A DNA stretch of 64,000 nt from Sebaldella sp. S0638 (GTDB lineage Bacteria > Fusobacteriota > Fusobacteriia > Fusobacteriales > Leptotrichiaceae): contig NZ_JAMZGM010000002.1 in assembly GCF_024158605.1 (NCBI RefSeq), positions 1 to 64,000 on the forward strand, in the 5' to 3' direction. Below are positions 1 through 64,000 of this stretch, in pieces. The position numbers and the translations under genes were made by a program. The notes beneath the pieces are model-generated. The model ran no database searches, had not been told where the DNA came from, and saw only the letters and a list, made by a program, of their open reading frames with translations. Numbering within the stretch: the stretch's first letter is position 1; each line of letters opens with the position of its first letter.

Positions 1-216
1 AATAGATAAATCAATATATGAAAAACAAATCTTTTATTATATCAGATTTAATTTACAGACTTTCTTGCACACTCCCCACAATTGACCCACCTGCTTTATT
101 TTGTTTTTCTGTTACTATTTTTTTCTCTTAAATATTATATAGCAATTAATTGTAATAATTTACTTAATTTTATGTCTTCGCATAATATCCAATCTTTTTT
201 CGAAAGTCATCATTTA

Positions 217-915
217 CTACATTTCCAAACCTATATTTATCCACTCATCTACTACATCCCAAAAATTTATATTATAATCCGGCTGATCATCATGAAACCA
301 TAAAACACCTTTATCAATACCTGAATTTTCTAAATCTACCGCAACACAATCTCCAGATCCATTTTCAAAAAATCCGAAAGTACAAGCTAGGTCTATTTGA
401 AGCGGTTCCTCTAATTCATCCAGTATCCCCCACTCATAATCTTCAAGTAAAATAACATCTTCCAACGGCATTAATCCCATTGAAATGCTCGAATAATGAT
501 AAAATCCATTATGTATTTCTTCGTAAAATCTTTTTAATTTATCTGGAACTAATTCCCATTTTTCATTTAATTTTATATTCTCAAATTTTTCTTTTGGAAA
601 TTTACCTTCATAATAGTTTATTTCCCCACTTAAACTTTTTATAGTGTACAAAACTGAATATTCTTCTCTTGATTTGATAATTTCAGCTTTAACTAAATTA
701 TCTTCCAAATGGGAAATTGTATTATTCATATTATGTCCTATTTTTTCTTTCCAGAAGCTAATAATTTCTTTATTTATAGTTTCATCATTTTTAGAATTAA
801 AAATCTTTTTCCATTGATCTGGCAAAAAACTTAAATTAATATTTAGAAATTTATCATAATTTACTATTTCTACATCACTTCTATATTGTTTCAGATAGTC
901 TGACTTTTCTATCAT
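217..915 (-). CDS. SMI1/KNR4 (SUKH-type) family protein, probable immunity protein
   Basis: A soluble 232-aa protein with no signal peptide or membrane segment. The C-terminal half has the pattern of SMI1/KNR4 (SUKH) proteins: a stretch with PLEDVILL followed by an acidic EYEW-like region, a VAVDL strand, a WFHDD turn and a closing WDVVDEWI helix. SUKH proteins are known mostly as immunity proteins that bind and neutralise polymorphic toxins, including contact-dependent ones. No toxin gene is visible beside it; the sequence downstream (1-216) is AT-rich with no convincing gene. A broken second gene lies just upstream on the same strand, so this looks like a worn immunity array. The family call is by pattern only, and the toxin target is unknown. 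Confidence 0.7.
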   Translation of the reverse strand: MIEKSDYLKQYRSDVEIVNYDKFLNINLSFLPDQWKKIFNSKNDETINKEIISFWKEKIGHNMNNTISHLEDNLVKAEIIKSREEYSVLYTIKSLSGEINYYEGKFPKEKFENIKLNEKWELVPDKLKRFYEEIHNGFYHYSSISMGLMPLEDVILLEDYEWGILDELEEPLQIDLACTFGFFENGSGDCVAVDLENSGIDKGVLWFHDDQPDYNINFWDVVDEWINIGLEM

Positions 916-941
916 TGCTCACTCCCTATTTTATTATAATT

Positions 942-1350
942 TTATTTCATATCAATAAAAGCTTTATCGTATAATTCTTTGCTCTCAATATATCTGGCAG
1001 TTTCTTCATAAAACTTTATTTCCCCTTTCTCTCTTTTAAAAATAAAGCCGCTTAAATCGTATTCAAAAAATACAAAATCTTCATCAGTAAACATTCTATA
1101 ATTCTTTTACTTTTTAAATTTTCTGAAATATCTTCAAAAACTTCACTTATATAATATAGATCTTCTTTATTGCAGTTATTCAAATAATTAATTGTTTTAT
1201 TTTCATTTTCAGAAAGTATTTCAGTAATTTCTTTCCAGCATTTTTCTATTCCAAAGTCATAATTTACACATTACAAATTTCTATAAAATTTCAAATTATT
1301 ATCAATAATTTTTTTTGATAAAACATTAAATAAAACATCACTTTGTAAGT
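942..1350 (-). pseudogene. Broken immunity-like gene (stop codon plus frameshift)
   Basis: Read on the minus strand, protein-like sequence runs from about 1350 to 942 but is interrupted twice. The first part reads to an in-frame TAA at 1271-1273. The same frame then continues with sequence containing YDFGIEKCWKEI and EDLYYISEVFEDI. Near 1085-1100 it must shift frame to carry on through FTDEDFVFFEYDLSG and KFYEETARYIESKELY to the stop at 942-944. No usable start codon is left. The tail lies about 30 bases from the start of the intact SUKH gene, so both were probably one transcription unit. I read it as a decayed immunity or similar accessory gene; the family is not recognised. Confidence 0.55.
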
Positions 1351-1499
1351 ATAACACACTTTATATTAACTTAAAATATATTTTTGCTCAGATATATTAA
1401 TATAAACTAATATGAAATTTAAACCTACAAAACATTATAAATTTTATAAGAAAAAACACTAAACCCTAACATCCCCACCAAAAATAACCCCAAAACAAA

Positions 1500-1530
1500 A
1501 AACAGACACGCCCCACGCGTGCCTGTTTCC
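1500..1530 (-). terminator. Rho-independent terminator of the galactitol-type PTS operon
   Basis: Inverted repeat AACAGaCACGC (1501-1511) and GCGTGcCTGTT (1517-1527) with one mismatch, followed on the minus strand by a T-rich tract. It lies just after the HPr stop codon, where the eight-gene operon should end. Confidence 0.8.
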
Positions 1531-1544
1531 CAAAAGCTAATCTT

Positions 1545-1805
1545 CTACTCGCCGAAATTATTATAAAACAATCTTTTTATTTCAACCATTGCCTCTTCCT
1601 CATCTTCTCCCTCAATGACTATTTTTATCCTGCTTCCCTTACTTGCCCCTAATTTCAAAAGAGATAAAATTCTCTTTGCATTTGCTGTTTTATCTCCGTT
1701 ATACAACATAATTTCTGATTTAAATTTTACTGCTGTATTTACCAGCTTTCCCGCCGGTCTGGAATGCAGCCCTGATATATTGTTAACTGTCAGCTCTATT
1801 TCCAT
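1545..1805 (-). CDS. HPr-family phosphocarrier protein lacking the regulatory serine
   Basis: An 86-aa HPr homologue, a normal length for the family. HPr takes phosphate from enzyme I on a histidine and passes it to PTS IIA proteins. The active-site motif GLHSRPAG places the phosphohistidine at His14. In Gram-positive type HPr the conserved regulatory serine sits in a KSIMGV motif; here the matching segment is KRILSL, with Arg45 in that place, so phosphorylation by HPr kinase at the usual site is not possible. It is the last gene of the PTS operon, with GAGGAGG ahead of its start. Its 5' end overlaps the preceding small gene by 23 bases. It may be a dedicated phosphocarrier for this PTS, separate from a housekeeping HPr elsewhere. 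Confidence 0.9.
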   Translation of the reverse strand: MEIELTVNNISGLHSRPAGKLVNTAVKFKSEIMLYNGDKTANAKRILSLLKLGASKGSRIKIVIEGEDEEEAMVEIKRLFYNNFGE

Positions 1806-1965
1806 TTTTTCCTCCTCTGTAAGTATCCGGTTTTTTGTTTTTTTTCCATAATAATAAACTTATAAAAAGGGCAAACAGACTAATTATAATACTTCCCGAA
1901 ATATAACCTATAATCAGAAGCAGAAAACTCAGAATAACCAATACTCTTTGTTCGAACTTTGTCAC
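1783..1965 (-). CDS. Small two-helix membrane protein
   Basis: A 60-aa protein starting at GTG (1965), one base after the aldolase stop. GGAGG sits in the aldolase 3' end. Residues about 8-40 are almost wholly hydrophobic (two short membrane segments around a glycine), followed by a basic KKNKKP tail. The reading frame overlaps the HPr start by 23 bases, which suggests translational coupling. No family is recognised. Its place between aldolase and HPr genes suggests a small accessory membrane protein, but it could also be a chance frame that carries the HPr ribosome binding site. Confidence 0.5.
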   Translation of the reverse strand: MTKFEQRVLVILSFLLLIIGYISGSIIISLFALFISLLLWKKNKKPDTYRGGKNGNRADS

Positions 1966-1966
1966 T

Positions 1967-2626
1967 TTATTCCTCCATATTATAATTTAATTTTCTATTA
2001 TCACTCAAATCAATGTGTTCTGTAAGTCTCAAAAGTTTTGCCTGAATATTTACATATGCCTCATACTCTATTCTTTCCAGTACATCATATGCTGCTTTTA
2101 GCCCGCCCTTATCTGCAAGTATAAGCCCGTGTTTATTCAAAAGTGCTGCTATCGGATGCTTTTCCAGCTCGTCTTTTCTTTTCTCCATATAATCCTTTAC
2201 CGTCTTTGCGAGTTCCTCAGTAGTAGCTGTAGAAAACGGAAGTGTCTCTACTTTCCCCAGTTTCACCGTATTCTCACAAAGATGTTCTATTTCCAGCCCG
2301 AGACATGCGAAAACCATTGCTTCTTTCGGATGAGCATGTATTACTGATTTTACTGCATCAGATACCTCATACACAGCCATATGCATATTTATTTCCCTTG
2401 TTACTTTTCCTCTCCCTTCTATTATATTAAGGTCTTTATCTACCACAAGAATATCCTCAGGCTCAAGTTTGCAAAGCTTCTGCTGCGCCATTAACGTAGG
2501 AGTCATAATAAAGTGATCTTTATTCATTCTTTCACTGAGATTCCCCCCCGCTGCATTTGTCAGATCCCTGTCAAACATTACCTTTACTACTTCGCACATC
2601 TCTTCTCTTTCTTTTTGATATAACAT
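1967..2626 (-). CDS. Class II (FucA/adducin-type) sugar-phosphate aldolase
   Basis: A 219-aa zinc aldolase of the L-fuculose-1-phosphate / L-ribulose-5-phosphate epimerase family, which cleaves or rearranges sugar phosphates to give dihydroxyacetone phosphate and an aldehyde. The NAAGGNLSER segment (about 24-33) binds phosphate. Glu78 in TREINMH matches the catalytic acid. His97 and His99 (HAHP) with His166 (NKHG) are the zinc ligands. It is a cytosolic enzyme encoded after a PTS transporter and a PfkB kinase. In the usual tagatose pathway the aldolase is GatY or LacD, an unrelated family, so a FucA-type enzyme here hints at a different sugar. The exact substrate cannot be read from sequence. 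Confidence 0.85.
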   Translation of the reverse strand: MLYQKEREEMCEVVKVMFDRDLTNAAGGNLSERMNKDHFIMTPTLMAQQKLCKLEPEDILVVDKDLNIIEGRGKVTREINMHMAVYEVSDAVKSVIHAHPKEAMVFACLGLEIEHLCENTVKLGKVETLPFSTATTEELAKTVKDYMEKRKDELEKHPIAALLNKHGLILADKGGLKAAYDVLERIEYEAYVNIQAKLLRLTEHIDLSDNRKLNYNMEE

Positions 2627-2641
2627 TTTATTCCTCCTCTG

Positions 2642-3583
2642 TTATTTTAGTTTTTTTATTTTTATTTCTTTTAAAAACTCTTTTACTTCCTTATTGTCAA
2701 ATCCCGAACTCATCCCGCTCGCTACTTTTGAAGCGCTTATTGCCGTGGCAGATTTCACAGCCTCAAGCAGATCGCCGTCTTTAGCAATTCCTGCTACTAC
2801 TCCCCCAACGAATGAATCTCCTGCTCCTGTATCATTTACTTCTTTTATTTTAGGCGGGTATATTCTGTAAATTTCCCTGTTTTCCATTGCAAGCATACTT
2901 CCGTCTTTTCCCAGAGACAACAAAACATTTTTCACACCCGAATCCAAAAGTTTTTCCATATGCGGGATATACTCATTTTCATCATTTATTCCAGTCTTTG
3001 ATATAAATTCTTCAAATTCATCCTTGTTAGGCTTTATCAAAAAAGGGTTTTCGTTTATTGCTGTTTTAAGAAATTTTCCCGAACAGTCTATAAAAAGTTT
3101 TGTCTCCTTTTCATTTGCTATTCTTAGCAATTTTCTGTACTTTTCCTCATCTATTCCCGGTGGAGGACTTCCTGCGAATACTGCTACATCACCGTTTTTC
3201 AGCTTTTGGTTCATATAGCTGGTAATTTTTTCATATGAATCTTCATTTATGGTGAAACCTTTTTCAGTAATCATAAAACTTCCCTTACCTGAATTATCCA
3301 CAAGTATAAAAGATTCCCTTGTTTTTCCTTCCTGAACTATAAATTCAGATTTCACATTATATTTTCCTAAAAGTTCTGTAAGAATCTCACCTTTTTCAGT
3401 TCCGATAAATCCTGTAGCGATATTGTCTATCCCCAGCTGTGATAAAATTATGGAAACATGGGTTGCTTTTCCGCCCACATCATATATATAACGGGAAATC
3501 TTATTATTCTTTTTTCTTTCCAGTTCCTCTTCAAAGTAAATTATTCTGTCTACTGCTGTGTTCAGAGTAAATGTATATATCAT
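2642..3583 (-). CDS. PfkB-family sugar-phosphate kinase (1-phosphofructokinase / tagatose-6-phosphate kinase type)
   Basis: A 313-aa kinase of the FruK/LacC branch of the ribokinase superfamily. It starts with the typical TFTLNTAVDR segment, has the GGKATHVS substrate loop, AGSPPPGI near residue 140, and the DTGAGDSF anion-hole and catalytic-base motif near residue 255. It would phosphorylate a ketohexose phosphate with ATP to give the bisphosphate for the adjacent aldolase. It starts immediately after the IIC stop codon (one base apart), so it is translationally linked to the transporter. FruK and LacC cannot be told apart by eye; the galactitol-type PTS favours a tagatose-like or fructose-like intermediate. 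Confidence 0.88.
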   Translation of the reverse strand: MIYTFTLNTAVDRIIYFEEELERKKNNKISRYIYDVGGKATHVSIILSQLGIDNIATGFIGTEKGEILTELLGKYNVKSEFIVQEGKTRESFILVDNSGKGSFMITEKGFTINEDSYEKITSYMNQKLKNGDVAVFAGSPPPGIDEEKYRKLLRIANEKETKLFIDCSGKFLKTAINENPFLIKPNKDEFEEFISKTGINDENEYIPHMEKLLDSGVKNVLLSLGKDGSMLAMENREIYRIYPPKIKEVNDTGAGDSFVGGVVAGIAKDGDLLEAVKSATAISASKVASGMSSGFDNKEVKEFLKEIKIKKLK

Positions 3584-3584
3584 T

Positions 3585-4946
3585 CTACGTCTCCGCCATT
3601 TCTGCTTTTAGTTCTTCTTCCCTTCTTTTTTTCATACCTTTTACATAGAAAACCCATAAAGCTAACCATATTACAAGGAAAATAACTCCCATAAAGTTGC
3701 CTTTCATTACCCCCGAAGCATATGACCATACGAATCTGAATACCGGTGCTTCCATACTCGACCATGTTATCATTGAGTTAGCAGGAATTTCCACTGTTCC
3801 TACCTTTCTTGCAAGCTCGGTAATAGTCGGTGCAAAGTAAGTTCCCACATAAAGGAAAATCGGCGTAGTTATTATTCCTATTACTATCATTCTGAGAAGA
3901 TTTCCTCCTGTCACTATCAGTAACGGAACAGCTATACATATATTTATGATTCCCCCGAACGGCAGTACATTATTTCCCGGTAATATTACCGCAAATAATA
4001 TTGTAATAGGAACCAAAATTATAGTTGTTACCCATAATTCAGACGATCCTGCAAGAAACGGCCAGTCAAGCCCTATATAGAATTCTCTTCCCGGAAATCT
4101 TTTTTTCATAAATTCGCTGGCAGCATCAGAAATAGGTGCGAGAGCTTCCATAAACAGTTTTGCCACCATAGGAAATATTCGGAGGGCCGTAGCAGCCTGT
4201 ACTCCCAGCGTTAGTATCTGACTGACATCATATCTTGCAAATATCCCGATGAGTATCCCTACTATAAATCCCATTACGTGATTTTCAGCAAATATTCCTA
4301 TTTTATCTTTCAAGTGTTCTGCATCAAGCTGTCTGTTAAAAAACGGTATCTTTCTCAAAAGCAGGTCAAACGGGTAAACTATAACATTAAACAGTGCCAT
4401 TGAATGCGGGCATGCCACTCCCGGTATCTTAGTTATTTTATACACTTCAGCTTGTGTAAGATCTGAGTTTTTAAGTTCAAAATATACTTCTATTGCACCA
4501 ACCACAAGTCCGGCTATTACACTTCCCGAAATTGCAGTTACAAACACTGCTGTAAGAATCTTATTCCATACATTCCATAAATCCACATTCAGTGTATTAG
4601 TCTGCTTTGTTGCAAGCATAATAATATTTATACCTATCTGTATCGGAAAAAGGAAAAATGCATACGGCCATCCCCATGCGACAGAAGCCAGCGGAGACCA
4701 TCCTGTATCAATTGCGTTTAACTGTAACCCTGTGTTTCTTACAAAGCTTTCAGATGCAGGCCCTATGGAATTAAACATAAATCCAAGAACCATTCCCATA
4801 CCCAGAAATGCCACACCAAGTGTTAATGCTGATGAAAACGCATCTTTGAATTTCATTCTGACTATCAAACCTACAATTATCATTATCATAGGTAAAAAAA
4901 CGTGTGCTCCCAAATCGTTCAGAATATAGTTGATAATCTCTTTCAT
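3585..4946 (-). CDS. PTS galactitol-family permease, IIC component
   Basis: A 453-aa polytopic inner-membrane protein of the GatC family. About ten to twelve hydrophobic segments are seen, with family features such as GWPYAFFLFP near residue 95, GVACPHSMA near 175, and FPGREFYIGLDWPFLAGSSE near 295. It carries a hexitol or related polyol or sugar across the membrane while IIB phosphorylates it. It lies directly between IIB and PfkB genes in one operon. The family also transports arabitol, ribitol and sugars, so galactitol itself is only the best-known substrate. Confidence 0.9.
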   Translation of the reverse strand: MKEIINYILNDLGAHVFLPMIMIIVGLIVRMKFKDAFSSALTLGVAFLGMGMVLGFMFNSIGPASESFVRNTGLQLNAIDTGWSPLASVAWGWPYAFFLFPIQIGINIIMLATKQTNTLNVDLWNVWNKILTAVFVTAISGSVIAGLVVGAIEVYFELKNSDLTQAEVYKITKIPGVACPHSMALFNVIVYPFDLLLRKIPFFNRQLDAEHLKDKIGIFAENHVMGFIVGILIGIFARYDVSQILTLGVQAATALRIFPMVAKLFMEALAPISDAASEFMKKRFPGREFYIGLDWPFLAGSSELWVTTIILVPITILFAVILPGNNVLPFGGIINICIAVPLLIVTGGNLLRMIVIGIITTPIFLYVGTYFAPTITELARKVGTVEIPANSMITWSSMEAPVFRFVWSYASGVMKGNFMGVIFLVIWLALWVFYVKGMKKRREEELKAEMAET

Positions 4947-4970
4947 AACTTAAATAACCTCCTTAGATAT

Positions 4971-5249
4971 TTAACTGTTTATTATTTTTATTAATTTCTC
5001 CAGTTCTTCATTTACCCCTACTCCTGTTAAAAAAGGAATTCCGCTTAATACTGGTATTCCCACCTCCTCTTTAGCCGGTACTATGGAAATATACACATCA
5101 CTCTGTTTCAAATATGTTTTCAGTGATTTTATATCCACTGCTTCTACTTTTGCATTGATTTTTTTTTCTTTTAAGAGCTTCTCTACTTTCGAAGCCACTG
5201 TCTGTGATGTTGCCACTCCTGAACCACATGCTACTATAATTCTTTTCAT
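4971..5249 (-). CDS. PTS galactitol-family IIB component
   Basis: A 92-aa cytosolic IIB protein. The phosphocysteine is Cys8 in VACGSGVATSQ, the P-loop-like motif of the Lac/Gat IIB fold. It receives phosphate from the IIA encoded just upstream (15-base gap) and passes it to the sugar in IIC. Length and motif fit GatB proteins well. Confidence 0.9.
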   Translation of the reverse strand: MKRIIVACGSGVATSQTVASKVEKLLKEKKINAKVEAVDIKSLKTYLKQSDVYISIVPAKEEVGIPVLSGIPFLTGVGVNEELEKLIKIINS

Positions 5250-5264
5250 AATATTTCCTCCTGC

Positions 5265-5735
5265 TTATTTTTTTAATTTCTCTCTTAACAAATTGTACGT
5301 GTCTTCACTTGTTTTTACGTTTTTCAGTTTATCCAGAAGTTCTTCCTCTGAAAGAAGATTCATCAGATTTTCCAGCACTTCTATCTGTTCTCCGTTCTTT
5401 TTTACCAGCAGTAAAAATATAAAATCAGTTTCCAGATCATTCAGATCCATTCCCATATCCCTGAATATTATCCTATTTTTATTTCTTACAAAAACTACAG
5501 CTTCTGTATTAATGTGTTCCGGATTGGTATGAGGTATTGCTATTTTGTATTTTCCCAGATCCAGCCCAGTGGGAAATTCCTTTTCTCTCTCTATAATCGA
5601 AGTCAGAAAAGAAAATTTTACATCACCCCTTTCTTCGAGTATTTTATAAATCTTACCAAAAAAATTAATTTGATTATCAGATTCAAAATCGAGAAATATA
5701 AGATCCTCTTTAAAATAATCAAATAAATTATGCAT
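5265..5735 (-). CDS. PTS fructose/galactitol-type IIA component
   Basis: A 156-aa IIA protein of the mannitol/fructose/galactitol family. His69 in the IPHTNPEH motif is the expected phosphorylation site, after the usual FPTGLDLG segment. It takes phosphate from an HPr, perhaps the one encoded at the end of the operon. An AAGGAGG ribosome binding site precedes the start. It is the first transporter gene after the regulator, with an 80-base gap. Confidence 0.9.
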   Translation of the reverse strand: MHNLFDYFKEDLIFLDFESDNQINFFGKIYKILEERGDVKFSFLTSIIEREKEFPTGLDLGKYKIAIPHTNPEHINTEAVVFVRNKNRIIFRDMGMDLNDLETDFIFLLLVKKNGEQIEVLENLMNLLSEEELLDKLKNVKTSEDTYNLLREKLKK

Positions 5736-5784
5736 TCTCTACCTCCTTGTATATATGATTAAAAATATTATGAATAATATACGG

Positions 5785-5811
5785 TATGTCTAATCCCTTA
5801 AATAAGACATA
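5785..5811. promoter_or_regulatory. Inverted repeat between PRD regulator and PTS IIA gene
   Basis: TATGTCT (5785-5791) and AGACATA (5805-5811) form a perfect 7-bp inverted repeat with a 13-base spacer. It lies in the 80-base gap ahead of the IIA start. It could be an operator for the PRD regulator or an mRNA hairpin; its function is not shown. Confidence 0.4.
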
Positions 5812-5815
5812 AATA

Positions 5816-7912
5816 CTAACTTTCCACATTTGAAATAAATTTTATAACATTTCTTTTTCTGCTCTCTTTTTTCAGATATGACCTTATGTCATACTTTAGT
5901 ATCAAATCGATTAACTCGCTTATTGCGTTTAAATGTTCCTGTTTTTTATAAATCGAAAATATAAAGAAAGTGTCCACTGACTGCCCTGCAGGAAATGTTA
6001 CCGGATTTTTCAAAGTAAGAAGCATCATTCCTGTTTTGAATACATTTCTTTTATTTTTGGAATGAGGTATTGCCACACCTTCGGAAATTACTATATATTC
6101 ACTGTATTTATTTGACATTTCCAGCATATCGTCTATATAGGAACTGCTTATATACCCTTTTGATTCAAGCACTTTACCTCCGAATATAATAGCTTCCTGC
6201 CAGTTTTTTACTTCCTGGTTCAGATAAATATTTTCTTCTTTGAGAATCTCAAGTATTTCTACTTTTTTCTTTCCTATATCATTTATTATTTTGTTTTCAA
6301 GCTTTGTACTAAGGCTGTCTATGAGCTTTTCCCTGTTCAGGATTTTCGTTTCTTTTTCTATTCCGTCTATTATTTCAGAAAGCAGTATAGTTTTATTGCT
6401 CTGTTCCAGATTTGCCTCATTGAGTATTTTGATATCCTCCAGCGTAAATATCGGATTTATTTTAATTACGGGGACATCTTTGGGTTTCTTGCTTTCCTTT
6501 ATATCTACAGTGGTAATTATAAGATCTATTCCCTTATATTCCTTTATGGATTCTCTCAAAGCATAATAAGGAAGTATTTCCATAATCTCCACTTCATATG
6601 TATCTCTTATATTCTGTGCGAGCAGTGTAGCTGTTCCATATCCGAGACTGCACACCAGCAGAACTTTTTTTACATGTTTCGGACGGTTTCTCTCTATAGA
6701 TGCCCTGAAATGTATAATCAGCAAAAACAGCTCATCTTCTGGAATTTCCTGCCCTAACATATTTCTTAATTCTTCTGTGGCTTCTTTTACATAATAATAA
6801 AAATCATCTTTCTTTATTTTCATGTTCTCAAATATGGGATTTACTATTCTAACACCTTTTTTTATCCTGTAAATCGTAGGTTTCAAATGATGAATAAGGC
6901 ATCTGAATAGTATTTCATCATTTGATATATCCACCTCAATTCTTTTGTTCACATTATTTATAAGCTTTTTAGCCAGAAGGTCTATTTCTATCCAGTTTTC
7001 ATAGAAGTCATTTTCTATGTGAAATGAATTACTCCCTAAAACCAAATCCGCCAGTTTCAATATCTGGGTATTTCTGAATTTTATTCCCTCTGCTGTTTCT
7101 ATCTCGCCTATATGATTCATTATTGCTATATATTCATCTGTTTCTTTCAGGAACCTTTCTTCCAGCATAACAGGTTCCTGCGAGTTATCTTTTCCTGATT
7201 TATTACTTAATATTGCTATTAGCATATAGCTGGCTATTATGCCGAATGGTTCGTCAGATATAATAATTTCAAGGTTTTTTGCCACATCTTTAATAAATTT
7301 TCTTACCAATTTTGGATTATTAAGTTTAAAAATATCTTTCATCATACTAAGTATAATTTTTTCAAAAGACTTTCCCGGTCGGTTATCAAGGTAAAGCTGC
7401 AGATATTTCATCAGAAATTTTATACGGAATTTCTCTATATCTTCATACTCCCCGCTTATCTGAAGACCTCTTTTTTTCACCTGTTCCACTAGTAATTCCG
7501 ATTCGGAAAGTTCTCTTTTTACTTCATCAAAATCTTTTTTCAGAGTTGTTCTGGAAACCTCCAGCTTTTTATACAGCCTGTTTATATTAAGACCGTTAGG
7601 ATCAAGGGCAAGTGTAAGCTTTAGTATTTCCATTCTTTCATAAGGTGATAAAATTTCCAGTTCTTTCAGAAAATCCAGCATTCTGTTCAAATTTTGATTT
7701 TTTGATAATGTAAGATATCCTTTTTTTGTTTTCTGTATGGTATTAAAATTCAAAAGCTCCAAAACCTGATTTATTTTTTCGATATTATATCTTATACTCC
7801 TTTCTGTGACATAAAACTTACCAGCTAATTCATTAATGTTTACCTCATCTGAAGAAATAAAAATATTAAAAATCTCAATTTCTTTCAAGTTAAGTATTAT
7901 GACCACCTCCAA
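5816..7912 (-). CDS. PRD-containing PTS-controlled transcriptional activator (BglG/MtlR-like)
   Basis: A 698-aa multi-domain regulator. An N-terminal pair of helix-turn-helix domains covers about residues 5-170. Two PRD domains follow at about 180-400, with regulatory histidines such as IHHLKP and IIHFRAS. A galactitol-type IIB domain follows at about 415-500, with cysteine in LVCSLGYGTA. A IIA domain occupies about 555-698, with histidine in AIPHSKN. It has no RNA-binding antiterminator domain, so it should act as a DNA-binding activator whose activity is set by PTS phosphorylation. It is the first gene of the operon it probably controls. The start is unclear: the frame opens at a TTG that lies inside the best Shine-Dalgarno (TTGGAGGTGG), so initiation is probably a few codons further in, possibly at a non-standard codon. 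Confidence 0.9.
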   Translation of the reverse strand: MEVVIILNLKEIEIFNIFISSDEVNINELAGKFYVTERSIRYNIEKINQVLELLNFNTIQKTKKGYLTLSKNQNLNRMLDFLKELEILSPYERMEILKLTLALDPNGLNINRLYKKLEVSRTTLKKDFDEVKRELSESELLVEQVKKRGLQISGEYEDIEKFRIKFLMKYLQLYLDNRPGKSFEKIILSMMKDIFKLNNPKLVRKFIKDVAKNLEIIISDEPFGIIASYMLIAILSNKSGKDNSQEPVMLEERFLKETDEYIAIMNHIGEIETAEGIKFRNTQILKLADLVLGSNSFHIENDFYENWIEIDLLAKKLINNVNKRIEVDISNDEILFRCLIHHLKPTIYRIKKGVRIVNPIFENMKIKKDDFYYYVKEATEELRNMLGQEIPEDELFLLIIHFRASIERNRPKHVKKVLLVCSLGYGTATLLAQNIRDTYEVEIMEILPYYALRESIKEYKGIDLIITTVDIKESKKPKDVPVIKINPIFTLEDIKILNEANLEQSNKTILLSEIIDGIEKETKILNREKLIDSLSTKLENKIINDIGKKKVEILEILKEENIYLNQEVKNWQEAIIFGGKVLESKGYISSSYIDDMLEMSNKYSEYIVISEGVAIPHSKNKRNVFKTGMMLLTLKNPVTFPAGQSVDTFFIFSIYKKQEHLNAISELIDLILKYDIRSYLKKESRKRNVIKFISNVES

Positions 7913-7921
7913 TTATCCTGT

Positions 7922-8050
7922 TTTGAAGTTTGATTCTTTTACCCAAACGTAAGTTTTTTTTACACTGGTAATTAACTCTTTTACTAATCAAACTCTTCCC
8001 TATAATAATAGCCTGAAAAAGATATTTGTAAATTTTCACCAAACTTCAAA
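7922..8050. promoter_or_regulatory. Promoter region of PRD regulator with paired inverted 10-mers
   Basis: In the 367-base gene-free stretch 7913-8279, TTTGAAGTTT (7922-7931) and its perfect reverse complement AAACTTCAAA (8041-8050) lie about 110 bases apart. They flank the region where the minus-strand promoter of the PTS operon should be. They are candidate operator half-sites for the regulator. Nothing else is recognised in the gap apart from AT-rich DNA and the ribosome binding site of the plus-strand gene at its end. Confidence 0.35.
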
Positions 8051-8279
8051 TTTTTCGGAAGAGATAATTTTATTGCTTTATTTTTTACTTCACCTGTTAA
8101 ATTTGACTTTCAGTTATTTATATTCTTATTTTTCTTTTTTTGGGAAATAATATTTCATAAATTAATTTTTTATACAGACAATTTTTGGAAATATATTTCT
8201 GCTTATCTTTTATTAATAAAAGATGATATAATAAAAATAAAATCCTCTGACGGGGGTTTACGGGAAAGGAGCAGAAAAT

Positions 8280-8609
8280 TTGGAATACGTTAGGTATATA
8301 GGTAATTTTATAAGTTTTTTCTCTGGTTTAATTATTATCTGGGGTGTTATTATTTCAGCTTTCCAGTTTATCAAAAATGAATTTTCAAAAAACAGTGACA
8401 ATGAAAAAGCCATGAAGCGGGGATATATCAGAGCTTCTCTGGGATCTTACATCCTTCTCGGGTTAGAAGTACTTATAGCTGCTGATATTATTGACACCAT
8501 CGCTCATCCTGAACTGAATGAAATTATTATTCTTATTGTAATTGTGTTTATTCGTACTTTTATCTCTTACTTTTTACAAAAAGAGATAAAAGAAGCTTCT
8601 TCACACTAA
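8280..8609 (+). CDS. DUF1622 family membrane protein
   Basis: A 109-aa inner-membrane protein with three hydrophobic segments (about 7-30, 50-72 and 80-100). The sequence, including RASLGSYILLGLEVLIAADIIDT, matches the DUF1622 pattern; the function of that family is unknown. The start is TTG at 8280, supported by AAAGGAG eight bases upstream; there is no nearby ATG in frame. It stands alone on the plus strand, diverging from the PTS regulator and converging with autotransporter 1. Confidence 0.85.
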   Translation: MEYVRYIGNFISFFSGLIIIWGVIISAFQFIKNEFSKNSDNEKAMKRGYIRASLGSYILLGLEVLIAADIIDTIAHPELNEIIILIVIVFIRTFISYFLQKEIKEASSH

Positions 8610-8663
8610 AAAATATATTTTACAGACAGAAATTCAGCCGCAGATGAAAATAATAAATATTAA

Positions 8664-8712
8664 AAAAGGTACTGTACACAGGTTTCATTCCTGTTACAGT
8701 ACCTTATATTTT
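8664..8712. terminator. Bidirectional terminator between DUF1622 gene and autotransporter 1
   Basis: AAGGTACTGT (8666-8675) pairs with ACAGTACCTT (8696-8705), and the stem extends inward with ACAGG/CCTGT. An A-rich run on the left and a T-rich run on the right allow it to stop transcripts from both sides. Confidence 0.85.
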
Positions 8713-8748
8713 TTATTACAATAAAATCTTTTATTATTCAGCCCTATA

Positions 8749-11700
8749 TTAGAATACCGCTTTCAAAGTTACTCCTGCTCTGTATTCTTCCTGACTTTTT
8801 TCACCTGCTACGTATTCTCCTGTTAAAAATACTCCGTATCTTTCTTCGACTTCCACTCCTATTGATGCTCTTGTTTTAAACTGCCCTTTTTCTTCCTCAG
8901 GCTTTGCAAGATCATGGTAACCATCTTCCGCCGCTACAAGCTGTGCTCTTTCTCTTTCATTCAGATTAGCAAGCTCATATTCATAAGCAAGATCCAAAGT
9001 CCCCTTTACTTTCCATGCACTGTTTTTACCCATTGGAACAGAAGCTTTCAGTTCTACCCCGGCTCTTGGTTTTACACTCCATGCATCATTTCCTTCGACT
9101 TTCAGTCTTTCCAGTCCTTCTTCCTCGAAAGTCGGTCTTACTACATACATTGCCTTAATTCCTCCATAAGGAGTTACAGATGTATTTTTCCCGATTCCAA
9201 ACTCTTTCCCAAGTCTGTTATCACTTGTCAGGCTGTATGTTTCATATGTACCGTTCATTTCGGATCTGCTGTTCGGTGACGGCCAGTCGATATTTCTGTC
9301 TACATTATGGATACTTCCTCTTGCTGTAAGGTCATTTCTCAGTTCCCAGTTATCTGCCTTATACTTGCTGTGCATTCCAAACTGTAATGTATCTACCCAT
9401 TCTTCACTTTCATTTCCGTCTTTGAATTCAAATCCTGAATGAAGATATCCTGCTGAATATCCAAATGTATGTCTGTATGTTCTTTCTACTTCTCTTAGTG
9501 CCATTATTCCTGTATAAGAAGAATCATATTCCACCACACCGTCTGTTTTTTCTTTTCTGTTTCCTTTTCCGGCGATTACATTTATCTTTACATTTTCTTT
9601 TGTATTATTATGCGAATTTTGAAGAAGACCTAATGAGTTTTCAAATACTTCCGCTATATCTTCTTCTCTCTGGTTAATATTGGAATATACATTTCCTCCG
9701 AGACTTGCCATAATATGTCTCAGGTCTTTTTCATTATCAATGTAATCTATTTTATCAAATATTTCTATTCCTTCTGCATTTGCCCCGGCATAATTTGCAT
9801 CAAGCGACTTTCCGAAACCATCATACCAGAGACCGTAAGTATAAACATTATATGGAATCTTTACCATCCAAAGGTCTATATTTCCATCTGCATTTTCATT
9901 AGGAATAACATCCCATGTGATAGACTTGCTCTTTACTCTGACTTTTCCCGAATTCGGCCCTCCATCCGGAGTAGTCGGCACGAATACATCTTCCAGCTTA
10001 TACGCCAGTGCATTTGTATGCTGTGAAAAATCAGGCAGTACCACTACAGGCTCTGTAGCGGCAAAATACGGCGCCACAAAACTTACTGCATTTGAAATCA
10101 GATATCTTCCGTCTATATCTTCAAGTGCGTAATTATCTGAGAATATTTCAGATGCTGTAGGCTCTCTGAATGAAGAAGCAGCTGGTTTTATTGAAATTTG
10201 AAAATCCGCAGGAACTTCAAATTTTTCTGCTACTTTTATTATCCCGGCATTTTGTATTTCCGGTATGTCATATCCTGTTGAGTATGATACTTTTACAGAG
10301 TCCGAAAGACCTGATCCCAGTATTATAGTTCCCTCATTCAGAAGTACAGATTTTCCCTGAAGGTGTATTCCCGTGCTGTTATTTCCCAATACTTCGATCG
10401 TTCCTGTATTTATTACAAAAGAACCTAAATTCGCAAAAATCCCTATAGAGTTATCTCCATGAATTTTTATAGTTCCGGAATTAGTCAGTGTCGATCCTGT
10501 TTTACCAGCAAGTCCCACTGAATTAGCTCCGTATAGTTCAATAAGCCCTTTATTTTCAGCTGTACCATTATCAATGAATACTCCGATTGCCCCGTCTTTT
10601 GTTGAAGTTATTTTCCCGCTGTTTACGATAGTTCCGCCCACGCCATACAGTCCGGCAGAATTTTCTCCCACAGAAACATCGCTGCCTGTATCATTCCGTA
10701 TATTGGAATTTTCTCCGTAGATTGCCACTGAATATTTATTTACAAAAGGATTATATTCATCAACGATAACAGAATCTCCCATTATTATTTTTCCGCTGTT
10801 TGTTATATTACTGTCTTTTGCATATATTCCTATATTGCTTCCCTGTGTTCCTCCTGCATCTATTATTCCGGTATTAGTCACTGCAGAATTATTAACTCCG
10901 TATAAAACTATATTATCAGTACCTGTTAGTGCAAAATTTCCATTATTATTTATTACGGCATTATCCGAATATGCAAATACTTTTCCGTTATCCAGTGTTA
11001 CACTTGCTGCATGGTTATTTAAAACTGCTCCTGAATTCAGCACAAAAGCATATGAGTCCGAAGGATAAACTATATCTGAGCTGTAGTTATCAATAACAGT
11101 TCCACCAAGTGCATACACTCCTGCCGCATTCAAAGCTCCCAGATTTAGTTTTGCACTGCTGCTGATATTTACATATGATCCTGAATCAGCATATATTCCT
11201 GTTCCGTTATCTCCGGTTTTTATGTTTCCTTTTATGTTTATTGTCGTATTTTTAGCATAAATTCCCATTGAATTTACTCCGGAATTTATTTCAGCATTTA
11301 CATTATGATTTATTGTGAGAGAACCGTCTGTAGAGTATATACCCACATTTGGACTGTCCGCCGACAATGAATCCCCTACTGTTATTTTCCCGTTATTCTC
11401 AATAGTTCTGATGCCTGTCCCTGTATCATAAATACCGATATTATTCTGCCCGCTTAATGTGATCGTACCGTCATTTCTGAACCCTGCTGTCTGATTATCC
11501 ATATAAACGCCTACAGCATTATCAGAACTACTCATTATTTTTCCGTAATTTTCCGCAGCAGATGCATTGTTAAAATATATTCCTATTGAAGATTCACCTG
11601 TATTTATATCTCCTCTGTTTACTATTGACCCTGAATTTTTTGCATATATTCCTTGCGAGCTGTCTCCTACATTTATAATTCCCGATACATCATTAAGAAC

Positions 11701-14700
11701 TCCGGCACCATCTTCAGCATAAATACCTGTAGAAGAATCTTCAAGTCTTATTTTCCCGCTGTTAGTTACTTCATTTGATACTCCCAGCGATCCTGTCACA
11801 GAAGCCGCGGCCTTATTCTTGGCATATACTCCTATATTTCCAGTTCCTGTAGAATTAATATCTGAATTTGTTCCCAGAAGAACTGCTGAAGCATCAGCAA
11901 CTATAAAGTTTATATTATCTTCTATATTAAATGCTCTATCAAATGTAAACGAGCTGTTTTTCATATCAGCATATCTATAGTTAGAACCTGAGGCAACATT
12001 TACTATGAAGTCATCTTTTATTCCTGTTGAATCCTTTAGATGAAAAAGAATAATCCCGTCTCCGTCTATATTAAATGCAGCTCCTGTCCCTGTAAACTTT
12101 GTCGGCTGTATATTTTGAAGAGCAAGTCCTATTGAATTATCTTTATCTAAATTAATAGTACCGCCTGATATATTTGTATTTCCGCCGTTTATATAAAAAA
12201 CTATCCCGTTTTCAGCAGTATTAATATCTCCTGCTGATTTTAAATCTGTGTCTTTCACAGCTACTGCCACTGCTTTATTTCTGTCCATAGCTGAAATTTT
12301 GCTCAGGTCGATTAACCCGCCGCTGAAATTAACATTGGAATACCCGTCACCTTTTGAATTATTCGCAAAAATACCATAAGCTTCAGTAGTCCCGTCAGCT
12401 GTGAGAGTTCCAGCTGACATTGTGATGTCTATTTTATTATATGTAGAAGGCACTGTAGACCCGTACGTATTTATCCCGTAAATTCCTATCCCGGAATTTC
12501 CAAAATTTATATTTCCTGTATTTACAGTTTTTGCATTATTTGATGAGAAAATTCCTGTACTGCTGTCTCCTGTTGTTATATTTCCAATATTTAAAATTTC
12601 TGTGTTATTTCCGTATATACCAGTTGTTCCAGAACCTGTAAGTATTATATCACCTTCATTTTTCAATGTAACACTGGTATTATCATAGTTTTCCTGCCCA
12701 ATTCCATACTGCCCATTTTTACTTCCTGATATGCTGTTACCAGCTGCGAGATTTATGCTGGAATTAGCAATATGACTCTGATTTTTTTGGTATGTATCTG
12801 TTGTAAGATCAAGATCAGAATCTTTATCTATGTTAATTATACTTTTTTCCGCATAAAATATATCGCTTCCGACTAATTTAACACTGCCTGTTCCAAGACC
12901 TGTTTGTATCTTAGAAACCTCGTCTATGCTTATTGTAGAATTCTTGGCATGAAATGCTGTCCCGCCTATATTAATAGTTGTTATCCCGCTTTGTACATCC
13001 AAAAGATTATTTTCTACATAATTTAGGAGACTTCCAGAAACATTTTTAAAGTCAAAAGCTATAGCTCCGGTTTGAACATCAGCGTCTAAGTCTCCGTTTA
13101 TGACAAAAGTCTGATTTGGAAGACTTCCTGTTTTAAAACTGCTGTCATAAAATAAATACGATGAATCTCCTGATACTGTTACTGTTGTTTTTGTCCCTGT
13201 GTTTGGAGATATGTTTATTTTCCCACCGTTTGTGTAGAATACTGCACCTTTTGTTCCTGAAAGGCTTATTGTATCAGCTTTTATATTTGTATTATTTGTC
13301 CCGTCACTGTATACAGCTATTGAGTTATTACCATCTATCTTTATATCTCCTGCAGATGTAAACTTACCTTTATTATAAAATGCAACGGAAGAATCTTTGG
13401 TCATTTCTATATTCCCAGTACTATTTCCTTCAGAATCACCATCAATGTTAAAAAGAGATACTCCGGAAGAATTAACAGTTAGATTCGCAGTATTAATAAC
13501 TTTTCCGCCTTTAGTTGCATAAAATCCGCCTGTTGAAGCACCAATTATAAAGTCCTTACTATTATTAACCGCCTCAGAATTCTTACCTGCGGCAACCATT
13601 CCCATTCCAGTTGTAACTGATATTGTACCATTATTTATTACTCTTGTAATCTCGTCACGTCCGCCTACGGCATACATTCCTGCTCCATTTGTTACAGTAA
13701 TCGTTCCGTTATTTACTGCATCTTCTACTTTGCTGCTTGTTGACAATGGTGCAAGATAAATTCCTGTCCCGTTTGCTACAGTTATTTTCCCTGTACTACT
13801 GTTTTCTACAAAGCCTTCTCCTGTACTTCCATTTACTACAGCTATTCCAGCTCCGTTACTTATGCTGATTATATCATTATTCAAAATTACTTTCTTAGTT
13901 GCATCATTAGTAACAGTTCCGTCTAATTTCATACCAAAATTAGAATATCCGGTATAATTTCCAGTATTTATATCTATAGTTCCGTTATTTCTCATTTGTA
14001 TGTCGCTCAGCCCATTGCCTGCCGAAGTATACATTCCTATTGAACTGTAGCCGTTAAATCTTATCGTACCGTCATTTTGTATAGTTGTATCTGACGGCGT
14101 TAAATTACTATTTACAAACATTCCCACTTTATATCCCAGATATCCGCCGAGATATGATCGAACAGTTGTTGTCCGCTTGTAATCTATTAAACCAATTGTT
14201 GTCACTGTTGATGAAACATCAGGACTGTCTGCAGTTCCTCCATGTCTGTATACAGGTCTTCCATTCACATATATTATATTCCCGTCAGGATGCTTATCTA
14301 CTGTTGTTGTTCTGGACGGATCAGTTATTATTGTACCCGGATCGGTTGTAGATTTTTCCTGTGTATATGTTATAGTTTCCCCAATATGTGGAATTTCATT
14401 GTTATACCATGTATCAGCAGTGTCATTTTCCTTGTCATCACTGATAACACCGCTTGAGTTATTTGTAAGGGTACTTCTTCCGCCTTCAGCAACCATTCCA
14501 TAGCTAAACGGCCCTTTCAAATCCATTTCATTACTATTAGTAACATTTCCTGCTCCGCCGAACACCCCTATTACCCGTGTTCCTCCGCCATAAAATGCCG
14601 GGTTGCTCGCTGTACTTCCATAAGAAGTAGATATTGAATTCGTTCCCCAAATCACTTCAGAATCACCGTTTGCGAAACTTTTATTATTACTAAAAGAATC

Positions 14701-15420
14701 TATAACAGTATTTACCGTTATATCCAAACCAGTATTAACATTATAATTCACTTTGTATGAATTAGCAGCCACTATCAGCAGTGTGGCTCCATCACTTTTT
14801 TCAGTAGTATATGTTGCTGATTCAAAGAGATTTTCATAAGCCGCAAGAAAACTTTTCATACTCCCTGTAGGAGTAAATTCCTTATAACTCCCCGAACTCG
14901 CACTTGGGCTTACACTGGGATTAACCTCAGGATTTACATCCAGACTGTTAAGATTTATTTCCGGCGGATTTACCAGCTTTAGTTCCACAGGATTTCTCTT
15001 GATAGTACGCTCTGGAATATATAATCCCAGATCTACCTGCTTTGCTTCTCCCAAAGCAGTATAAAACTTCCCGTTCACATTACTCGGGTCTGAATGGTAA
15101 GTTCCATTCGCAAGGGTATTATCCCCTGACTCTCTGTGAGCATAAAAACCGCTGAAAAATATCTGCCACTCCAGATATTCCGGCTTTACTATATAGTCAC
15201 TCTGTAAATAAAGATCTTTCAGCTCTTTATTTCTTTTTTCCAGTATTTTTTCCAATACATCATAATTTTTAACGTTAGATTTTCCAGCTTCTATATTCTG
15301 GATCATCCCGTTATAAAGTTTTTCATATTTTTCCGAACGGTTTATGCTGTCTGCTGCTCCCTGAGAAACTGCAAATGCATTTACTGCCAGAAAAAACATC
15401 AAAAAATTCTTATTTTTCAT
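8749..15420 (-). CDS. Giant autotransporter adhesin (type Va secretion), paralogue 1
   Basis: A 2223-aa surface protein. A Sec signal peptide covers about residues 1-22. Then comes the fusobacterial autotransporter-associated N-terminal domain (about 25-110), rich in Lys/Glu and ending in EYLEWQIFFSGFY. A very long passenger (about 200-1900) is built from imperfect repeats of the type NNGTI...GIYA, which should fold as a right-handed beta-helix. The last 280 or so residues are the beta-barrel domain, starting near FDKIDY and ending in the outer-membrane signature GVTLKAVF with a terminal Phe. It should be exported across the outer membrane and act in adhesion or biofilm formation. N-terminal and barrel domains are very similar to those of the protein at 26929-33867, while the passengers differ. 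It is monocistronic, with its own promoter and terminator. Confidence 0.93.
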   Translation of the reverse strand: MKNKNFLMFFLAVNAFAVSQGAADSINRSEKYEKLYNGMIQNIEAGKSNVKNYDVLEKILEKRNKELKDLYLQSDYIVKPEYLEWQIFFSGFYAHRESGDNTLANGTYHSDPSNVNGKFYTALGEAKQVDLGLYIPERTIKRNPVELKLVNPPEINLNSLDVNPEVNPSVSPSASSGSYKEFTPTGSMKSFLAAYENLFESATYTTEKSDGATLLIVAANSYKVNYNVNTGLDITVNTVIDSFSNNKSFANGDSEVIWGTNSISTSYGSTASNPAFYGGGTRVIGVFGGAGNVTNSNEMDLKGPFSYGMVAEGGRSTLTNNSSGVISDDKENDTADTWYNNEIPHIGETITYTQEKSTTDPGTIITDPSRTTTVDKHPDGNIIYVNGRPVYRHGGTADSPDVSSTVTTIGLIDYKRTTTVRSYLGGYLGYKVGMFVNSNLTPSDTTIQNDGTIRFNGYSSIGMYTSAGNGLSDIQMRNNGTIDINTGNYTGYSNFGMKLDGTVTNDATKKVILNNDIISISNGAGIAVVNGSTGEGFVENSSTGKITVANGTGIYLAPLSTSSKVEDAVNNGTITVTNGAGMYAVGGRDEITRVINNGTISVTTGMGMVAAGKNSEAVNNSKDFIIGASTGGFYATKGGKVINTANLTVNSSGVSLFNIDGDSEGNSTGNIEMTKDSSVAFYNKGKFTSAGDIKIDGNNSIAVYSDGTNNTNIKADTISLSGTKGAVFYTNGGKINISPNTGTKTTVTVSGDSSYLFYDSSFKTGSLPNQTFVINGDLDADVQTGAIAFDFKNVSGSLLNYVENNLLDVQSGITTINIGGTAFHAKNSTISIDEVSKIQTGLGTGSVKLVGSDIFYAEKSIINIDKDSDLDLTTDTYQKNQSHIANSSINLAAGNSISGSKNGQYGIGQENYDNTSVTLKNEGDIILTGSGTTGIYGNNTEILNIGNITTGDSSTGIFSSNNAKTVNTGNINFGNSGIGIYGINTYGSTVPSTYNKIDITMSAGTLTADGTTEAYGIFANNSKGDGYSNVNFSGGLIDLSKISAMDRNKAVAVAVKDTDLKSAGDINTAENGIVFYINGGNTNISGGTINLDKDNSIGLALQNIQPTKFTGTGAAFNIDGDGIILFHLKDSTGIKDDFIVNVASGSNYRYADMKNSSFTFDRAFNIEDNINFIVADASAVLLGTNSDINSTGTGNIGVYAKNKAAASVTGSLGVSNEVTNSGKIRLEDSSTGIYAEDGAGVLNDVSGIINVGDSSQGIYAKNSGSIVNRGDINTGESSIGIYFNNASAAENYGKIMSSSDNAVGVYMDNQTAGFRNDGTITLSGQNNIGIYDTGTGIRTIENNGKITVGDSLSADSPNVGIYSTDGSLTINHNVNAEINSGVNSMGIYAKNTTINIKGNIKTGDNGTGIYADSGSYVNISSSAKLNLGALNAAGVYALGGTVIDNYSSDIVYPSDSYAFVLNSGAVLNNHAASVTLDNGKVFAYSDNAVINNNGNFALTGTDNIVLYGVNNSAVTNTGIIDAGGTQGSNIGIYAKDSNITNSGKIIMGDSVIVDEYNPFVNKYSVAIYGENSNIRNDTGSDVSVGENSAGLYGVGGTIVNSGKITSTKDGAIGVFIDNGTAENKGLIELYGANSVGLAGKTGSTLTNSGTIKIHGDNSIGIFANLGSFVINTGTIEVLGNNSTGIHLQGKSVLLNEGTIILGSGLSDSVKVSYSTGYDIPEIQNAGIIKVAEKFEVPADFQISIKPAASSFREPTASEIFSDNYALEDIDGRYLISNAVSFVAPYFAATEPVVVLPDFSQHTNALAYKLEDVFVPTTPDGGPNSGKVRVKSKSITWDVIPNENADGNIDLWMVKIPYNVYTYGLWYDGFGKSLDANYAGANAEGIEIFDKIDYIDNEKDLRHIMASLGGNVYSNINQREEDIAEVFENSLGLLQNSHNNTKENVKINVIAGKGNRKEKTDGVVEYDSSYTGIMALREVERTYRHTFGYSAGYLHSGFEFKDGNESEEWVDTLQFGMHSKYKADNWELRNDLTARGSIHNVDRNIDWPSPNSRSEMNGTYETYSLTSDNRLGKEFGIGKNTSVTPYGGIKAMYVVRPTFEEEGLERLKVEGNDAWSVKPRAGVELKASVPMGKNSAWKVKGTLDLAYEYELANLNERERAQLVAAEDGYHDLAKPEEEKGQFKTRASIGVEVEERYGVFLTGEYVAGEKSQEEYRAGVTLKAVF

Positions 15421-15691
15421 CTTCTCTCCTACTCCTTCAAAAAGTACATTTTATCTGAATAATAATTAAAATTAATCTAATATGTATTACAGGTATTCCC
15501 AAATAATCATTTTATTTGTAAAAAATAAAAAATATAAACATACAGCCGGATTAAAATGGTACAAGACATAAGTTTATATTTCCCAGATTTATTTTAGAAA
15601 TAATGTAAACTGATAAAGTTCCTGTAATATCAAATTAAAAATTCCCATTCATTTAATAAAATAAACAAAAATTTCACTTTAACATAGAACC

Positions 15692-15720
15692 ATTTTACAC
15701 ATTTAATCTCAATTTGTCAA
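15692..15720 (-). promoter_or_regulatory. Strong sigma-70 type promoter for autotransporter 1
   Basis: On the minus strand TTGACA (15715-15720), a 17-base spacer and TAAAAT (15692-15697). This would start transcription near 15685 and give a 5' leader of about 260 bases before the autotransporter start codon. No other gene lies in the stretch 15421-15971. Confidence 0.7.
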
Positions 15721-15863
15721 CATCATCAAGTAATTATTTTACAAGCCCCGGAACACATGTTCCAATTTTTTTTACCATTGTAAAATCAGCACATCCTTTT
15801 TTAATAATTTCAAAAACAATTCTAATTATATATATTTTATATAAAAGTTACAATTTTCATTCA

Positions 15864-15893
15864 CAAAAAAAATACAGCTTTAAAATCTGTATT
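15864..15893 (-). terminator. Terminator downstream of the HAD phosphatase gene
   Basis: AATACAG (15871-15877) and CTGTATT (15887-15893) form a hairpin followed on the minus strand by a run of T. It separates the phosphatase gene from the autotransporter promoter. Confidence 0.7.
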
Positions 15894-15971
15894 TCCTTTA
15901 TATTTAGCCCTAGTTCTGTTATTATTAATTTTATTAATCACTGCTGTTCAGACTTAAAAAACGGAAAAATA

Positions 15972-16778
15972 CTAATGTTTTTTCATCTCTTCCACAAATC
16001 TGGCAAGACCGCTGTTATTGTTACTGCTGCTGATAAATGATGCAGTTTTTTTCGCCTCATCGTTTCCATTTTCTACAGTCCCTGAAAATCCTGCTATCTC
16101 AAGCATACTTATGTCATTATAACTGTCTCCTATTGCCGCTACTTCATCCAGAGTTATTCCCAGCTTATCAGCTATGACTCTTACAGCATTCCCCTTACTG
16201 GCATTTTTATTAATAAATTCCAGAAAAATAGGTTTTGATATAGTCAAAGCTATTCTCCCGTCAAATAAAGGCTCCAATTTATTTTTTGTTTCCAGTACGA
16301 TTTCCGTTCTTCCTACAAGCATACATTTTATAAGTTCGTCGAATTCTATATCCTGAAGATCTTCAAATTCCAGATATTCGAAATTTGTTATTTTCAATTC
16401 TTCATCCACGAATTCATCTTTTTCTTTTCCAAGGACAAAATTATCTTTGTATGTTATATATTTTAAGTCTATGTCTTTTGATTTTTCATATATTTCCAAG
16501 AGTTCTTCCCTTTTCAGCCCCATTCTTTTCAGCATATTTCCCGAACTCATGTCCAGTATTTCCCCGCCGTTATATCCTGCTACGAAACCGCCGTATTTAG
16601 GAAGTTCCAGTTCTCTTGCTATACCTGTTATTGCTTCTGTGGGTCTCCCGCTTGCAAGTACGAATTTCACACCGTTTCTCTGAAGCTCCATTATAGCTTC
16701 CCTGTTTTCTTTTGTTATTTCATGACCATCAGTTAATAATGTATCATCCACATCAGTAACCAGCATTTTATACTTCAT
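15972..16778 (-). CDS. Cof-type HAD-superfamily phosphatase
   Basis: A 268-aa cytosolic phosphatase of HAD subfamily IIB. Motif I is VTDVDDTLL at residues about 7-15, with the nucleophile and acid-base aspartates. Motif II is LASGRP near 41. The KGNAV lysine region and motif IV GDSYNDISML lie near 215. Cof-like enzymes dephosphorylate sugar phosphates, flavin nucleotides or pyridoxal phosphate; the substrate here is not evident. It is monocistronic, between metK and autotransporter 1. Confidence 0.9.
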   Translation of the reverse strand: MKYKMLVTDVDDTLLTDGHEITKENREAIMELQRNGVKFVLASGRPTEAITGIARELELPKYGGFVAGYNGGEILDMSSGNMLKRMGLKREELLEIYEKSKDIDLKYITYKDNFVLGKEKDEFVDEELKITNFEYLEFEDLQDIEFDELIKCMLVGRTEIVLETKNKLEPLFDGRIALTISKPIFLEFINKNASKGNAVRVIADKLGITLDEVAAIGDSYNDISMLEIAGFSGTVENGNDEAKKTASFISSSNNNSGLARFVEEMKKH

Positions 16779-16922
16779 TTTCCCTCCAGATTTAATTGTT
16801 AGTCAAATTTTAGCATAATTATATAAAAAGTTCCATAAAGAAATTAAAAAAGCTCTGTTTTATACTGGCAAAATATATTGCACAATATACTTACAGAACT
16901 TTTCTATCAAACTATCTCTTTA

Positions 16923-18077
16923 TTATAACAAAATTTTCTTTAATTCCTCTGCTTTATTTACTCTTTCCCATGGCAGATCAATATCTGTTCTTCCTATATG
17001 TCCAAATGCTGCCAGATCCTGATATCTGAATTTTCCCTCTCTCAGCTCAAGACTTTTCTCTATTCCTCTTGGTGTCAGATCAAATATCTGTGCCACAGCT
17101 TCCGCTATTTTTTCCTCTGAAACCTTTGATTTACCGAACGTGTCCACCTTTATAGACGTAGGCTCGGCTACTCCTATTGCATAAGAAAGCTGTACTTCAC
17201 ATTTATCCGCTATTCCTGCTGATACTATATTTTTAGCTATCCATCTCGCAGCATATGCAGCTGATCTGTCCACTTTCGAAGGATCTTTTCCTGAGAATGC
17301 CCCTCCGCCGTGTCTAAAGAATCCGCCGTATGTGTCCACTATTATTTTTCTTCCTGTAAGTCCTGTATCTCCGTGAGGCCCTCCTATTACGAATCTTCCT
17401 GTAGGATTTATATGATATTTTTTTACTTTTTCAGGATCAAGTCCGTATTTTTCAAGTACAGGCTTAATAACTTTTTCTTTCAGTTCTTTTTTTATTTCTT
17501 CCTGAGTTACTTCCTCGTCATGCTGTACTGATAATACAACAGTGTCCACATATTCCACTTTTTCTCCGTGTTCATCATAAGCAAGTGTAACCTGTGCTTT
17601 TGCATCGGGTCTTGCCCATGCAAGTTCATTTGATCTGGTAAGTATTGTTAATCTGTTTATTATTGCTCTGGCTAATGTAAGAGCAAGAGGCATTAATTCA
17701 GGTGTCTCATTTACCGCACCGCCGAACATTATCCCCTGATCTCCGGCACCTCCCGTGTCCACTCCCATGGCAATATCCGGAGATTGTGAATGAATGGTAT
17801 TCAGTACACCGCAGTCGGCATCAAAGCCCATTCCCTGTCTATATCCTATTTCCTCGATCTTTTCTCTTATTATTTTTTGTATATCAATATAAGTGTTGGT
17901 AGTAATTTCTCCCCCGACCATTACGAGACCTGTTGTAGCAAAAACTTCACATGCCACTCTTGACTGCGGGTCATCTATAAGACACGCATCCAAAACTGCA
18001 TCCGATATCTGGTCGCATATTTTGTCCGGATGTCCCGGTGATACAAATTCTGATGTAAAAAACAAATTTTTTGACAT
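16923..18077 (-). CDS. metK: S-adenosylmethionine synthetase
   Basis: A 384-aa cytosolic enzyme that makes S-adenosylmethionine from methionine and ATP. Hallmarks are [20 protein letters not shown] at the N-terminus, [10 protein letters not shown] near residue 115, and [21 protein letters not shown] and GGGAFSGKD around 230-260. The length is normal for the family. Its 5' leader carries a SAM-I riboswitch with a terminator, so expression should fall when SAM is plentiful. Confidence 0.98.
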
Positions 18078-18183
18078 TTTTATGTCCTCCTTGAGTATAT
18101 AGTTTATCGGGATATCATCAATGTTATCTCAAGAAAATACAGCCCGTTCACCTGTTATTTTCTGTTAAATTTTTTACGGAAAT

Positions 18184-18312
18184 AAAAAAATCTTCAATCC
18201 CGAAAGCAAAATTGAAGATAACTCATTTTCATCTTTCAGGAATTAGCACCACACGATATACGTAGGTTGCTGGAACGTCACAGAGCCTGTCTCTCAGTTC
18301 CTCTTGATGATA
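18184..18312 (-). promoter_or_regulatory. SAM-I (S-box) riboswitch with intrinsic terminator upstream of metK
   Basis: On the minus strand the leader begins ATCATCAAGAGG (18312-18300). It contains the conserved CCAGCAACC and GGTGCTAATTCC segments and ends with GAAAGATGA near 18237-18229, the core of the S-box aptamer. A hairpin (TCTTCAAT paired with ATTGAAGA, 18191-18218) and a T run (18184-18190) follow as the off-state terminator. Known S-box logic is that SAM binding favours the terminator. Confidence 0.95.
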
Positions 18313-18325
18313 TTTTCTAATAAAT

Positions 18326-18354
18326 ACTATACTACATACTTTTTATTTTGTCAA
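18326..18354 (-). promoter_or_regulatory. Promoter of the metK riboswitch transcript
   Basis: TTGACA (18349-18354), a 17-base spacer and TATAGT (18326-18331) on the minus strand. Transcription would begin just before the riboswitch aptamer. Confidence 0.8.
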
Positions 18355-18431
18355 TAAAATTTTTCTTTACAAATATTTTTATTATAAAACTAATTTTCGC
18401 CTGACTTATATTTAAAATAAAAAATATTCTT

Positions 18432-18536
18432 TTATGCAGAGATCCTAATATATTCGTTATTATTCATCATCAGCTTTCTCTTTATTTTAGTGCGGTCAAA
18501 TATTTCGGCTGCTGTACCTATGAATTTCTCTTTCAT
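18432..18536 (-). CDS. Possible small ORF (34 aa)
   Basis: A minus-strand frame of 34 codons begins ATG at 18536, with GAGGAG ten bases upstream, and encodes a basic peptide with EIFDRTKIKRK in its middle. It lies between the metK promoter and the plus-strand gene at 18600. No family is recognised. It could be a genuine small protein or the remains of a larger gene. Confidence 0.3.
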   Translation of the reverse strand: MKEKFIGTAAEIFDRTKIKRKLMMNNNEYIRISA

Positions 18537-18565
18537 TGCAATCTTACTCCTCTCAGTGGTATAAT
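18536..18565 (+). promoter_or_regulatory. Promoter for the small-gene cluster 18600-19845
   Basis: TTGCAA (18536-18541), an 18-base spacer and TATAAT (18560-18565) lie about 35 bases ahead of the ATG at 18600. Confidence 0.6.
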
Positions 18566-18599
18566 AAATTAAAATTTGTATTAGTCAGGTGGTATTAAA

Positions 18600-19091
18600 A
18601 TGGATAAAACATTAAATGATTATGTTTCTTTGTATAAAGCCCAACTGCAAAACGAAGATATTCAAACTGCTTATGAAAGACTGCTCAAATATCTAATGGC
18701 TGTAAAAGCATATTTTGAAAAGACTCTTCCAAATAAGTATTCCTGTGGAAATGTTTCGCCGGGTTATATGGACTTCTCATATTTTCCTTATTCCGATGCA
18801 TTTCTGAAAAGTAAAGAATTACGTTTTGGAATTGTATTGAATCATAAAGAAATGAGATTCGAGCTTTGGCTGATGGGGCGAAACGCAAAAATTCAGAAGG
18901 AATACTGGGACTTCTTGAAAAATACCAAATGGAACAAAAATAAGCCTGCTATGCCAAAGTACTCAATTATTGAAATTATTTTAGTCAAGGAACCCGATTT
19001 TGATAAATTAGATGAATTAACAGCTGAAATAGTAAAGCAAGCTGATTTATACTCAGATGAAATAATAAGTTACATTAAGAAACAGAGGTGA
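18600..19091 (+). CDS. Hypothetical protein, DUF7000-like
   Basis: A 163-aa soluble protein without signal peptide or membrane segment. It begins with a helical region (about 1-45) and has a central aromatic stretch with MDFSYFPYSDAFLK near residues 57-70, then RFELWLMGRNAKIQ near 80-95. The pattern resembles the DUF7000 family, which has no assigned function; this naming is tentative. An AGGTGG site precedes the ATG. The stop overlaps the frame of the next gene (GTGA), so the two are likely co-translated. Confidence 0.7.
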   Translation: MDKTLNDYVSLYKAQLQNEDIQTAYERLLKYLMAVKAYFEKTLPNKYSCGNVSPGYMDFSYFPYSDAFLKSKELRFGIVLNHKEMRFELWLMGRNAKIQKEYWDFLKNTKWNKNKPAMPKYSIIEIILVKEPDFDKLDELTAEIVKQADLYSDEIISYIKKQR

Positions 19092-19096
19092 GTAAT

Positions 19097-19366
19097 TTGC
19101 TGGTTGAAGTTTGGTTTTTAGACAATAATACGAGGAAAAATCCTCCTTACGGTACAGTATACAGACCGCATTTTGTCATAGAAAATACCAATGAATATTT
19201 GGGAATTCAATTTAAAAATTTAGAAAAAAGCAAATTTAACGAACATATTCTCTGTGATATAATTTTATTATATGAAGGAGTCGACTATTCAAAACTGAAA
19301 AAAGGAGCTTCATTTGAAATAAAAGAAGGCCCGCACACTGTCGGCAAAGGTCTTGTTATCGGATAA
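19097..19366 (+). CDS. Small hypothetical protein coupled to the DUF7000-like gene
   Basis: A roughly 89-aa soluble protein. I prefer the TTG start at 19097, because AGAGGTG lies six bases ahead and the protein then opens directly with a beta strand (LVEVWFLD). A GTG at 19088 that overlaps the upstream stop would add three residues but has no good ribosome binding site. The chain is mostly short strands, with YRPHFVIE, LGIQFKNLE and a final HTVGKGLVIG. The end resembles the HTVGAGVV-like end of EF-Tu domain 3 proteins, suggesting a small beta-barrel; that is a weak similarity. Function unknown. Confidence 0.65.
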   Translation: MLVEVWFLDNNTRKNPPYGTVYRPHFVIENTNEYLGIQFKNLEKSKFNEHILCDIILLYEGVDYSKLKKGASFEIKEGPHTVGKGLVIG

Positions 19367-19461
19367 CAGCATCTTATGTTACAAAGCTAAAAATACTCTG
19401 ATACCACAGCTTTACTCTTAAACGGAATTTCTAATTTATAAAGAATATAAGGAGAATCTGA

Positions 19462-19845
19462 ATGTTAGAAATAAAAGATTTTACCAGTATAAACGATCTG
19501 TTTTTCTCATTTCGCTGTGAACTGGGTGATGCTTTATACAGTTCAGGGGTAATATTTGAAAATAAATGTACTAATGAACAATTCATGGATTTTTTTCCTG
19601 AAATAAGCGAAACTCTGGAATGGATAAACAGCAATATCACAGATATAAAATCACAAACTGAGAAAAACTTACCGGATAATGCTGATTTGAAAATATTCAA
19701 AAACTGTATGATATTATCTTTTTCTCTTAGATTTAATAAGGATAATGTATTGTCATCCCATATTGCATACGGAGACAAAGAAGGAATTTATTTAATATCA
19801 GATATTAAACACAAGAAAGTCTTCTCTGTAGAAATGAATTTATAA
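19462..19845 (+). CDS. Hypothetical 127-aa protein
   Basis: A soluble protein of mixed helices and strands, preceded by AAGGAG and followed at once by a terminator. No signal peptide, membrane segment or known motif is seen. It is separated by 95 bases from the preceding gene and may share its transcript. I do not recognise a family. Confidence 0.6.
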   Translation: MLEIKDFTSINDLFFSFRCELGDALYSSGVIFENKCTNEQFMDFFPEISETLEWINSNITDIKSQTEKNLPDNADLKIFKNCMILSFSLRFNKDNVLSSHIAYGDKEGIYLISDIKHKKVFSVEMNL

Positions 19846-19852
19846 ACAAACT

Positions 19853-19878
19853 AAATCCGGATTTCTCCGGATTTTTTT
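19853..19878 (+). terminator. Rho-independent terminator
   Basis: AAATCCGGA (19853-19861) and TCCGGATTT (19866-19874) with a four-base loop, followed by a T run on the plus strand. It ends the cluster 18600-19845. Confidence 0.9.
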
Positions 19879-19886
19879 TGCAGCTG

Positions 19887-20615
19887 TTATTTGCCGGCTG
19901 CCAAAGCTGCCAGACTGCCTAAAAATAACATAATCATAATAATATTATATAAGTTTATTACTGTTTTATCGCTTATTTTCCTGTTTAATTTTGTTCCGAT
20001 GACAGAACCGATTATAGCCGCTGCTGCAAGAGGCAGTGCCTTTATATAGTCAATATTATTATCAAATATATGCTGTGCCAGACTGAACAATGAGCTTATA
20101 AACACTATAAACACGCTTGTTCCCGGAATCTTTTTTATTTCTGTCTGAAATACAAACATCAAAAGCGGTATTAGAAACGGCCCGCCTCCTATACCCAAAA
20201 TTCCTGCACAAAATCCTATTATAAGGGAAATCAGCAGTTTGAAAAAATAATTCACTTCTATCTTATGTATTTTTTCCTTAAAAAACATAAGACATATCAA
20301 AACAAACAAAACAAATAAATATGTGAAATTTATAAAACTTTCAGGTACATAAGCAATGGCAAATGTCCCGATATAGCTTCCGGGAACTATGAACAAACCT
20401 GTTTTTATACCTGTTCTAAAATCTATTTTTTTATTCTTATTATATTTATATGTACTAAAAGCAGCCATTATAAAAACCGTAAATGTAGAAAGAGCCGCCG
20501 CTGATTTTGCACTCTCTCCCAATAATTTCAGAGAAGGTCTTAATATTACCCCTCCTCCTATTCCAATAAGGCTTCCCAATGTGGAAGTCACTAATGATAA
20601 AATAAAATATAGCAT
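19887..20615 (-). CDS. TauE/SafE-family anion exporter
   Basis: A 242-aa inner-membrane protein with about seven to eight hydrophobic segments and two copies of the family's glycine-rich motif: GSLIGIGGGVILRP near residue 15 and GILGIGGGPFLIPL near 137. TauE/SafE proteins are thought to export sulfite, sulfoacetate or related anions. It is the last gene of the operon that contains a sulfatase, 90 bases after the ROK regulator. I infer that it removes sulfate or sulfite released in the cytoplasm. The call to the family is firm; the substrate is inferred from context. Confidence 0.88.
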   Translation of the reverse strand: MLYFILSLVTSTLGSLIGIGGGVILRPSLKLLGESAKSAAALSTFTVFIMAAFSTYKYNKNKKIDFRTGIKTGLFIVPGSYIGTFAIAYVPESFINFTYLFVLFVLICLMFFKEKIHKIEVNYFFKLLISLIIGFCAGILGIGGGPFLIPLLMFVFQTEIKKIPGTSVFIVFISSLFSLAQHIFDNNIDYIKALPLAAAAIIGSVIGTKLNRKISDKTVINLYNIIMIMLFLGSLAALAAGK

Positions 20616-20705
20616 TCTGTCTCCTGATTACAACAGTTTCGTTTATAATTCAGAAAGAGACTGTTTACTTATCTTCCTTTTACAAAATATAAAACTGCCG
20701 TATTA

Positions 20706-21923
20706 TCAATTGTAGAATTCCTTCTCCAGAATAAGAGCCACTGCACCCAAATACTGCGGTATTTTGTATATATCATTTCTTACGAATATTTCCCTGCTTA
20801 TTTTTCTGTTGCTTAATTCATAAACATAATCAAGAAACAGTCTGTTCAGGGTTTCATCGGTAAAACCATAACCTGTGATAAAAACCTTGTCGGGATCAAT
20901 AAATTTTATCGTATCCACCAGTACAGAAGCTATGGCGTAATATTTTCTTTCCAGTATTTCCTTTATCATTACTTCTCCCTGTGAATAAGCATAAAATATA
21001 TTCTCTATATTTATGTTATCTTCTGCCCCTTCTGTTTTACCAAATAATACAGGAGTGCTTTCCTCTGAATATACTTCTTTTACTTCTTTTATAATTCTGT
21101 AAAAATTCACCACTGCATCAAGACAGTTTATATCGCCGCATGAACATTTCACCACAGACGGGGATTCCACACGTATATGCGATAATTTCCCCGCGCTGAA
21201 ATGAATCCCGTCCTGTATCTCATTATTCATTATAAGAGCAGATCCTATTCCCATACCGTATTTCAGGAAAATATAACTCCCGCTGTCAGTCTTCATATTT
21301 CCAAACATTTTGTATGCAAGAAAATATGTGTGTATATTATTAGCCAAATGAACGGGAATATCAAAGTTTTCTTCAAATACCCGGGTTACCTCTATTTTTT
21401 CATTCCACAGACCCTGTGCATTTATACTTATTCCGTTCTCCTGATCTACTATACCTACAATAGATATTCCTATTCCGAGAATTTCATTCTTATTGATTTT
21501 TAATTTTTTTAATTTTTCTTTTATATTATCCGAAATATCCTGAAACATATACATCGGGTCTTCATCTTTTTTATAAATAAGACTTATTTCATCTATAGTT
21601 TCTGAATTGAGATATGTTATCCCAGTCTTCACTTTTATAAATTCGTCATACTGATGTATATATATTCCGATTATCTTCTTATATTCATAATTTATACCTA
21701 TAAGAATTTTTTTTCTTCCAATATTTTTCTCTTCTTTTTTCCCTATTGTTTTTAATATTCCTTCTTCTATCATTTCATTGGCAATGTTGGAAATAGTCAT
21801 CGGCGTCATGCCAAGAACCTCTGCTATTTCCTTTTTCGGTATCTGGCCGTATTTATTCACTGCCCTTAATACTGCCTTTAGATTTCTCTGTTTTATATCC
21901 TGAAGATTTATTCCGATTTTCAT
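20706..21923 (-). CDS. ROK-family transcriptional repressor (NagC/XylR type)
   Basis: A 405-aa regulator. A winged helix-turn-helix lies at about residues 12-70 (KKEIAEVLGMTPMTISNIANEM). A ROK sugar-kinase-like domain follows, with GIGISIVGIVD near 145. The zinc motif CSCGDINCLDA lies near 265, and a C-terminal VFITGYGF segment completes the fold. ROK repressors leave DNA when a sugar or sugar phosphate binds. It sits inside the PTS-sulfatase operon and is the obvious regulator of it; palindromes at the operon promoter are candidate targets. Confidence 0.92.
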   Translation of the reverse strand: MKIGINLQDIKQRNLKAVLRAVNKYGQIPKKEIAEVLGMTPMTISNIANEMIEEGILKTIGKKEEKNIGRKKILIGINYEYKKIIGIYIHQYDEFIKVKTGITYLNSETIDEISLIYKKDEDPMYMFQDISDNIKEKLKKLKINKNEILGIGISIVGIVDQENGISINAQGLWNEKIEVTRVFEENFDIPVHLANNIHTYFLAYKMFGNMKTDSGSYIFLKYGMGIGSALIMNNEIQDGIHFSAGKLSHIRVESPSVVKCSCGDINCLDAVVNFYRIIKEVKEVYSEESTPVLFGKTEGAEDNINIENIFYAYSQGEVMIKEILERKYYAIASVLVDTIKFIDPDKVFITGYGFTDETLNRLFLDYVYELSNRKISREIFVRNDIYKIPQYLGAVALILEKEFYN

Positions 21924-22033
21924 ATATAACCCTTTCCGGTATTTTAAATAATTACCGCTTTTATCAAAATTACATTATACTAAATATATAACATAAAAAA
22001 GACTTTTTTTCTATTTATATATGAATTCATATT

Positions 22034-23398
22034 TTATTCCGGAAATTTTTCATAGTCATCTTTATTTTTTGATCCCGCTGACATACTCCCTTTTTTATTT
22101 ATTTTTGCCCCTTCCGGTGCATCTATTTCCCCCAGAAGTACAGGGTCTCCTGTTTCTGTCTGCCAGCTTTCCAGCTTTCCTCTCATCTGTGCAAGAACAT
22201 CGCTGTATTCGGCTTTTCCTGCAACATTATTATTTTCTCCCGGATCAAAGTATAAATCATAAAGTATCTCCATTTCTTTTTTCATATCCAAAAGACCGTT
22301 TTCCGTGAGAAATTCTTTTACCTTGGAATCATCCATATTGGAATAATTATATTTGTCATATGTTTTGTCAAAATATTTTATATACTTATATCTTTCATTT
22401 CTTACACATCTTGCTGGTTCATAGGACGTATGATAATTGATCTCGGCATATATTTCTTCCCTGACCTTTTTATTTTCATAAAGAAGGGGAACCAGTGATT
22501 TTCCCTGAAGCCATCCCGGTTTTTCCACGCCTGTAAGCTCACATAGTGTGGGAAAAATATCTATATGCGAAACCATTGCATCTATTACTCTTCCCTGCTT
22601 TTCCTGTTTCGGATCCCTTATTATCAAAGCAACGCCTATTCCGCTGTCATTTAAAAAACACTTGTCAAAAGGATTCGCCACACCGTGATCAGTAGTAAAA
22701 ATTATTATTGTCTTATCATAAAGCCCTGAATCTTTTAATGCTTCTATTACAGTTTTTATACAATCATCTGCCATTTTTGCCGAATCCATATATTTTGCCG
22801 TATCAGCCCTGTTGTTTTCATTGTCATAAGTTCTCGGAGGCAGTTCCACATAATCGGGATCTGTTTTATTTTCGGAAATAACAGGATATTTTCTATGAGT
22901 GCTGAACATACCAAATGACATAAAAAATTTATTATTGGTTTTCGCAGCGTTTTTTATATATCCCGCAGCTTCTCCTGCATTATTTCTGTCCCAGTAAACA
23001 AGTTCTTCTTCATTATTTTTTTCAGGCACAGTGGTTATATCACAACTGTAACCTATTATTTTTGCTGCCTTGTCAAAGTTCAGCCATGAGTCAGCCTCAT
23101 GCTGTACACCGGATAAAACTGTTTCATAATCATAATTTTTCAGATAACTCGCAAGGTGTTTGCTATAGTCGTTTATTCTGAAACCTCTGTGTGCAAGCCC
23201 CAGCATTCCGTTATTATGAGCATACATACCCGTAAGCAGTACTGATCTGCTCGGTGAACATGTAGGCGCCCCGCAGAATGCCTTCCTGAAAACCACGGCG
23301 TCCTTGGCAAACTCCAGTAAATAATCAGTGGGTACGTTAAATCCGTATGGTTTCAAAAATCTTCCCGAATCATGTGTGTGTATGTATAAAATATTCAT
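22034..23398 (-). CDS. Cytoplasmic sulfatase, N-sulfoglucosamine sulfohydrolase-like
   Basis: A 454-aa type I sulfatase. The formylglycine motif is CSPSR at Cys47-Arg51, followed by SVLLTG. Metal ligands include the THD segment near residue 9 and FTTDHG near 250. The N-terminal half, with SPSR-LLTGMYAHNNGMLGL, resembles heparan N-sulfatases (SGSH group), but the substrate cannot be fixed by eye. There is no signal peptide: the protein opens directly with the first beta strand MNILYIHTHD, so it should work in the cytoplasm, unlike most polysaccharide sulfatases. It needs an activating enzyme (an anaerobic radical-SAM type is expected), which is not in this window. It is encoded between the PHP/DUF3604 gene and the ROK regulator, downstream of a PTS permease. 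Confidence 0.9.
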   Translation of the reverse strand: MNILYIHTHDSGRFLKPYGFNVPTDYLLEFAKDAVVFRKAFCGAPTCSPSRSVLLTGMYAHNNGMLGLAHRGFRINDYSKHLASYLKNYDYETVLSGVQHEADSWLNFDKAAKIIGYSCDITTVPEKNNEEELVYWDRNNAGEAAGYIKNAAKTNNKFFMSFGMFSTHRKYPVISENKTDPDYVELPPRTYDNENNRADTAKYMDSAKMADDCIKTVIEALKDSGLYDKTIIIFTTDHGVANPFDKCFLNDSGIGVALIIRDPKQEKQGRVIDAMVSHIDIFPTLCELTGVEKPGWLQGKSLVPLLYENKKVREEIYAEINYHTSYEPARCVRNERYKYIKYFDKTYDKYNYSNMDDSKVKEFLTENGLLDMKKEMEILYDLYFDPGENNNVAGKAEYSDVLAQMRGKLESWQTETGDPVLLGEIDAPEGAKINKKGSMSAGSKNKDDYEKFPE

Positions 23399-23415
23399 TA
23401 TGTTAAACCTCCTTG

Positions 23416-24969
23416 TTATTCAACCCATATAGGCGATGACCACGCTATATTTCCGTCTCTCTGAAATACTTTTACCATATAAAAGTCTTTTTCTTTCTTT
23501 TTACCAGATGTCGCAGTTTCCCAGTGTACTTTGTACCCGTCTTCGGGAGTTCCCCTGTGAAGTAATACCTTATATGCATTATGGTGAAAGTTATCATTTC
23601 TATAAAACTCGTCAAATCCGAATCTTTCTTTTGAAAGCTTTCTCGCTTCATCTTCAAAGCTGATAAGCTGTGTATTCTCAAGAATACTTCTGACAGAATA
23701 TGTAAAAGTTTTACCGTCAACCGTCATTATGATATCCGAATCTATGTCTGCCTTTATTTCAAATATAAAGCTTTCTGATGTTACAGGTGAAGGACCCATC
23801 CATTTGCCGCTCTGGGAAGTCTTATGTGTAGTCAGCTCAAATTCACATTTATTTTTTTCTTCCCAGAAAAGTTTTTGTCCATATGAAGTCCAGCATTTTT
23901 CTATACTTATAATTTCTCCCGAAGTTTCAAGGCTTCCCGACCATTTTTTCGTTGTTATGTCGGGATATATACGTAAATCCGGACCCCATCCGAATTCTGC
24001 ACGGAATTTAAATGTTACTTCTCCGGTAATCTTTTTTTCTTCCCATGTTCCTGAATGTGTATGTACTTTTTCTATTATTCCGTTCCTAATAAGTTCAATT
24101 CTATCTACAGCATCTCCGGCTTCAGTTTCCACCACATGGTTGTAAGACGGTCTCTCGCTTATTTTATCTCCCATCATGGCGTCGCCTATGTTGTATTTCA
24201 GCTTTATTTTATTTCCTGTAACACCGTAAACATGTTTTTTCAGCATTGCTTCCCAGATCTTTTCTTTTGTATTATCTTCTGCGTAGCATGCCATCAGACC
24301 ATGTCCATACATTGCCGGTACTGAATGATTATCCCCTGAGGCTATTATTCCGACCTCATTACCTCCTGTCAGCCCGTCAAACACTGATGTTCCGCCTGTT
24401 CTCGGCCCCATATGTATATGGCGCTGCATATGACGGTCTGTATAACCGCTTTCTGATGAACCATGAGATGAAAATATTTCTATAAAAGGAGAATAATCAG
24501 AATTATGGGTTTTCCAGTTTTTACCTCTGCTTCCCAATGCATATGCAGGATGATGCGGTATGGCAATTGCTTCGCCTAAAGGAAGCATATTACATAATTC
24601 TTCATATCTCAAAGGATTAAAAAGCTCGCCGTCATCTCCGAGAAAAAATACATTATGATCGCCGTCAAGCCCTGATCCCTGCCATTCATAACCGGCAAAC
24701 ACGGGAATATTTCCGTCTTTCCCAGCCATAGAACTCTTTTCCCTGCAAAATTCCAGTACTTCTTCCCAGTCTTTCTCCCTTATATCTTTATCATAAATAT
24801 CTTCTATACCAAGTCCTGAATCAAGTTTTCTCATAAAATAGGGATAATATGCCACAGCCCAGAAATCTGTCACTTCTTTGGCAAATTCATACCATTTTTC
24901 CATTTCATCAATTTGATTATGATGTATATTTGAGTGTAAATCCCCCCAAAGCAGTTTTTGTTTATCCAT
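23416..24969 (-). CDS. PHP-like / DUF3604 family protein
   Basis: A 517-aa protein with no signal peptide. The N-terminus has a PHP-type metal-binding opening, LLWGDLHSNIHHNQ (residues about 6-19). Further histidines lie in IPHHPAY near 140 and SGDNHS near 210, the arrangement of the PHP-type DUF3604 family. The C-terminal third looks beta-rich. Members often occur beside sulfatases and sugar genes, but no reaction has been settled; a metal-dependent hydrolase acting on a sugar or phosphate ester is plausible. It lies 17 bases after the PTS gene and 17 bases before the sulfatase, so it belongs to the same pathway. Confidence 0.75.
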   Translation of the reverse strand: MDKQKLLWGDLHSNIHHNQIDEMEKWYEFAKEVTDFWAVAYYPYFMRKLDSGLGIEDIYDKDIREKDWEEVLEFCREKSSMAGKDGNIPVFAGYEWQGSGLDGDHNVFFLGDDGELFNPLRYEELCNMLPLGEAIAIPHHPAYALGSRGKNWKTHNSDYSPFIEIFSSHGSSESGYTDRHMQRHIHMGPRTGGTSVFDGLTGGNEVGIIASGDNHSVPAMYGHGLMACYAEDNTKEKIWEAMLKKHVYGVTGNKIKLKYNIGDAMMGDKISERPSYNHVVETEAGDAVDRIELIRNGIIEKVHTHSGTWEEKKITGEVTFKFRAEFGWGPDLRIYPDITTKKWSGSLETSGEIISIEKCWTSYGQKLFWEEKNKCEFELTTHKTSQSGKWMGPSPVTSESFIFEIKADIDSDIIMTVDGKTFTYSVRSILENTQLISFEDEARKLSKERFGFDEFYRNDNFHHNAYKVLLHRGTPEDGYKVHWETATSGKKKEKDFYMVKVFQRDGNIAWSSPIWVE

Positions 24970-24986
24970 TTTTTTCTCCTTGCTTT

Positions 24987-26567
24987 TTATATTTCAATAC
25001 TTTTTATATACGCTTCCAAATCATTTTTTATTATATTTACAGTTGGTCCGTATACTACCTGAATAGAATTTCCTTTGCTTATAATTCCTACTGCGCCTGT
25101 TCCTTTTAATCTTGGCTCGCTTATTTTTGTTCCGTCTTTCACTGTTACACGAAGCCTTGTAGCACAGTTATCAAGATCAACTATATTTTCAAGTCCCCCG
25201 AGTCCGTCAATAATAGCCTGTTCTTTTTTGCCGTCTGTTACTTTTCCGCTTCCCGGCTCATCCATCATTACATCATCTGCTTCATCTCCTCTTCCCGGAG
25301 TTTTATAGTTGAATTTTTGAATCATAAATTTGAATGAAAAGTAATACACAAAAAACAATGGTATTCCAATTAACAACAGATATAAATAACCGGTTTTTGC
25401 ATTGCCCTGCATTACCCCGAATAGCAGAAATTCTATTACTCCTGCTGAAAAAGTAGAACCTATTGTAATATCAGCTACTGTAGTTATCACAAAACAAAGG
25501 GCAAAGTATACACAGCTTACAAGATACAGTACGGGTGAAGCAAAGAGCAGAGCAAAGTCAATAGGTTCTGTTACTCCTGTTATAAATGATGTTAATGCTG
25601 CTGAAAGCAAAAATCCCATTGTGGCTATTCTTCTTTTTTTATCTGGTATTGCACGATACATTGCAAGGCATACCGCAGGAAGTCCTATCATAATGTGAAG
25701 ATATCTTCCGCTGTTAAATTTTGCAAGATTCCCAAAAAACTTAGCAGTATTAGGATCACCAAGCTGTGCAAGAAAAACTGCCTGAAAGCCTTCCACATTC
25801 TTACCGCCTACTTCAAGCGTACCTCCAAGTGCCGTTGTCCAGAATGGGAGATAAAACACATGGTGAAGTCCCAGCGGCAGCAGCAAACGCAATATAAATC
25901 CATATATAAAAGCTCCTAAAAGCCCTGTTTTATTTACAAGTATACCAGCTGATGCAAATAATGCCCCAAAGAAAGGCCAGATAAAGAATAAAGCTGCTCC
26001 GGCAAACAATGCTGCCACTGCTGTTACTATCGGCACAAATCTCGAGCCTCCGAAAAACGCAAGATATGTAGGGAGTTTTTTCTGATAATATCTGTTATGC
26101 AGATATGCTACCATTAACCCTATTATAATTCCTCCGAATATACCTGTCTGCAAAGTAACTGTACCTAATATATTTCCCTGTCCGAACAGTTTCGGATCCA
26201 TATCTTTCGGTGCTATTGTTCCTGTAATAGTCAATAATGCATTGATTGTACAGTTCATTATTAAATAACCTATTACAGAAGCTAAACCTGCTGTTCCTTT
26301 ATCAGCTTTAGCAAGACCTACTGCTATTCCCACTGCAAATATTAAAGGCAGCGCCGAAAAAACACCATTTCCCGCAGCATTCATTATTTTAAATACTGCC
26401 TGCATCGCCACATGATTTAATGCGGGATACGTTTTTACTATAACCGGATTTGATAATGCCGCCGACACTCCCAGCAGTAATCCCGCTACAGGAAGTATTG
26501 CTATTGGCAGTAATATGGCTTTTCCCAATTTTTGTCCCAAATTAAAAGCCTTTTCCTTTATTCCCAT
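24987..26567 (-). CDS. PTS glucose/N-acetylglucosamine-family permease, IICB
   Basis: A 526-aa protein with a IIC membrane domain at about residues 1-410 and a cytosolic IIB domain at about 440-526. The phosphocysteine lies in LDNCATRLRV near residue 463. The N-terminal GKAILLPIAILPVAGLLLG and the IIC loop GLHHVFYLPFW are typical of the Glc/NAG/maltose family. No IIA is fused or encoded nearby, so it must borrow a glucose-type IIA from elsewhere. As the first gene of an operon with a sulfatase and an anion exporter, it may import a sulfated hexosamine, leaving it phosphorylated inside the cell. That substrate is an inference. Confidence 0.93.
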   Translation of the reverse strand: MGIKEKAFNLGQKLGKAILLPIAILPVAGLLLGVSAALSNPVIVKTYPALNHVAMQAVFKIMNAAGNGVFSALPLIFAVGIAVGLAKADKGTAGLASVIGYLIMNCTINALLTITGTIAPKDMDPKLFGQGNILGTVTLQTGIFGGIIIGLMVAYLHNRYYQKKLPTYLAFFGGSRFVPIVTAVAALFAGAALFFIWPFFGALFASAGILVNKTGLLGAFIYGFILRLLLPLGLHHVFYLPFWTTALGGTLEVGGKNVEGFQAVFLAQLGDPNTAKFFGNLAKFNSGRYLHIMIGLPAVCLAMYRAIPDKKRRIATMGFLLSAALTSFITGVTEPIDFALLFASPVLYLVSCVYFALCFVITTVADITIGSTFSAGVIEFLLFGVMQGNAKTGYLYLLLIGIPLFFVYYFSFKFMIQKFNYKTPGRGDEADDVMMDEPGSGKVTDGKKEQAIIDGLGGLENIVDLDNCATRLRVTVKDGTKISEPRLKGTGAVGIISKGNSIQVVYGPTVNIIKNDLEAYIKSIEI

Positions 26568-26595
26568 ATTTCCTCCACTTCTAATTAATAAAAAT

Positions 26596-26692
26596 ATTTT
26601 ACTAAATTCTTTTCTTCTGTCAAAAAAACATGTTTTTTCATCTTATAACGTTATTTATAATTCTATATTACCCCGTTTTCAAAAATAGTCAA
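26596..26692 (-). promoter_or_regulatory. Two promoters and palindromic operators of the PTS-sulfatase operon
   Basis: Proximal promoter: TTGACA (26618-26623), a 16-base spacer and TAAAAT (26596-26601). Distal promoter: TTGACT (26687-26692), a 16-base spacer and TAATAT (26665-26670). Between them lie a perfect 16-bp palindrome of six A, CATG and six T (26623-26638) and the 10-bp palindrome ATAACGTTAT (26645-26654). These palindromes are well placed to be ROK repressor sites. The rest of the 361-base gap 26568-26928 holds only AT-rich DNA and the autotransporter terminator. Confidence 0.6.
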
Positions 26693-26820
26693 TAGTATTT
26701 GATAAAATATTTTTATTAATTAAAATTAATTTATACATGAACTCCTGTAAAAACAGCTCCTGTGAAATAGTATATATTTTTATTTTTTATATTTATATAG
26801 AATTTTTTTTATTTTCCTAT

Positions 26821-26854
26821 AGGAAAAAAGCCGGAATATCTGATTCCGGCTTTT
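26821..26854 (-). terminator. Terminator of autotransporter 2
   Basis: AAAAGCCGGAAT (26826-26837) and ATTCCGGCTTTT (26843-26854), a perfect 12-bp stem with a five-base loop, followed by T residues on the minus strand. Confidence 0.9.
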
Positions 26855-26928
26855 CTTGAAATATAATAAATAGTTTTTATTTTCTAAAAAATATGAACAT
26901 ATCTCTTTTCCAATCTATTTACCTGATG

Positions 26929-29900
26929 CTAAAATACTGCTTTTAATGTTACTCCTGCTCTATAGTCGTTTTCTTTATCATTTCCTGTAGAATACTCTCC
27001 TGTAAGGAATATTCCGTATCTGTCTTCTACTTCTACCCCTATTGCCGCCTTTGTTCTAAATGTTCCTTTTTCATCCTGTGGTTTTGAAAGTTTATGATAT
27101 CCGTCTTCTATAGCTATTAATCTTGCTTTTTCTCTTTCATTTAAGTCTGCAAGTTCATACTCATAGGCAAAATCAAGTGTTCCTTTTAGCTGCCATGCAG
27201 ATTTAGCTCCCAAAGGTACTATTCCTTTCAGTTCTACTCCTGCTCTCGGCTTTGCACTCCAAGCATCATTTCCTTCTACTTCAAGTTTTTCAAGTCCGCT
27301 TTCGCTAAAATCAGGTCTCATTACATACATTGCCCTGAATGCTCCATACGGCATTATACTTGCATTTTTACCAAGTTCAAATTCTTTTCCAAGAATATTG
27401 TCACTTGTTATACTATATGTTTCATATGTTCCGTTCATTTCAGATCTTCCCAGCGTTGACGGCCAGTCTATATTTCTGTCTATATTATGAAAACTTACTC
27501 TTCCTGTAAGGTCATTTCTTAATTCCCAGCCGCTTGATTTATACTTATTATGTAACCCAAGCTGAATAGTATCTACCCATTCTTCACTGTCATTTCCGTC
27601 ATTGAACTCAAAACCTGTATGCAAATATCCTAACGAATACCCAAATGTGTGTCTGTATGTTCTTTCTACTTCCCTAAGTGCTAATACCCCTGTTGTAGTG
27701 TAATCGTATCCAGTAACACCATCTGTTTCTTCTTTATTTTTACCTTTTCCTGCTATTACACTTACTTTTACGTTTTCTTTTGTGTTATTCTCTGAATTCT
27801 GCATTAAATGCAATGAATTTTCAAATGCTCTTGCTATATCATCTTCTCTTTGATTAATATTAGCATACACATTTCCTGCGAGACTTCCCATTATATGTCT
27901 GAAATTCTCTTCATCAGGGATATATGCTGTTTTATTATATATAGTTACCCCGTCACCCGATGCGCTCAGGAAGTTATTTTCCAAAGCTGTTCCAAAATCT
28001 TCATACCATAATCCGTCTGTAAAATCTGTAAATGCTTTTCTCGACATATATACATCAGAACCTGTTCCTGTTGCTTTAGGCGTTGCTTCCCACAGAAGCG
28101 ATCCGCTTACAAAATCATATTTTCCTGATGTTGCCTTTACTACACCTTCCAGTTTATAAACATCCGCTATAGTTCCATCTGCAAATCCCGGAAGTATTAC
28201 TATAGGCTTTGACGTAGTTATCTGGTCAGCTATTATGGATGTTCCCGATAATTCAAAATCATAATTCGGGTCTGATGAAGGCTGTACAGATGTAGGATCA
28301 GGCTTTATCATTACCTGAAGACCATCCAGCGCCAGAACTCCGCTTGTTTTTATTATTCCTGCATTTATCAGTGCCGGAAGTGCATGTGTACTTCCTATTG
28401 ACTGTATTACATTATCAAGAGAGCCGTTCACAGTTGCTCCTGTTCCCACACTATGTGCCGGATCATCAGGATCTGACGACACAAAAGCCTGTCCGCTTCC
28501 TGTTATTGTTATAGTACCTGTGTTGGTAATTATTGTTCCAAGGTTACCATACATACCTATTGCATCATTACCTGTTATCTGTATCAATCCATGGTTTATT
28601 ATCTGTGATCCTGGACCTTTTCCAGCCATACCTATTGCATTGTCACCTGTTACATTTATTGTTGCTCCAGATTCATTTACTATTATTCCGCCTTCAGTAT
28701 ACATTCCTGTGGAGTAGTCTCCGCTTGTTGTTATATTACCAAAGTTGCTCGCACTTCCTCCTTTTGCTACTATTCCGTATCCTCCATAGCCGGCAGATAT
28801 GTTACCGCCTGAATGGTTTACTATTGTAGAATTTTCTCCATATATTCCCACGGAATATTTACTGTTGTCCACATCCACTTCTGTTGTCCCCGGTAAAAAT
28901 GCAAGGTCTGAGTTACCCACAGCTACAGTACCAAAGTTATCCACTGTACCGCCGTAATTATATATTCCCACATTATTATTTCCTGCTGTACCTGTTATAA
29001 TACCGTTATTTATCATAACAGCACCGCCGATAAGGCTTACAGGATCCTGCGCCATGTAGAATCCCACGTTATCTGTTCCTGTCATTGTAAGATTACCGTC
29101 ATTTGTTACTGTTGTTCCTTCTGAACTGTACATATATACAGTATCTGTTCCTGTAACACTGTTTGTTCCCAGACTGTTTATAAATGATCCGCCTTTTAAT
29201 ATAAATCCATAGTTACCGCTGCCTATATTCAAATCAGCCGCATTTGTCACTGCTGATGATATACCGTATACTCCCACAGCTCCGTTTGTCCCCATGTTTA
29301 GTGCCGAACCTGTATTCAGATTTACAATTCCGTTCGTAGAATATATTCCGATTCCCGAATCTCCTATATTTGATACACCGTAATTATCTACTGTTCCTCC
29401 GTCACTGTAAATACCTATTGAACTGATTCCTGATGTTACTGTTCCCCAGTTTGTAACTGTACTTCCTGCTGCTGCACTGTATATTCCTATACCTGGGTCA
29501 GATGTATTAGTAGAATCTCCTATTTTTATTATACCTGTAGAGTTATTAATTATCGAATGATTATTTGTTCCTGTAAAATAGATACCTATAGATCTGTCTC
29601 CCGAAAGATCTATAGTTCCGTCATTTATTGCCTGCATTGTACCCGAAATACTGTCTGTGGCATATATTCCCACAGAACCTGCCCCGCTGCTTAATATATT
29701 TCCTCCGACCAGATTCTGAACATATGAACCGTCTTTCAGATACATTCCCTGAGAACCTGTTCCTATATTTATCGTTCCGCTGTTTTGTGCAAAAGCACCG
29801 CTTCCTGAAGTCATTAACCCAGCTGAAGCATTATCTACTGTTATTGTTCCTTTGTTACTTATTTTTGATCCATTTTTCCCGAAAATACCTACCGAACCGT

Positions 29901-32900
29901 CTCCTAAGATAATAGTGCCGTTATTTTCTCCGTCTGTCCCGGGAGTCATTCCTGCCGGCAAAGTTCCAAGCCCTGTATATGTCCCGTCTAATGCCACAGC
30001 TGCCACATTTGTTGCTCCTGGAGATGATGTTATCGTAGAACCGTTCAGATATATTGCTGAATTTTTTCCCGATACAAGAGTCCCGTTTGAAGCGAGATTA
30101 CTGCTTCCTGTGTACTCAAATATTCCTCCCGCTATATTCCCAAGTGTATAAGTAGACCCCGGTGTAACACTTGTGACATTAAATGAATTATTGATTGCTC
30201 CGCTGGAATTCATGTTGAATAACACTACATTCTGACCATCTATATTTATGTTACCGCTTCCTGTAAAACTTGTTGTACCGTCAAGATAAAGTCCTAACGA
30301 ATTATCTCCAAACAGATTAATTGTAGTTCCTGTCAATGTTACGCTGCTGTCCTTGGCATAAAGCGCTACACCGTTTTTACCTACAGTTATTGTTGATCCT
30401 GCATCTGTTACAGTTCCTTTGTCTACAAAAACACCAACAGCATTTTCAGAAGCTCTCAAATCTATAGTTCCGTTTGACAGGTTAATTTGTGCATCTCCTA
30501 TACCTACTGTACTGTTATTATTAGCATATACTCCTATTGCATTAGTCGATGTACCAGCTTGTATCAGTCCACTGTTAATTATATTAATTTTCCCATCACC
30601 AAAAGCTTGTGCAACGCCCTGTTTATATCCTTCAGCATATATTCCTACTCCTGAATCAGAAATATTAATAACTGATCCGGTTTGATTATCAATCAATGAA
30701 CCATTTGCTCCGTACATTCCTATAGACCCTGTTCCGCTTACATTAATTGTTCCCAAACTTATATTTTTCAATTCTCCATAGTTTGAATACATTCCCACGG
30801 AAGAAGCACCTGATAATGTTATGTTTCCTCCGTCATTTGTTAGTGATACCGTACTTCTCGGCAAAGAACCCCCTAGAGTATCCAGTCCGTTTTCCTGTCC
30901 CATTGCTACTTGATTTGCAAGATTTCCAGTTATATTGAACCCATTATTATATATACTTGATGATACTATTTCCAAATTATTATATGCATCAGAAGCTGTA
31001 TCCAGACTTATATTCTGATCTATTCCAAGCAGACTCTTATACATCATATATGTTTTATAATCTGTACCATTTACTACAGGTCCGCCTGCTATTGATCCTA
31101 AAGGTGTGGCTGTTACACTCAAATCAATCGATACATTATCTACTATAAAAAGTCTCGATCCAGATTCCATATTTAATGTTAAATTAGGAGCTGTTCCGTT
31201 AAATGTACTTGTAAAATATGCTGATAAATTACTTGTTGTCAATGCCGGCAGAACTCCTGTCCCCACATAATAAAATGCTGTTCCTCTGTCATTTGAATTT
31301 GCTGCACCTTTTATTGTCGCATTTACATTATTTAATTCAAAAGTTCCTCCACTTTCATTATAGAATAACAGTGATCTTTGTCCCGTTTCCATACTTGCAT
31401 TTGTTAATTTTATTTTCCCTGTACTTCCTTTTGCATATAGGTTAAATGCTCCGTCAGAAGTTTTTATTGCTCCGTTAGTTATGTCAATTACTCCTGTATC
31501 AGCGAATAATCCTGTAGATTCTTTACCAGAAACATCCACTGTTACATTACTTCCGACTCCAGAAGAAGTAAATGTCGAACCTGCATCTTTTACTGCTACT
31601 CCCACAGAACCTGATTTATTATTTGAAGAATCTGTATACACTCCGCCGGCCACATTAATTACACCAGTATTTATTATAGAACTCGCGGTATCCACTACAA
31701 TTCCTTTTGTCCCATCGCCAGTTGCATTTAATGTTCCGGCATTATTAATCCCTGAACCTGTGTTAGCATATAAACCTACCTGCGATTTACCGTTTTTCAC
31801 CTCAAGAATAGTGTTTACATCTGTTGTTACAGAAGATGAAGCACCAATCCCTGCAATTAGTATATTCCCTATTCCGCCGTCACTTGTCAATGAATGCTTT
31901 GTTGTTAAATCAGACATATTACTTCCCAAAGTCAAATTACCGTTTTCAATTCTTATTCCAATACCTTTCTGTGAATATCCCCCCATCTTTATTTCATAGT
32001 CATTCAATGTAAATGTTGAAGCTAAATTAATATACATTCCAATTCCGTTATCTGTGTGTTGGTCGCTATATCCCGGATTTGCTATATGTCCGCTGTTCTC
32101 AAGGTTATTTACTCCAGTAGCACTGGCAGCAGTCTGTCTTGGATCTTCTGTCCCCACATCTACTTTTATTTTTGAATTTGCAAAGTTTAATACTCTTTCT
32201 ATATCTACTCCAATACTTTCGTCTCCCAGAACTGTTATCGGATTATACAGTTTTATTTCTGTTCTTGTAAGATTTGTTGTCCCGGATCTTGTATATACTC
32301 CTACATTTTGTCTTCCATAAAGTTTTATATCTCCGTTATTCATGAGAAGATGTTTTCCGTTTCCAGAAGAACTTGCACTGGCTGTCATCAGGTATATAAC
32401 ATTTCCCGGTGCTCTCATTTCTATTAATCCTGTATTATCAAAACCTTCCTGTTTTTGACTGCTTGTTCCTTCAGTAAACATAAAGGCAACTTGATTTCCA
32501 ACCAGATTATTATTTGTACTTGCTTCATTTAATCCTATTATTTTCCCTCTGTTCATAAATATACTGTTCGCAGCTTGGCTTCCGCTGTGTGCCTGTAAGT
32601 TTACCGCTACTATACTGGAACCTTTCAGATTCCATGTAGTATTATTTTCTACATATTGAAACATTCTGTTTGCAGTTGTATGTCCCAGAACAGTATCCAA
32701 AAATTTATCTGCAAGTTCTGTTTTTTCTGCACTTGTTATCCATCCCTGTGTCTCTAGTCCATCAAGATTATATTGTGTCCCAAGATAATGCTCATCATAG
32801 TGTAAAATTTGTCCCAAAAATACAGGATTTGGATCATCTCCTTCCAGAGTTACTACTAAATCAGAAGGATTCCCTCCTGCTGTTCCATATCTTGTTATTG

Positions 32901-33867
32901 TATTGTCTATTACCTTGAATATCCCTTGAACACTTGTATTCGTGGTAGAATTGTACACTCCTGCCGGAAGAGCCTGTGCTGCTCCGCCTGATAGTGTCAA
33001 CCCAGCTGCCGGTCCTCCAGTAAGATTAGTCAATGTATAATTGTCATAAATTACTTTTGAACCATATCCTCCTCCTCCTGAGTGATTAGCAATATGTGCA
33101 TAAATTTCACCTGAAAGTACATCCATTTGCGATATTATAGCATTTCCATTTGGATCCCCTGTAGGATAAAATCCAGTATAACCACTATTTCCTCCGCCTG
33201 CACCACCAATTGTTATTATTGGAATTGGTACTAGCTGAGGTAATTCCACTACTGGTTCCAAAGGCTGGAATTCCAAAAAGCTTAAAGATGGTATCGATAC
33301 CCCTGTTGGTGCATTTACTGTGAGTGTACTTGGATTTATACTAATTTCACTTGCCGGAGACAAAGACAATGTAAGCGGTTCTCTGCTCATTCCCTTTAAC
33401 GGAATACTAACCCCTAAATTTATATCTTTAGGCTGCTGCAGCGGCTTATAAGGCTTTCCTGCAAGTCCTCCTCCTATAGTTCCGCTTGTTGTCACATAGT
33501 TTCCGCTTGCATCATAATATCCATTTACTTTCGAATGATATAATGCGTTTTCAGAGCTGTTATCCACTCCGTCACCATATTCGTCATAAAATCCCGAGAA
33601 AAATATCTGCCATTCCAGATATTCCGGTTTTACTATATAGTCTCCCTGTAAATGTAAATCTTTTAATTCTTTATTTTTTTGATTAAGTATTCGTTCCAAT
33701 ACTTGATAATTTTTTTGGTTAGATTTCCCCTGTTCGAGATTCTTTACCATATTATTATACATTCTGTCATATTTAGATGAAGCCGAAGTTTCTGCACCAC
33801 TGGTAGTTGACGGTATTACTGCATTCAACGCTAAAAATGATATTAATAATTTTTTATTTACTTTCAT
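26929..33867 (-). CDS. Giant autotransporter adhesin (type Va secretion), paralogue 2
   Basis: A 2312-aa surface protein with the same plan as the one at 8749-15420. The signal peptide covers about residues 1-24. The autotransporter-associated N-terminal domain (about 28-95) again ends in EYLEWQIFFSGFY. A proline-rich and serine-rich linker (about 165-235) contains ELPQLVPIPIITI and a GGAGGGNSG flexible patch. A long beta-helix passenger follows, made of NxGTI/GIYxx-type repeats. The C-terminal beta-barrel (about the last 290 residues) ends GVTLKAVF. The barrel is strikingly close to paralogue 1, but the passengers differ in sequence and layout, as expected for surface adhesins under diversifying pressure. 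AAGGAGGA lies just ahead of the ATG, and tiny ORFs precede it in the same transcript. Confidence 0.93.
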   Translation of the reverse strand: MKVNKKLLISFLALNAVIPSTTSGAETSASSKYDRMYNNMVKNLEQGKSNQKNYQVLERILNQKNKELKDLHLQGDYIVKPEYLEWQIFFSGFYDEYGDGVDNSSENALYHSKVNGYYDASGNYVTTSGTIGGGLAGKPYKPLQQPKDINLGVSIPLKGMSREPLTLSLSPASEISINPSTLTVNAPTGVSIPSLSFLEFQPLEPVVELPQLVPIPIITIGGAGGGNSGYTGFYPTGDPNGNAIISQMDVLSGEIYAHIANHSGGGGYGSKVIYDNYTLTNLTGGPAAGLTLSGGAAQALPAGVYNSTTNTSVQGIFKVIDNTITRYGTAGGNPSDLVVTLEGDDPNPVFLGQILHYDEHYLGTQYNLDGLETQGWITSAEKTELADKFLDTVLGHTTANRMFQYVENNTTWNLKGSSIVAVNLQAHSGSQAANSIFMNRGKIIGLNEASTNNNLVGNQVAFMFTEGTSSQKQEGFDNTGLIEMRAPGNVIYLMTASASSSGNGKHLLMNNGDIKLYGRQNVGVYTRSGTTNLTRTEIKLYNPITVLGDESIGVDIERVLNFANSKIKVDVGTEDPRQTAASATGVNNLENSGHIANPGYSDQHTDNGIGMYINLASTFTLNDYEIKMGGYSQKGIGIRIENGNLTLGSNMSDLTTKHSLTSDGGIGNILIAGIGASSSVTTDVNTILEVKNGKSQVGLYANTGSGINNAGTLNATGDGTKGIVVDTASSIINTGVINVAGGVYTDSSNNKSGSVGVAVKDAGSTFTSSGVGSNVTVDVSGKESTGLFADTGVIDITNGAIKTSDGAFNLYAKGSTGKIKLTNASMETGQRSLLFYNESGGTFELNNVNATIKGAANSNDRGTAFYYVGTGVLPALTTSNLSAYFTSTFNGTAPNLTLNMESGSRLFIVDNVSIDLSVTATPLGSIAGGPVVNGTDYKTYMMYKSLLGIDQNISLDTASDAYNNLEIVSSSIYNNGFNITGNLANQVAMGQENGLDTLGGSLPRSTVSLTNDGGNITLSGASSVGMYSNYGELKNISLGTINVSGTGSIGMYGANGSLIDNQTGSVINISDSGVGIYAEGYKQGVAQAFGDGKINIINSGLIQAGTSTNAIGVYANNNSTVGIGDAQINLSNGTIDLRASENAVGVFVDKGTVTDAGSTITVGKNGVALYAKDSSVTLTGTTINLFGDNSLGLYLDGTTSFTGSGNINIDGQNVVLFNMNSSGAINNSFNVTSVTPGSTYTLGNIAGGIFEYTGSSNLASNGTLVSGKNSAIYLNGSTITSSPGATNVAAVALDGTYTGLGTLPAGMTPGTDGENNGTIILGDGSVGIFGKNGSKISNKGTITVDNASAGLMTSGSGAFAQNSGTINIGTGSQGMYLKDGSYVQNLVGGNILSSGAGSVGIYATDSISGTMQAINDGTIDLSGDRSIGIYFTGTNNHSIINNSTGIIKIGDSTNTSDPGIGIYSAAAGSTVTNWGTVTSGISSIGIYSDGGTVDNYGVSNIGDSGIGIYSTNGIVNLNTGSALNMGTNGAVGVYGISSAVTNAADLNIGSGNYGFILKGGSFINSLGTNSVTGTDTVYMYSSEGTTVTNDGNLTMTGTDNVGFYMAQDPVSLIGGAVMINNGIITGTAGNNNVGIYNYGGTVDNFGTVAVGNSDLAFLPGTTEVDVDNSKYSVGIYGENSTIVNHSGGNISAGYGGYGIVAKGGSASNFGNITTSGDYSTGMYTEGGIIVNESGATINVTGDNAIGMAGKGPGSQIINHGLIQITGNDAIGMYGNLGTIITNTGTITITGSGQAFVSSDPDDPAHSVGTGATVNGSLDNVIQSIGSTHALPALINAGIIKTSGVLALDGLQVMIKPDPTSVQPSSDPNYDFELSGTSIIADQITTSKPIVILPGFADGTIADVYKLEGVVKATSGKYDFVSGSLLWEATPKATGTGSDVYMSRKAFTDFTDGLWYEDFGTALENNFLSASGDGVTIYNKTAYIPDEENFRHIMGSLAGNVYANINQREDDIARAFENSLHLMQNSENNTKENVKVSVIAGKGKNKEETDGVTGYDYTTTGVLALREVERTYRHTFGYSLGYLHTGFEFNDGNDSEEWVDTIQLGLHNKYKSSGWELRNDLTGRVSFHNIDRNIDWPSTLGRSEMNGTYETYSITSDNILGKEFELGKNASIMPYGAFRAMYVMRPDFSESGLEKLEVEGNDAWSAKPRAGVELKGIVPLGAKSAWQLKGTLDFAYEYELADLNEREKARLIAIEDGYHKLSKPQDEKGTFRTKAAIGVEVEDRYGIFLTGEYSTGNDKENDYRAGVTLKAVF

Positions 33868-33880
33868 TATTCCTCCTTGA

Positions 33881-33985
33881 TTACCTTATGCTGTTTTTTA
33901 TTTTGTAATATTCTATTCTAAATAATAAATTCTCTATTTTCTGTATTGCACTTGATTTTTCCCCTGTCTGTATATTTGCTCTCAT
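33881..33985 (-). CDS. Possible small helical ORF ahead of autotransporter 2
   Basis: A 34-codon frame from ATG at 33985 to TAA at 33881. It ends three bases before the autotransporter Shine-Dalgarno. The peptide is helical and amphipathic, with SSAIQKIENLLFRIEYYK in its middle. The open frame extends further upstream with KQRTEAGKKL before a stop near 34025. It overlaps the end of the secretory ORF at 34014-34139 in another frame, so the two could be one gene broken by a frameshift. A small coiled-coil protein secreted together with the adhesin is possible; this is unproven. Confidence 0.35.
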   Translation of the reverse strand: MRANIQTGEKSSAIQKIENLLFRIEYYKIKNSIR

Positions 33986-34013
33986 CAGTTTTTTTCCAGC
34001 TTCTGTCCGCTGT

Positions 34014-34139
34014 TTAGATACTGCTCACATCACTCCGCCTGCCTTTTAGATCTTCCCTGAATTCCCTTTTATATTCATACAAAGTAATCGTAGCGGCACT
34101 TATTGTTGTAAAAAATAATAATATTGTTACCTTTTTCAT
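34014..34139 (-). CDS. Small secreted or membrane-anchored peptide (41 aa)
   Basis: ATG at 34139 with an excellent AAAGGAG site seven bases upstream. The first 20 residues (MKKVTILLFFTTISAATIT) look like a signal peptide or single membrane anchor. A highly charged tail (YEYKREFREDLKGRR) follows and the frame stops at 34014. If the reading frame shifted by one near the end, the product would continue into the helical frame at 33881-33985 and make a small exported coiled-coil protein of about 85 aa. It is first in line before autotransporter 2. Confidence 0.5.
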   Translation of the reverse strand: MKKVTILLFFTTISAATITLYEYKREFREDLKGRRSDVSSI

Positions 34140-34272
34140 ATCACTCTCCTTTACTGGCAATTTTATTTTAAATGTTTAAATATTTAAAAATCTTATTATA
34201 TTCGCATGTTGTCGGACTATATCATTTTAAGGCTTTATATCTAACATAAATTCTCTACTAATTCAAATATCG

Positions 34273-34345
34273 CTATTTTCCTTTTACACCAGCTGTTGCT
34301 GCCATTCCCGACATTAACAAAAATAATAAAAAGAATTCCCCTCTA
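34273..34345 (-). pseudogene. Remnant of a small secreted-protein gene
   Basis: A strong AAGGAGG site (34349-34355) is followed by a frame reading EFFLLFLLMSGMAATAG and ending at a TAG at 34273. This is a typical signal peptide, but no ATG, GTG or TTG stands at the proper distance. It looks like the start of an exported-protein gene that has lost its start codon and its body. Confidence 0.3.
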
Positions 34346-34362
34346 TACCTCCTTCTGTTATT

Positions 34363-34485
34363 CTACCAGCTTAAACCCGGTTCCCAAAACATTTTTCCAG
34401 TATAATTCATCTTCCGCATAAGCGATTTATAGATGTTTTCGATATCTTTACCATTTATTTTCAAATAATTATTAGAATATAAGTT
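34363..34485 (-). pseudogene. Short coding-like fragment upstream of autotransporter 2
   Basis: A minus-strand frame of about 40 codons reads NYLKINGKDIENIYKSLMRK and then MNYTGKMFWEPGLSW before a TAG at 34363-34365. Composition is protein-like, but there is no start with a ribosome binding site. It may be the 3' end of a lost gene. Beyond it, 34486-34902 is very AT-rich and I see nothing certain in it. Confidence 0.25.
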
Positions 34486-34902
34486 TTATAAACTAAAAAA
34501 ATTATATTTTGATTAAAACAATAATTATGGCATAAAGTATCACTATAATTATAACACAAATATCATACTTATCAGATATACCTTTTCCCTTTTTTAATAA
34601 ATTAGTTTTCATTTTTTATTTATTTTATATATAAAAAATTGAAGTACAGCTTTAAGGTTATGATACCTCAAAATTTTAAATAATCTTATATCTTATGATT
34701 TATTTATCAAAAATATTGTTCTTTTTTATTTCAAATTAACTATAAAACAGCTTTTTCTTTCACATACAATTGTATAACAAACAATTTTATTTGAACTTAT
34801 AAATAAATCACATAAAAAAAGACCATACAAACCAGGTTTATTAAATCATCATTTATAATTTAAATTCTCTCTGTTTAATACAGTCTTTTAATATTTATGC
34901 GT

Positions 34903-35487
34903 TTATATTTCCTTACGTCCTTCCAGCGACCTTGAAAGAGTGGCTATATCTGAAAATTCAATATTGCCGCCCATAGGAATACCGCTTGCTATTCTTGAGA
35001 CCTTTATTTCCTTGTCCTTTATGATCTTGGAAAGATACAGCGATGTCGTCTCTCCTTCAAGGCTGGGATCCAGCGCCAGAATCACTTCTTTTACACTGTC
35101 TGTAAGCCGGTTGGTAAGTTTATCTATATCCAGATCATCTACTCCTATTCCGTTCAGCGGATCTATTATTCCTCCTAAAACGTGATAAAGCCCGTTATAT
35201 GTTTTTGATTTCTCAAAAGCTATAATATCTCTTGAATCTTTTACAATGCATATAATACTGCTGTCACGCTCTTCATCGGAACAAATTTCACAAATATCAT
35301 CTTCTGTAAGATTTCCGCATATCTTACATTTTTTTATTTTCTCTTTTGCTTCTTTCAGAACTGTCATAAAATTAAGCAGTTCCTCATCTTCCATTTCGAG
35401 AACATAAAATGCTATTCTCATTGCACTTTTTCTTCCTATTCCCGGAAGTTTTGCGAATTCATCTACTATATTATCCAGTGATTTCAT
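34903..35487 (-). CDS. recR: Recombination mediator protein RecR
   Basis: A 194-aa protein that works with RecO and RecF to load RecA on gapped DNA. The N-terminal helix-hairpin-helix has LPGIGRKSAMR (residues about 14-24). A four-cysteine zinc finger follows (CKICGNLTEDDICEIC near 54-69). A Toprim domain begins at SIICIVKDSRD, and ASGIPMGGNIEF near 167 is the RecR signature. It lies 17 bases after a lysozyme gene on the same strand and may share its transcript. Confidence 0.97.
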   Translation of the reverse strand: MKSLDNIVDEFAKLPGIGRKSAMRIAFYVLEMEDEELLNFMTVLKEAKEKIKKCKICGNLTEDDICEICSDEERDSSIICIVKDSRDIIAFEKSKTYNGLYHVLGGIIDPLNGIGVDDLDIDKLTNRLTDSVKEVILALDPSLEGETTSLYLSKIIKDKEIKVSRIASGIPMGGNIEFSDIATLSRSLEGRKEI

Positions 35488-35504
35488 ATTTATATTATTT
35501 CTCC

Positions 35505-36212
35505 TTATTTTATAAATTCCTTATATTCTTTTTCAGAACCATAAAAGACATTCAGATCGACAAAACCATCTATTCCTCTCAGCCGGCCTCTGTTTGCATA
35601 TTGCCAGAATGCCCATTTCCTGTCATTTTCCAGCTTTGGCTTTGATATAATATCCCTTATCCATATATTATAATCCAGATAGTCATTCTCTATGTAATCT
35701 TTATAAAAAGAATCTGTTGCATAAAGTACGGGAGTTTTTCCATAATAATTTTTTACTGTTTCCAGAAAAATATATATTTCCTTCTTTACTTCATCCCTGC
35801 TTTTATCAGTCTTACAGTTCCCGCCATATTCCAGATCTACAAACGGCGGCAAAGTAATTTCAGATTTTGGAACTGTATTAATAAAATTTTCTGCCTGCTC
35901 ATTTCCGCTTCTGCATAATCTGTAAAAATGATATGCCCCTGTTTCATATCCTTCTTTCAGTGATTTATTCCAGTTCACGCTAAAATTAGGATCCTGATAG
36001 TCTACGCCTTCAGTAGCTTTAATTATTACAAAGTTTATTTTTTCATTTCTTAGTTTTTCCCAGTTAATTTTCTTCTGATGATGGGAAATATCTATTCCTC
36101 TCACAGGAAAGGCTTTTCTTCCGGGATAGTTAAACCTGAGATAACCTTGTTCAAATGCAGTATAAACTCCAAAAATAATTACTAAAGGAACCAGTAAAAA
36201 TATCTTTTTCAT
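35505..36212 (-). CDS. Glycoside hydrolase family 25 lysozyme
   Basis: A 235-aa muramidase. The N-terminal signal or anchor covers about residues 4-20. The GH25 domain follows: GIDISHHQ near 40 with the catalytic Asp, FVIIKATEG near 60, GAYHFYR near 90, PPFVDLEYGGN with the catalytic Glu near 127, and a closing FWQYA and GIDGFVDLNVFYG. It should cut peptidoglycan in the envelope, either for cell-wall remodelling or against other bacteria. No phage genes are near, so a prophage endolysin is unlikely. Confidence 0.92.
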   Translation of the reverse strand: MKKIFLLVPLVIIFGVYTAFEQGYLRFNYPGRKAFPVRGIDISHHQKKINWEKLRNEKINFVIIKATEGVDYQDPNFSVNWNKSLKEGYETGAYHFYRLCRSGNEQAENFINTVPKSEITLPPFVDLEYGGNCKTDKSRDEVKKEIYIFLETVKNYYGKTPVLYATDSFYKDYIENDYLDYNIWIRDIISKPKLENDRKWAFWQYANRGRLRGIDGFVDLNVFYGSEKEYKEFIK

Positions 36213-36341
36213 ATTTTCTCCCTTATATCTGTTATCATATTATATCATAATACTGTATGTTTATGAATATCTGCCTGTTTTCACAAAAAACTTATTTTAG
36301 GGAATAATATAATTATTCATCCTGCTAATATTTTACTTTTT

Positions 36342-36998
36342 CTAATACCATGTAATAGATTTATCCACATGGATATCTTCTTTTGTTTCCGGCTTAGTTA
36401 CCGGATATCCTATTACACATCCTGTATAAGTGTATTCATCATGTTCAAGTTTTAGAAGCTTGCTGAATTCTTCGCTGCTGCTAAGACTTTCTATTATGGA
36501 AAACAGATGCATCCCCAGATCCATAGCCGCTACTTTCAGCCACATATTTTCCAGAACATGCGCCAAAGACTGTCTTTCTACCGACGGCAGCCCTCTTTTT
36601 TCAGCAATTACTATCAGGCACGGCACTTCTGACATTCCGATAAAACCGTTCATAGCAAAGCTTTCTAGTCTTCTTTTATAAGATTCAGAATCTTCTTTAA
36701 AATTCGGTTCTTTTTCCAAATCTTCCCTCAATTTTTCCAGATTCATTTTTGCTGCTTCTTTTATGTATGTATTTATTCTGTCCAGATACCCGTGATTCTT
36801 AGTAAAAACATAAAAACGTCTGTACTGCGAGATGTCAGTTACCGCAAGTGCTGCAAAAGGTGCATATGCTCCTGCCCTTATTACTTCTTTTATTATTTCT
36901 TTAGACGGCACCATACTTTTAAAGGAACGGATACTTCTTCTTTTACGTACAATTTCATCAAATACATCATTTACATTTTGATTAATCAAATTTTTCAA
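36342..36998 (-). CDS. Nitroreductase-family FMN oxidoreductase
   Basis: A 218-aa flavoenzyme. RKRRSIRSFK (residues about 18-27) is the FMN phosphate-binding motif. AGAYAPFA near 43 and the C-terminal GCVIGYPVTKPETK are usual for the family. Such proteins use NAD(P)H to reduce nitro compounds, quinones or flavins; the substrate is unknown. It is monocistronic. Confidence 0.88.
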   Translation of the reverse strand: MKNLINQNVNDVFDEIVRKRRSIRSFKSMVPSKEIIKEVIRAGAYAPFAALAVTDISQYRRFYVFTKNHGYLDRINTYIKEAAKMNLEKLREDLEKEPNFKEDSESYKRRLESFAMNGFIGMSEVPCLIVIAEKRGLPSVERQSLAHVLENMWLKVAAMDLGMHLFSIIESLSSSEEFSKLLKLEHDEYTYTGCVIGYPVTKPETKEDIHVDKSITWY

Positions 36999-37172
36999 TA
37001 TAATTCTCCTCTCTGAGTTTGTTATATATTGCCATATTTCAAAGTTTTACAAATAAATTAAGTGATACATTCACTATTAGTATAGCAATCTACACACTAA
37101 AATTCAACATTTTATATTATTAAATTCTATTATCTTTTATTTTTTTATTTAAAATTTTTAAAAGATTAAAAA

Positions 37173-37198
37173 AGAGGTCTGAAATACACAGCACCTCT
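37173..37198 (-). terminator. Terminator of the accD-accA-pfkA-pyk operon
   Basis: AGAGGT (37173-37178) and ACCTCT (37193-37198) form a stem followed on the minus strand by a run of T. It lies ten bases after the pyruvate kinase stop. Confidence 0.8.
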
Positions 37199-37208
37199 CT
37201 CTATTTAT

Positions 37209-38618
37209 TTATTCTCCTACTATTCCTACTTTAAATGTATTTGTAGTTCCTGTTTCAGATATTCCTGTAACTAATACTACTATATCACCGTTTTTGATAG
37301 TTGGTAATGTAGATACCAGTTCCATTGCTCTTGAGAAGAATTCATCTGTTTTGTCCAGATTTTTATCTACAAAGCTTGTTACTCCTCTTGTTAATGAAAG
37401 CTGTCTTGCTGTCTGCTCATTGTCAGTAAGTGCTACTATAGGAACAACCGGTCCGTATTTTCTTACCATTCTTGCAGCTCTACCGCTCTTAGTCCATACA
37501 AGTATTGCTTTTGCACCAAGAAGATTTCCTGCTTCCACTGCACCTTTAGATACAGCTTCTGTTATAGTAATATCTCCGTCAAAAATAAGATCTTTATATT
37601 TTTTGAATCTGTCTGTTCTGTCAGCTATAGCTGCCATAGTTTTCACAGTCTCCAACGGATATTTTCCTTTTGCCGATTCTCCTGAAAGCATTACTGCATC
37701 TGTACCATCAAGTATTGCATTTGCTACGTCTCCCACTTCTGCTCTTGTTGGTCTTGGATTTCTTATCATTGAATCCAGCATTTGAGTAGCTGTAATTACT
37801 ACTTTTCCTTCTTCATTACATTTTTTTATCATCATTTTTTGTGCAAAAGGAACTTCTTCTACTGGTATTTCTACCCCGAGATCTCCTCTGGCTACCATGA
37901 TTCCGTCTGATAATTCCAGAATTTCGTCAAAATTATCAAGACCTTCCTGACTCTCTATTTTTGAAATTATTTTTATATTTTCTCCGCCGTTTGCATCAAG
38001 GACGCTTCTTACTTCCGCTACATCTCCTGCTTTTCTGATAAATGAAGCTGCTATGAAGTCTACTCCCTGTTCACATCCGAATTTCAGATCCTCTATGTCT
38101 TTTTCAGCAAGAGCCGGTAAACTTACAGATACTCCCGGAAGGTTTACTCCTTTATGCTCTCCTAATTCTCCTGTATTCTTAATTAAACACTTTATTTCTG
38201 TTCCGCTTATTCCCTGTACTTCAAGAGCTATTAATCCATCATCAAGAAGAATTATATTTCCTGGTTTTAAATCATTGATGATTCCCTGATAAGATACTGC
38301 GAACTTATCTTTATTTCCTACAAATGAATAGTCAACTGTTATTATTACTTCTTTTCCTGTTTCAAGAAGAACATCTTTCCCGTCTTCCAGTTTTCCTGTT
38401 CTTATTTCAGGTCCTTTTGTATCTAATAAAATTGCTATATGCTTATTTGTTTCAGCCATTATTTCTCTGGCTGTTCTTATTCTTCCACCATGTTCTTCAT
38501 AATCTCCGTGTGAGAAATTCAGTCTCATAACGTTCATACCATTGTCTATCAGACTTGTAAGAACTTCCTTACCTTCTGATTTTGGTCCAATTGTACAAAC
38601 AATTTTTGTCATTTTCAT
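37209..38618 (-). CDS. pyk: Pyruvate kinase
   Basis: A 469-aa glycolytic enzyme that converts phosphoenolpyruvate and ADP to pyruvate and ATP. Clear motifs are [11 protein letters not shown] at the start, [26 protein letters not shown], the active site [12 protein letters not shown], and [19 protein letters not shown]. The length fits the short form without the extra C-terminal PEP-utiliser domain. It is the last gene of accD-accA-pfkA-pyk, an order also known from Firmicutes. Confidence 0.98.
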
Positions 38619-38638
38619 TTTAAAAATCCTCCTAAATA

Positions 38639-39601
38639 TTATATAGATAAAAGATGAGTTAAGTTATAATCATCCAAAGAAATGTTAGTTTTATTTTCCC
38701 ATGCGTAAGAGATAGCGTGAGTTACCATTTTGTTATTTTCCATACCGACCATTATTCCGCTCTCACCTTCCATAAGAAGTTCAAATGCTCTTGCACCCAT
38801 TCTTGTAGCTAATACTCTGTCGAATGCAGTAGGTGAACCTCCTCTTTGGATGTGACCTAATACAGTTACCCTTATTTCTGTATTTATTTTCTCTTTCAGC
38901 TCTTTAGCTATGTCAAAAACATGACCTACGCCTTCTGCCACGATAATAATGTCTGATAGTTTTCTTTGAGATCTTCTTTCTTTTATATCTTCTGCCAGCT
39001 CGTCTATTGATCTGTTAACCTCTGGTATTAATACACCGTTAGCTCCTCCGGCCATAGCAGAATATAATGCTAAATCCCCGCAATCTCTCCCCATTACTTC
39101 AATTAAATATGTTCTCTCATGTGAATTCGCAGTATCTCTTATTCTGGAAATAGCATCTAAAATAATATTCAGTGTTGTGTCATAACCGATTGTATAATCA
39201 GTACCGGCTATGTCATTATCTATTGTTCCTGGAATTCCTACTACCTTTATTCCATGTTCTCTAAAAAGAAGATCAGCTCCACGATAAGAACCATCTCCTC
39301 CTATTACTACTAACCCTTCAATTCCATGTCTCTTCAAGTTTTCAGCTGCCTTTGCCCTTACCTCAGGCTGCTTGAATTCCGGAAGTCTCGCCGACAGCAG
39401 AATAGTCCCTCCTCTATCTGCTATACCTGATACATCGAGAGGATTAAGCTTAAATATTTCATCATTAAGCATTCCCTTATATCCTCTTTTAATACCGTAC
39501 ATCTCACAGTTGTAGTTCATTGCCATTTTAGTAACGGCTCTGATCGCTGTGTTCATACCTGGTGAGTCTCCACCACTTGTTAAAATTCCGATCTTTTTCA
39601 T
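38639..39601 (-). CDS. pfkA: ATP-dependent 6-phosphofructokinase
   Basis: A 320-aa enzyme that makes fructose-1,6-bisphosphate from fructose-6-phosphate and [16 protein letters not shown] binds [12 protein letters not shown] follows, and [14 protein letters not shown] holds the catalytic Asp. The first glycines (GGD) are of the ATP-dependent, not pyrophosphate-dependent, type. It lies 20 bases ahead of pyk and 8 after accA. Confidence 0.98.
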
Positions 39602-39609
39602 TTTTCCTC

Positions 39610-40554
39610 CTACTCAAAAAATTCACCAATTCGCCTAAATTTATTATATCTGTTTTCCAACAATTTTTCAATTTCTATTTTTTCTAATTTTCTAAATTCC
39701 TTTACTACGGCACTTTTCAAATTTTTGGCAGTTTCGTCATAATCTCTGTGTGCCCCGCCAATAGGCTCTTTTATAATTCCATCTATTATCCCAAGACTTT
39801 TTAAACTAAAAGCATCTATTCTAAGACTTCTTGCTGCCTCAGGTGCTTTTTTGGAGTCTTTAAATAAAATACTTGCACATCCTTCAGGTGAAATTACAGA
39901 ATAAATACTGTTTTCCATCATAAGTACAGAATCAGCTACTCCGATTCCAAGAGCTCCGCCGCTTCCTCCTTCTCCTATTACCACTGCTATTATCGGAACA
40001 GTTAATCCGAACATTTCAGCAAGGTTTTTCGCTATTGCTTCAGCCTGTCCTTTTTCTTCTGCTTCCAGTCCCGGATATGCTCCGGAAGTATCTATGAATG
40101 TCAAAATAGGTATCTCAAATCTCTCAGCCATTCTCATGAGCCTAAGGGCTTTTCTGTACCCTTCGGGACTTGCCATACCAAAATTTCTATATATATTTGC
40201 TTCCATATCACGGCCTTTTTGATGTCCTATTATCATGACCCCGTTTCCGTCTATAGATCCCAGACCGCCCACTATTGCATGATCATCTTTTGACAGTCTG
40301 TCTCCGTGAAGTTCTACAAAGTCATCTGCTATTCTCTCTATATAATCCATTGTATAAGGTCTTTTTGGATTTCTTGATATTTGTGTTCTTCCCCAAGCAT
40401 CTATCTCGGTTTTTGAAAATTCTTTTATTTTCTCTTTCAAAACTTCTTCCAATTCTTCTATCTGCTTGGAAAAATCTATATTTTGTTCCTTTGAGAATTT
40501 TTTTAATTCCTCTATTTTAGATTCCAAATCTCTCATTTCAGCTTCTATACTCAT
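39610..40554 (-). CDS. accA: Acetyl-CoA carboxylase carboxyltransferase subunit alpha
   Basis: A 314-aa subunit that, with AccD, moves the carboxyl group from biotin to acetyl-CoA to make malonyl-CoA for fatty-acid synthesis. The N-terminal helical part is followed by the crotonase-like domain with RPYTMDYI, FGMASPEGYRKALR and EGGSGGALGIGVAD. GGAGG lies five bases before the start. It directly follows accD. The biotin carboxylase and biotin carrier genes are not in this window. Confidence 0.97.
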   Translation of the reverse strand: MSIEAEMRDLESKIEELKKFSKEQNIDFSKQIEELEEVLKEKIKEFSKTEIDAWGRTQISRNPKRPYTMDYIERIADDFVELHGDRLSKDDHAIVGGLGSIDGNGVMIIGHQKGRDMEANIYRNFGMASPEGYRKALRLMRMAERFEIPILTFIDTSGAYPGLEAEEKGQAEAIAKNLAEMFGLTVPIIAVVIGEGGSGGALGIGVADSVLMMENSIYSVISPEGCASILFKDSKKAPEAARSLRIDAFSLKSLGIIDGIIKEPIGGAHRDYDETAKNLKSAVVKEFRKLEKIEIEKLLENRYNKFRRIGEFFE

Positions 40555-40566
40555 ATAACCTCCAGT

Positions 40567-41418
40567 TTACACTAATTTTTCAAGAACTCTGAATATTGTT
40601 TCTTTCAGGTCTTTTCTTTCAGATATTATGTCTACCATTCCATGTTCTAATAAGAATTCAGCACGCTGAAATCCTTTTGGAAGTTTCTGGTTTATGGTCT
40701 GCTCTATTACTCTCGGACCTGCAAACCCGATTAATGCATCAGGTTCTGTTATTATGACATCCCCAAGCATGGCAAATGAAGCTGTTACCCCTCCTGTGGT
40801 AGGATTAACCGGTACAGAAATAAAAGGTACTCCTTCTTCGTTTAGTCTTTTTACCGCACCTGAAGTCTTAGCCATCTGCATAAGAGATACTATCCCTTCC
40901 TGCATTCTGGCTCCTCCTGAGCTTGCTACCACAATAGCCGGAACTTTTTCTTTAAGAGATTTTTCCAGTATTCTTGTAACTTTTTCACCAACTACCGAGC
41001 CCATACTTCCGCCCATAAAGTTAAAATCCATTACTGCGATATTCACATCAATTCCGTTTATTTTTCCGGAACCCGAAATCACAGCATCTAACATTCTGCT
41101 TTTATCAATACTTTCTTCCAGCTTTTCTTTGTACATTGGAAAATTTAAAAAATCTTTTGAATTAAGCGTGATGTCCTGCTCTTCAAAAGTTCTCTCATCT
41201 ATTAATAATTCTATTCTTTCAAATGCATTCAGCGGAAAATAATTGCCGCATTTCGGACAAACGTTAAGATTATTTTTCAGATCTTCATTATATATTATCT
41301 CATTGCATTTCGAACATTTTTTCCATTGGCTGCTTTCTGTTATGTCTAAAGTCAGTTTAGATTTAGTTGTAACTTTAGCATATTGATTTTTCGTTTTTTT
41401 AGCAGAAAAAATTCCCAT
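40567..41418 (-). CDS. accD: Acetyl-CoA carboxylase carboxyltransferase subunit beta
   Basis: A 283-aa subunit with the expected N-terminal zinc ribbon: Cys35, Cys38, Cys54 and Cys57 in CSKC and CPKC. The carboxyltransferase domain has MDFNFMGGSMGSVVGEK, SSGGARMQEG and NPTTGGVTASFAMLGD. It is the first gene of the operon. Confidence 0.97.
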   Translation of the reverse strand: MGIFSAKKTKNQYAKVTTKSKLTLDITESSQWKKCSKCNEIIYNEDLKNNLNVCPKCGNYFPLNAFERIELLIDERTFEEQDITLNSKDFLNFPMYKEKLEESIDKSRMLDAVISGSGKINGIDVNIAVMDFNFMGGSMGSVVGEKVTRILEKSLKEKVPAIVVASSGGARMQEGIVSLMQMAKTSGAVKRLNEEGVPFISVPVNPTTGGVTASFAMLGDVIITEPDALIGFAGPRVIEQTINQKLPKGFQRAEFLLEHGMVDIISERKDLKETIFRVLEKLV

Positions 41419-41442
41419 AAAATCACCTCTCCAGTATTTTAT

Positions 41443-41471
41443 ATTTTACTAGATTGTACTTATTTTTGCAA
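41443..41471 (-). promoter_or_regulatory. Promoter of the accDA-pfkA-pyk operon
   Basis: TTGCAA (41466-41471), a 17-base spacer and TAAAAT (41443-41448) on the minus strand, about 25 bases ahead of accD. Confidence 0.7.
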
Positions 41472-41517
41472 ATAAAATTTCATGCTGACCCTAAATTTCT
41501 TCTTGTCAGATCATATT

Positions 41518-42456
41518 CTATATATTGTCTACAATATATTTAAGTACATCTCTTATAGTTTTAATTTTTATAATATCATTTTTTATTTTTTCTATATTTT
41601 CCAGATTCTTTAAATACCAAAAGATATGTTTTCTCATATCTAAGTTTGCCCTTATTTCTCCTTTATCCTCTATACAGTAATTTATATGTTTTATCAGGGT
41701 ATTCTTTATTTCTTCCCTACTTACTTCATATTCCACGGACTCACCTGTATTAAAATAATCTTTTGCTGCTTTTATCAGCCATGGATTGCCGAGCAGACCT
41801 CTTGCAAGCATTATGCCGTCAGGCTTTGCTAATTCTGTTTTTTCCTTTATTTCTTGAAGATTTGTTAAATCGCCGTTTCCTATGATAGTTACATTTTTAT
41901 ATTTTTGTTTCATTTCTTTTATTATATTCCAGTCTGCATAACCGCTGTACATCTGCTCCTGAGTTCTTCCATGGATGCATATTTGGTACAGATCATACTC
42001 TTCTGCGAGATTTACGTAATATTCGGGGTTTGAAAAATTTTTATAACCTGTTCTTATTTTTATTGATAACGTAATATCGCTGCCATACTCCTTTTTTATA
42101 TCCGCAGTCAGGTTTTTCACAAACTCGTATTCTAAAAGCAGGGCGGAACCTTTCCCTGCCCTGACTATTTTCTTCATCGGACATCCCAGATTTATATCTA
42201 TATGCCCAAACCCTTTATTTATAAGAATCTTTACTGCCTGCAAAAAATCGTCATTTTTATTTCCAAAAATCTGTACTGCTTCATTTCCTGCTCTTCGCAG
42301 TATTTCATCCAATGTTCTGTGATTATTGTATTTTAATGCATTTACATCTACCATTTCAGTAAATATGATGTCCGGAGAAAATTCATACAGTATTTTCCTA
42401 AAACTGTAATCAGTCACTCCCGCCATAGGTGCAGTCATTACCTGCATAATTACCAC
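41518..42456 (-). CDS. dus: tRNA-dihydrouridine synthase
   Basis: A 312-aa FMN enzyme that reduces uridines in the tRNA D-loop. MTAPMAGVTDYSFR is the FMN-binding start. DINLGCPMKKIVRAGKGSALL contains the catalytic Cys near residue 97. IKIRTGY and ICIHGRTQEQMYSG follow, and GIMLARGLLGNPWL is in the C-terminal part of the barrel. It is of the DusB type by overall look. It lies 19 bases after a membrane-protein gene and is probably co-transcribed with it. Confidence 0.93.
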   Translation of the reverse strand: MVIMQVMTAPMAGVTDYSFRKILYEFSPDIIFTEMVDVNALKYNNHRTLDEILRRAGNEAVQIFGNKNDDFLQAVKILINKGFGHIDINLGCPMKKIVRAGKGSALLLEYEFVKNLTADIKKEYGSDITLSIKIRTGYKNFSNPEYYVNLAEEYDLYQICIHGRTQEQMYSGYADWNIIKEMKQKYKNVTIIGNGDLTNLQEIKEKTELAKPDGIMLARGLLGNPWLIKAAKDYFNTGESVEYEVSREEIKNTLIKHINYCIEDKGEIRANLDMRKHIFWYLKNLENIEKIKNDIIKIKTIRDVLKYIVDNI

Positions 42457-42474
42457 CTTTTATTCCGTTTCTTT

Positions 42475-43287
42475 TTATCCTACCCATGCATAATTATTTA
42501 TAACATGGCAGAAAGCAATGGATAATAATAATAAGACAGTTATTACAATCAATGCCATAACAAATCTCGGAATATCCTCTTTTAATGTTTTCAGTCTGTC
42601 CCGTCCCAGAAAGTTATTTTTTACATAATGTGTTCCAAAGAACCCTTCCTGCATCTGTATTTTTACATATGTTTTATTTCTCAGCATTTTATATGCCCTG
42701 TTTGAAACTTCAAATTTATATTCTCCTACACCGTCTCTTACATAAAGCTTACTTTGTATCATTCCGTGAAACATTCTGTATCTCATAGCCTTCATAATGA
42801 AAAACGAAGTTATTTTCTTACCCGGCTTTAATCTTGATAAAAATACCAGCATATACCGCGGAACTACTCCTAATACCAAAATTACAAATGCTCCCGTCAC
42901 TATGCACAAAATCACTGATCTTGGATTTAAAGTAAAATTCCTTATAAAGGAATAAGTGCGGAGTATCTTTAAGAGAGGAACCGCTATCACCAGCAAACAT
43001 AATATCCTTATGATTTTCTGCCGAAGATTCATCTCCATTATTCCCATTTCTATCCACATGTCGATATCAAGCATAATAATGAGCGAAATAAGCCCTAAAA
43101 CAAAAAAGCCCAGACCGTAAAGCAGATAAGACTCTTTGTTCACTGCCGCTAAAGATACCGTCATACATAAAAACATTGAAATAAAGCTTAGTTTTTCTGT
43201 TATTATGTACATAAATACCGAAAATGATAATAATAACATAAAAATCAAGAATATTTCATCTTGTATTCTTTCTATAATTTCTTCCAT
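42475..43287 (-). CDS. Hypothetical polytopic membrane protein
   Basis: A 270-aa protein with about six hydrophobic segments (roughly 12-30, 34-50, 55-72, 90-107, 125-147 and 245-265). A large soluble loop at about 150-240 contains YVRDGVGEYKFEVS and two basic stretches. No family is recognised. It sits upstream of dus in the same direction, which says little about its role. Confidence 0.7.
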   Translation of the reverse strand: MEEIIERIQDEIFLIFMLLLSFSVFMYIITEKLSFISMFLCMTVSLAAVNKESYLLYGLGFFVLGLISLIIMLDIDMWIEMGIMEMNLRQKIIRILCLLVIAVPLLKILRTYSFIRNFTLNPRSVILCIVTGAFVILVLGVVPRYMLVFLSRLKPGKKITSFFIMKAMRYRMFHGMIQSKLYVRDGVGEYKFEVSNRAYKMLRNKTYVKIQMQEGFFGTHYVKNNFLGRDRLKTLKEDIPRFVMALIVITVLLLLSIAFCHVINNYAWVG

Positions 43288-43425
43288 ATATACTCCTACT
43301 CCAAAAAATTCTGAATGTACCTGTTCTTTATTGTAACAAATTTTCTTAATTAAAGTATTAAAAAATAAATAATATTAATTAATTTTTCTCAAATATACTT
43401 TTTTTACTTTCCGTCTATTTAAAAA

Positions 43426-43453
43426 AATTATCCGAAAATATTTTCAGATAATC
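43426..43453. repeat. Imperfect inverted repeat in the 43288-43836 gap
   Basis: ATTATCcGAAAATATTTTCaGATAAT is palindromic apart from one mismatched pair. It lies in a 549-base stretch without genes and is not followed by a clear T run. It could be a binding site or a hairpin in RNA. Confidence 0.4.
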
Positions 43454-43696
43454 ATTGTATACAATTAGATTAGTAATTTTTATTATTGATTTTTTATAAA
43501 TATATTTTTAGATAATAAAATATTAAAATAATCAGTGTACTGAATGTAATATTCTTATTATATAAAATATTTTATCTCATTACCACAGCATCATCGAACT
43601 TCTGTATCAAGCATTCTTTATTCTCCCATCCGATTAATTTTTTTACTCATTTAATTAAATAATTTCAGTGTTTACTGTCCTTAAACGATTAAATTC

Positions 43697-43797
43697 AAAA
43701 GGGCTGCTTTAAAATAAAATTTTTCATTTCAAATGTAATTTTATGCTAATTCTTATTACATCATTAGAAAATTTATATATAAACAACCCTTTTTTTT
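43697..43797. mobile_element. Possible miniature inverted-repeat element
   Basis: AAAAGGGCTGCTTTAAAATAA at the left (from 43697) and, reversed, AAAAGGGTTGTTTATATATAA at the right (ending at about 43797) are similar terminal inverted repeats around about 50 AT-rich bases. The ends recall the GGGCTGTTT-like termini of some insertion sequences. No transposase and no certain target duplication are seen, and a plain terminator hairpin is an alternative. Confidence 0.3.
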
Positions 43798-43836
43798 CAC
43801 TAGATTAAACGTTCGATCATTCATGAATAAGCACTT

Positions 43837-44439
43837 TTAAACAAAAAGTGTCATGACATATTCTGAAAATTTCTCTCCTGAATTGAAAACCTTATGTACA
43901 TGTGTATGATCAGATATGTATTGCTGTAGAATTCCATCTATTGATCCGACAATAAATCTTGCGTGATCTATAGGTGAAGTGCTTTTTTTGAAATCTCCCT
44001 CTATGATCCCGTCTATAAGGATCTTTGCTATTGACTCTTTATAGTTTGCGTATATTTCTCTTATTTCTTCATGAAACTCACTGTCTTTATGTAAGAATTC
44101 ACCTAATAATTTAGATGGTATAATACAAAGATGCACATCAGTTTCACTTTTTTCATAAACAAATGATAAATAATTTTTTAGTTTTTCACTTGCAGAAAGA
44201 TTTTTTTCGTCACATATCTCACTAATTTTACTAATATACTCTAGTTCAATATATCTTAAAACCTCCATCAAAATATCATTTTTACTCTTGAAGTGCCAAT
44301 ATAACGCCGCCTTCGTTATATTCAGCTCCTTACTAAGATTTGATAAAGTAAAATTACTGAAACCATATTTTGATATTTGCTTTATTGCTGCTCTGATTAT
44401 ATCCTCCCTGTTAATTTGAAATCCTGCTCTTCTCGCCAT
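43837..44439 (-). CDS. TetR/AcrR-family transcriptional regulator
   Basis: A 200-aa regulator. The N-terminal helix-turn-helix (about residues 10-58) has ITKAALYWHFKSKNDIL, the TetR recognition pattern. The remainder is an all-helical ligand-binding and dimer domain. AGGAAAGG precedes the start. No obvious target gene is next to it on either side. A dyad TAGTAG-n10-CTACTA at 44533-44554 upstream could be its own operator. Confidence 0.9.
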   Translation of the reverse strand: MARRAGFQINREDIIRAAIKQISKYGFSNFTLSNLSKELNITKAALYWHFKSKNDILMEVLRYIELEYISKISEICDEKNLSASEKLKNYLSFVYEKSETDVHLCIIPSKLLGEFLHKDSEFHEEIREIYANYKESIAKILIDGIIEGDFKKSTSPIDHARFIVGSIDGILQQYISDHTHVHKVFNSGEKFSEYVMTLFV

Positions 44440-44532
44440 TTTTTTTCCTTTCCTAGTTACATTTTTTTCACTTTGTGATAAATAAGTTGAGTTTTAACTA
44501 TCAGTTTAATTTTTTCTAAGTCATCCTCCTGT

Positions 44533-44554
44533 TAGTAGAATGATTATACTACTA
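44533..44554. promoter_or_regulatory. Candidate TetR operator
   Basis: TAGTAG (44533-44538) and CTACTA (44549-44554) form a dyad with a ten-base spacer in the leader of the TetR gene. Spacing and position fit self-repression; no experimental support. Confidence 0.35.
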
Positions 44555-44649
44555 TATTCAACCATAAAAAAATAATACTGTCAAGTTTTTATTCATAAGA
44601 TTTTATAAAATTAATTATTTCAATAGTTAATTTTTTTCATAAGAAATAA

Positions 44650-44683
44650 AAAATTCTAAAAAAACCAGACATTTTAGAATTTT
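44650..44683 (-). terminator. Terminator of the PHP phosphatase gene
   Basis: AAAATTCTAAAA (44650-44661) and TTTTAGAATTTT (44672-44683) form a long stem, with T residues after it on the minus strand. Confidence 0.7.
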
Positions 44684-44707
44684 CATTTACCTTATTTTAA
44701 AATAAAA

Positions 44708-45577
44708 TTATTTGTTTTTTAAATCGATGATTTCAGAAATACTTCTTCTTTTGTCAAATTTCAAAAAACTGCTTATTCCGAATTTTGAAGCATATTCTGC
44801 CGCTTCTTTAATCATAAATCCCGCATGACCGGGTTCATGCGCATCACTTGATAAAATTACCGGTATTTCATACTTTTTTACAAACTTCATAAAATCTTCA
44901 TAGGGACTTATTTCATTTACAGGGTATCTGTAATAAGTTCCTGTATTTATATCCACTGCCATGTTATTCTCTTTTAAAATTTTTGCTGTTTTTTCAAGCA
45001 GACTGTCTACATTTTTTTCTGGCAAATTATTAAACAGTCTCAAATTAAAAGGATGTCCTAACACATCATAAAGACCTGTAGATGCGACATTTTCAATTTC
45101 TTCTGTATAATCTTCCCATATGCTGTAAACACTTCGCTTTTCAAAAACATTTTTTAAAGCTGAAAAATCAAAACCCCAGCCTTTAATAAAATGTATTGAC
45201 ACAATTATATAATCAAATTCATATTTAGATAATATTTCAGCGACTTTTTCCTGATTTCTGAAATTACATACCTCTACCCCAAATTTCACAGGATAACCTT
45301 TTTTCTTCAGACTGTTTATAAAATCCCTGTACTCGTCAAGAGTATGGATAAATTTTGACTTGGTATTGCCAAGCCATTTTTTCTGAAACTCACCAATTTC
45401 ACTATTATCCAGTATCAGTTCATCATAATATAAATCTTTGAACTCTTTAAATCCATGTGTATGCTCTGTTATCCCAAGTTCATCCACGCCTTTTTCACGC
45501 GCTGATTCAAAAAATCCCTTTACCCATTCCTCGTCATAACTTCCATATTCAAAATGCATATGATAGTCTGCAAGCAT
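44708..45577 (-). CDS. PHP-domain histidinol-phosphatase-like protein
   Basis: A 289-aa protein of the HisJ/HisK branch of PHP phosphoesterases. Metal-binding motifs are DYHMHFEYG at residues 4-12, TEHTHGF near 40, YIIVSIHFI near 126, and SSDAHEPGHAG near 245. The family dephosphorylates histidinol phosphate, but no other histidine gene is near, so it may have another phosphate ester as substrate. Confidence 0.85.
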   Translation of the reverse strand: MLADYHMHFEYGSYDEEWVKGFFESAREKGVDELGITEHTHGFKEFKDLYYDELILDNSEIGEFQKKWLGNTKSKFIHTLDEYRDFINSLKKKGYPVKFGVEVCNFRNQEKVAEILSKYEFDYIIVSIHFIKGWGFDFSALKNVFEKRSVYSIWEDYTEEIENVASTGLYDVLGHPFNLRLFNNLPEKNVDSLLEKTAKILKENNMAVDINTGTYYRYPVNEISPYEDFMKFVKKYEIPVILSSDAHEPGHAGFMIKEAAEYASKFGISSFLKFDKRRSISEIIDLKNK

Positions 45578-45676
45578 ATTTATCTCCTGCCTTTACTAAA
45601 TACATTGTTTGTTATTTATTAAATAAGACCTGTTTATTTCCTTTACTAAAATTACAGCATCCATTTATGATCTAAA

Positions 45677-46222
45677 CTAGTTCTCAAAAGCACCTTTTTC
45701 TTTAAGCATCCATTTACCGGCTATTTTCTCAAATTCTATTTGCGCTGTGGCCACTTTTATTTTCTTTGATTTATTAACAAAATCTTCCACGCTTAAAATA
45801 TATTTTTCCATATCTATTGATATTTCACCGTTTTCGCCTTCCTGAACGAACTGTTCTATATTCTGATCTATCATTTCAGCAATTTTGCCTTCATCATACC
45901 CGTAAACGTCATAATCAACCACAGCTTTGCTGCTTCCTTCCATTTTTGGAGTATTTGCTTTAATTTCATACGGCTCTGCAAGCTTATTTCTTACACTTTC
46001 CCACTTTTTCTCCAATGCTGTATTACCGCTGTTTTTCAGAAATCCTGCAAGATTATCCCCTGTAGTATTGAAGTCTTCCCTTGAAGCATAATTAAGCAGT
46101 TCCTGCATTACTTTCCCGTATTCACTTACTGCTGTATTAAGATTATCAAATGTTTTCACATTCCCGTCGGAAAATCCCAGTAAGCTTATTATCAATGTTA
46201 AGATCAATATTACTTTTTTCAT
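45677..46222 (-). CDS. Secreted protein of unknown function (DUF4878/DUF5105-like)
   Basis: A 181-aa protein with an N-terminal signal peptide (about 1-18, LTLIISLLGFSDG). The rest has a helical part followed by strands, with VVDYDVYGYDEGK near 105 and a closing KIAGKWMLKEKG. This is like the NTF2-fold DUF4878/DUF5105 proteins, which typically end in a GxWKI-type strand. No lipobox. It is probably periplasmic. The similarity in layout to the lipoprotein at 57192-57764 is notable. Confidence 0.6.
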   Translation of the reverse strand: MKKVILILTLIISLLGFSDGNVKTFDNLNTAVSEYGKVMQELLNYASREDFNTTGDNLAGFLKNSGNTALEKKWESVRNKLAEPYEIKANTPKMEGSSKAVVDYDVYGYDEGKIAEMIDQNIEQFVQEGENGEISIDMEKYILSVEDFVNKSKKIKVATAQIEFEKIAGKWMLKEKGAFEN

Positions 46223-46241
46223 TTAATTCCTCCTGATTATT

Positions 46242-46814
46242 TCACTTATTATTATAATTATTTATTTCAAAATTTGCAATTTTTATTTTCTTTTTTTCAT
46301 ATTTCAATTCTACTATTCCATCGTATTCTATTACCTCTTTAAAATCCAGATGTTCTTCTGTGTCAGCTGTAAAAAGCGGTATACCCGATCCTATTATAGC
46401 AGGAATAACAGTTATTCTGTATTCATCTATAAGCCGTCTCTCCAAAAAAGCGTTTATTATCTCAGCTCCGCCCAGAAGCCAGATGTTTGACCCTGATTCC
46501 TGTTTCAGCCGGATAGTAAGATCTTCAACATCTGTATCAACAAATTCAATATTAGGATTATCAGTATTTTTTGATGTATCAGCAGTTAGTACATAAGTAT
46601 TTTTCCCTTTATATCCCCACTCACCAAAAGTAAGGATCTGATCATAAGTTTTTCTTCCCATTATTATTGTATCAATAGTATTATAAAATTCCAGATAACT
46701 TCCTTCTGCACCATTGCCTGCATTTTCCAGCCAGTCCACGCTGCCGTCTTCTTTTGCTATGTATCCGTCAAGGCTCATTGCTATATATAATATAACTTTT
46801 GGTTCTGCTTCCAT
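46242..46814 (-). CDS. Dihydrofolate reductase family protein (RibD C-terminal-like)
   Basis: A 190-aa cytosolic reductase of the RibD_C/YyaP group. Motifs are LYIAMSLDGYIAKEDGSVDWL at the N-terminus, IIMGRKTYDQIL near 50, and NIWLLGGAEIINAFL near 110. It uses NAD(P)H; its substrate is unknown. It is too short and lacks the deaminase part to be full RibD. Confidence 0.88.
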   Translation of the reverse strand: MEAEPKVILYIAMSLDGYIAKEDGSVDWLENAGNGAEGSYLEFYNTIDTIIMGRKTYDQILTFGEWGYKGKNTYVLTADTSKNTDNPNIEFVDTDVEDLTIRLKQESGSNIWLLGGAEIINAFLERRLIDEYRITVIPAIIGSGIPLFTADTEEHLDFKEVIEYDGIVELKYEKKKIKIANFEINNYNNK

Positions 46815-46846
46815 TTTTCCTCCTTATATTCTGTTTCTCTATTATA

Positions 46847-47533
46847 TTAATCTGATAATATCAGTGGATTTTCTATTACTAAAGACTTTTTGGCACCTTT
46901 CACTGCTTCTATAAGGAGTGTTTTTGCGGGTGCATCTTTTTTAGTATGACAAAATCTTATCCGTTTTGGCTCAAGCTTATATTTTACCAGAAGATCAAGT
47001 ATTTCCACCAGTCTTTCACTTCTGTGTACCATAGTAAAATATGCACCGTTTTTTAATAATGCAGAAGATATTTGTATTATATCTTCCAGTTTTATGTTAT
47101 ATTCATGCCTTGCCACAGAAAGCTGTTCCAGATCATTTATCTGGTCGTCATTGCCGTCATATTTAAAAAAAGGGGGATTGGTAATTATCTGGTCAAACTC
47201 TGCCGGTCTGAAATAATCCTTCCATTTTTTTATATCACCTTCAATGATTTTTATTCTGTCAGATAGTTTATTTAATTCTACATTTTTTACAGCAAGATCT
47301 GCTGATATTTCCAGTATCTCTATTCCTGTAATCTCTGCTTTTGATTTCTGTGATAACAGCAGAGGCAATATTGCATTTCCTGTACCTATATCAAGAATTT
47401 TTTTTACATGTCTGTTTATTCTGCAAAAGTCTGATAAAAGCCTTGAATCCAGAGTATAATTCTGGTGGTCATTTCTCTGTATTATCTTTAGTCCGTTTAT
47501 GGCACCTAATATTTCTTCCCCTGTCTTTTTCAT
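46847..47533 (-). CDS. trmN6: tRNA1(Val) A37 N6-methyltransferase
   Basis: A SAM-dependent methyltransferase of about 228 aa. DIGTGNAILPLLL (near residue 50) binds SAM and NPPFF near 120 is the catalytic motif of N6-adenine methylases; the overall match is to TrmN6/YfiC. I start it at the second ATG (47533), because GAGGAG lies four bases ahead; the first ATG, four codons upstream, overlaps that site. Confidence 0.85.
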   Translation of the reverse strand: MKKTGEEILGAINGLKIIQRNDHQNYTLDSRLLSDFCRINRHVKKILDIGTGNAILPLLLSQKSKAEITGIEILEISADLAVKNVELNKLSDRIKIIEGDIKKWKDYFRPAEFDQIITNPPFFKYDGNDDQINDLEQLSVARHEYNIKLEDIIQISSALLKNGAYFTMVHRSERLVEILDLLVKYKLEPKRIRFCHTKKDAPAKTLLIEAVKGAKKSLVIENPLILSD

Positions 47534-47963
47534 TATACTCCTCATTTTTTCTATTTATTATATCATTTTATTTCAAAAATTTCACTATTCTTATTCATTC
47601 TTTTTAGTTATTTATAACTGAGGATATTATAAAAAAACTTCTTTTTTAAAGGAAATAATGAGAGTTAACCGGTTTAATTTTATAGTTCTTTGGCATAGCC
47701 CTGCTGATATGATAATAAATTGTGAAATACGAACATTCAATTCTGAGATAACTGTATTAGCAATTAAATCTCTTAAATTTCTCTAATTATACCTCAAATA
47801 AATATTTCTGTCGATATCTCTATTCGCCCTAAGTTCAAAAAATGTTGCTTACATTCTTCAGACTAAAAAATACAGGTCTGTTTTCAGGTCATACAGTATA
47901 AATTTTAGAAATAAGCAAAATTCTGTACTAACAGTCCCCAGCCCTTCCGGGCTGCATACCTAC

Positions 47964-48062
47964 TTGACTTATTCTGCTAATATGGTATACTAATTATGAA
48001 AACAATGTATATAAATTTAAACTGCTAGAAAAAACTAGGTTTGTCCCTGGTTTTTTTATTTA
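47964..48062 (+). ncRNA. Candidate small RNA with strong promoter and terminator
   Basis: TTGACT (47964-47969), a 16-base spacer and TATACT (47986-47991) form a near-ideal promoter, giving a start near 47998. Only about 40 bases later AAAACTAGG (48034-48042) and CCTGGTTTT (48049-48057) form a hairpin with a T run to about 48060. The transcript would be about 60 nt, too short for a usual gene; it holds a seven-codon frame (ATG at about 48004). The gap 47546-48244 contains no other convincing gene. Confidence 0.45.
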
Positions 48063-48194
48063 CGCTTTTTTCTGGTTCATCTTCCTGTGTTATTATGAAC
48101 AACACTTGACTCATACAATTAAAAATTGCCAGAAAAGACAGTTTTAATAGTATCCTGACTTTTTCATTTATCTATTTATCATAACTGTAAAATA

Positions 48195-48223
48195 TTGAAT
48201 ATAATTTAATTTAATGTTATACT
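48195..48223 (+). promoter_or_regulatory. Promoter of the small secreted-protein gene
   Basis: TTGAAT (48195-48200), a 17-base spacer and TATACT (48218-48223), about 20 bases ahead of the ATG at 48245. The transcript would begin close to the AAAGGAG site. Confidence 0.7.
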
Positions 48224-48244
48224 AAATAAAAAAGGAGATAAATA

Positions 48245-48574
48245 ATGAAAAAAATATTATTTTTACTTATTCTGACAGGCTGCATAGCTTTTTCTGACTG
48301 TAAAGCCAAGTCTGAAATGGGAGTAAAAAAATTAGCGGCAGAATCAAAAAAAGTTGGTTTTGAAAAGGTATACTATACTTTTTTAGGAACAATGCCTGAC
48401 GCGGCTTTTCTATATTTATATAATTTCAATATGGAAGTTGAAGATAAAAAAATCCAGTATACTATTATTGTAAATGTAAAAGACGGCTATATGATGGCAA
48501 GCCAAAGCGGAAATTATGATGATCTTGAGTTAGTCGAAGCAAATATGAAAGAGATATTATGTTCTGACTACTAA
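48245..48574 (+). CDS. Small exported protein, possibly a lipoprotein
   Basis: A 109-aa protein with a short signal sequence. LTGC at residues 10-13 could be a lipobox, or cleavage may follow AFS at about 17. The mature part has TFLGTMPDAAFLYLYNF and strands with IQYTIIVNVKDGYMM, suggesting a small alpha/beta domain. No family is recognised. It is monocistronic with its own promoter and terminator. Confidence 0.7.
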   Translation: MKKILFLLILTGCIAFSDCKAKSEMGVKKLAAESKKVGFEKVYYTFLGTMPDAAFLYLYNFNMEVEDKKIQYTIIVNVKDGYMMASQSGNYDDLELVEANMKEILCSDY

Positions 48575-48588
48575 ACATATAAATAAGA

Positions 48589-48632
48589 AAGGGCAATTCT
48601 GATAAAATTCATTCAGCATTGCCTGTTTTTTT
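48589..48632 (+). terminator. Terminator of the small exported-protein gene
   Basis: GGCAATtCTGA (48592-48602) pairs with TCAGcATTGCC (48613-48623), followed by a T run to about 48632. Confidence 0.85.
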
Positions 48633-48639
48633 GTTAAAA

Positions 48640-48676
48640 AAATAAGGCTGTCAGTCCTGTATGACTAACAGCCTTC
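48640..48676 (-). terminator. Terminator of the mglBAC operon
   Basis: AAGGCTGT (48644-48651) and ACAGCCTT (48668-48675) form a stem that continues inward, followed on the minus strand by a T run. It lies 28 bases after the permease stop. Confidence 0.85.
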
Positions 48677-48703
48677 CCAAATTTAAAACCATTTTGTATA
48701 AAA

Positions 48704-49696
48704 TTATTTTTTAGCAAGATATTTTCGTATATCTAATGCTACAGCAGTAATAATTATTATACCTTTAACTATATTTTGTGCATTTGTATCAACACCCAGT
48801 ATTACCAATCCGTTATTTAACACTTCAAAGATCAGTACCCCTGTGATAATTCCCGAAACTTTTCCTATTCCTCCTGATGTAGATACTCCTCCTATTGTTG
48901 CCGCCGCTATGGCGTCAAGCTCATACATCAGACCGTAGTTATTAGTGGCTCCTCCTGTTCTTGCTGCAAGCAGTGTTCCGGCAAGTCCGTATAATGCTCC
49001 TGCAAGAATATATATTTTCAAAAGATTGGCTTCTACTTTCACTCCTGATACCTCTGCAGCCACAGGATTTCCTCCGATGGCATAAATATTCTTTCCGAAT
49101 ACGGTTTTATTCAGCAGAAACCATATTAGTATCATTATAATAATCGCGATAAAGACAATATTTGGTATAAGTACGTTCTTCCCCGTGGCAAGATTGGTAA
49201 AGTCATCTCTTAATCCTCCTATAGGCTTCGCTTTCGTATACATACTTGACATACCGTACACTATTACCATTGTCCCCAATGTTGCTATAAACGGAGGAAC
49301 TTTTAAGAATGAAACTACTGACCCGTTTATTAACCCAATTACCATACCCACTACTACAGCAGCCAGTACAGCTGCTATTATCGGAAGATGAGGAAGATTT
49401 TTATACATTTTATCAGCATAATCTGCTCTTTGCATAAGACTCGCAGCCACACAGGCAGTAAGTCCTACTGTTCTTCCTGAAGAAAGGTCTGTTCCCTTGG
49501 TAATCAGGATTCCTCCCACTCCGAGGGCTATTATGATTCTTACAGATGCTATTATCAATACATTAGTCAGGTTATTTATCTGAAGAAAATTTTTATTAAG
49601 CATTCCTATAATTAAAACCAAAACAACCAAAACCATATAGATCGCATTCTTAGCAAAAAAGTTTTTCATTTTATTTATTTGAAAAGTTTGATCCAT
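48704..49696 (-). CDS. mglC: Galactose/methyl-galactoside ABC transporter permease
   Basis: A 330-aa inner-membrane permease of the ribose/galactose (RbsC/MglC) family, with about eight to ten membrane segments. Family motifs are GTDLSSGRTVGLTAC near 63, VVSFLKVPPFIATLGTM near 130, YAIGGNPVAAEVSGV near 205, and GGVSTSGGIGKVSG near 265. It forms the channel for the binding protein and ATPase encoded upstream (17-base gap). Confidence 0.93.
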   Translation of the reverse strand: MDQTFQINKMKNFFAKNAIYMVLVVLVLIIGMLNKNFLQINNLTNVLIIASVRIIIALGVGGILITKGTDLSSGRTVGLTACVAASLMQRADYADKMYKNLPHLPIIAAVLAAVVVGMVIGLINGSVVSFLKVPPFIATLGTMVIVYGMSSMYTKAKPIGGLRDDFTNLATGKNVLIPNIVFIAIIIMILIWFLLNKTVFGKNIYAIGGNPVAAEVSGVKVEANLLKIYILAGALYGLAGTLLAARTGGATNNYGLMYELDAIAAATIGGVSTSGGIGKVSGIITGVLIFEVLNNGLVILGVDTNAQNIVKGIIIITAVALDIRKYLAKK

Positions 49697-49713
49697 TGTT
49701 TTTCCTTTCCAGT

Positions 49714-51234
49714 CTACATATATTTAGTAGCTAATTCCATGATTTTTTCCTGATTTGCTTCTTTTCTGTCGAGTATCCCGCTTTTCTTCCCTTCACACAT
49801 AACAACTATTCTGTCGCTTAACCCTAAAAGCTCACTCATTTCCGAGGTTATCAGGATTATACTTTTACCTTTCTGTGCGAGATCTATTATTATATTATAA
49901 ATTTCAAATTTAGCACCTACATCTATTCCCCTTGTAGGTTCATCCAGTATGAGTATATCCGGCGAAGACAGAAGCCATCTTGCGAATACCACCTTTTGCT
50001 GGTTTCCGCCGGAAAGATTTCTAATCTGTGTTTTTTCATCAGGTGTTTTTATTTTCAGATTATCTATGCTTTCTATTGTTATACTCTTTCCAAGCTTATC
50101 ATCTACTGCAACATGATACTTTATTAAATCTGCATATGTCGTAATAAGAACATTATCCTTTACCGACAATACTTCAAAAATTCCTGTTGCCCTTCTTTCC
50201 TCTGTTACCAGTGCCATCTTATTTTTTATAGCTTCTGACGGGTTATTTATATTTACTTCCTTACCATTCAGAAAAATTTTTCCGCTTTTGATCTTACGAA
50301 GACCAAATATAGCTTCTACAAGCTCAGTTCTCTGAGCACCTACGAGACCTCCCAGTCCTAATATTTCACCCTTTTTCAGGTTAAAACTGACATTATTAAA
50401 AGATTTTTCATTTATAGATGTCAGATTCTCTACCCTTAGTATATCCTCATTTTCAGGAATGTTATTTTTTTCAGGAAATCTTTCATTCAGCTCTCTTCCC
50501 ACCATTTTTGATATAATCAAATCAGTGGTAAGCTCTTTAGCTGCCCACGTTCCTATATACTTCCCGTCTCTCATTATACTTACTTCATCAGATATTTTCA
50601 GTATTTCTTCCATTTTATGAGATATATAAATTATTGATACTCCTTCTGATTTAAGCTGTTTTATTATTTCAAATAATTTATCAACTTCATTTTCTGTAAG
50701 TGATGATGTCGGCTCATCCATTACTATGACTTTGGCATTATATGATATGGCTTTTGCTATTTCCACCATCTGCATCTGCGATACCGACAGATCTTTCATT
50801 TCAATCCGCGGACTCACATCAAGCTGAAGCTTTTTCAGCAGTTTCTCTGTTTCGGCATATAGATACTTTTCGTCTACTACCTTCACTCCCACTCCGAAAA
50901 GTCTCTTTGTCTTAAATCTTCCAAGCCATATATTATCTATAATATTTCTAAAAGGAACAGGGCTTAATTCCTGATGGATCATAGAAATTCCATTTTCCAG
51001 AGCCTCTTTAGGATTCTTAAAATTCACTTCCTCATCTTTAAACAGTATTCTGCCGCTGTCCAGACTGTATATTCCAAAAAGGCACTTCATCAATGTTGAT
51101 TTTCCGGCACCATTTTCTCCCATTAGTGAGTGAACTGTACCTTCTTTCACTTTCAGGGTTACATTATCCAATGCCTTTACACCTGGAAATTCTTTAGTAA
51201 TACCCAGCATTTCCAGTACATCATTGTTTTCCAT
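49714..51234 (-). CDS. mglA: Galactose/methyl-galactoside ABC transporter ATP-binding protein
   Basis: A 506-aa tandem ATPase. The first half has Walker A GENGAGKST near residue 38, signature LSVSQMQMVEIAKA and Walker B VIVMDEPTSSL. The second half has a degenerate Walker A (GGLVGAQRTEL), normal for this family, but an intact LSGGNQQKV and ILILDEPTRGID. It drives sugar uptake with MglC and MglB. GGAGGG precedes its start. Confidence 0.95.
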   Translation of the reverse strand: MENNDVLEMLGITKEFPGVKALDNVTLKVKEGTVHSLMGENGAGKSTLMKCLFGIYSLDSGRILFKDEEVNFKNPKEALENGISMIHQELSPVPFRNIIDNIWLGRFKTKRLFGVGVKVVDEKYLYAETEKLLKKLQLDVSPRIEMKDLSVSQMQMVEIAKAISYNAKVIVMDEPTSSLTENEVDKLFEIIKQLKSEGVSIIYISHKMEEILKISDEVSIMRDGKYIGTWAAKELTTDLIISKMVGRELNERFPEKNNIPENEDILRVENLTSINEKSFNNVSFNLKKGEILGLGGLVGAQRTELVEAIFGLRKIKSGKIFLNGKEVNINNPSEAIKNKMALVTEERRATGIFEVLSVKDNVLITTYADLIKYHVAVDDKLGKSITIESIDNLKIKTPDEKTQIRNLSGGNQQKVVFARWLLSSPDILILDEPTRGIDVGAKFEIYNIIIDLAQKGKSIILITSEMSELLGLSDRIVVMCEGKKSGILDRKEANQEKIMELATKYM

Positions 51235-51263
51235 ATTTCCCTCCGGTTTACCTTTCTTACTTA

Positions 51264-51292
51264 ATAATGTGAAGTATAAAACTTCACATTAT
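51264..51292. repeat. 12-bp inverted repeat between mglB and mglA
   Basis: ATAATGTGAAGT (51264-51275) and its perfect reverse complement ACTTCACATTAT (51281-51292) surround a five-base loop in the 68-base gap between the binding protein and the ATPase. There is no T run, so it is more likely an mRNA-stabilising hairpin than a full terminator; this would raise binding-protein levels above those of the other subunits. Confidence 0.7.
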
Positions 51293-51302
51293 CAGGTGTT
51301 GA

Positions 51303-52364
51303 CTAGAATTTATCTACATTTTCTTTAGTTACTTTTTGGTATGGAATCCATAAATATTTTCCATCTGTGATACCTTGTACTTTTTCTGCTGGTTTTTCTT
51401 TTTTAGCAAGTGCATATGCTATATCAAAGATACCTTTTCCCTGACCTTTTGAGTCATTTAGCACTGTTCCGTATAATAATCCCGCTTTTAACGAATCTTT
51501 AGCAGGTGCTGTAGCATCTACACCAATAACCGGTATGAATTTTCCGTCTGATAAATATCCTGCGGCTTTTAGTGCTTCTATTGCTCCTAATGCCATATCA
51601 TCATTATTAGCCAGAACTAACTCTATTTTATCTCCGAAAGCTGATATCCATGCAGCCATTTTTTCCTGACCGTTTGCTCTCTGCCATAGTGCTGTATCAC
51701 TTGCTAATTTATCTACTTTGAACCCTGCTGTTTCAAGTGCTTTTATAGAATACTCCGTTCTCAATAATGCATCCTGATGCCCCGGTTCTCCTTCTAACAT
51801 TACATATTGTATTTTTCCGTCTTTATTTTTATCTGCGTCTGGATTTGCTTTGAAATAGTCTGCTGCTATTTCTCCCTGAATTGTTCCAGATTCTTCGGCT
51901 TTAGCTCCTACATAGTATAATTCATCCCACTTTGCCATATCCTCTGCTACAGGTTCTCTGTTAAAGAATACTACCGGAATTCCTGCTGCCTGAGCTTTCT
52001 GTATAATCACTGAAGCTGCAGTTCTGTCCACCATGTTTACTGCTATTACGTCATAACCTTGTGTTATAAATGTGTCTACCTGATCGTTCTGAGTTGCCTG
52101 CTGTCCTTGTCCGTCTACCGCGTTAATAGTTATTTTTTCTCCCGTTTCTTTTGACTTTTCAGCTGAAACTTCGTTTATTGCATCTTTTACTGATGATATA
52201 AATGTATCATCAAACTTGTATAATGCCACTCCTATCTTTATTTCCTTTTTAGCTTCGCCACCCGCAGGTGCCTCACCTCCTGCAGCAGGTTTTTCCCCGC
52301 CTTTTCCGCAGCTGATAAGCAGCATCATGATACTTAAAACAATTGTCCATTTGAATTTTTTCAT
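51303..52364 (-). CDS. mglB: Galactose/glucose-binding lipoprotein of ABC transporter
   Basis: A 353-aa substrate-binding protein of the periplasmic-binding-protein type I fold. The lipobox LISC puts the lipid-carrying Cys at about residue 19, with a Gly/Ala/Pro-rich linker behind it. The mature part has KIGVALYKFDDTF, VNMVDRTAA, VFFNREPV, LANNDDMALGAIEAL and VIGVDAT, as in galactose-binding MglB. I start at ATG 52364, because GAGGAG lies eight bases ahead; an upstream in-frame start at 52385 has no such site. It is the first gene of mglBAC. Unlike E. coli MglB, it is membrane-anchored. Confidence 0.93.
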   Translation of the reverse strand: MKKFKWTIVLSIMMLLISCGKGGEKPAAGGEAPAGGEAKKEIKIGVALYKFDDTFISSVKDAINEVSAEKSKETGEKITINAVDGQGQQATQNDQVDTFITQGYDVIAVNMVDRTAASVIIQKAQAAGIPVVFFNREPVAEDMAKWDELYYVGAKAEESGTIQGEIAADYFKANPDADKNKDGKIQYVMLEGEPGHQDALLRTEYSIKALETAGFKVDKLASDTALWQRANGQEKMAAWISAFGDKIELVLANNDDMALGAIEALKAAGYLSDGKFIPVIGVDATAPAKDSLKAGLLYGTVLNDSKGQGKGIFDIAYALAKKEKPAEKVQGITDGKYLWIPYQKVTKENVDKF

Positions 52365-52508
52365 ATAGTTTGCTCCTCTTCTCAATTATATTTTTTTATT
52401 TTAATTACCAATAATAAAAAACTCATTCAAACTACTGTTACCAAATCTAAACATTTTAAAAAAATTCTACAACTCTTAAATTTTGTTACGAACATGAAAC
52501 CTATACTA

Positions 52509-52536
52509 AATTATATCTCATTTTTAAGTTTTGCCA
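52509..52536 (-). promoter_or_regulatory. Promoter of mglBAC
   Basis: TTGGCA (52531-52536), a 16-base spacer and TATAAT (52509-52514) on the minus strand, giving a leader of about 140 bases. TGTTCGTAACA just after the start point is a small palindrome that could bind a regulator. Nothing else is recognised in the gap 52365-52701. Confidence 0.7.
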
Positions 52537-52701
52537 AAAGAAATACTTTCATTTTGTATATCTTATTTAACTTATTTTCAAAAACACGAAAAAGAACAGA
52601 GCATTCATTAAATTTTTTGCACTTATTTATTTAACTTTGTTTATTACATTTCCTTTTTGATTTTGAAAGTGCTATTTTACAGTCCATTTTATTTTTTACT
52701 T

Positions 52702-53571
52702 TTATTCATACTCTATTTCTATTGTTATATGATTAATTCCTATATACTTCAGATATTTTTTCAGTTTATATTTTATTTTGACTACTTCATCTGTGAGCAG
52801 CCCGTAAGGAACAACACAGTGGAACGATATGATGTTGTTTATTCCGTCAAGAGACCAGAGATGAATATCATGAACATCCATAATCCCTTTTATTCTTATC
52901 ATTTTTCCCCTCAGGCTGAGTATATTATATCCTGAAGGGACAGCCTGCAAAAAAATCCCCGCTGTTTCCTTAAAATTTTTAAAAACATTTGAAAGCACAA
53001 AAGCTGCTATTACTATTGATAAAATCGTATCTATTATGTACAGTTCGAAAAGCTTTATGAAAATGCCGGCAACTAATACAGCTGCCCATCCCAGTACATC
53101 TTCCATCAAATGAAGCATTACAGCTCTTTCTGTTAATTTTTTACTCTTCTTTAGTCTTAGTACAGCAAGGCCGTTTACTGCCACTCCGGCTATTGCCAGC
53201 AGTATCATCCCTCCGCTTTCCAGCTTCTGGGGATTGTTTATTCTCTTCAATGCCTCGGTTATTATCAAAACCGAACCTGAAACAAGAACAACAGTATTTA
53301 TAACTACTCCTATTAATGAATATCTTCTGTAACCGTATGTATACTTTTCATCATCTTTTTTTACCGAGTATTCTTCCAAAAACCAATTCATTGCGAGTGT
53401 CACACAGTCCCCGAAATCATGAACTGCATCAGACATGACAGCCATACTGTTCGTTAGAATACCTCCTATAATTTCTACTATCATAAATACTAAATTCAGG
53501 AAAAATACCATTTTTATATTTTTAGTATCGCTGCTCTCGTCTTTTTGATGAAAATGTCCGTGATCATGCAT
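52702..53571 (-). CDS. Cation diffusion facilitator metal exporter
   Basis: A 289-aa inner-membrane transporter of the CDF (CzcD/ZitB) family. The N-terminus is histidine-rich (HDHGHFH). Six membrane segments are seen. Metal-site residues are in DAVHDFGDC (TM2) and HLMEDVLGW (TM5), the usual HxxxD pairs. A cytosolic C-terminal domain contains VHDIHLWSLDG. It exports zinc, cobalt or cadmium in exchange for protons. Upstream AAAGGAG fixes the start. Confidence 0.93.
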   Translation of the reverse strand: MHDHGHFHQKDESSDTKNIKMVFFLNLVFMIVEIIGGILTNSMAVMSDAVHDFGDCVTLAMNWFLEEYSVKKDDEKYTYGYRRYSLIGVVINTVVLVSGSVLIITEALKRINNPQKLESGGMILLAIAGVAVNGLAVLRLKKSKKLTERAVMLHLMEDVLGWAAVLVAGIFIKLFELYIIDTILSIVIAAFVLSNVFKNFKETAGIFLQAVPSGYNILSLRGKMIRIKGIMDVHDIHLWSLDGINNIISFHCVVPYGLLTDEVVKIKYKLKKYLKYIGINHITIEIEYE

Positions 53572-53738
53572 ATCTGACTCCTTTCTGTTTTCAATATTTT
53601 TTATAAAATCTTCAGATTAAATTTATTTGATTAGTTGCATTTTTTCAATTTTTATTATATTTCAATACAATAAATAAAATTTCTACTGCTTATTTTTTTC
53701 AGTTTGTGTATGAAATTTGACATTTTGTTCCTGACTTA

Positions 53739-53767
53739 TTGAAAAAAATGAATATCTATATTATACT
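53739..53767 (+). promoter_or_regulatory. Promoter of the sensor-LytTR-barrel operon
   Basis: TTGAAA (53739-53744), a 17-base spacer and TATACT (53762-53767). Transcription would start near 53774, giving a leader of about 100 bases. No gene is seen in the 300 bases between the CDF gene and this operon. Confidence 0.75.
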
Positions 53768-53871
53768 TAGTTACGAACTGAAAAATAGGTTAATAATTTC
53801 TGTTTGTTAACATTATGCTGTTTGTACAATAACAGCTAAAATATAAATTTATATTATTTAAGGATGATCAT

Positions 53872-55623
53872 ATGAAAAAAATTACAATTTTTGGCTTGTT
53901 ATTTCTGAGTCTTCTTATGCCGTGTCTGCTGATCTTCTCCAGCGACAGGGCTGATACCAATGATTTTATCATTGTTAATACAAGATTTAGAAACAGGCCT
54001 AGAATTTTTACTGACAACATTGTACAAACAAGTTTGTATAAAAACAATCAGGAAATTGAAGGTTTTACTCTGCTTTCAAATACCATTTTTCAGGTAGAAA
54101 AAGGCGATTATATACTAAAAAGTGAATTTGAAAACCAGCATTTTGAACAAAATGTACATAAATCAGACAACATTCCGGAAAATGTTACATTTAATTTTGA
54201 AATGAATGGGAAAATCAGGTTTTTTGAGTTATTTAGCAGAACTGCCACTTTTATCTTATTACTTATGAATGTTCTTATTTATATGAAATCTGATAAAATA
54301 GTAAAGAGAAAGTCACCGCTAATTATTATAACATTTTTATTATTATTATTTAATAATTTTCTTTCTTTTACTAATATTTTCCCCCAGAAACTTCTTTTTG
54401 TATCAGCGGGGATTACTACAATCGCTCTCACCATTTCATTTATATTGTGTTTTTTCTACCTTGTATCCTCTAAGGAGAGAAAATACTGGAAATATATTTT
54501 TATATTTGCAATAATGACTTATTTTTCCTTGATCAATATTCTCTTTTTAGTATCGCCGAATATTCTTATGTATCTGGTAAAATTTCATATAAATACATTA
54601 ATTACTTCTATTAATATTTATGTCGTTTTGGCATATTTTGTAGATTATATGATTCTATTCGTTCCTCTTTTTTGTTTGCTCCGCGGGCTGCAGAAAAATA
54701 AAGATAAAGACTTAAAAAATATGAAAATTTTACAGATATTATTTTTACTTTTATTTTTAATTCTCAATATTGCTACGGAATTTTCTAATTCGGACATTTT
54801 CTTTAATGGTGATATTCTTGAAAATATGCAGTATTCCATTATATTCTGGATTTTATTTTTTAATCTTAATATTGATGACACTGCTAAATACTATATCTCT
54901 ATGCAGCGATGGGTTACTCTGGTTCTAAAATATATCGTCATTATAAACATTATCTATATTATCGGAATAGAGAGCAGTCAATATCGTTTCACTTTTTGGG
55001 TTATAATTTTCTGTATTATCGGTGACATTATATACTTATTAGTCATAAGATTAATGAACAGACTTAATCCAAGATATGATCAAATTTTAGCAAAATTAAA
55101 AGGAATTGATGATATTCACATTTTTGAAAATATATTGGAAAAAGAAATAAGTAAAAAAATAAATCCCAAAACGATTAAATTTATAATTTTCCTTTCTGAT
55201 ACCGAAGAAAAAGAATATATAAGAAATAAGAGCCGCAAAATTATAATTTCCAAAGAAGATTTCAAAAATAAATATGCCAATTTTGATTTTGGAATAAAAA
55301 TATCTGTTGGTACCAACACCTGTATAGCTCTCTTGCTGATAGAACTAAATGAAAGAAAATATCATAATGAAGAAAAATTGTTTTTAAAAGGACTTTCTGA
55401 AGAATTAGTATACTCAGTAAATTATGTTAGAACCTTGCATTTAAGAAAATATATAGAGTCTGTTTCTGACAATAAATATATAAATGAAGAAATAAAAGAA
55501 AACATCCAGTTTATAAAAGATTTTGCGGCTCTTATTTATAATTTAAGCGACGATAAAAAAATAAAAGCTTACTCCAAAACAATAATAGAAAAAGCTGAAA
55601 AGCTTGGTGATAAACATGATTAG
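53872..55623 (+). CDS. Seven-helix membrane sensor without kinase domain (7TMR-like)
   Basis: A 583-aa membrane protein. A signal or first helix covers about residues 3-23. An extracytoplasmic domain of beta strands follows at about 30-118. Then come about seven to nine hydrophobic segments between 120 and 395, and a cytosolic part of about 185 residues with alternating strands and helices (KFIIFLSDTEEK, ISVGTNTCIALLLIEL) that resembles a GAF-type sensor. The plan recalls 7TMR-DISM receptors. No histidine-kinase H-box, no ATP-binding N/G boxes and no GGDEF motif are visible. Its end overlaps the start of a LytTR regulator, so the two are translationally coupled and presumably act as a signalling pair. 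The family is not certain. Confidence 0.7.
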   Translation: MKKITIFGLLFLSLLMPCLLIFSSDRADTNDFIIVNTRFRNRPRIFTDNIVQTSLYKNNQEIEGFTLLSNTIFQVEKGDYILKSEFENQHFEQNVHKSDNIPENVTFNFEMNGKIRFFELFSRTATFILLLMNVLIYMKSDKIVKRKSPLIIITFLLLLFNNFLSFTNIFPQKLLFVSAGITTIALTISFILCFFYLVSSKERKYWKYIFIFAIMTYFSLINILFLVSPNILMYLVKFHINTLITSINIYVVLAYFVDYMILFVPLFCLLRGLQKNKDKDLKNMKILQILFLLLFLILNIATEFSNSDIFFNGDILENMQYSIIFWILFFNLNIDDTAKYYISMQRWVTLVLKYIVIINIIYIIGIESSQYRFTFWVIIFCIIGDIIYLLVIRLMNRLNPRYDQILAKLKGIDDIHIFENILEKEISKKINPKTIKFIIFLSDTEEKEYIRNKSRKIIISKEDFKNKYANFDFGIKISVGTNTCIALLLIELNERKYHNEEKLFLKGLSEELVYSVNYVRTLHLRKYIESVSDNKYINEEIKENIQFIKDFAALIYNLSDDKKIKAYSKTIIEKAEKLGDKHD

Positions 55624-56302
55624 AATAGCACTTGAGGTGGAAGAAGCACTCCGGACACTCCTGATAGAGTATTTTGAGTATGAATTTATTAATACAAAAA
55701 ATTGTAATTTTCAAAAAATCTATTCTGAACATTTTGATCTTGCGATCATTGACTCAATTCATGAAAATCTTGAAAACAGACTATGGGAGTATAAATCAAA
55801 AGAAGTTAAAGTTATCCTTCTCGCGACAGTTTTTGATATTATGCTTCTTCGGGATCTGCTTCATAAAAAACTTATTTATGATTTTCTGAATAAAAAGGAT
55901 TATATGTATATTGACGAAATACTAGAAAATATCACTGGTGAAACTGAGAGAAACTCTGAATTATGTATAGAGGACAGTTTTGTGAAAACTTTTGTTTCAA
56001 TTAATGATATTATTTATATTACCTATTCAAGATACACCAGAAAATCATGTGTGAGACTTTATAACGGAAATGAGTTTTTTAGTAAAAATAACCTTGTGGA
56101 AATAGAAAGGATCCTTTCCCAATATCCTGAATTTGCCCGGGTAGAAAGAAGCAATATAGTAAATCTCAGCAGAATAAAACAGATTAATTACAAAAAAGAA
56201 GTTCTTGTGTTTGATTCTGAAGAAACTTTGCTGCTCAGTAAAAGAACTTTGAAAAACGTGGAAGACATTTGTATTAACAATAAAAAAACTATAAAATTAT
56301 AG
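55616..56302 (+). CDS. LytTR-family DNA-binding regulator with atypical receiver
   Basis: A protein of about 228 aa. The N-terminal 105 or so residues look like a receiver fold: a possible phosphoacceptor Asp lies in FDLAIIDS near residue 46, but the acidic pair normally present at the N-terminus is replaced by a LEVEE sequence. Phosphorylation may be altered or lost. The C-terminal part (about 130-225) is a LytTR DNA-binding domain with VEIERILSQYPEFARVERSNIVNLSRI, the typical LytTR core. I start at ATG 55616, with GGTG six bases ahead; TTG at 55604 would add four residues. The start overlaps the sensor stop by eight bases. It probably controls the barrel gene that follows and perhaps this operon. 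Confidence 0.8.
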   Translation: MIRIALEVEEALRTLLIEYFEYEFINTKNCNFQKIYSEHFDLAIIDSIHENLENRLWEYKSKEVKVILLATVFDIMLLRDLLHKKLIYDFLNKKDYMYIDEILENITGETERNSELCIEDSFVKTFVSINDIIYITYSRYTRKSCVRLYNGNEFFSKNNLVEIERILSQYPEFARVERSNIVNLSRIKQINYKKEVLVFDSEETLLLSKRTLKNVEDICINNKKTIKL

Positions 56303-56312
56303 GAGGAATAAA

Positions 56313-56966
56313 ATGAAAAAAATATTGCTGGCAGTTGCTCTGCTAAGCTGTATTGGATTAGCGGAAAATAATGAAATTACAATAAGAGGCGGATTTTCCG
56401 GAACAAATTTCAACCAAAATGATAACACAGCAACAATAAATCAAAATACTAAAATGTCTGGCGGAGGATTTTTAGGTGTTGAATATGCCAGAGGAGTAAG
56501 CAGTATACCAGATTTAAAATTGGGTGTCGGTATGAGTATTGGAGGAGTCAGCGGCAGCGATGAAGATCTTCCTAATAAATCTGTTAACGGCAAAGCCTTT
56601 ACTAATAACTACAGATATGAAAATTCTGTTATTGTCACTATACCGGTATATGCTCTTGTTAAATATGAATTCTCTAATTCATCATCGGTAACTCCATATG
56701 TAATAGGAAGAATCGGATATGATATAGCTGATACAAAAAATGAGGTAAAATTTTACCCAACTGGTGAAACTAGTGATCTAAAGATCAAGAATGGTTTTTA
56801 CTACGGACTGGGCGGAGGAATAAAGCTCAGCAACTGGAATTTTGAAGTAAGTTATGACAACACTTCTACTAAAACTTCATATTCCGATAAACGTTATAGG
56901 ATTGATGATTCCAAGAAGAATCTTGGAAAAGTTAATTTAGCGGTGGGGTATACATTTAAGTTTTAA
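56313..56966 (+). CDS. Small outer-membrane beta-barrel protein
   Basis: A 217-aa protein with a signal peptide (about 1-17, cleaved near GLAEN). The remainder alternates short amphipathic strands with glycine turns (ITIRGGFSG, FLGVEYARG, VTPYVIGRIGY, GFYYGLGGGIKL) and ends LAVGYTFKF with the C-terminal aromatic of outer-membrane proteins. It is probably an eight-strand barrel of the OmpA/OmpW-like porin type. GGAGGA precedes the ATG, and it begins ten bases after the LytTR gene, so it is in the same operon and a likely output or partner of the sensor. Confidence 0.8.
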   Translation: MKKILLAVALLSCIGLAENNEITIRGGFSGTNFNQNDNTATINQNTKMSGGGFLGVEYARGVSSIPDLKLGVGMSIGGVSGSDEDLPNKSVNGKAFTNNYRYENSVIVTIPVYALVKYEFSNSSSVTPYVIGRIGYDIADTKNEVKFYPTGETSDLKIKNGFYYGLGGGIKLSNWNFEVSYDNTSTKTSYSDKRYRIDDSKKNLGKVNLAVGYTFKF

Positions 56967-57080
56967 GCTTATTGCCTAATTTGAACAATAATGCTTAAAG
57001 CCGGATTTTATATCTCACCCGATATAAATTTTTCATTATTCATTTGCCTTTATCTCTAAGTGCAAACAAACATTTTTTTG

Positions 57081-57110
57081 TATGCCGGATTTATCTCCCG
57101 GCATTTTTTA
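57081..57110 (+). terminator. Terminator of the sensor-LytTR-barrel operon
   Basis: ATGCCGG (57082-57088) and CCGGCAT (57098-57104) with an intervening loop, then a T run on the plus strand. Confidence 0.85.
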
Positions 57111-57191
57111 TATAAGCAAAATAAAACGTTCTTTCTTTTCAAAATGTGTAATTTATGCTAAAATGTCAATACCAAAGGAAAGTGAGGAATC

Positions 57192-57764
57192 ATGAAATCT
57201 AAATATATAAAATTAGGGCTGCTTCTTCTGCTGCTCCTGTCGCTTTTTTCCTGTAATAATTCAAAAAAGGAAATCAGAGTTATTGTAGATAACTATTATT
57301 CTTCATTGAAAAAAGGTGATTTAGATCAAATGTTAAATCTTTTTTCTTATGATATTAAGCTGTCTTATGACAATCTTTACCAGCAAAACCCTGAATTAAA
57401 GACCTTTACCTCTGACACTCTGAAAATCGTAGGTTCTTCATTTAATTATGAAATAGAAAAGGTAAAAATAAAAGATAATAAAGCAGTTGTAACCATAAAG
57501 GAAACAGGGCTTGATAAAGAAATGCTTGATAAGAAAATTAAAGAATTAACTGCAAAAGAGAGTTTTATACCAAGCAATAACAATGATTTTGAAAAAGCGA
57601 AAAAAGAATTTGTCGATTATCAGATGAATATTCTTTCAAAAGCTTCAAAAGAAGTGAAAGAAAAAAAGACTTCGACAACTACCCTGACTCTGGAAAAGGA
57701 GAAAAACGGATGGGTAATTACCACTAAAAATTTATTAAGAGTTATTCCAAAAGACGGACTTTAA
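57192..57764 (+). CDS. Lipoprotein of unknown function (DUF4878/DUF5105-like)
   Basis: A 190-aa protein with a lipoprotein signal: a leucine-rich stretch and the lipobox LFSC, placing the lipid Cys at about residue 21. The mature part starts with a helix (IRVIVDNYYSSLKKGD) and ends with strands (TLTLEKEKNGWVITTKN), the layout of NTF2-like DUF4878/DUF5105 lipoproteins. GTGAGG precedes the start. It is monocistronic; its role is unknown. Confidence 0.75.
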   Translation: MKSKYIKLGLLLLLLLSLFSCNNSKKEIRVIVDNYYSSLKKGDLDQMLNLFSYDIKLSYDNLYQQNPELKTFTSDTLKIVGSSFNYEIEKVKIKDNKAVVTIKETGLDKEMLDKKIKELTAKESFIPSNNNDFEKAKKEFVDYQMNILSKASKEVKEKKTSTTTLTLEKEKNGWVITTKNLLRVIPKDGL

Positions 57765-57791
57765 AAAGGGCTTATAACAGCCCCTTTTTTA
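57763..57791 (+). terminator. Terminator of the lipoprotein gene
   Basis: AAAAAGGGCT and AGCCCCTTTTTT form a bulged stem around a short loop (57763-57790), immediately after the stop codon. The A run on the left may also serve the converging gene. Confidence 0.8.
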
Positions 57792-57808
57792 TTCTAAAAA
57801 ATTTGATT

Positions 57809-58321
57809 TTATTCCGCTTCCCCGTGCATATAGTATTTATTTTTATCTTTTGCCCTGTAAAAATCTACTATCTCAAAAGTTTTTACATCTGCATTTCTGA
57901 TTTTTCTACCGCTGTAATACACAGAGTTTTTATCCTTGGCATATCTGTATTTTATATATTCAAAAGTCTCAGGATCAGAGTTTTTTATTTTTACATTATT
58001 ATAATATACATTATTCTTATCTTTAGTATAAAAATCCGATACATAATCAAAAGTGCCGGAATCTGTGCCGGGCAGTTTTTCTCCGTTATAGTATACTGCT
58101 TCCCCGCTCATCAGGTAACCGTTCACAAAATTTCTATACTCCTCGTCCATACCTTCAGTTTCAAAAAATTTTGCCTTATTAGTGTCTATATTCCCTATTT
58201 TCTCAATATTATAATAAATACTGTTTTTATCTCTGCACGGTCCTTCATATATCTCTGCTGCCTGCGCGGAATATACGTTAAAGAATACAAATAGTGCTGT
58301 AACTGCATATAATTTTTTCAT
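57809..58321 (-). CDS. DKNYY-domain exported protein
   Basis: A 170-aa protein with a signal peptide (about 1-21, ending SAQA). The body has repeats of the DKNYY type: DKNSIYYN, GEAVYYNGEKLPGTD, DKNNVYYNNVKIKNSD, DKNSVYYSGRKIRNAD and a last DKNKYYM, each with a following xxxTFE strand. DKNYY proteins are common in fusobacteria and form repeat surfaces of unknown role. It is probably periplasmic or on the outer membrane. It converges with the lipoprotein gene. Confidence 0.88.
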   Translation of the reverse strand: MKKLYAVTALFVFFNVYSAQAAEIYEGPCRDKNSIYYNIEKIGNIDTNKAKFFETEGMDEEYRNFVNGYLMSGEAVYYNGEKLPGTDSGTFDYVSDFYTKDKNNVYYNNVKIKNSDPETFEYIKYRYAKDKNSVYYSGRKIRNADVKTFEIVDFYRAKDKNKYYMHGEAE

Positions 58322-58342
58322 TTAATCACACCTTTTTATTAT

Positions 58343-59197
58343 TCAATACTCATCAAGATAACTATGTTTTTCCCCGCCGGCTTTCCAGCCGAGAATTTTT
58401 TCCAGATTTACATTTTTCGTGGAATTCAGTATATTTTTCTTTATATTAGGGTTAGTTTTCACCATCTCCCTGATAAGCTCTTTTGTTTCCCGCCTTTTTG
58501 AGGAAGTCTTTCCTGCTGCCACTGTACACCCGCAGTTCATTGCCAGAATTCCGTTATTCACAGTAAACTTTATTATATCCTTTTCCTCTACATAATAAAG
58601 CGGTCTTATTAACTCTATATCAAAATTATCAGCTTTAAGCCTTGGAAGCATTGTCTCATATTTACTCATCTGAAAGATACTCATAAGCACAGTTTCCGCT
58701 ACATCGTCCATATGATGACCAAGAGCAAGCTTATTACATCCCAGACTCACTGCTTTGGTATAAAGACTTCCCCTTCTCATTTTTGCACACATATAGCACG
58801 GATAATCCTTAGCCATTTTTTCAGCTATTTCAAATATATTATCATCATATATCTCACATGGAATTCTTAAATGATCAAGATTTTTTTGCAGATTTTGCAG
58901 ATTTTCCGAATTAAACCCGGGATTCATGGAAATAAAAACCAGCTCGAATTTAGTCCTGCTTGCCCTCTGTAATTCCTGTAAAAGCTTAGCCAGAAGCAGG
59001 CTGTCTTTCCCCCCTGATATAGCGACAGCTATTTTATCCCCCTCCTCTATCAGGGAAAATTCTTTTGCAGCCTTTATAAAAGGTGACCACAAATATTTTC
59101 TGTATTTTTTTTGTATGCTTCTTTCTATTTCATCTGTAGTTTTTAGTTCTGTTACTGGTAATACAGCTTCACAGCTTACATTTGCTAATGAGTTCAT
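58343..59197 (-). CDS. TtcA-like PP-loop tRNA thiolase
   Basis: A 284-aa enzyme of the tRNA 2-thiocytidine (TtcA) family. The PP-loop AISGGKDSLLL lies near residue 60 and binds ATP. A CYMCAKMRRG pair near 134 and an NCGC motif near 222 would hold an iron-sulfur cluster. GHHMDDVAETVLM is also characteristic. TtcA makes 2-thiocytidine at position 32 of some tRNAs. Related enzymes make other thiolated bases, so the target nucleoside is probable, not certain. Confidence 0.85.
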   Translation of the reverse strand: MNSLANVSCEAVLPVTELKTTDEIERSIQKKYRKYLWSPFIKAAKEFSLIEEGDKIAVAISGGKDSLLLAKLLQELQRASRTKFELVFISMNPGFNSENLQNLQKNLDHLRIPCEIYDDNIFEIAEKMAKDYPCYMCAKMRRGSLYTKAVSLGCNKLALGHHMDDVAETVLMSIFQMSKYETMLPRLKADNFDIELIRPLYYVEEKDIIKFTVNNGILAMNCGCTVAAGKTSSKRRETKELIREMVKTNPNIKKNILNSTKNVNLEKILGWKAGGEKHSYLDEY

Positions 59198-59267
59198 TTT
59201 TTCTCCTTACTTACTGATATTCCTCTTTATTCTCCTGCTCTGTTTTATATATTATTATCAATATTCT

Positions 59268-59798
59268 TTACTTATTTAAATTATTTTTCGAATCTCTTTC
59301 CAGTTCACACCTAAATTGAACAACTGTAGATGCTGCACCTGTATATGACATATTAATTAATTTTTTATAAGGATACATCTGATATCTTTTCATCCTGAAT
59401 ACTTCTTCTCCATTTCTGCTCTCTTCTACAATCATATAGAGTCTTTGCCCCACTTCAGTATTTTTAGGATATACATCTAAAAGCATCCCCGGAAACCCCT
59501 GCATTACAAGAGTTTTTTCATTATCTACATACATTTTCCTGTTTATATCCAGTATATACATTCTGTATTTCCCGTTCTGTACTATATCATCAAAGAATGC
59601 TTTTCTTAATTCATCATATCCCAAATGATCTTCATTCTTATCATACACTAATTTTTTGTACTTTTCTGCCTGTTCCTCTATTTTCTGCATTGTTACACAT
59701 GGATTATCCGAATCAACATAACTGTTAAAATAATTTTCCGTAACTTTATAAATAACCAATGCAGATATAAATATTAAAATATAAAATAATTTCTTCAT
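59268..59798 (-). CDS. Hypothetical membrane-anchored protein
   Basis: A protein of about 176 aa. I start at ATG 59798 because GAGGGG lies ahead and a typical anchor (KKLFYILIFISALVIYKV) follows at once; the longer frame from 59864 has no such signal. After the anchor the domain is soluble and probably periplasmic, with a single CV pair (NPCVTMQK) and a late CELERD. No family is recognised. Confidence 0.65.
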   Translation of the reverse strand: MKKLFYILIFISALVIYKVTENYFNSYVDSDNPCVTMQKIEEQAEKYKKLVYDKNEDHLGYDELRKAFFDDIVQNGKYRMYILDINRKMYVDNEKTLVMQGFPGMLLDVYPKNTEVGQRLYMIVEESRNGEEVFRMKRYQMYPYKKLINMSYTGAASTVVQFRCELERDSKNNLNK

Positions 59799-59892
59799 TT
59801 TCCTGCCCCTCAAACTGTTTATTTCCCCCGACTGTTCCTTTACTTTATAAAATTTATTATACAATATTAAATAATTTTTGTATACATAAAAA

Positions 59893-59916
59893 AACTACCC
59901 TAAAATCAAGGCAGTT
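59893..59916 (-). terminator. Terminator downstream of xdhC
   Basis: AACTaCC (59893-59899) and GGcAGTT (59910-59916) form a stem with a wobble pair, with a T run after it on the minus strand. Confidence 0.65.
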
Positions 59917-59927
59917 AATAATATAAA

Positions 59928-60761
59928 CTATTTCAAATGTTTCTGTATTATACTGTCTACAACAGAATCTTCCAGTTTTCTATGCTCGGGAGTTCCTTCG
60001 TTTTTCACCATAAGTATCTCTGCCATTATACTCACCGCTATCTCTTCGGGCATTTGATTTGATATATCTATCCCCACAGGCCCGTAAATACGTTTTATAT
60101 CTTCTCCGGAAAAACCGTCTTTCAGAAGTGTCTCCCTAAGAAATATCTGCTTTTTACGGCTTCCTATTGCCCCGATGTATCTTGCTTTTGTTTTCAGAAC
60201 CTCTTTTACGAATTCAAGATCAGTAATATGGCTTTTTGTAGTAATTACCACATATGTATTTTCATCTATTGAAGCATTTTTTACTATATCTTTATAAAAA
60301 CCGACCATTATCTTATCGGCCTTTTGCAGACTCGGCTTATTCAGATAATCTTCCCTGTCGTCTATTACCTCACAGTTAAACCCGAGAAATTTAGCTACTT
60401 CCAAAACTTTTTCGCCGACATGCCCTCCGCCTGCAATAACTATTTTTTCATTTGGTCTGAAAATTTTTATAAAACCTTTTACAGTTCCTCCGCACTGCAT
60501 TTTCAAATCCCCGTCAGGTGTCAGACTGTGTTCAAAATTTCTGTCTGCATCATGTTTCAATGCCTCCACAGCTTCACCTGTTACAAAGTATTCTACTTTT
60601 CCACCGCCGATAGAACCGTATGTCTCCCCGTTTTCCCAGACAAGCATAAGAGAACCGGTATCACGCGGTGTAGAACCTCCTACATCTGTTAAGGTTACTA
60701 ATGCTACTTTTTTATGATCTTCAAGGTTTTCCAGTATTTTTTTCAAAATTAACTCTTCCAT
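59928..60761 (-). CDS. XdhC-family molybdenum hydroxylase maturation protein
   Basis: A protein of about 277 aa of the XdhC/CoxI family, which helps insert or sulfurate the molybdenum cofactor of xanthine dehydrogenase-type enzymes. VALVTLTDVGGSTPRDTG opens the XdhC domain, GSIGGGKVEYFV follows, and the C-terminal Rossmann domain has IAGGGHVGEKVLEVAKFLGF and GAIGSRKK. I start at ATG 60761, with AGGAGGG four bases ahead; a frame from 60830 has no such site. It lies directly after yqeB in the same direction, in a Se/Mo hydroxylase maturation cluster. Confidence 0.88.
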   Translation of the reverse strand: MEELILKKILENLEDHKKVALVTLTDVGGSTPRDTGSLMLVWENGETYGSIGGGKVEYFVTGEAVEALKHDADRNFEHSLTPDGDLKMQCGGTVKGFIKIFRPNEKIVIAGGGHVGEKVLEVAKFLGFNCEVIDDREDYLNKPSLQKADKIMVGFYKDIVKNASIDENTYVVITTKSHITDLEFVKEVLKTKARYIGAIGSRKKQIFLRETLLKDGFSGEDIKRIYGPVGIDISNQMPEEIAVSIMAEILMVKNEGTPEHRKLEDSVVDSIIQKHLK

Positions 60762-60860
60762 TTTACCCTCCTGATACTTTTCTGCATATTTTAGTATTTT
60801 ATTATCTGTATTCCGGTAAGCTGTAAACATTTAATTCAAATCAAGTACAATATCAAACAA

Positions 60861-61667
60861 TCAGAATCCTCTTTTTTTCATTAACGATATTACAGCTTCA
60901 AGCACTGCCCCGCCAATACTTCTCGACTTATCAGAAATGGTAAAACAATTCTTCTGTTCATCTGCTCTGGGATCTATATCTGCTATTTTAAAATTCTTTG
61001 TTACATAAAAACCATCTCTTATAATTCCTCTTAATACCCCGTCAATAGAGGCATAAACTTCATTTCCGCCTATCTTTGCGAGAACATCTCCCTTTTTCAC
61101 TATATCCCCTATATCGTGTATATTCTCTATAATGCCTTCAAATTCGCTGTAAATAACTCTTTCTTTTGTAAAGCCGGCAATATTCCCCGGAACTCCGGTA
61201 TTTTTCATGGCTTCACCTTCATATATAAGCCTTCCGAGATTATGTCCCCTCATTGTTTCAATAACTATATCCACATCTTTTCCTGCTGTAAATCCCGGCC
61301 CCAATGCTACTGTTATCGGAGCCATTCCTCTGTTTGTCCCGTAATTTTTTTTGGCAAGTATCCCGTCTACCAGTGCCACAGGATTCAATATCTGTGTACA
61401 TTCGGCTATGGGATCTACCAATACCGGAATTACCCTCTCTTCAAACATTTTATTTATTTCATCAAGATATTTTATCTTTTTTGATTTTATTCCCTCTATT
61501 TCCATTTCACCTGTATAAACTGCTTCACCATAACATACCTTTCTTCTAATAGAACTTGGATTTTCCACTTCCAAAATAAGTACGTTGAAACCGCATTTAT
61601 GCAGTTTTTCTATTGAACCTGAGGCAATATCTCCGCCTCCTCTGACTATTACCAGATTTTCATGCAT
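60861..61667 (-). CDS. yqeB: Selenium-dependent molybdenum hydroxylase accessory protein YqeB (EF2563 family)
   Basis: A protein of about 268 aa. IVRGGGDIASGSIEKLHKCGF at the N-terminus is a nucleotide-binding loop and the signature of the EF2563/YqeB family, found with selenium-dependent molybdenum hydroxylases. GTNRGMAPITVALGPGFTAG and ETMRGHNLGRLIYEG are further family segments, and a biotinyl-lipoyl-like motif region (DIVKKGDVLAKIGG) follows. ATG 61667 is chosen because AAGGAG lies ahead. It is thought to be needed to form the labile selenium centre; the mechanism is not settled. Confidence 0.88.
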   Translation of the reverse strand: MHENLVIVRGGGDIASGSIEKLHKCGFNVLILEVENPSSIRRKVCYGEAVYTGEMEIEGIKSKKIKYLDEINKMFEERVIPVLVDPIAECTQILNPVALVDGILAKKNYGTNRGMAPITVALGPGFTAGKDVDIVIETMRGHNLGRLIYEGEAMKNTGVPGNIAGFTKERVIYSEFEGIIENIHDIGDIVKKGDVLAKIGGNEVYASIDGVLRGIIRDGFYVTKNFKIADIDPRADEQKNCFTISDKSRSIGGAVLEAVISLMKKRGF

Positions 61668-61829
61668 TATTTTCTCCTTCTGCCTGTTTGGCACCTTCTG
61701 ATTAAATAATTTATACAGGAATTATCTGTAAAAATGAGAAAATATAGTTTTTAATATTTTTGAATTTATTTTTCAAAATTAATAAAACACATATTTTATC
61801 CCTGTATTTTTGCAGTTTATACTGTCCTG

Positions 61830-62072
61830 TTATTTATTTTCCTGCCTATAGTATAACTCGTACTTTCCGTCTTTAAACAAATGAACCTCTTTCACATCAG
61901 CACATAATAATTCCTCTATTTGATCATATTCCAGCCTTATGCTGATCCCGCAGCAGTTTTCCAGCTGTATGGGCGGCGGCATTATTCTGTAACGTATATT
62001 TTTAGTTTTCAGAGTATCTTCAAATCTAATTGCACCTCTTGTATTATGAAATAGAAACTGATATTCAGACAT
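61830..62072 (-). CDS. DUF3343 protein, putative Se/S carrier
   Basis: An 80-aa protein of the DUF3343 family, short and soluble. LFHNTRGAIRFEDTLK opens it, and PPPIQLENCCGISIRL holds an adjacent Cys pair near 40-41. Such proteins accompany selenium and sulfur transfer systems and may carry sulfur or selenium. Its place between yqeB and moaC fits a molybdenum-hydroxylase maturation set. Confidence 0.8.
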   Translation of the reverse strand: MSEYQFLFHNTRGAIRFEDTLKTKNIRYRIMPPPIQLENCCGISIRLEYDQIEELLCADVKEVHLFKDGKYELYYRQENK

Positions 62073-62157
62073 AAAGATCTCCTTTCTGATAACTAAACAC
62101 TTCTGGCGAAGCTGTTAAATATGTTTTTTTGTTTAATTCTTTCTGCTTACTCAAAAT

Positions 62158-62643
62158 TTATTCCTCTTCTCTTTTCCAGACTCCGCTTTTTCCGCCGAGT
62201 TTTTCCTCAAGCTTTATTTCTCCTATAACCATCCCTTTATCTATAGCCTTACACATATCATAAATTGTAAGACCAGCTACAGAAACCATCATAAGAGCTT
62301 CCATTTCCACTCCGGTTTTCCCGCTAGTCTTTACTATAGATTTAATTTTTACAGTACTGTTTTCATCATCTGTCTCAAATTCTATTTTTGCACTGGATAA
62401 AAGTATATTATGGCACATTGGTATCATGTTATAGGTATTTTTTGAAGCCATAATTGCTGCCACTCTTGCTACCCCTAGGACATCCCCTTTTTTTATATTT
62501 CCTTCTTTGATGGTTTTCAGAGTATCAGGATGCATTTTTATCTCGCCTGTTGCCACAGCTGTTCTATCAGTATCATTTTTTCCGCTTATATCCACCATTA
62601 CTGCTTTTCCTTCTTTATCAAAGTGGCTTAATTCTTTACTCAT
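62158..62643 (-). CDS. moaC: Cyclic pyranopterin monophosphate synthase MoaC
   Basis: A 161-aa enzyme that, with MoaA, makes the first stable intermediate of molybdenum cofactor synthesis from GTP. LSHFDKEGKAVMVDIS, MIPMCHNI near 73, GVEMEALMMVSVAGLTIYDM near 115 and a closing LGGKSG are family marks. moaA is not in this window. AAAGG lies just ahead of the start. Confidence 0.96.
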   Translation of the reverse strand: MSKELSHFDKEGKAVMVDISGKNDTDRTAVATGEIKMHPDTLKTIKEGNIKKGDVLGVARVAAIMASKNTYNMIPMCHNILLSSAKIEFETDDENSTVKIKSIVKTSGKTGVEMEALMMVSVAGLTIYDMCKAIDKGMVIGEIKLEEKLGGKSGVWKREEE

Positions 62644-62760
62644 GGTTTTCCTTTCCAGATAAACTTTTGATTTATATTTTTTGCGATTTCAGGAATTATC
62701 ACTACAGTTCCTTACTGCTGAATATTCCCGTTTTGCAGGATATCGCCCGTAACAGCTGTA

Positions 62761-63192
62761 TTATCCCTTTATTTCTATACTGTCATTCTTTTTTATATGC
62801 CCGCCTGTTATTACTTTGGCGAAAACACCTTCTCTCGGCATTATGCAGTCTCCCATTTTAGTATAAATACTGCATCTTGTGTGGCATTCCTTTCCGATCT
62901 GTGTTACTTCAAGCTCAAAATTATCTCCGATTATTCTTTTTCCCACAGTAAGTGCTGGAAAATCAATTCCCTGTACGATAAGATTTTCCCCGAAACTGCC
63001 GAAATCCACTTCTGCACCTTTATTCTTAAAGTTCTCTATGCTTTCATAACACAAAAGACTTACCTGCCTGTGCCAGTTCCCACCGTGTGCATCTCCTTCA
63101 AGACCAAAGTTCTCTATTAAATTTATCTCATTTATCTCTTTTTTCTGAGTCCCTTTTTTTGTACTCATGCATATTGCCACTATCTTTCCCAT
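62761..63192 (-). CDS. MOSC-domain protein
   Basis: A 143-aa small MOSC protein. GLEGDAHGGNWHRQVSLL near residue 30 is the family signature. GSFGENLIVQGID and IGKECHTRCSIY, with Cys near 101 as the likely sulfur-carrying residue, follow. MOSC proteins help with molybdenum-cofactor sulfuration or transfer. It lies directly upstream of moaC in the same direction. Confidence 0.9.
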   Translation of the reverse strand: MGKIVAICMSTKKGTQKKEINEINLIENFGLEGDAHGGNWHRQVSLLCYESIENFKNKGAEVDFGSFGENLIVQGIDFPALTVGKRIIGDNFELEVTQIGKECHTRCSIYTKMGDCIMPREGVFAKVITGGHIKKNDSIEIKG

Positions 63193-63236
63193 ATCTTCCT
63201 CCTGAATTTACTGTATCATATTAATTTTATAGAATT

Positions 63237-64000
63237 TCACATTAATATTTCTTCTGCTATCCCGAAAAAATATTTTACTCCTGTTATCATTGCTTCTTCA
63301 TTTGGAGCAAAAATAAGGATTATGCAGTTTTGGATTTTCTTTTCCGTTTTTATCCACTCCCAGCCAAACCATACACCCTTTGGCAGGATTTATATACTCT
63401 GAAAAATCTTCGCTGAAACTCTCCGGTCTCTCTTTTATTACCAGTGCATCCTTCCCGAATTTTTTCATTATGACCTTTTCTGCAATATCGCATAATTCCT
63501 CATCATTATACACTGCTTTATAATCATTTTCAAAAAATTTTATTTCTCCGCCGGCTTCGTATGCTTTTAGTATATTCTCCACTATGAGCTTCATCCTGTT
63601 TTTCACTGTCTCTCTTGTTTTTCCGTCAAAAGTCCGCACTGCTCCTGTAAGATGTGCAGTGTCAGGAATCACTCCGTATTCTTCACCTGATTTAAAGCTC
63701 GCAGTAGAAATTACCGCGGTATTAAAAGGATCTACATTTCTTGCTACTACCGACTGCAGATTCGTCACTATCTCAGAACCAATAAGAATAGGGTCTTTTA
63801 CCTGCTGCGGCATGGAACTATGCCCGCCTTTTCCTTTTACATATATATCAAAAGTATCTTTATTCGCAGTAGCAGTACCTCTTTTCACTCCAATTCTCCC
63901 CGTTTTTTCTCCGGGCATAACATGAAGTGAAAATACCATATCCATCCCGTCTAAAACTCCGCTTTTTTTCAGTTCTGCAGCACCTCCGGGCGCCATCTCC
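63237..64000 (-). CDS. M20-family amidohydrolase, 3' part, with a frameshift near the end
   Basis: Only the C-terminal part is present; the reading frame continues past the right edge (a GlyGluMet-like EMAPGG lies at the edge). It belongs to the M20D metal-dependent amidohydrolases that cut N-acyl amino acids, hippurate or similar amides. Visible motifs are GGAAEL, FSLHVMP, GKGGHSSMPQQVKDP and SEDFSEYI with metal ligands. As written the frame stops at 63298 after LHNPYF, short of the usual end. Removing one base from the A5 run at 63309-63313 restores APNEEAMITGVKYFFGIAEE to a stop at 63237. It is thus a recent frameshift or a sequencing error. Confidence 0.85.

Follow-up and report, generated by a model that had tools for sequence, protein, structure and literature searches.

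Examination of a 64,000-nucleotide stretch of the genome of Sebaldella sp. S0638 (hereafter the window) reveals three co-directional open reading frames, for a membrane sensor, a LytTR regulator and a small barrel, followed by a hairpin terminator (Table 1). The first two overlap by 8 nt, as had been claimed from the sequence, the regulator's ATG lying at 55616 and the sensor's stop codon ending at 55623. The claimed terminator was also recovered: a 46-nt stretch folds at -11 kcal/mol (z -3.2), and 1 of 200 shuffles was equally good. The promoter, originally described as strong, fared less well, for TTGAAA-17-TATACT is present but sigma-70-like sites in the region show no excess over shuffles (25 observed versus 24.2 expected). 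The third gene, claimed to encode an outer-membrane barrel, does appear to specify a small barrel-like protein, which ends in Phe and aligns weakly over its full length with the TDE1717 barrel model of NCBIfam (21.7 bits, where the cut-off is 135; E 1.6e-4).

Table 1. Features of the sensor-regulator locus (positions in the window)
Feature	Position	Strand	Basis
Candidate LytTR operator: direct repeat TCAGTTTGT-12 bp-ACATTTTGT, 7/9 matching, 21-bp period, 10 bp 5' of the -35 box	53699..53728	+	
Candidate operator half-sites	53699-53707 and 53720-53728	+	
Promoter-like site TTGAAA-17-TATACT, 10/12 matches	53739..53767	+	sigma-70-like pattern search
Membrane sensor, 583 aa: N-terminal helix, extracytoplasmic domain (~residues 31-115), ~nine helices, cytoplasmic tail from ~residue 401	53872..55623	+	relatives in 27/98 genomes of the phylum
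Sensor C-terminal extension (residues 520-583), tentatively like the helical pair of the histidine-kinase DHp (dimerisation) domain	55429..55620	+	comparison with a profile built from HisKA segments of this genome
LytTR regulator (228 aa) made up of a receiver-like part (pseudo-receiver, residues ~1-110) and a LytTR DNA-binding domain (residues 126-217)	55616..56302	+	Pfam and profile matches
Outer-membrane barrel of small size (217 aa), presumed to be a target sharing the transcript of the sensor-regulator pair	56313..56969	+	ORF and weak NCBIfam match
Intrinsic terminator hairpin: 7-bp stem, 9-nt loop, T-run	57082..57104	+	folding versus shuffles

Family-averaged hydropathy of the sensor indicates an N-terminal helix, an outside domain (~residues 31-115) in line with the one originally predicted, and about nine further helices, a count on which the seven-helix-like core of that prediction was dropped. 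Searches with Pfam and NCBIfam HMMs detected no kinase, cyclase or GAF domain in the window sensor, nor did a scan of 12 sensors of the family find a kinase domain, bearing out the claim that a kinase signature is absent; furthermore, the family alignment contains no conserved histidine in the tail, and the sensor matches none of 5TMR-LYT, DUF3021 and DUF2154. The tail had been read as GAF-like, an assignment that gained no support from Pfam (single proteins and 12 family members), from the PDB profile matches of the tail, none of which is a GAF domain, or from hhalign comparison with LytS GAF domains (P 0.37). The 7TMR-DISM receptors combine an outside domain, a multi-helix core and a cytoplasmic module, and the sensor shares this plan; unlike them, it has about nine helices (by hydropathy only) instead of seven, and neither it nor its family members match that family in Pfam.

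The C-terminal extension of the window sensor scores 7.1 bits on a profile of the HisKA segments of its own genome, with Glu at the position expected for His and no ATPase domain. Among 400 shuffles of this extension 95% score below 4.2 bits and the best reaches 8.2, while 7 of 376 control segments attain 7.1 bits. The extensions of two related sensors, L063 (12.7 bits) and L045 (10.0 bits), exceed all of their own shuffles and rank first and second against the control segments; the next three segments (8.8-9.7 bits) are other tail segments of the same sensor family, which weakens the specificity of the signal. The L072 and L120 extensions gave no such signal above shuffles, and no sensor extension was matched by Pfam HisKA. 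These profile scores tentatively suggest a DHp relic devoid of the histidine in the window, L045 and L063 sensors.

The identification of the second gene product as a LytTR regulator stands (Pfam 44.5 bits, cut-off 22.6); the domain was found in all 13 relatives scanned, and the protein is the only one found with a LytTR domain in its genome at E 0.001. Its N-terminal half, about 110 residues long, is weakly suggestive of a receiver. Neither Response_reg (PF00072) nor any other Pfam receiver model matched the 13 regulators scanned, and when a profile of the N-terminal half was compared with PDB, the top match was no receiver but a designed repeat protein. The same profile gives weak matches to the receivers 6sy9, 1zy2, 3lua and 4uhj, with both of the two alignments displayed being in register, and a match to ComE (4cbv, E 4.5e-4) runs through this half. 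In hhalign comparison with conventional receivers P was 0.042 over 36 columns, at a probability of 1.2% and with the register right around the Asp; cross-controls gave P 0.33 and 0.42. Among 29 regulators, the first acidic receiver residue is kept in none (one row being a gap; V8 in the window), the Thr/Ser in two, the second acidic residue in 22 (E9), the phosphorylatable Asp in 25 (D46) and the Lys/Arg in all (Lys in 11, Arg in 18). Thus, of the N-terminal acidic pair claimed to be lost, the first member is gone but the second is present. Four regulators have the Asp missing or replaced, namely L061 (K), L063 (P), L071 and L072 (E), and all but one of them adjoin a membrane protein.

The original prediction that the signal passes without phosphotransfer is favoured by the kinase-free sensors, by the degenerate receiver, by the joint divergence of tail and receiver (see below) and by the kinase complement of this genome, which yielded no match to the LytS-class His_kinase domain; it is opposed by the widespread retention of the Asp. 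Given that this Asp and the Lys/Arg are kept, phosphorylation through small phosphodonors or an unlinked kinase may occur. The regulator could then be decayed yet still phosphorylated, with D46 receiving phosphate from acetyl phosphate or from a histidine kinase encoded elsewhere and the membrane protein modulating the outcome, for example as a phosphatase. The DHp-like helices that tentatively end three of the sensors would suit such a role, more so as the conserved His is described in a 2025 perspective as dispensable for HisKA phosphatase activity (PMC12632262). We nevertheless consider this unlikely in view of the erosion of the first acidic and Thr/Ser positions, the loss of the Asp even beside membrane proteins, and the partners of the available kinases: of 13 HATPase_c places in the genome, nine adjoin a response regulator, among them the two AgrC-type HATPase_c_5 matches, which are kinases each with its own neighbouring response regulator; the remaining four look like GyrB-type, MutL-type or CheA-like proteins.

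The sensor profile matches 27 of 98 Fusobacteriota genomes, and for each of the 23 full-length sensors that were recognised by HMM and measured, the membrane gene leads and the regulator follows downstream at -17 to +15 nt. The neighbours of the pair vary, comprising subtilase autotransporters (divergent to the pair in relatives), a TraT lipoprotein, small barrels, MipA and an amino-acid ABC cassette. Among 36 pair loci, 16 have an envelope-type neighbour, eight have the ABC cassette instead and 12 have no classified neighbour; because the class of neighbour tracks the clade of the sensor, these 16 do not count as independent events. In G002 the closest relative found of the barrel (62%) is not near the pair but adjoins a TetR-like gene, so it is by its position in the operon that the barrel is the presumed target. 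The trio sought in other genomes was hence rejected as a conserved module: the conserved unit is the sensor-regulator pair.

Across 25 loci, divergence of the sensor tail and of the pseudo-receiver show a rank correlation of 0.92 and a partial correlation of 0.45 (jackknife 0.38-0.49), the closest match among the cross-protein domain pairs, with tail and LytTR domain a close second (partial 0.41). This joint divergence, like the position of the regulator immediately 3' of every full-length sensor measured, makes it improbable that the output of the membrane protein, as a transporter or an unrecognised enzyme, is unrelated to a regulator whose activity depends on how much of it is present or on a small ligand. 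Such an arrangement would fit the roughly nine helices and lack of a recognised fold in the sensor, as well as three LytTR relatives that have no adjoining sensor (L060, L061 and L064), and expression-level control of a constitutively active pseudo-receiver is one model discussed in the perspective (PMC12632262).

Upstream of the operon, the layout reads 9 bp-12 bp-9 bp-10 bp-TTGAAA-17-TATACT. The repeat, which was spotted by eye before the statistical test and matches at only 7 of 9 positions, has P = 0.014 at the exact placement published for the LytTR Regulatory Systems (LRS), 0.029 if the gap may vary by 1 and 0.067 if gap and period may each vary by 1. In L047 a 9/9 repeat lies 11 nt 5' of TTGACA (P 0.0003), and when 23 periods were compared across 18 regions upstream of family members, 21 came out best (mean z 0.86; next 0.45), while no 21-bp repeat was seen in several loci (L045, L050, L105 and L110, z <0). 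Part of the family thus has a promoter arranged as in the LRS, and the window repeat is a candidate LytTR operator.

The LRS, among them HdrRM and BrsRM of Streptococcus mutans, are described in their published account as two genes, for a LytTR regulator and a kinase-less membrane protein, with direct repeats 12 bp apart about 10 bp 5' of the operon -35 box; the same account mentions Bacteroides operons of LRS-like type in which the membrane gene leads (PMC6193735). The present locus likewise pairs a LytTR regulator with a co-encoded kinase-less transmembrane protein, and the window has the exact layout of 9-bp repeats, 12-bp spacer and ~10-bp distance, albeit at 7/9 identity and with no counterpart at several loci. 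The locus differs in that: 1) the membrane gene precedes the regulator gene, which is first in the S. mutans type; 2) its membrane protein has the form of a large receptor that includes an outside domain; 3) the regulator carries the additional, weakly receiver-like half, which LRS regulators lack. The departure from ordinary two-component systems that had been claimed is less novel than supposed, because pairings of a kinase-less membrane protein with a LytTR protein are already published as LRS (PMC6193735). A multi-helix receptor with a cytoplasmic tail and a regulator of receiver-LytTR layout recall LytS/LytTR systems such as BtsSR (PMC10653868), from which the pair differs in lacking a DHp/ATPase kinase and any 5TMR-LYT or GAF match and in its degenerate receiver active site. 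Fusion of a receiver-like domain without active-site residues to a DNA-binding domain is shared with bacterial pseudo-receiver regulators as presented in the perspective (PMC12632262); unlike those, the regulators here escape the Pfam receiver models and, the three orphans excepted, adjoin a dedicated membrane partner.

We propose, with somewhat better than even confidence, that the pair is a phosphate-independent, autoregulated, LRS-like membrane-to-DNA relay with an added pseudo-receiver. The extracytoplasmic domain and multi-helix core would sense an envelope or outside cue, and the cytoplasmic tail might directly contact the pseudo-receiver half of the LytTR partner, keeping it membrane-bound and inactive until such a cue is received, as in published LRS. 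The freed regulator could then bind the 21-bp-period repeat just 5' of the -35 box and switch on its own operon in a positive feedback, possibly co-activating a neighbour: the barrel here, and a divergent subtilase autotransporter, TraT-type lipoprotein or other barrel in relatives. The opposite sign, with the sensor a co-activator required for DNA binding, is compatible with the sequences, in which nothing fixes the sign, but seems very improbable, given that LRS membrane proteins inhibit in the published account (PMC6193735) and that regulator frames stay open in L059 and L119 despite a broken sensor, although this may simply reflect recent decay and both genes are broken in L046.

A further-reaching version of the contact relay, to which we give rather less than even credence, would make it a whole two-component system turned phosphate-free: an ex-histidine-kinase receptor without ATPase domain and phospho-His, retaining a docking-helix relic in window-type sensors, would bind a receiver with a partly lost active site, and within Fusobacteriota the relay would have become a plug-in switch serving genes for outer-membrane proteins and surface proteases.

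On/off switching of bacterial pseudo-receivers is termed a mystery in the 2025 perspective (PMC12632262). The pair offers a pseudo-receiver-like LytTR regulator whose single dedicated membrane partner is encoded in the same operon, across 36 loci examined, together with a candidate operator, so that such switching becomes directly testable here. The proposed relay would widen the LRS, in fusobacteria, to systems that combine a large receptor and a receiver-like domain, and would nominate a local regulator for fusobacterial surface subtilases and other envelope proteins, for which none appears among the literature matches listed (titles and abstract openings).

A canonical LRS of the DUF3021 kind is also present in a related genome (L037). 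A further pair (L099, in G052) lies outside the 36 counted loci; the family search had not picked up its LytTR domain, so that counts of a single LytTR protein may miss divergent copies. Scanning a genome collection with regulator patterns, which missed many known loci, returned 10 loci, of which only L073 and L074 are not named as fusobacterial genera; by reading of its sequence L073 has an ordinary receiver, and L074 consists of a LytTR domain only.

Examination of the window reveals an operon of a membrane sensor, a LytTR regulator and a barrel-like protein, which by our reading would begin with a signal peptide and end in Phe, as outer-membrane barrels usually do. The overlap of the first two genes and the terminator after the third, both originally predicted, were borne out. 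The sole Pfam domain above its curated cut-off in the three products is the LytTR domain of the regulator (44.5 bits); the regulator is also the single LytTR protein found at E 0.001 in its own genome (4.27 Mb, 292 contigs).

Features of the sensor/regulator operon and of the genes downstream of it in the window
Feature	Position	Strand	Remarks
Membrane sensor, 583 aa	53872-55623	+	open reading frame
LytTR regulator, 228 aa	ATG at 55616	+	gene start overlaps sensor gene end by 8 nt
Barrel-like protein, 217 aa	56313-56969	+	10 nt beyond regulator gene
Hairpin, 7-bp stem and T-run	57082-57104		3' of barrel gene; folding energy -11 kcal/mol for a 46-nt stretch, z -3.2
SnoaL-like lipoprotein	57192-57764	+	downstream of operon
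DKNYY-repeat protein	57809-58321	-	downstream of operon

HMM searches detected no kinase, cyclase or GAF domain in the window sensor or 12 members of its family, in agreement with the original prediction of a sensor lacking a kinase signature and lending no support to its proposal of a GAF-like tail. Family-averaged hydropathy indicates one helix at the N-terminus, an outside stretch of ~85 residues and then about nine helices, so that the predicted seven-helix core is not supported, and loop charges suggest that the C-terminal tail lies inside the cell. The outside domain of the window sensor itself gave no HMM matches; that of a distant relative (L063) resembles EMC7 beta-sandwich and CarboxypepD_reg-like models (best E 1.8e-4, under curated cut-offs), from which a small beta-sandwich appears likely across the family.

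No Pfam model matched residues 1 to ~110 of the regulator. A family profile of this N-terminal half, compared with the PDB, has as its top match a designed repeat protein (E 9.7e-9, to which four weak repeats contribute) and second-best another designed protein. Six natural sequences match at E up to 1.3, and four of them (6sy9, 1zy2, 3lua and 4uhj; E 0.02-1.3) are receivers of response regulators; in the printed 6sy9 and 1zy2 alignments the family Asp falls on the receiver Asp. The full-length regulator profile spans ComE (4cbv) from position 23 to 222 (E 4.5e-4). Across 29 regulators (30 minus L064, which is without the receiver-like domain), the phosphorylatable position holds Asp in 25 and Glu in two, the Thr/Ser position Thr or Ser in two, and the Lys position Lys in 11 and Arg in 18. 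The acidic pair that was thought missing is lost in its first residue (0/29, one gap), whereas the second is kept in 22/29. By sequence, this half would be a degenerate receiver, here termed the pseudo-receiver.

The sensor profile matches 27 of 98 Fusobacteriota genomes, its own counted. All 23 of the full-length, HMM-recognised sensors that were measured are followed by the regulator, its start lying at -17 to +15 nt relative to the sensor stop (start codons set mechanically, except in the window and L070), and the other intact sensors whose neighbourhoods were tabulated show the same order, sensor then regulator. Loci L071 and L072 have in the sensor position a membrane protein not recognised by the sensor profile at E 1e-4. 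Three relatives, L060, L061 and L064, encode the regulator without a sensor; a gene for a TonB-dependent receptor lies beside the L060 regulator, and in L061 there are, by our own reading, ExbB/D-like genes, with a TonB-dependent receptor a few genes off. At a contig end, L099 (G052:C90) combines a sensor fragment with a pseudo-receiver LytTR regulator, the LytTR domain of which was missed by the Pfam-based genome search.

The neighbours of this pair were surveyed in 36 distinct loci (same-place duplicates removed by hand, L071 and L072 counted), with one representative of each neighbour class assigned by Pfam and the remaining members by phmmer. Because neighbour classes follow sensor clades, the following counts are not independent events: envelope-protein genes adjoin the pair in 16/36 loci, namely a divergent subtilase autotransporter (Pfam Peptidase_S8 and Autotransporter), of the type known as fusolisin, in seven, a TraT lipoprotein in four, an OMP_b-brl barrel in two, and MipA, the window barrel, and a subtilase plus barrel just upstream of the pair (L063) in one each; an SBP_bac_3 amino-acid-type ABC cassette lies directly downstream in eight (L058, L062, L107, L109, L110, L112, L114 and L118); and 12 show none of these classes or reach a contig end. 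Seven of the eight cassette-linked pairs have three 2-oxoacid oxidoreductase subunit-like genes upstream, and L062 runs off its contig. At L063:795-4085 (genome G034), a Peptidase_S8 subtilase gene and a separate barrel gene lie ahead of the pair, resembling a division of the other loci's subtilase autotransporter into two genes; this subtilase, which comes from another family of the same order, could be a second association with the pair. The OMP_b-brl barrel at L048:9169-9843 comprises two separate open frames of 82 and 119 aa and may be broken in that genome. In L119 (G074:C1:3152000-3166000), where the sensor is decayed, no frame was recognised like the OMP_b-brl barrel flanking the pair in L048 and L054, and a joint loss of sensor and barrel is possible. 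The place in G003 syntenic to the window (L057), flanked by genes for a SnoaL-like lipoprotein and for cation efflux, is without the trio and retains only a sensor-like match (L057:5329-5463; 46 residues, 56% identity, E 1.3e-5). The window barrel family is large, with 11 matches in its own genome and matches in 80/98 genomes; its closest relative found (62%, in G002) adjoins a TetR-like gene, with no pair within the 3.65-kb stretch read. The conserved unit is therefore the pair with a changing neighbour, and not the trio.

Kinase-less membrane protein and LytTR pairs have been published as LytTR Regulatory Systems (LRS), with regulators stated to be without receivers (PMC6193735); the main text of that paper names neither Fusobacteria, Sebaldella nor Leptotrichia. 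The present pair shares with LRS a LytTR regulator with a kinase-less membrane partner and, in the window, a similar promoter repeat layout, but differs in its receiver-like half and in gene order, the membrane gene coming first. We file it as a pair that may work like LRS yet fails two published LRS features, receiver absence and gene order. Canonical LRS is itself present among the relatives, a related genome (L037) having one of the DUF3021 kind. The canonical layout, a ~146-aa LytTR protein and then a small membrane protein, is seen at L037:1360-2241, L038:286-1167 and L041:545-1457, all from other genera belonging to the same family; Pfam, applied to L037 alone, identified its membrane protein as DUF3021. 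Among the matches listed, titles and abstract starts of the open-licence literature do not describe the sensor/regulator pair; for F. nucleatum, an upregulated LytTR family protein is reported in passages that describe no partner for it (PMC13210348).

In LRS operons, 9-bp direct repeats with a 12-bp spacer stand some 10 bp ahead of the -35 box (PMC6193735). The window layout is TCAGTTTGT-12-ACATTTTGT-10-TTGAAA-17-TATACT, with 7/9 repeat positions matching; against dinucleotide shuffles P is 0.014 for exact placement, 0.029 with gap +/-1 and 0.067 on adding period 20-22, values somewhat favourable since the repeat was noticed by eye before testing. The strong promoter originally predicted is represented by these boxes. 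Taken by themselves, sigma-70-like sites are no more numerous in this AT-rich DNA than chance would give (25 found vs 24.2 expected). L047 has a 9/9 repeat of this period that stops 11 nt short of a TTGACA-17-TATAAT promoter (P 0.0003); the L065 repeat directly adjoins its -35 box. When 18 upstream regions, some of them not independent, are averaged, 9-bp repeats have their highest mean z at period 21 (0.86; next of 23 periods 0.45), and 11-bp repeats reach 0.69 there (next best 0.40); several regions, L045 among them, lack the period-21 repeat.

By analogy with LRS, we propose an autoregulated switch in which the membrane protein would control the regulator by contact; that it would inhibit rather than activate is taken over from LRS and is probably the weakest step. 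In a mirror-tree analysis of 25 loci, sensor tail and pseudo-receiver gave the highest correlation between domains of different proteins (rank r 0.92; partial 0.45, jackknife 0.38-0.49), with tail/LytTR-domain close (partial 0.41) and the two regulator halves lower (partial 0.25). Regulator phosphorylation might nonetheless occur, the Asp being mostly kept (25/29). A LytS-class His_kinase domain is absent from the own genome, which has 13 HATPase_c places, nine of them adjoining a Response_reg place; seven of the nine read as HisKA kinases, and a regular expression found no HisKA motif in the other two (L140, L141). HATPase_c_5 (AgrC class) matches only two of the nine. The remaining four appear, in our reading, to be two GyrB-type frames, one MutL-type and one CheA-like protein.

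The C-terminal extension of the sensor could, tentatively, be what remains of a kinase docking domain. In the window, L045 and L063 sensors, the final 64 residues can be aligned to a profile built from seven HisKA segments of the own genome's kinases, the window register being 'EIKENIQFIKDFAALI' to 'ELKTPltiikgyaeiL', which places Glu at the phospho-His position; the L072 and L120 extensions show no likeness to this profile. Scored against 400 shuffles each, L063 (12.7 bits) and L045 (10.0 bits) exceed all of their own, and the window extension (7.1 bits) lies above the 95% shuffle level (4.2) and below the best shuffle (8.2). In a set of 376 comparable segments drawn from these loci, seven reach 7.1 bits; the two top scores belong to the L063 and L045 extensions, in that order, but the next three belong to other parts of this family's sensor tails, which weakens the specificity.
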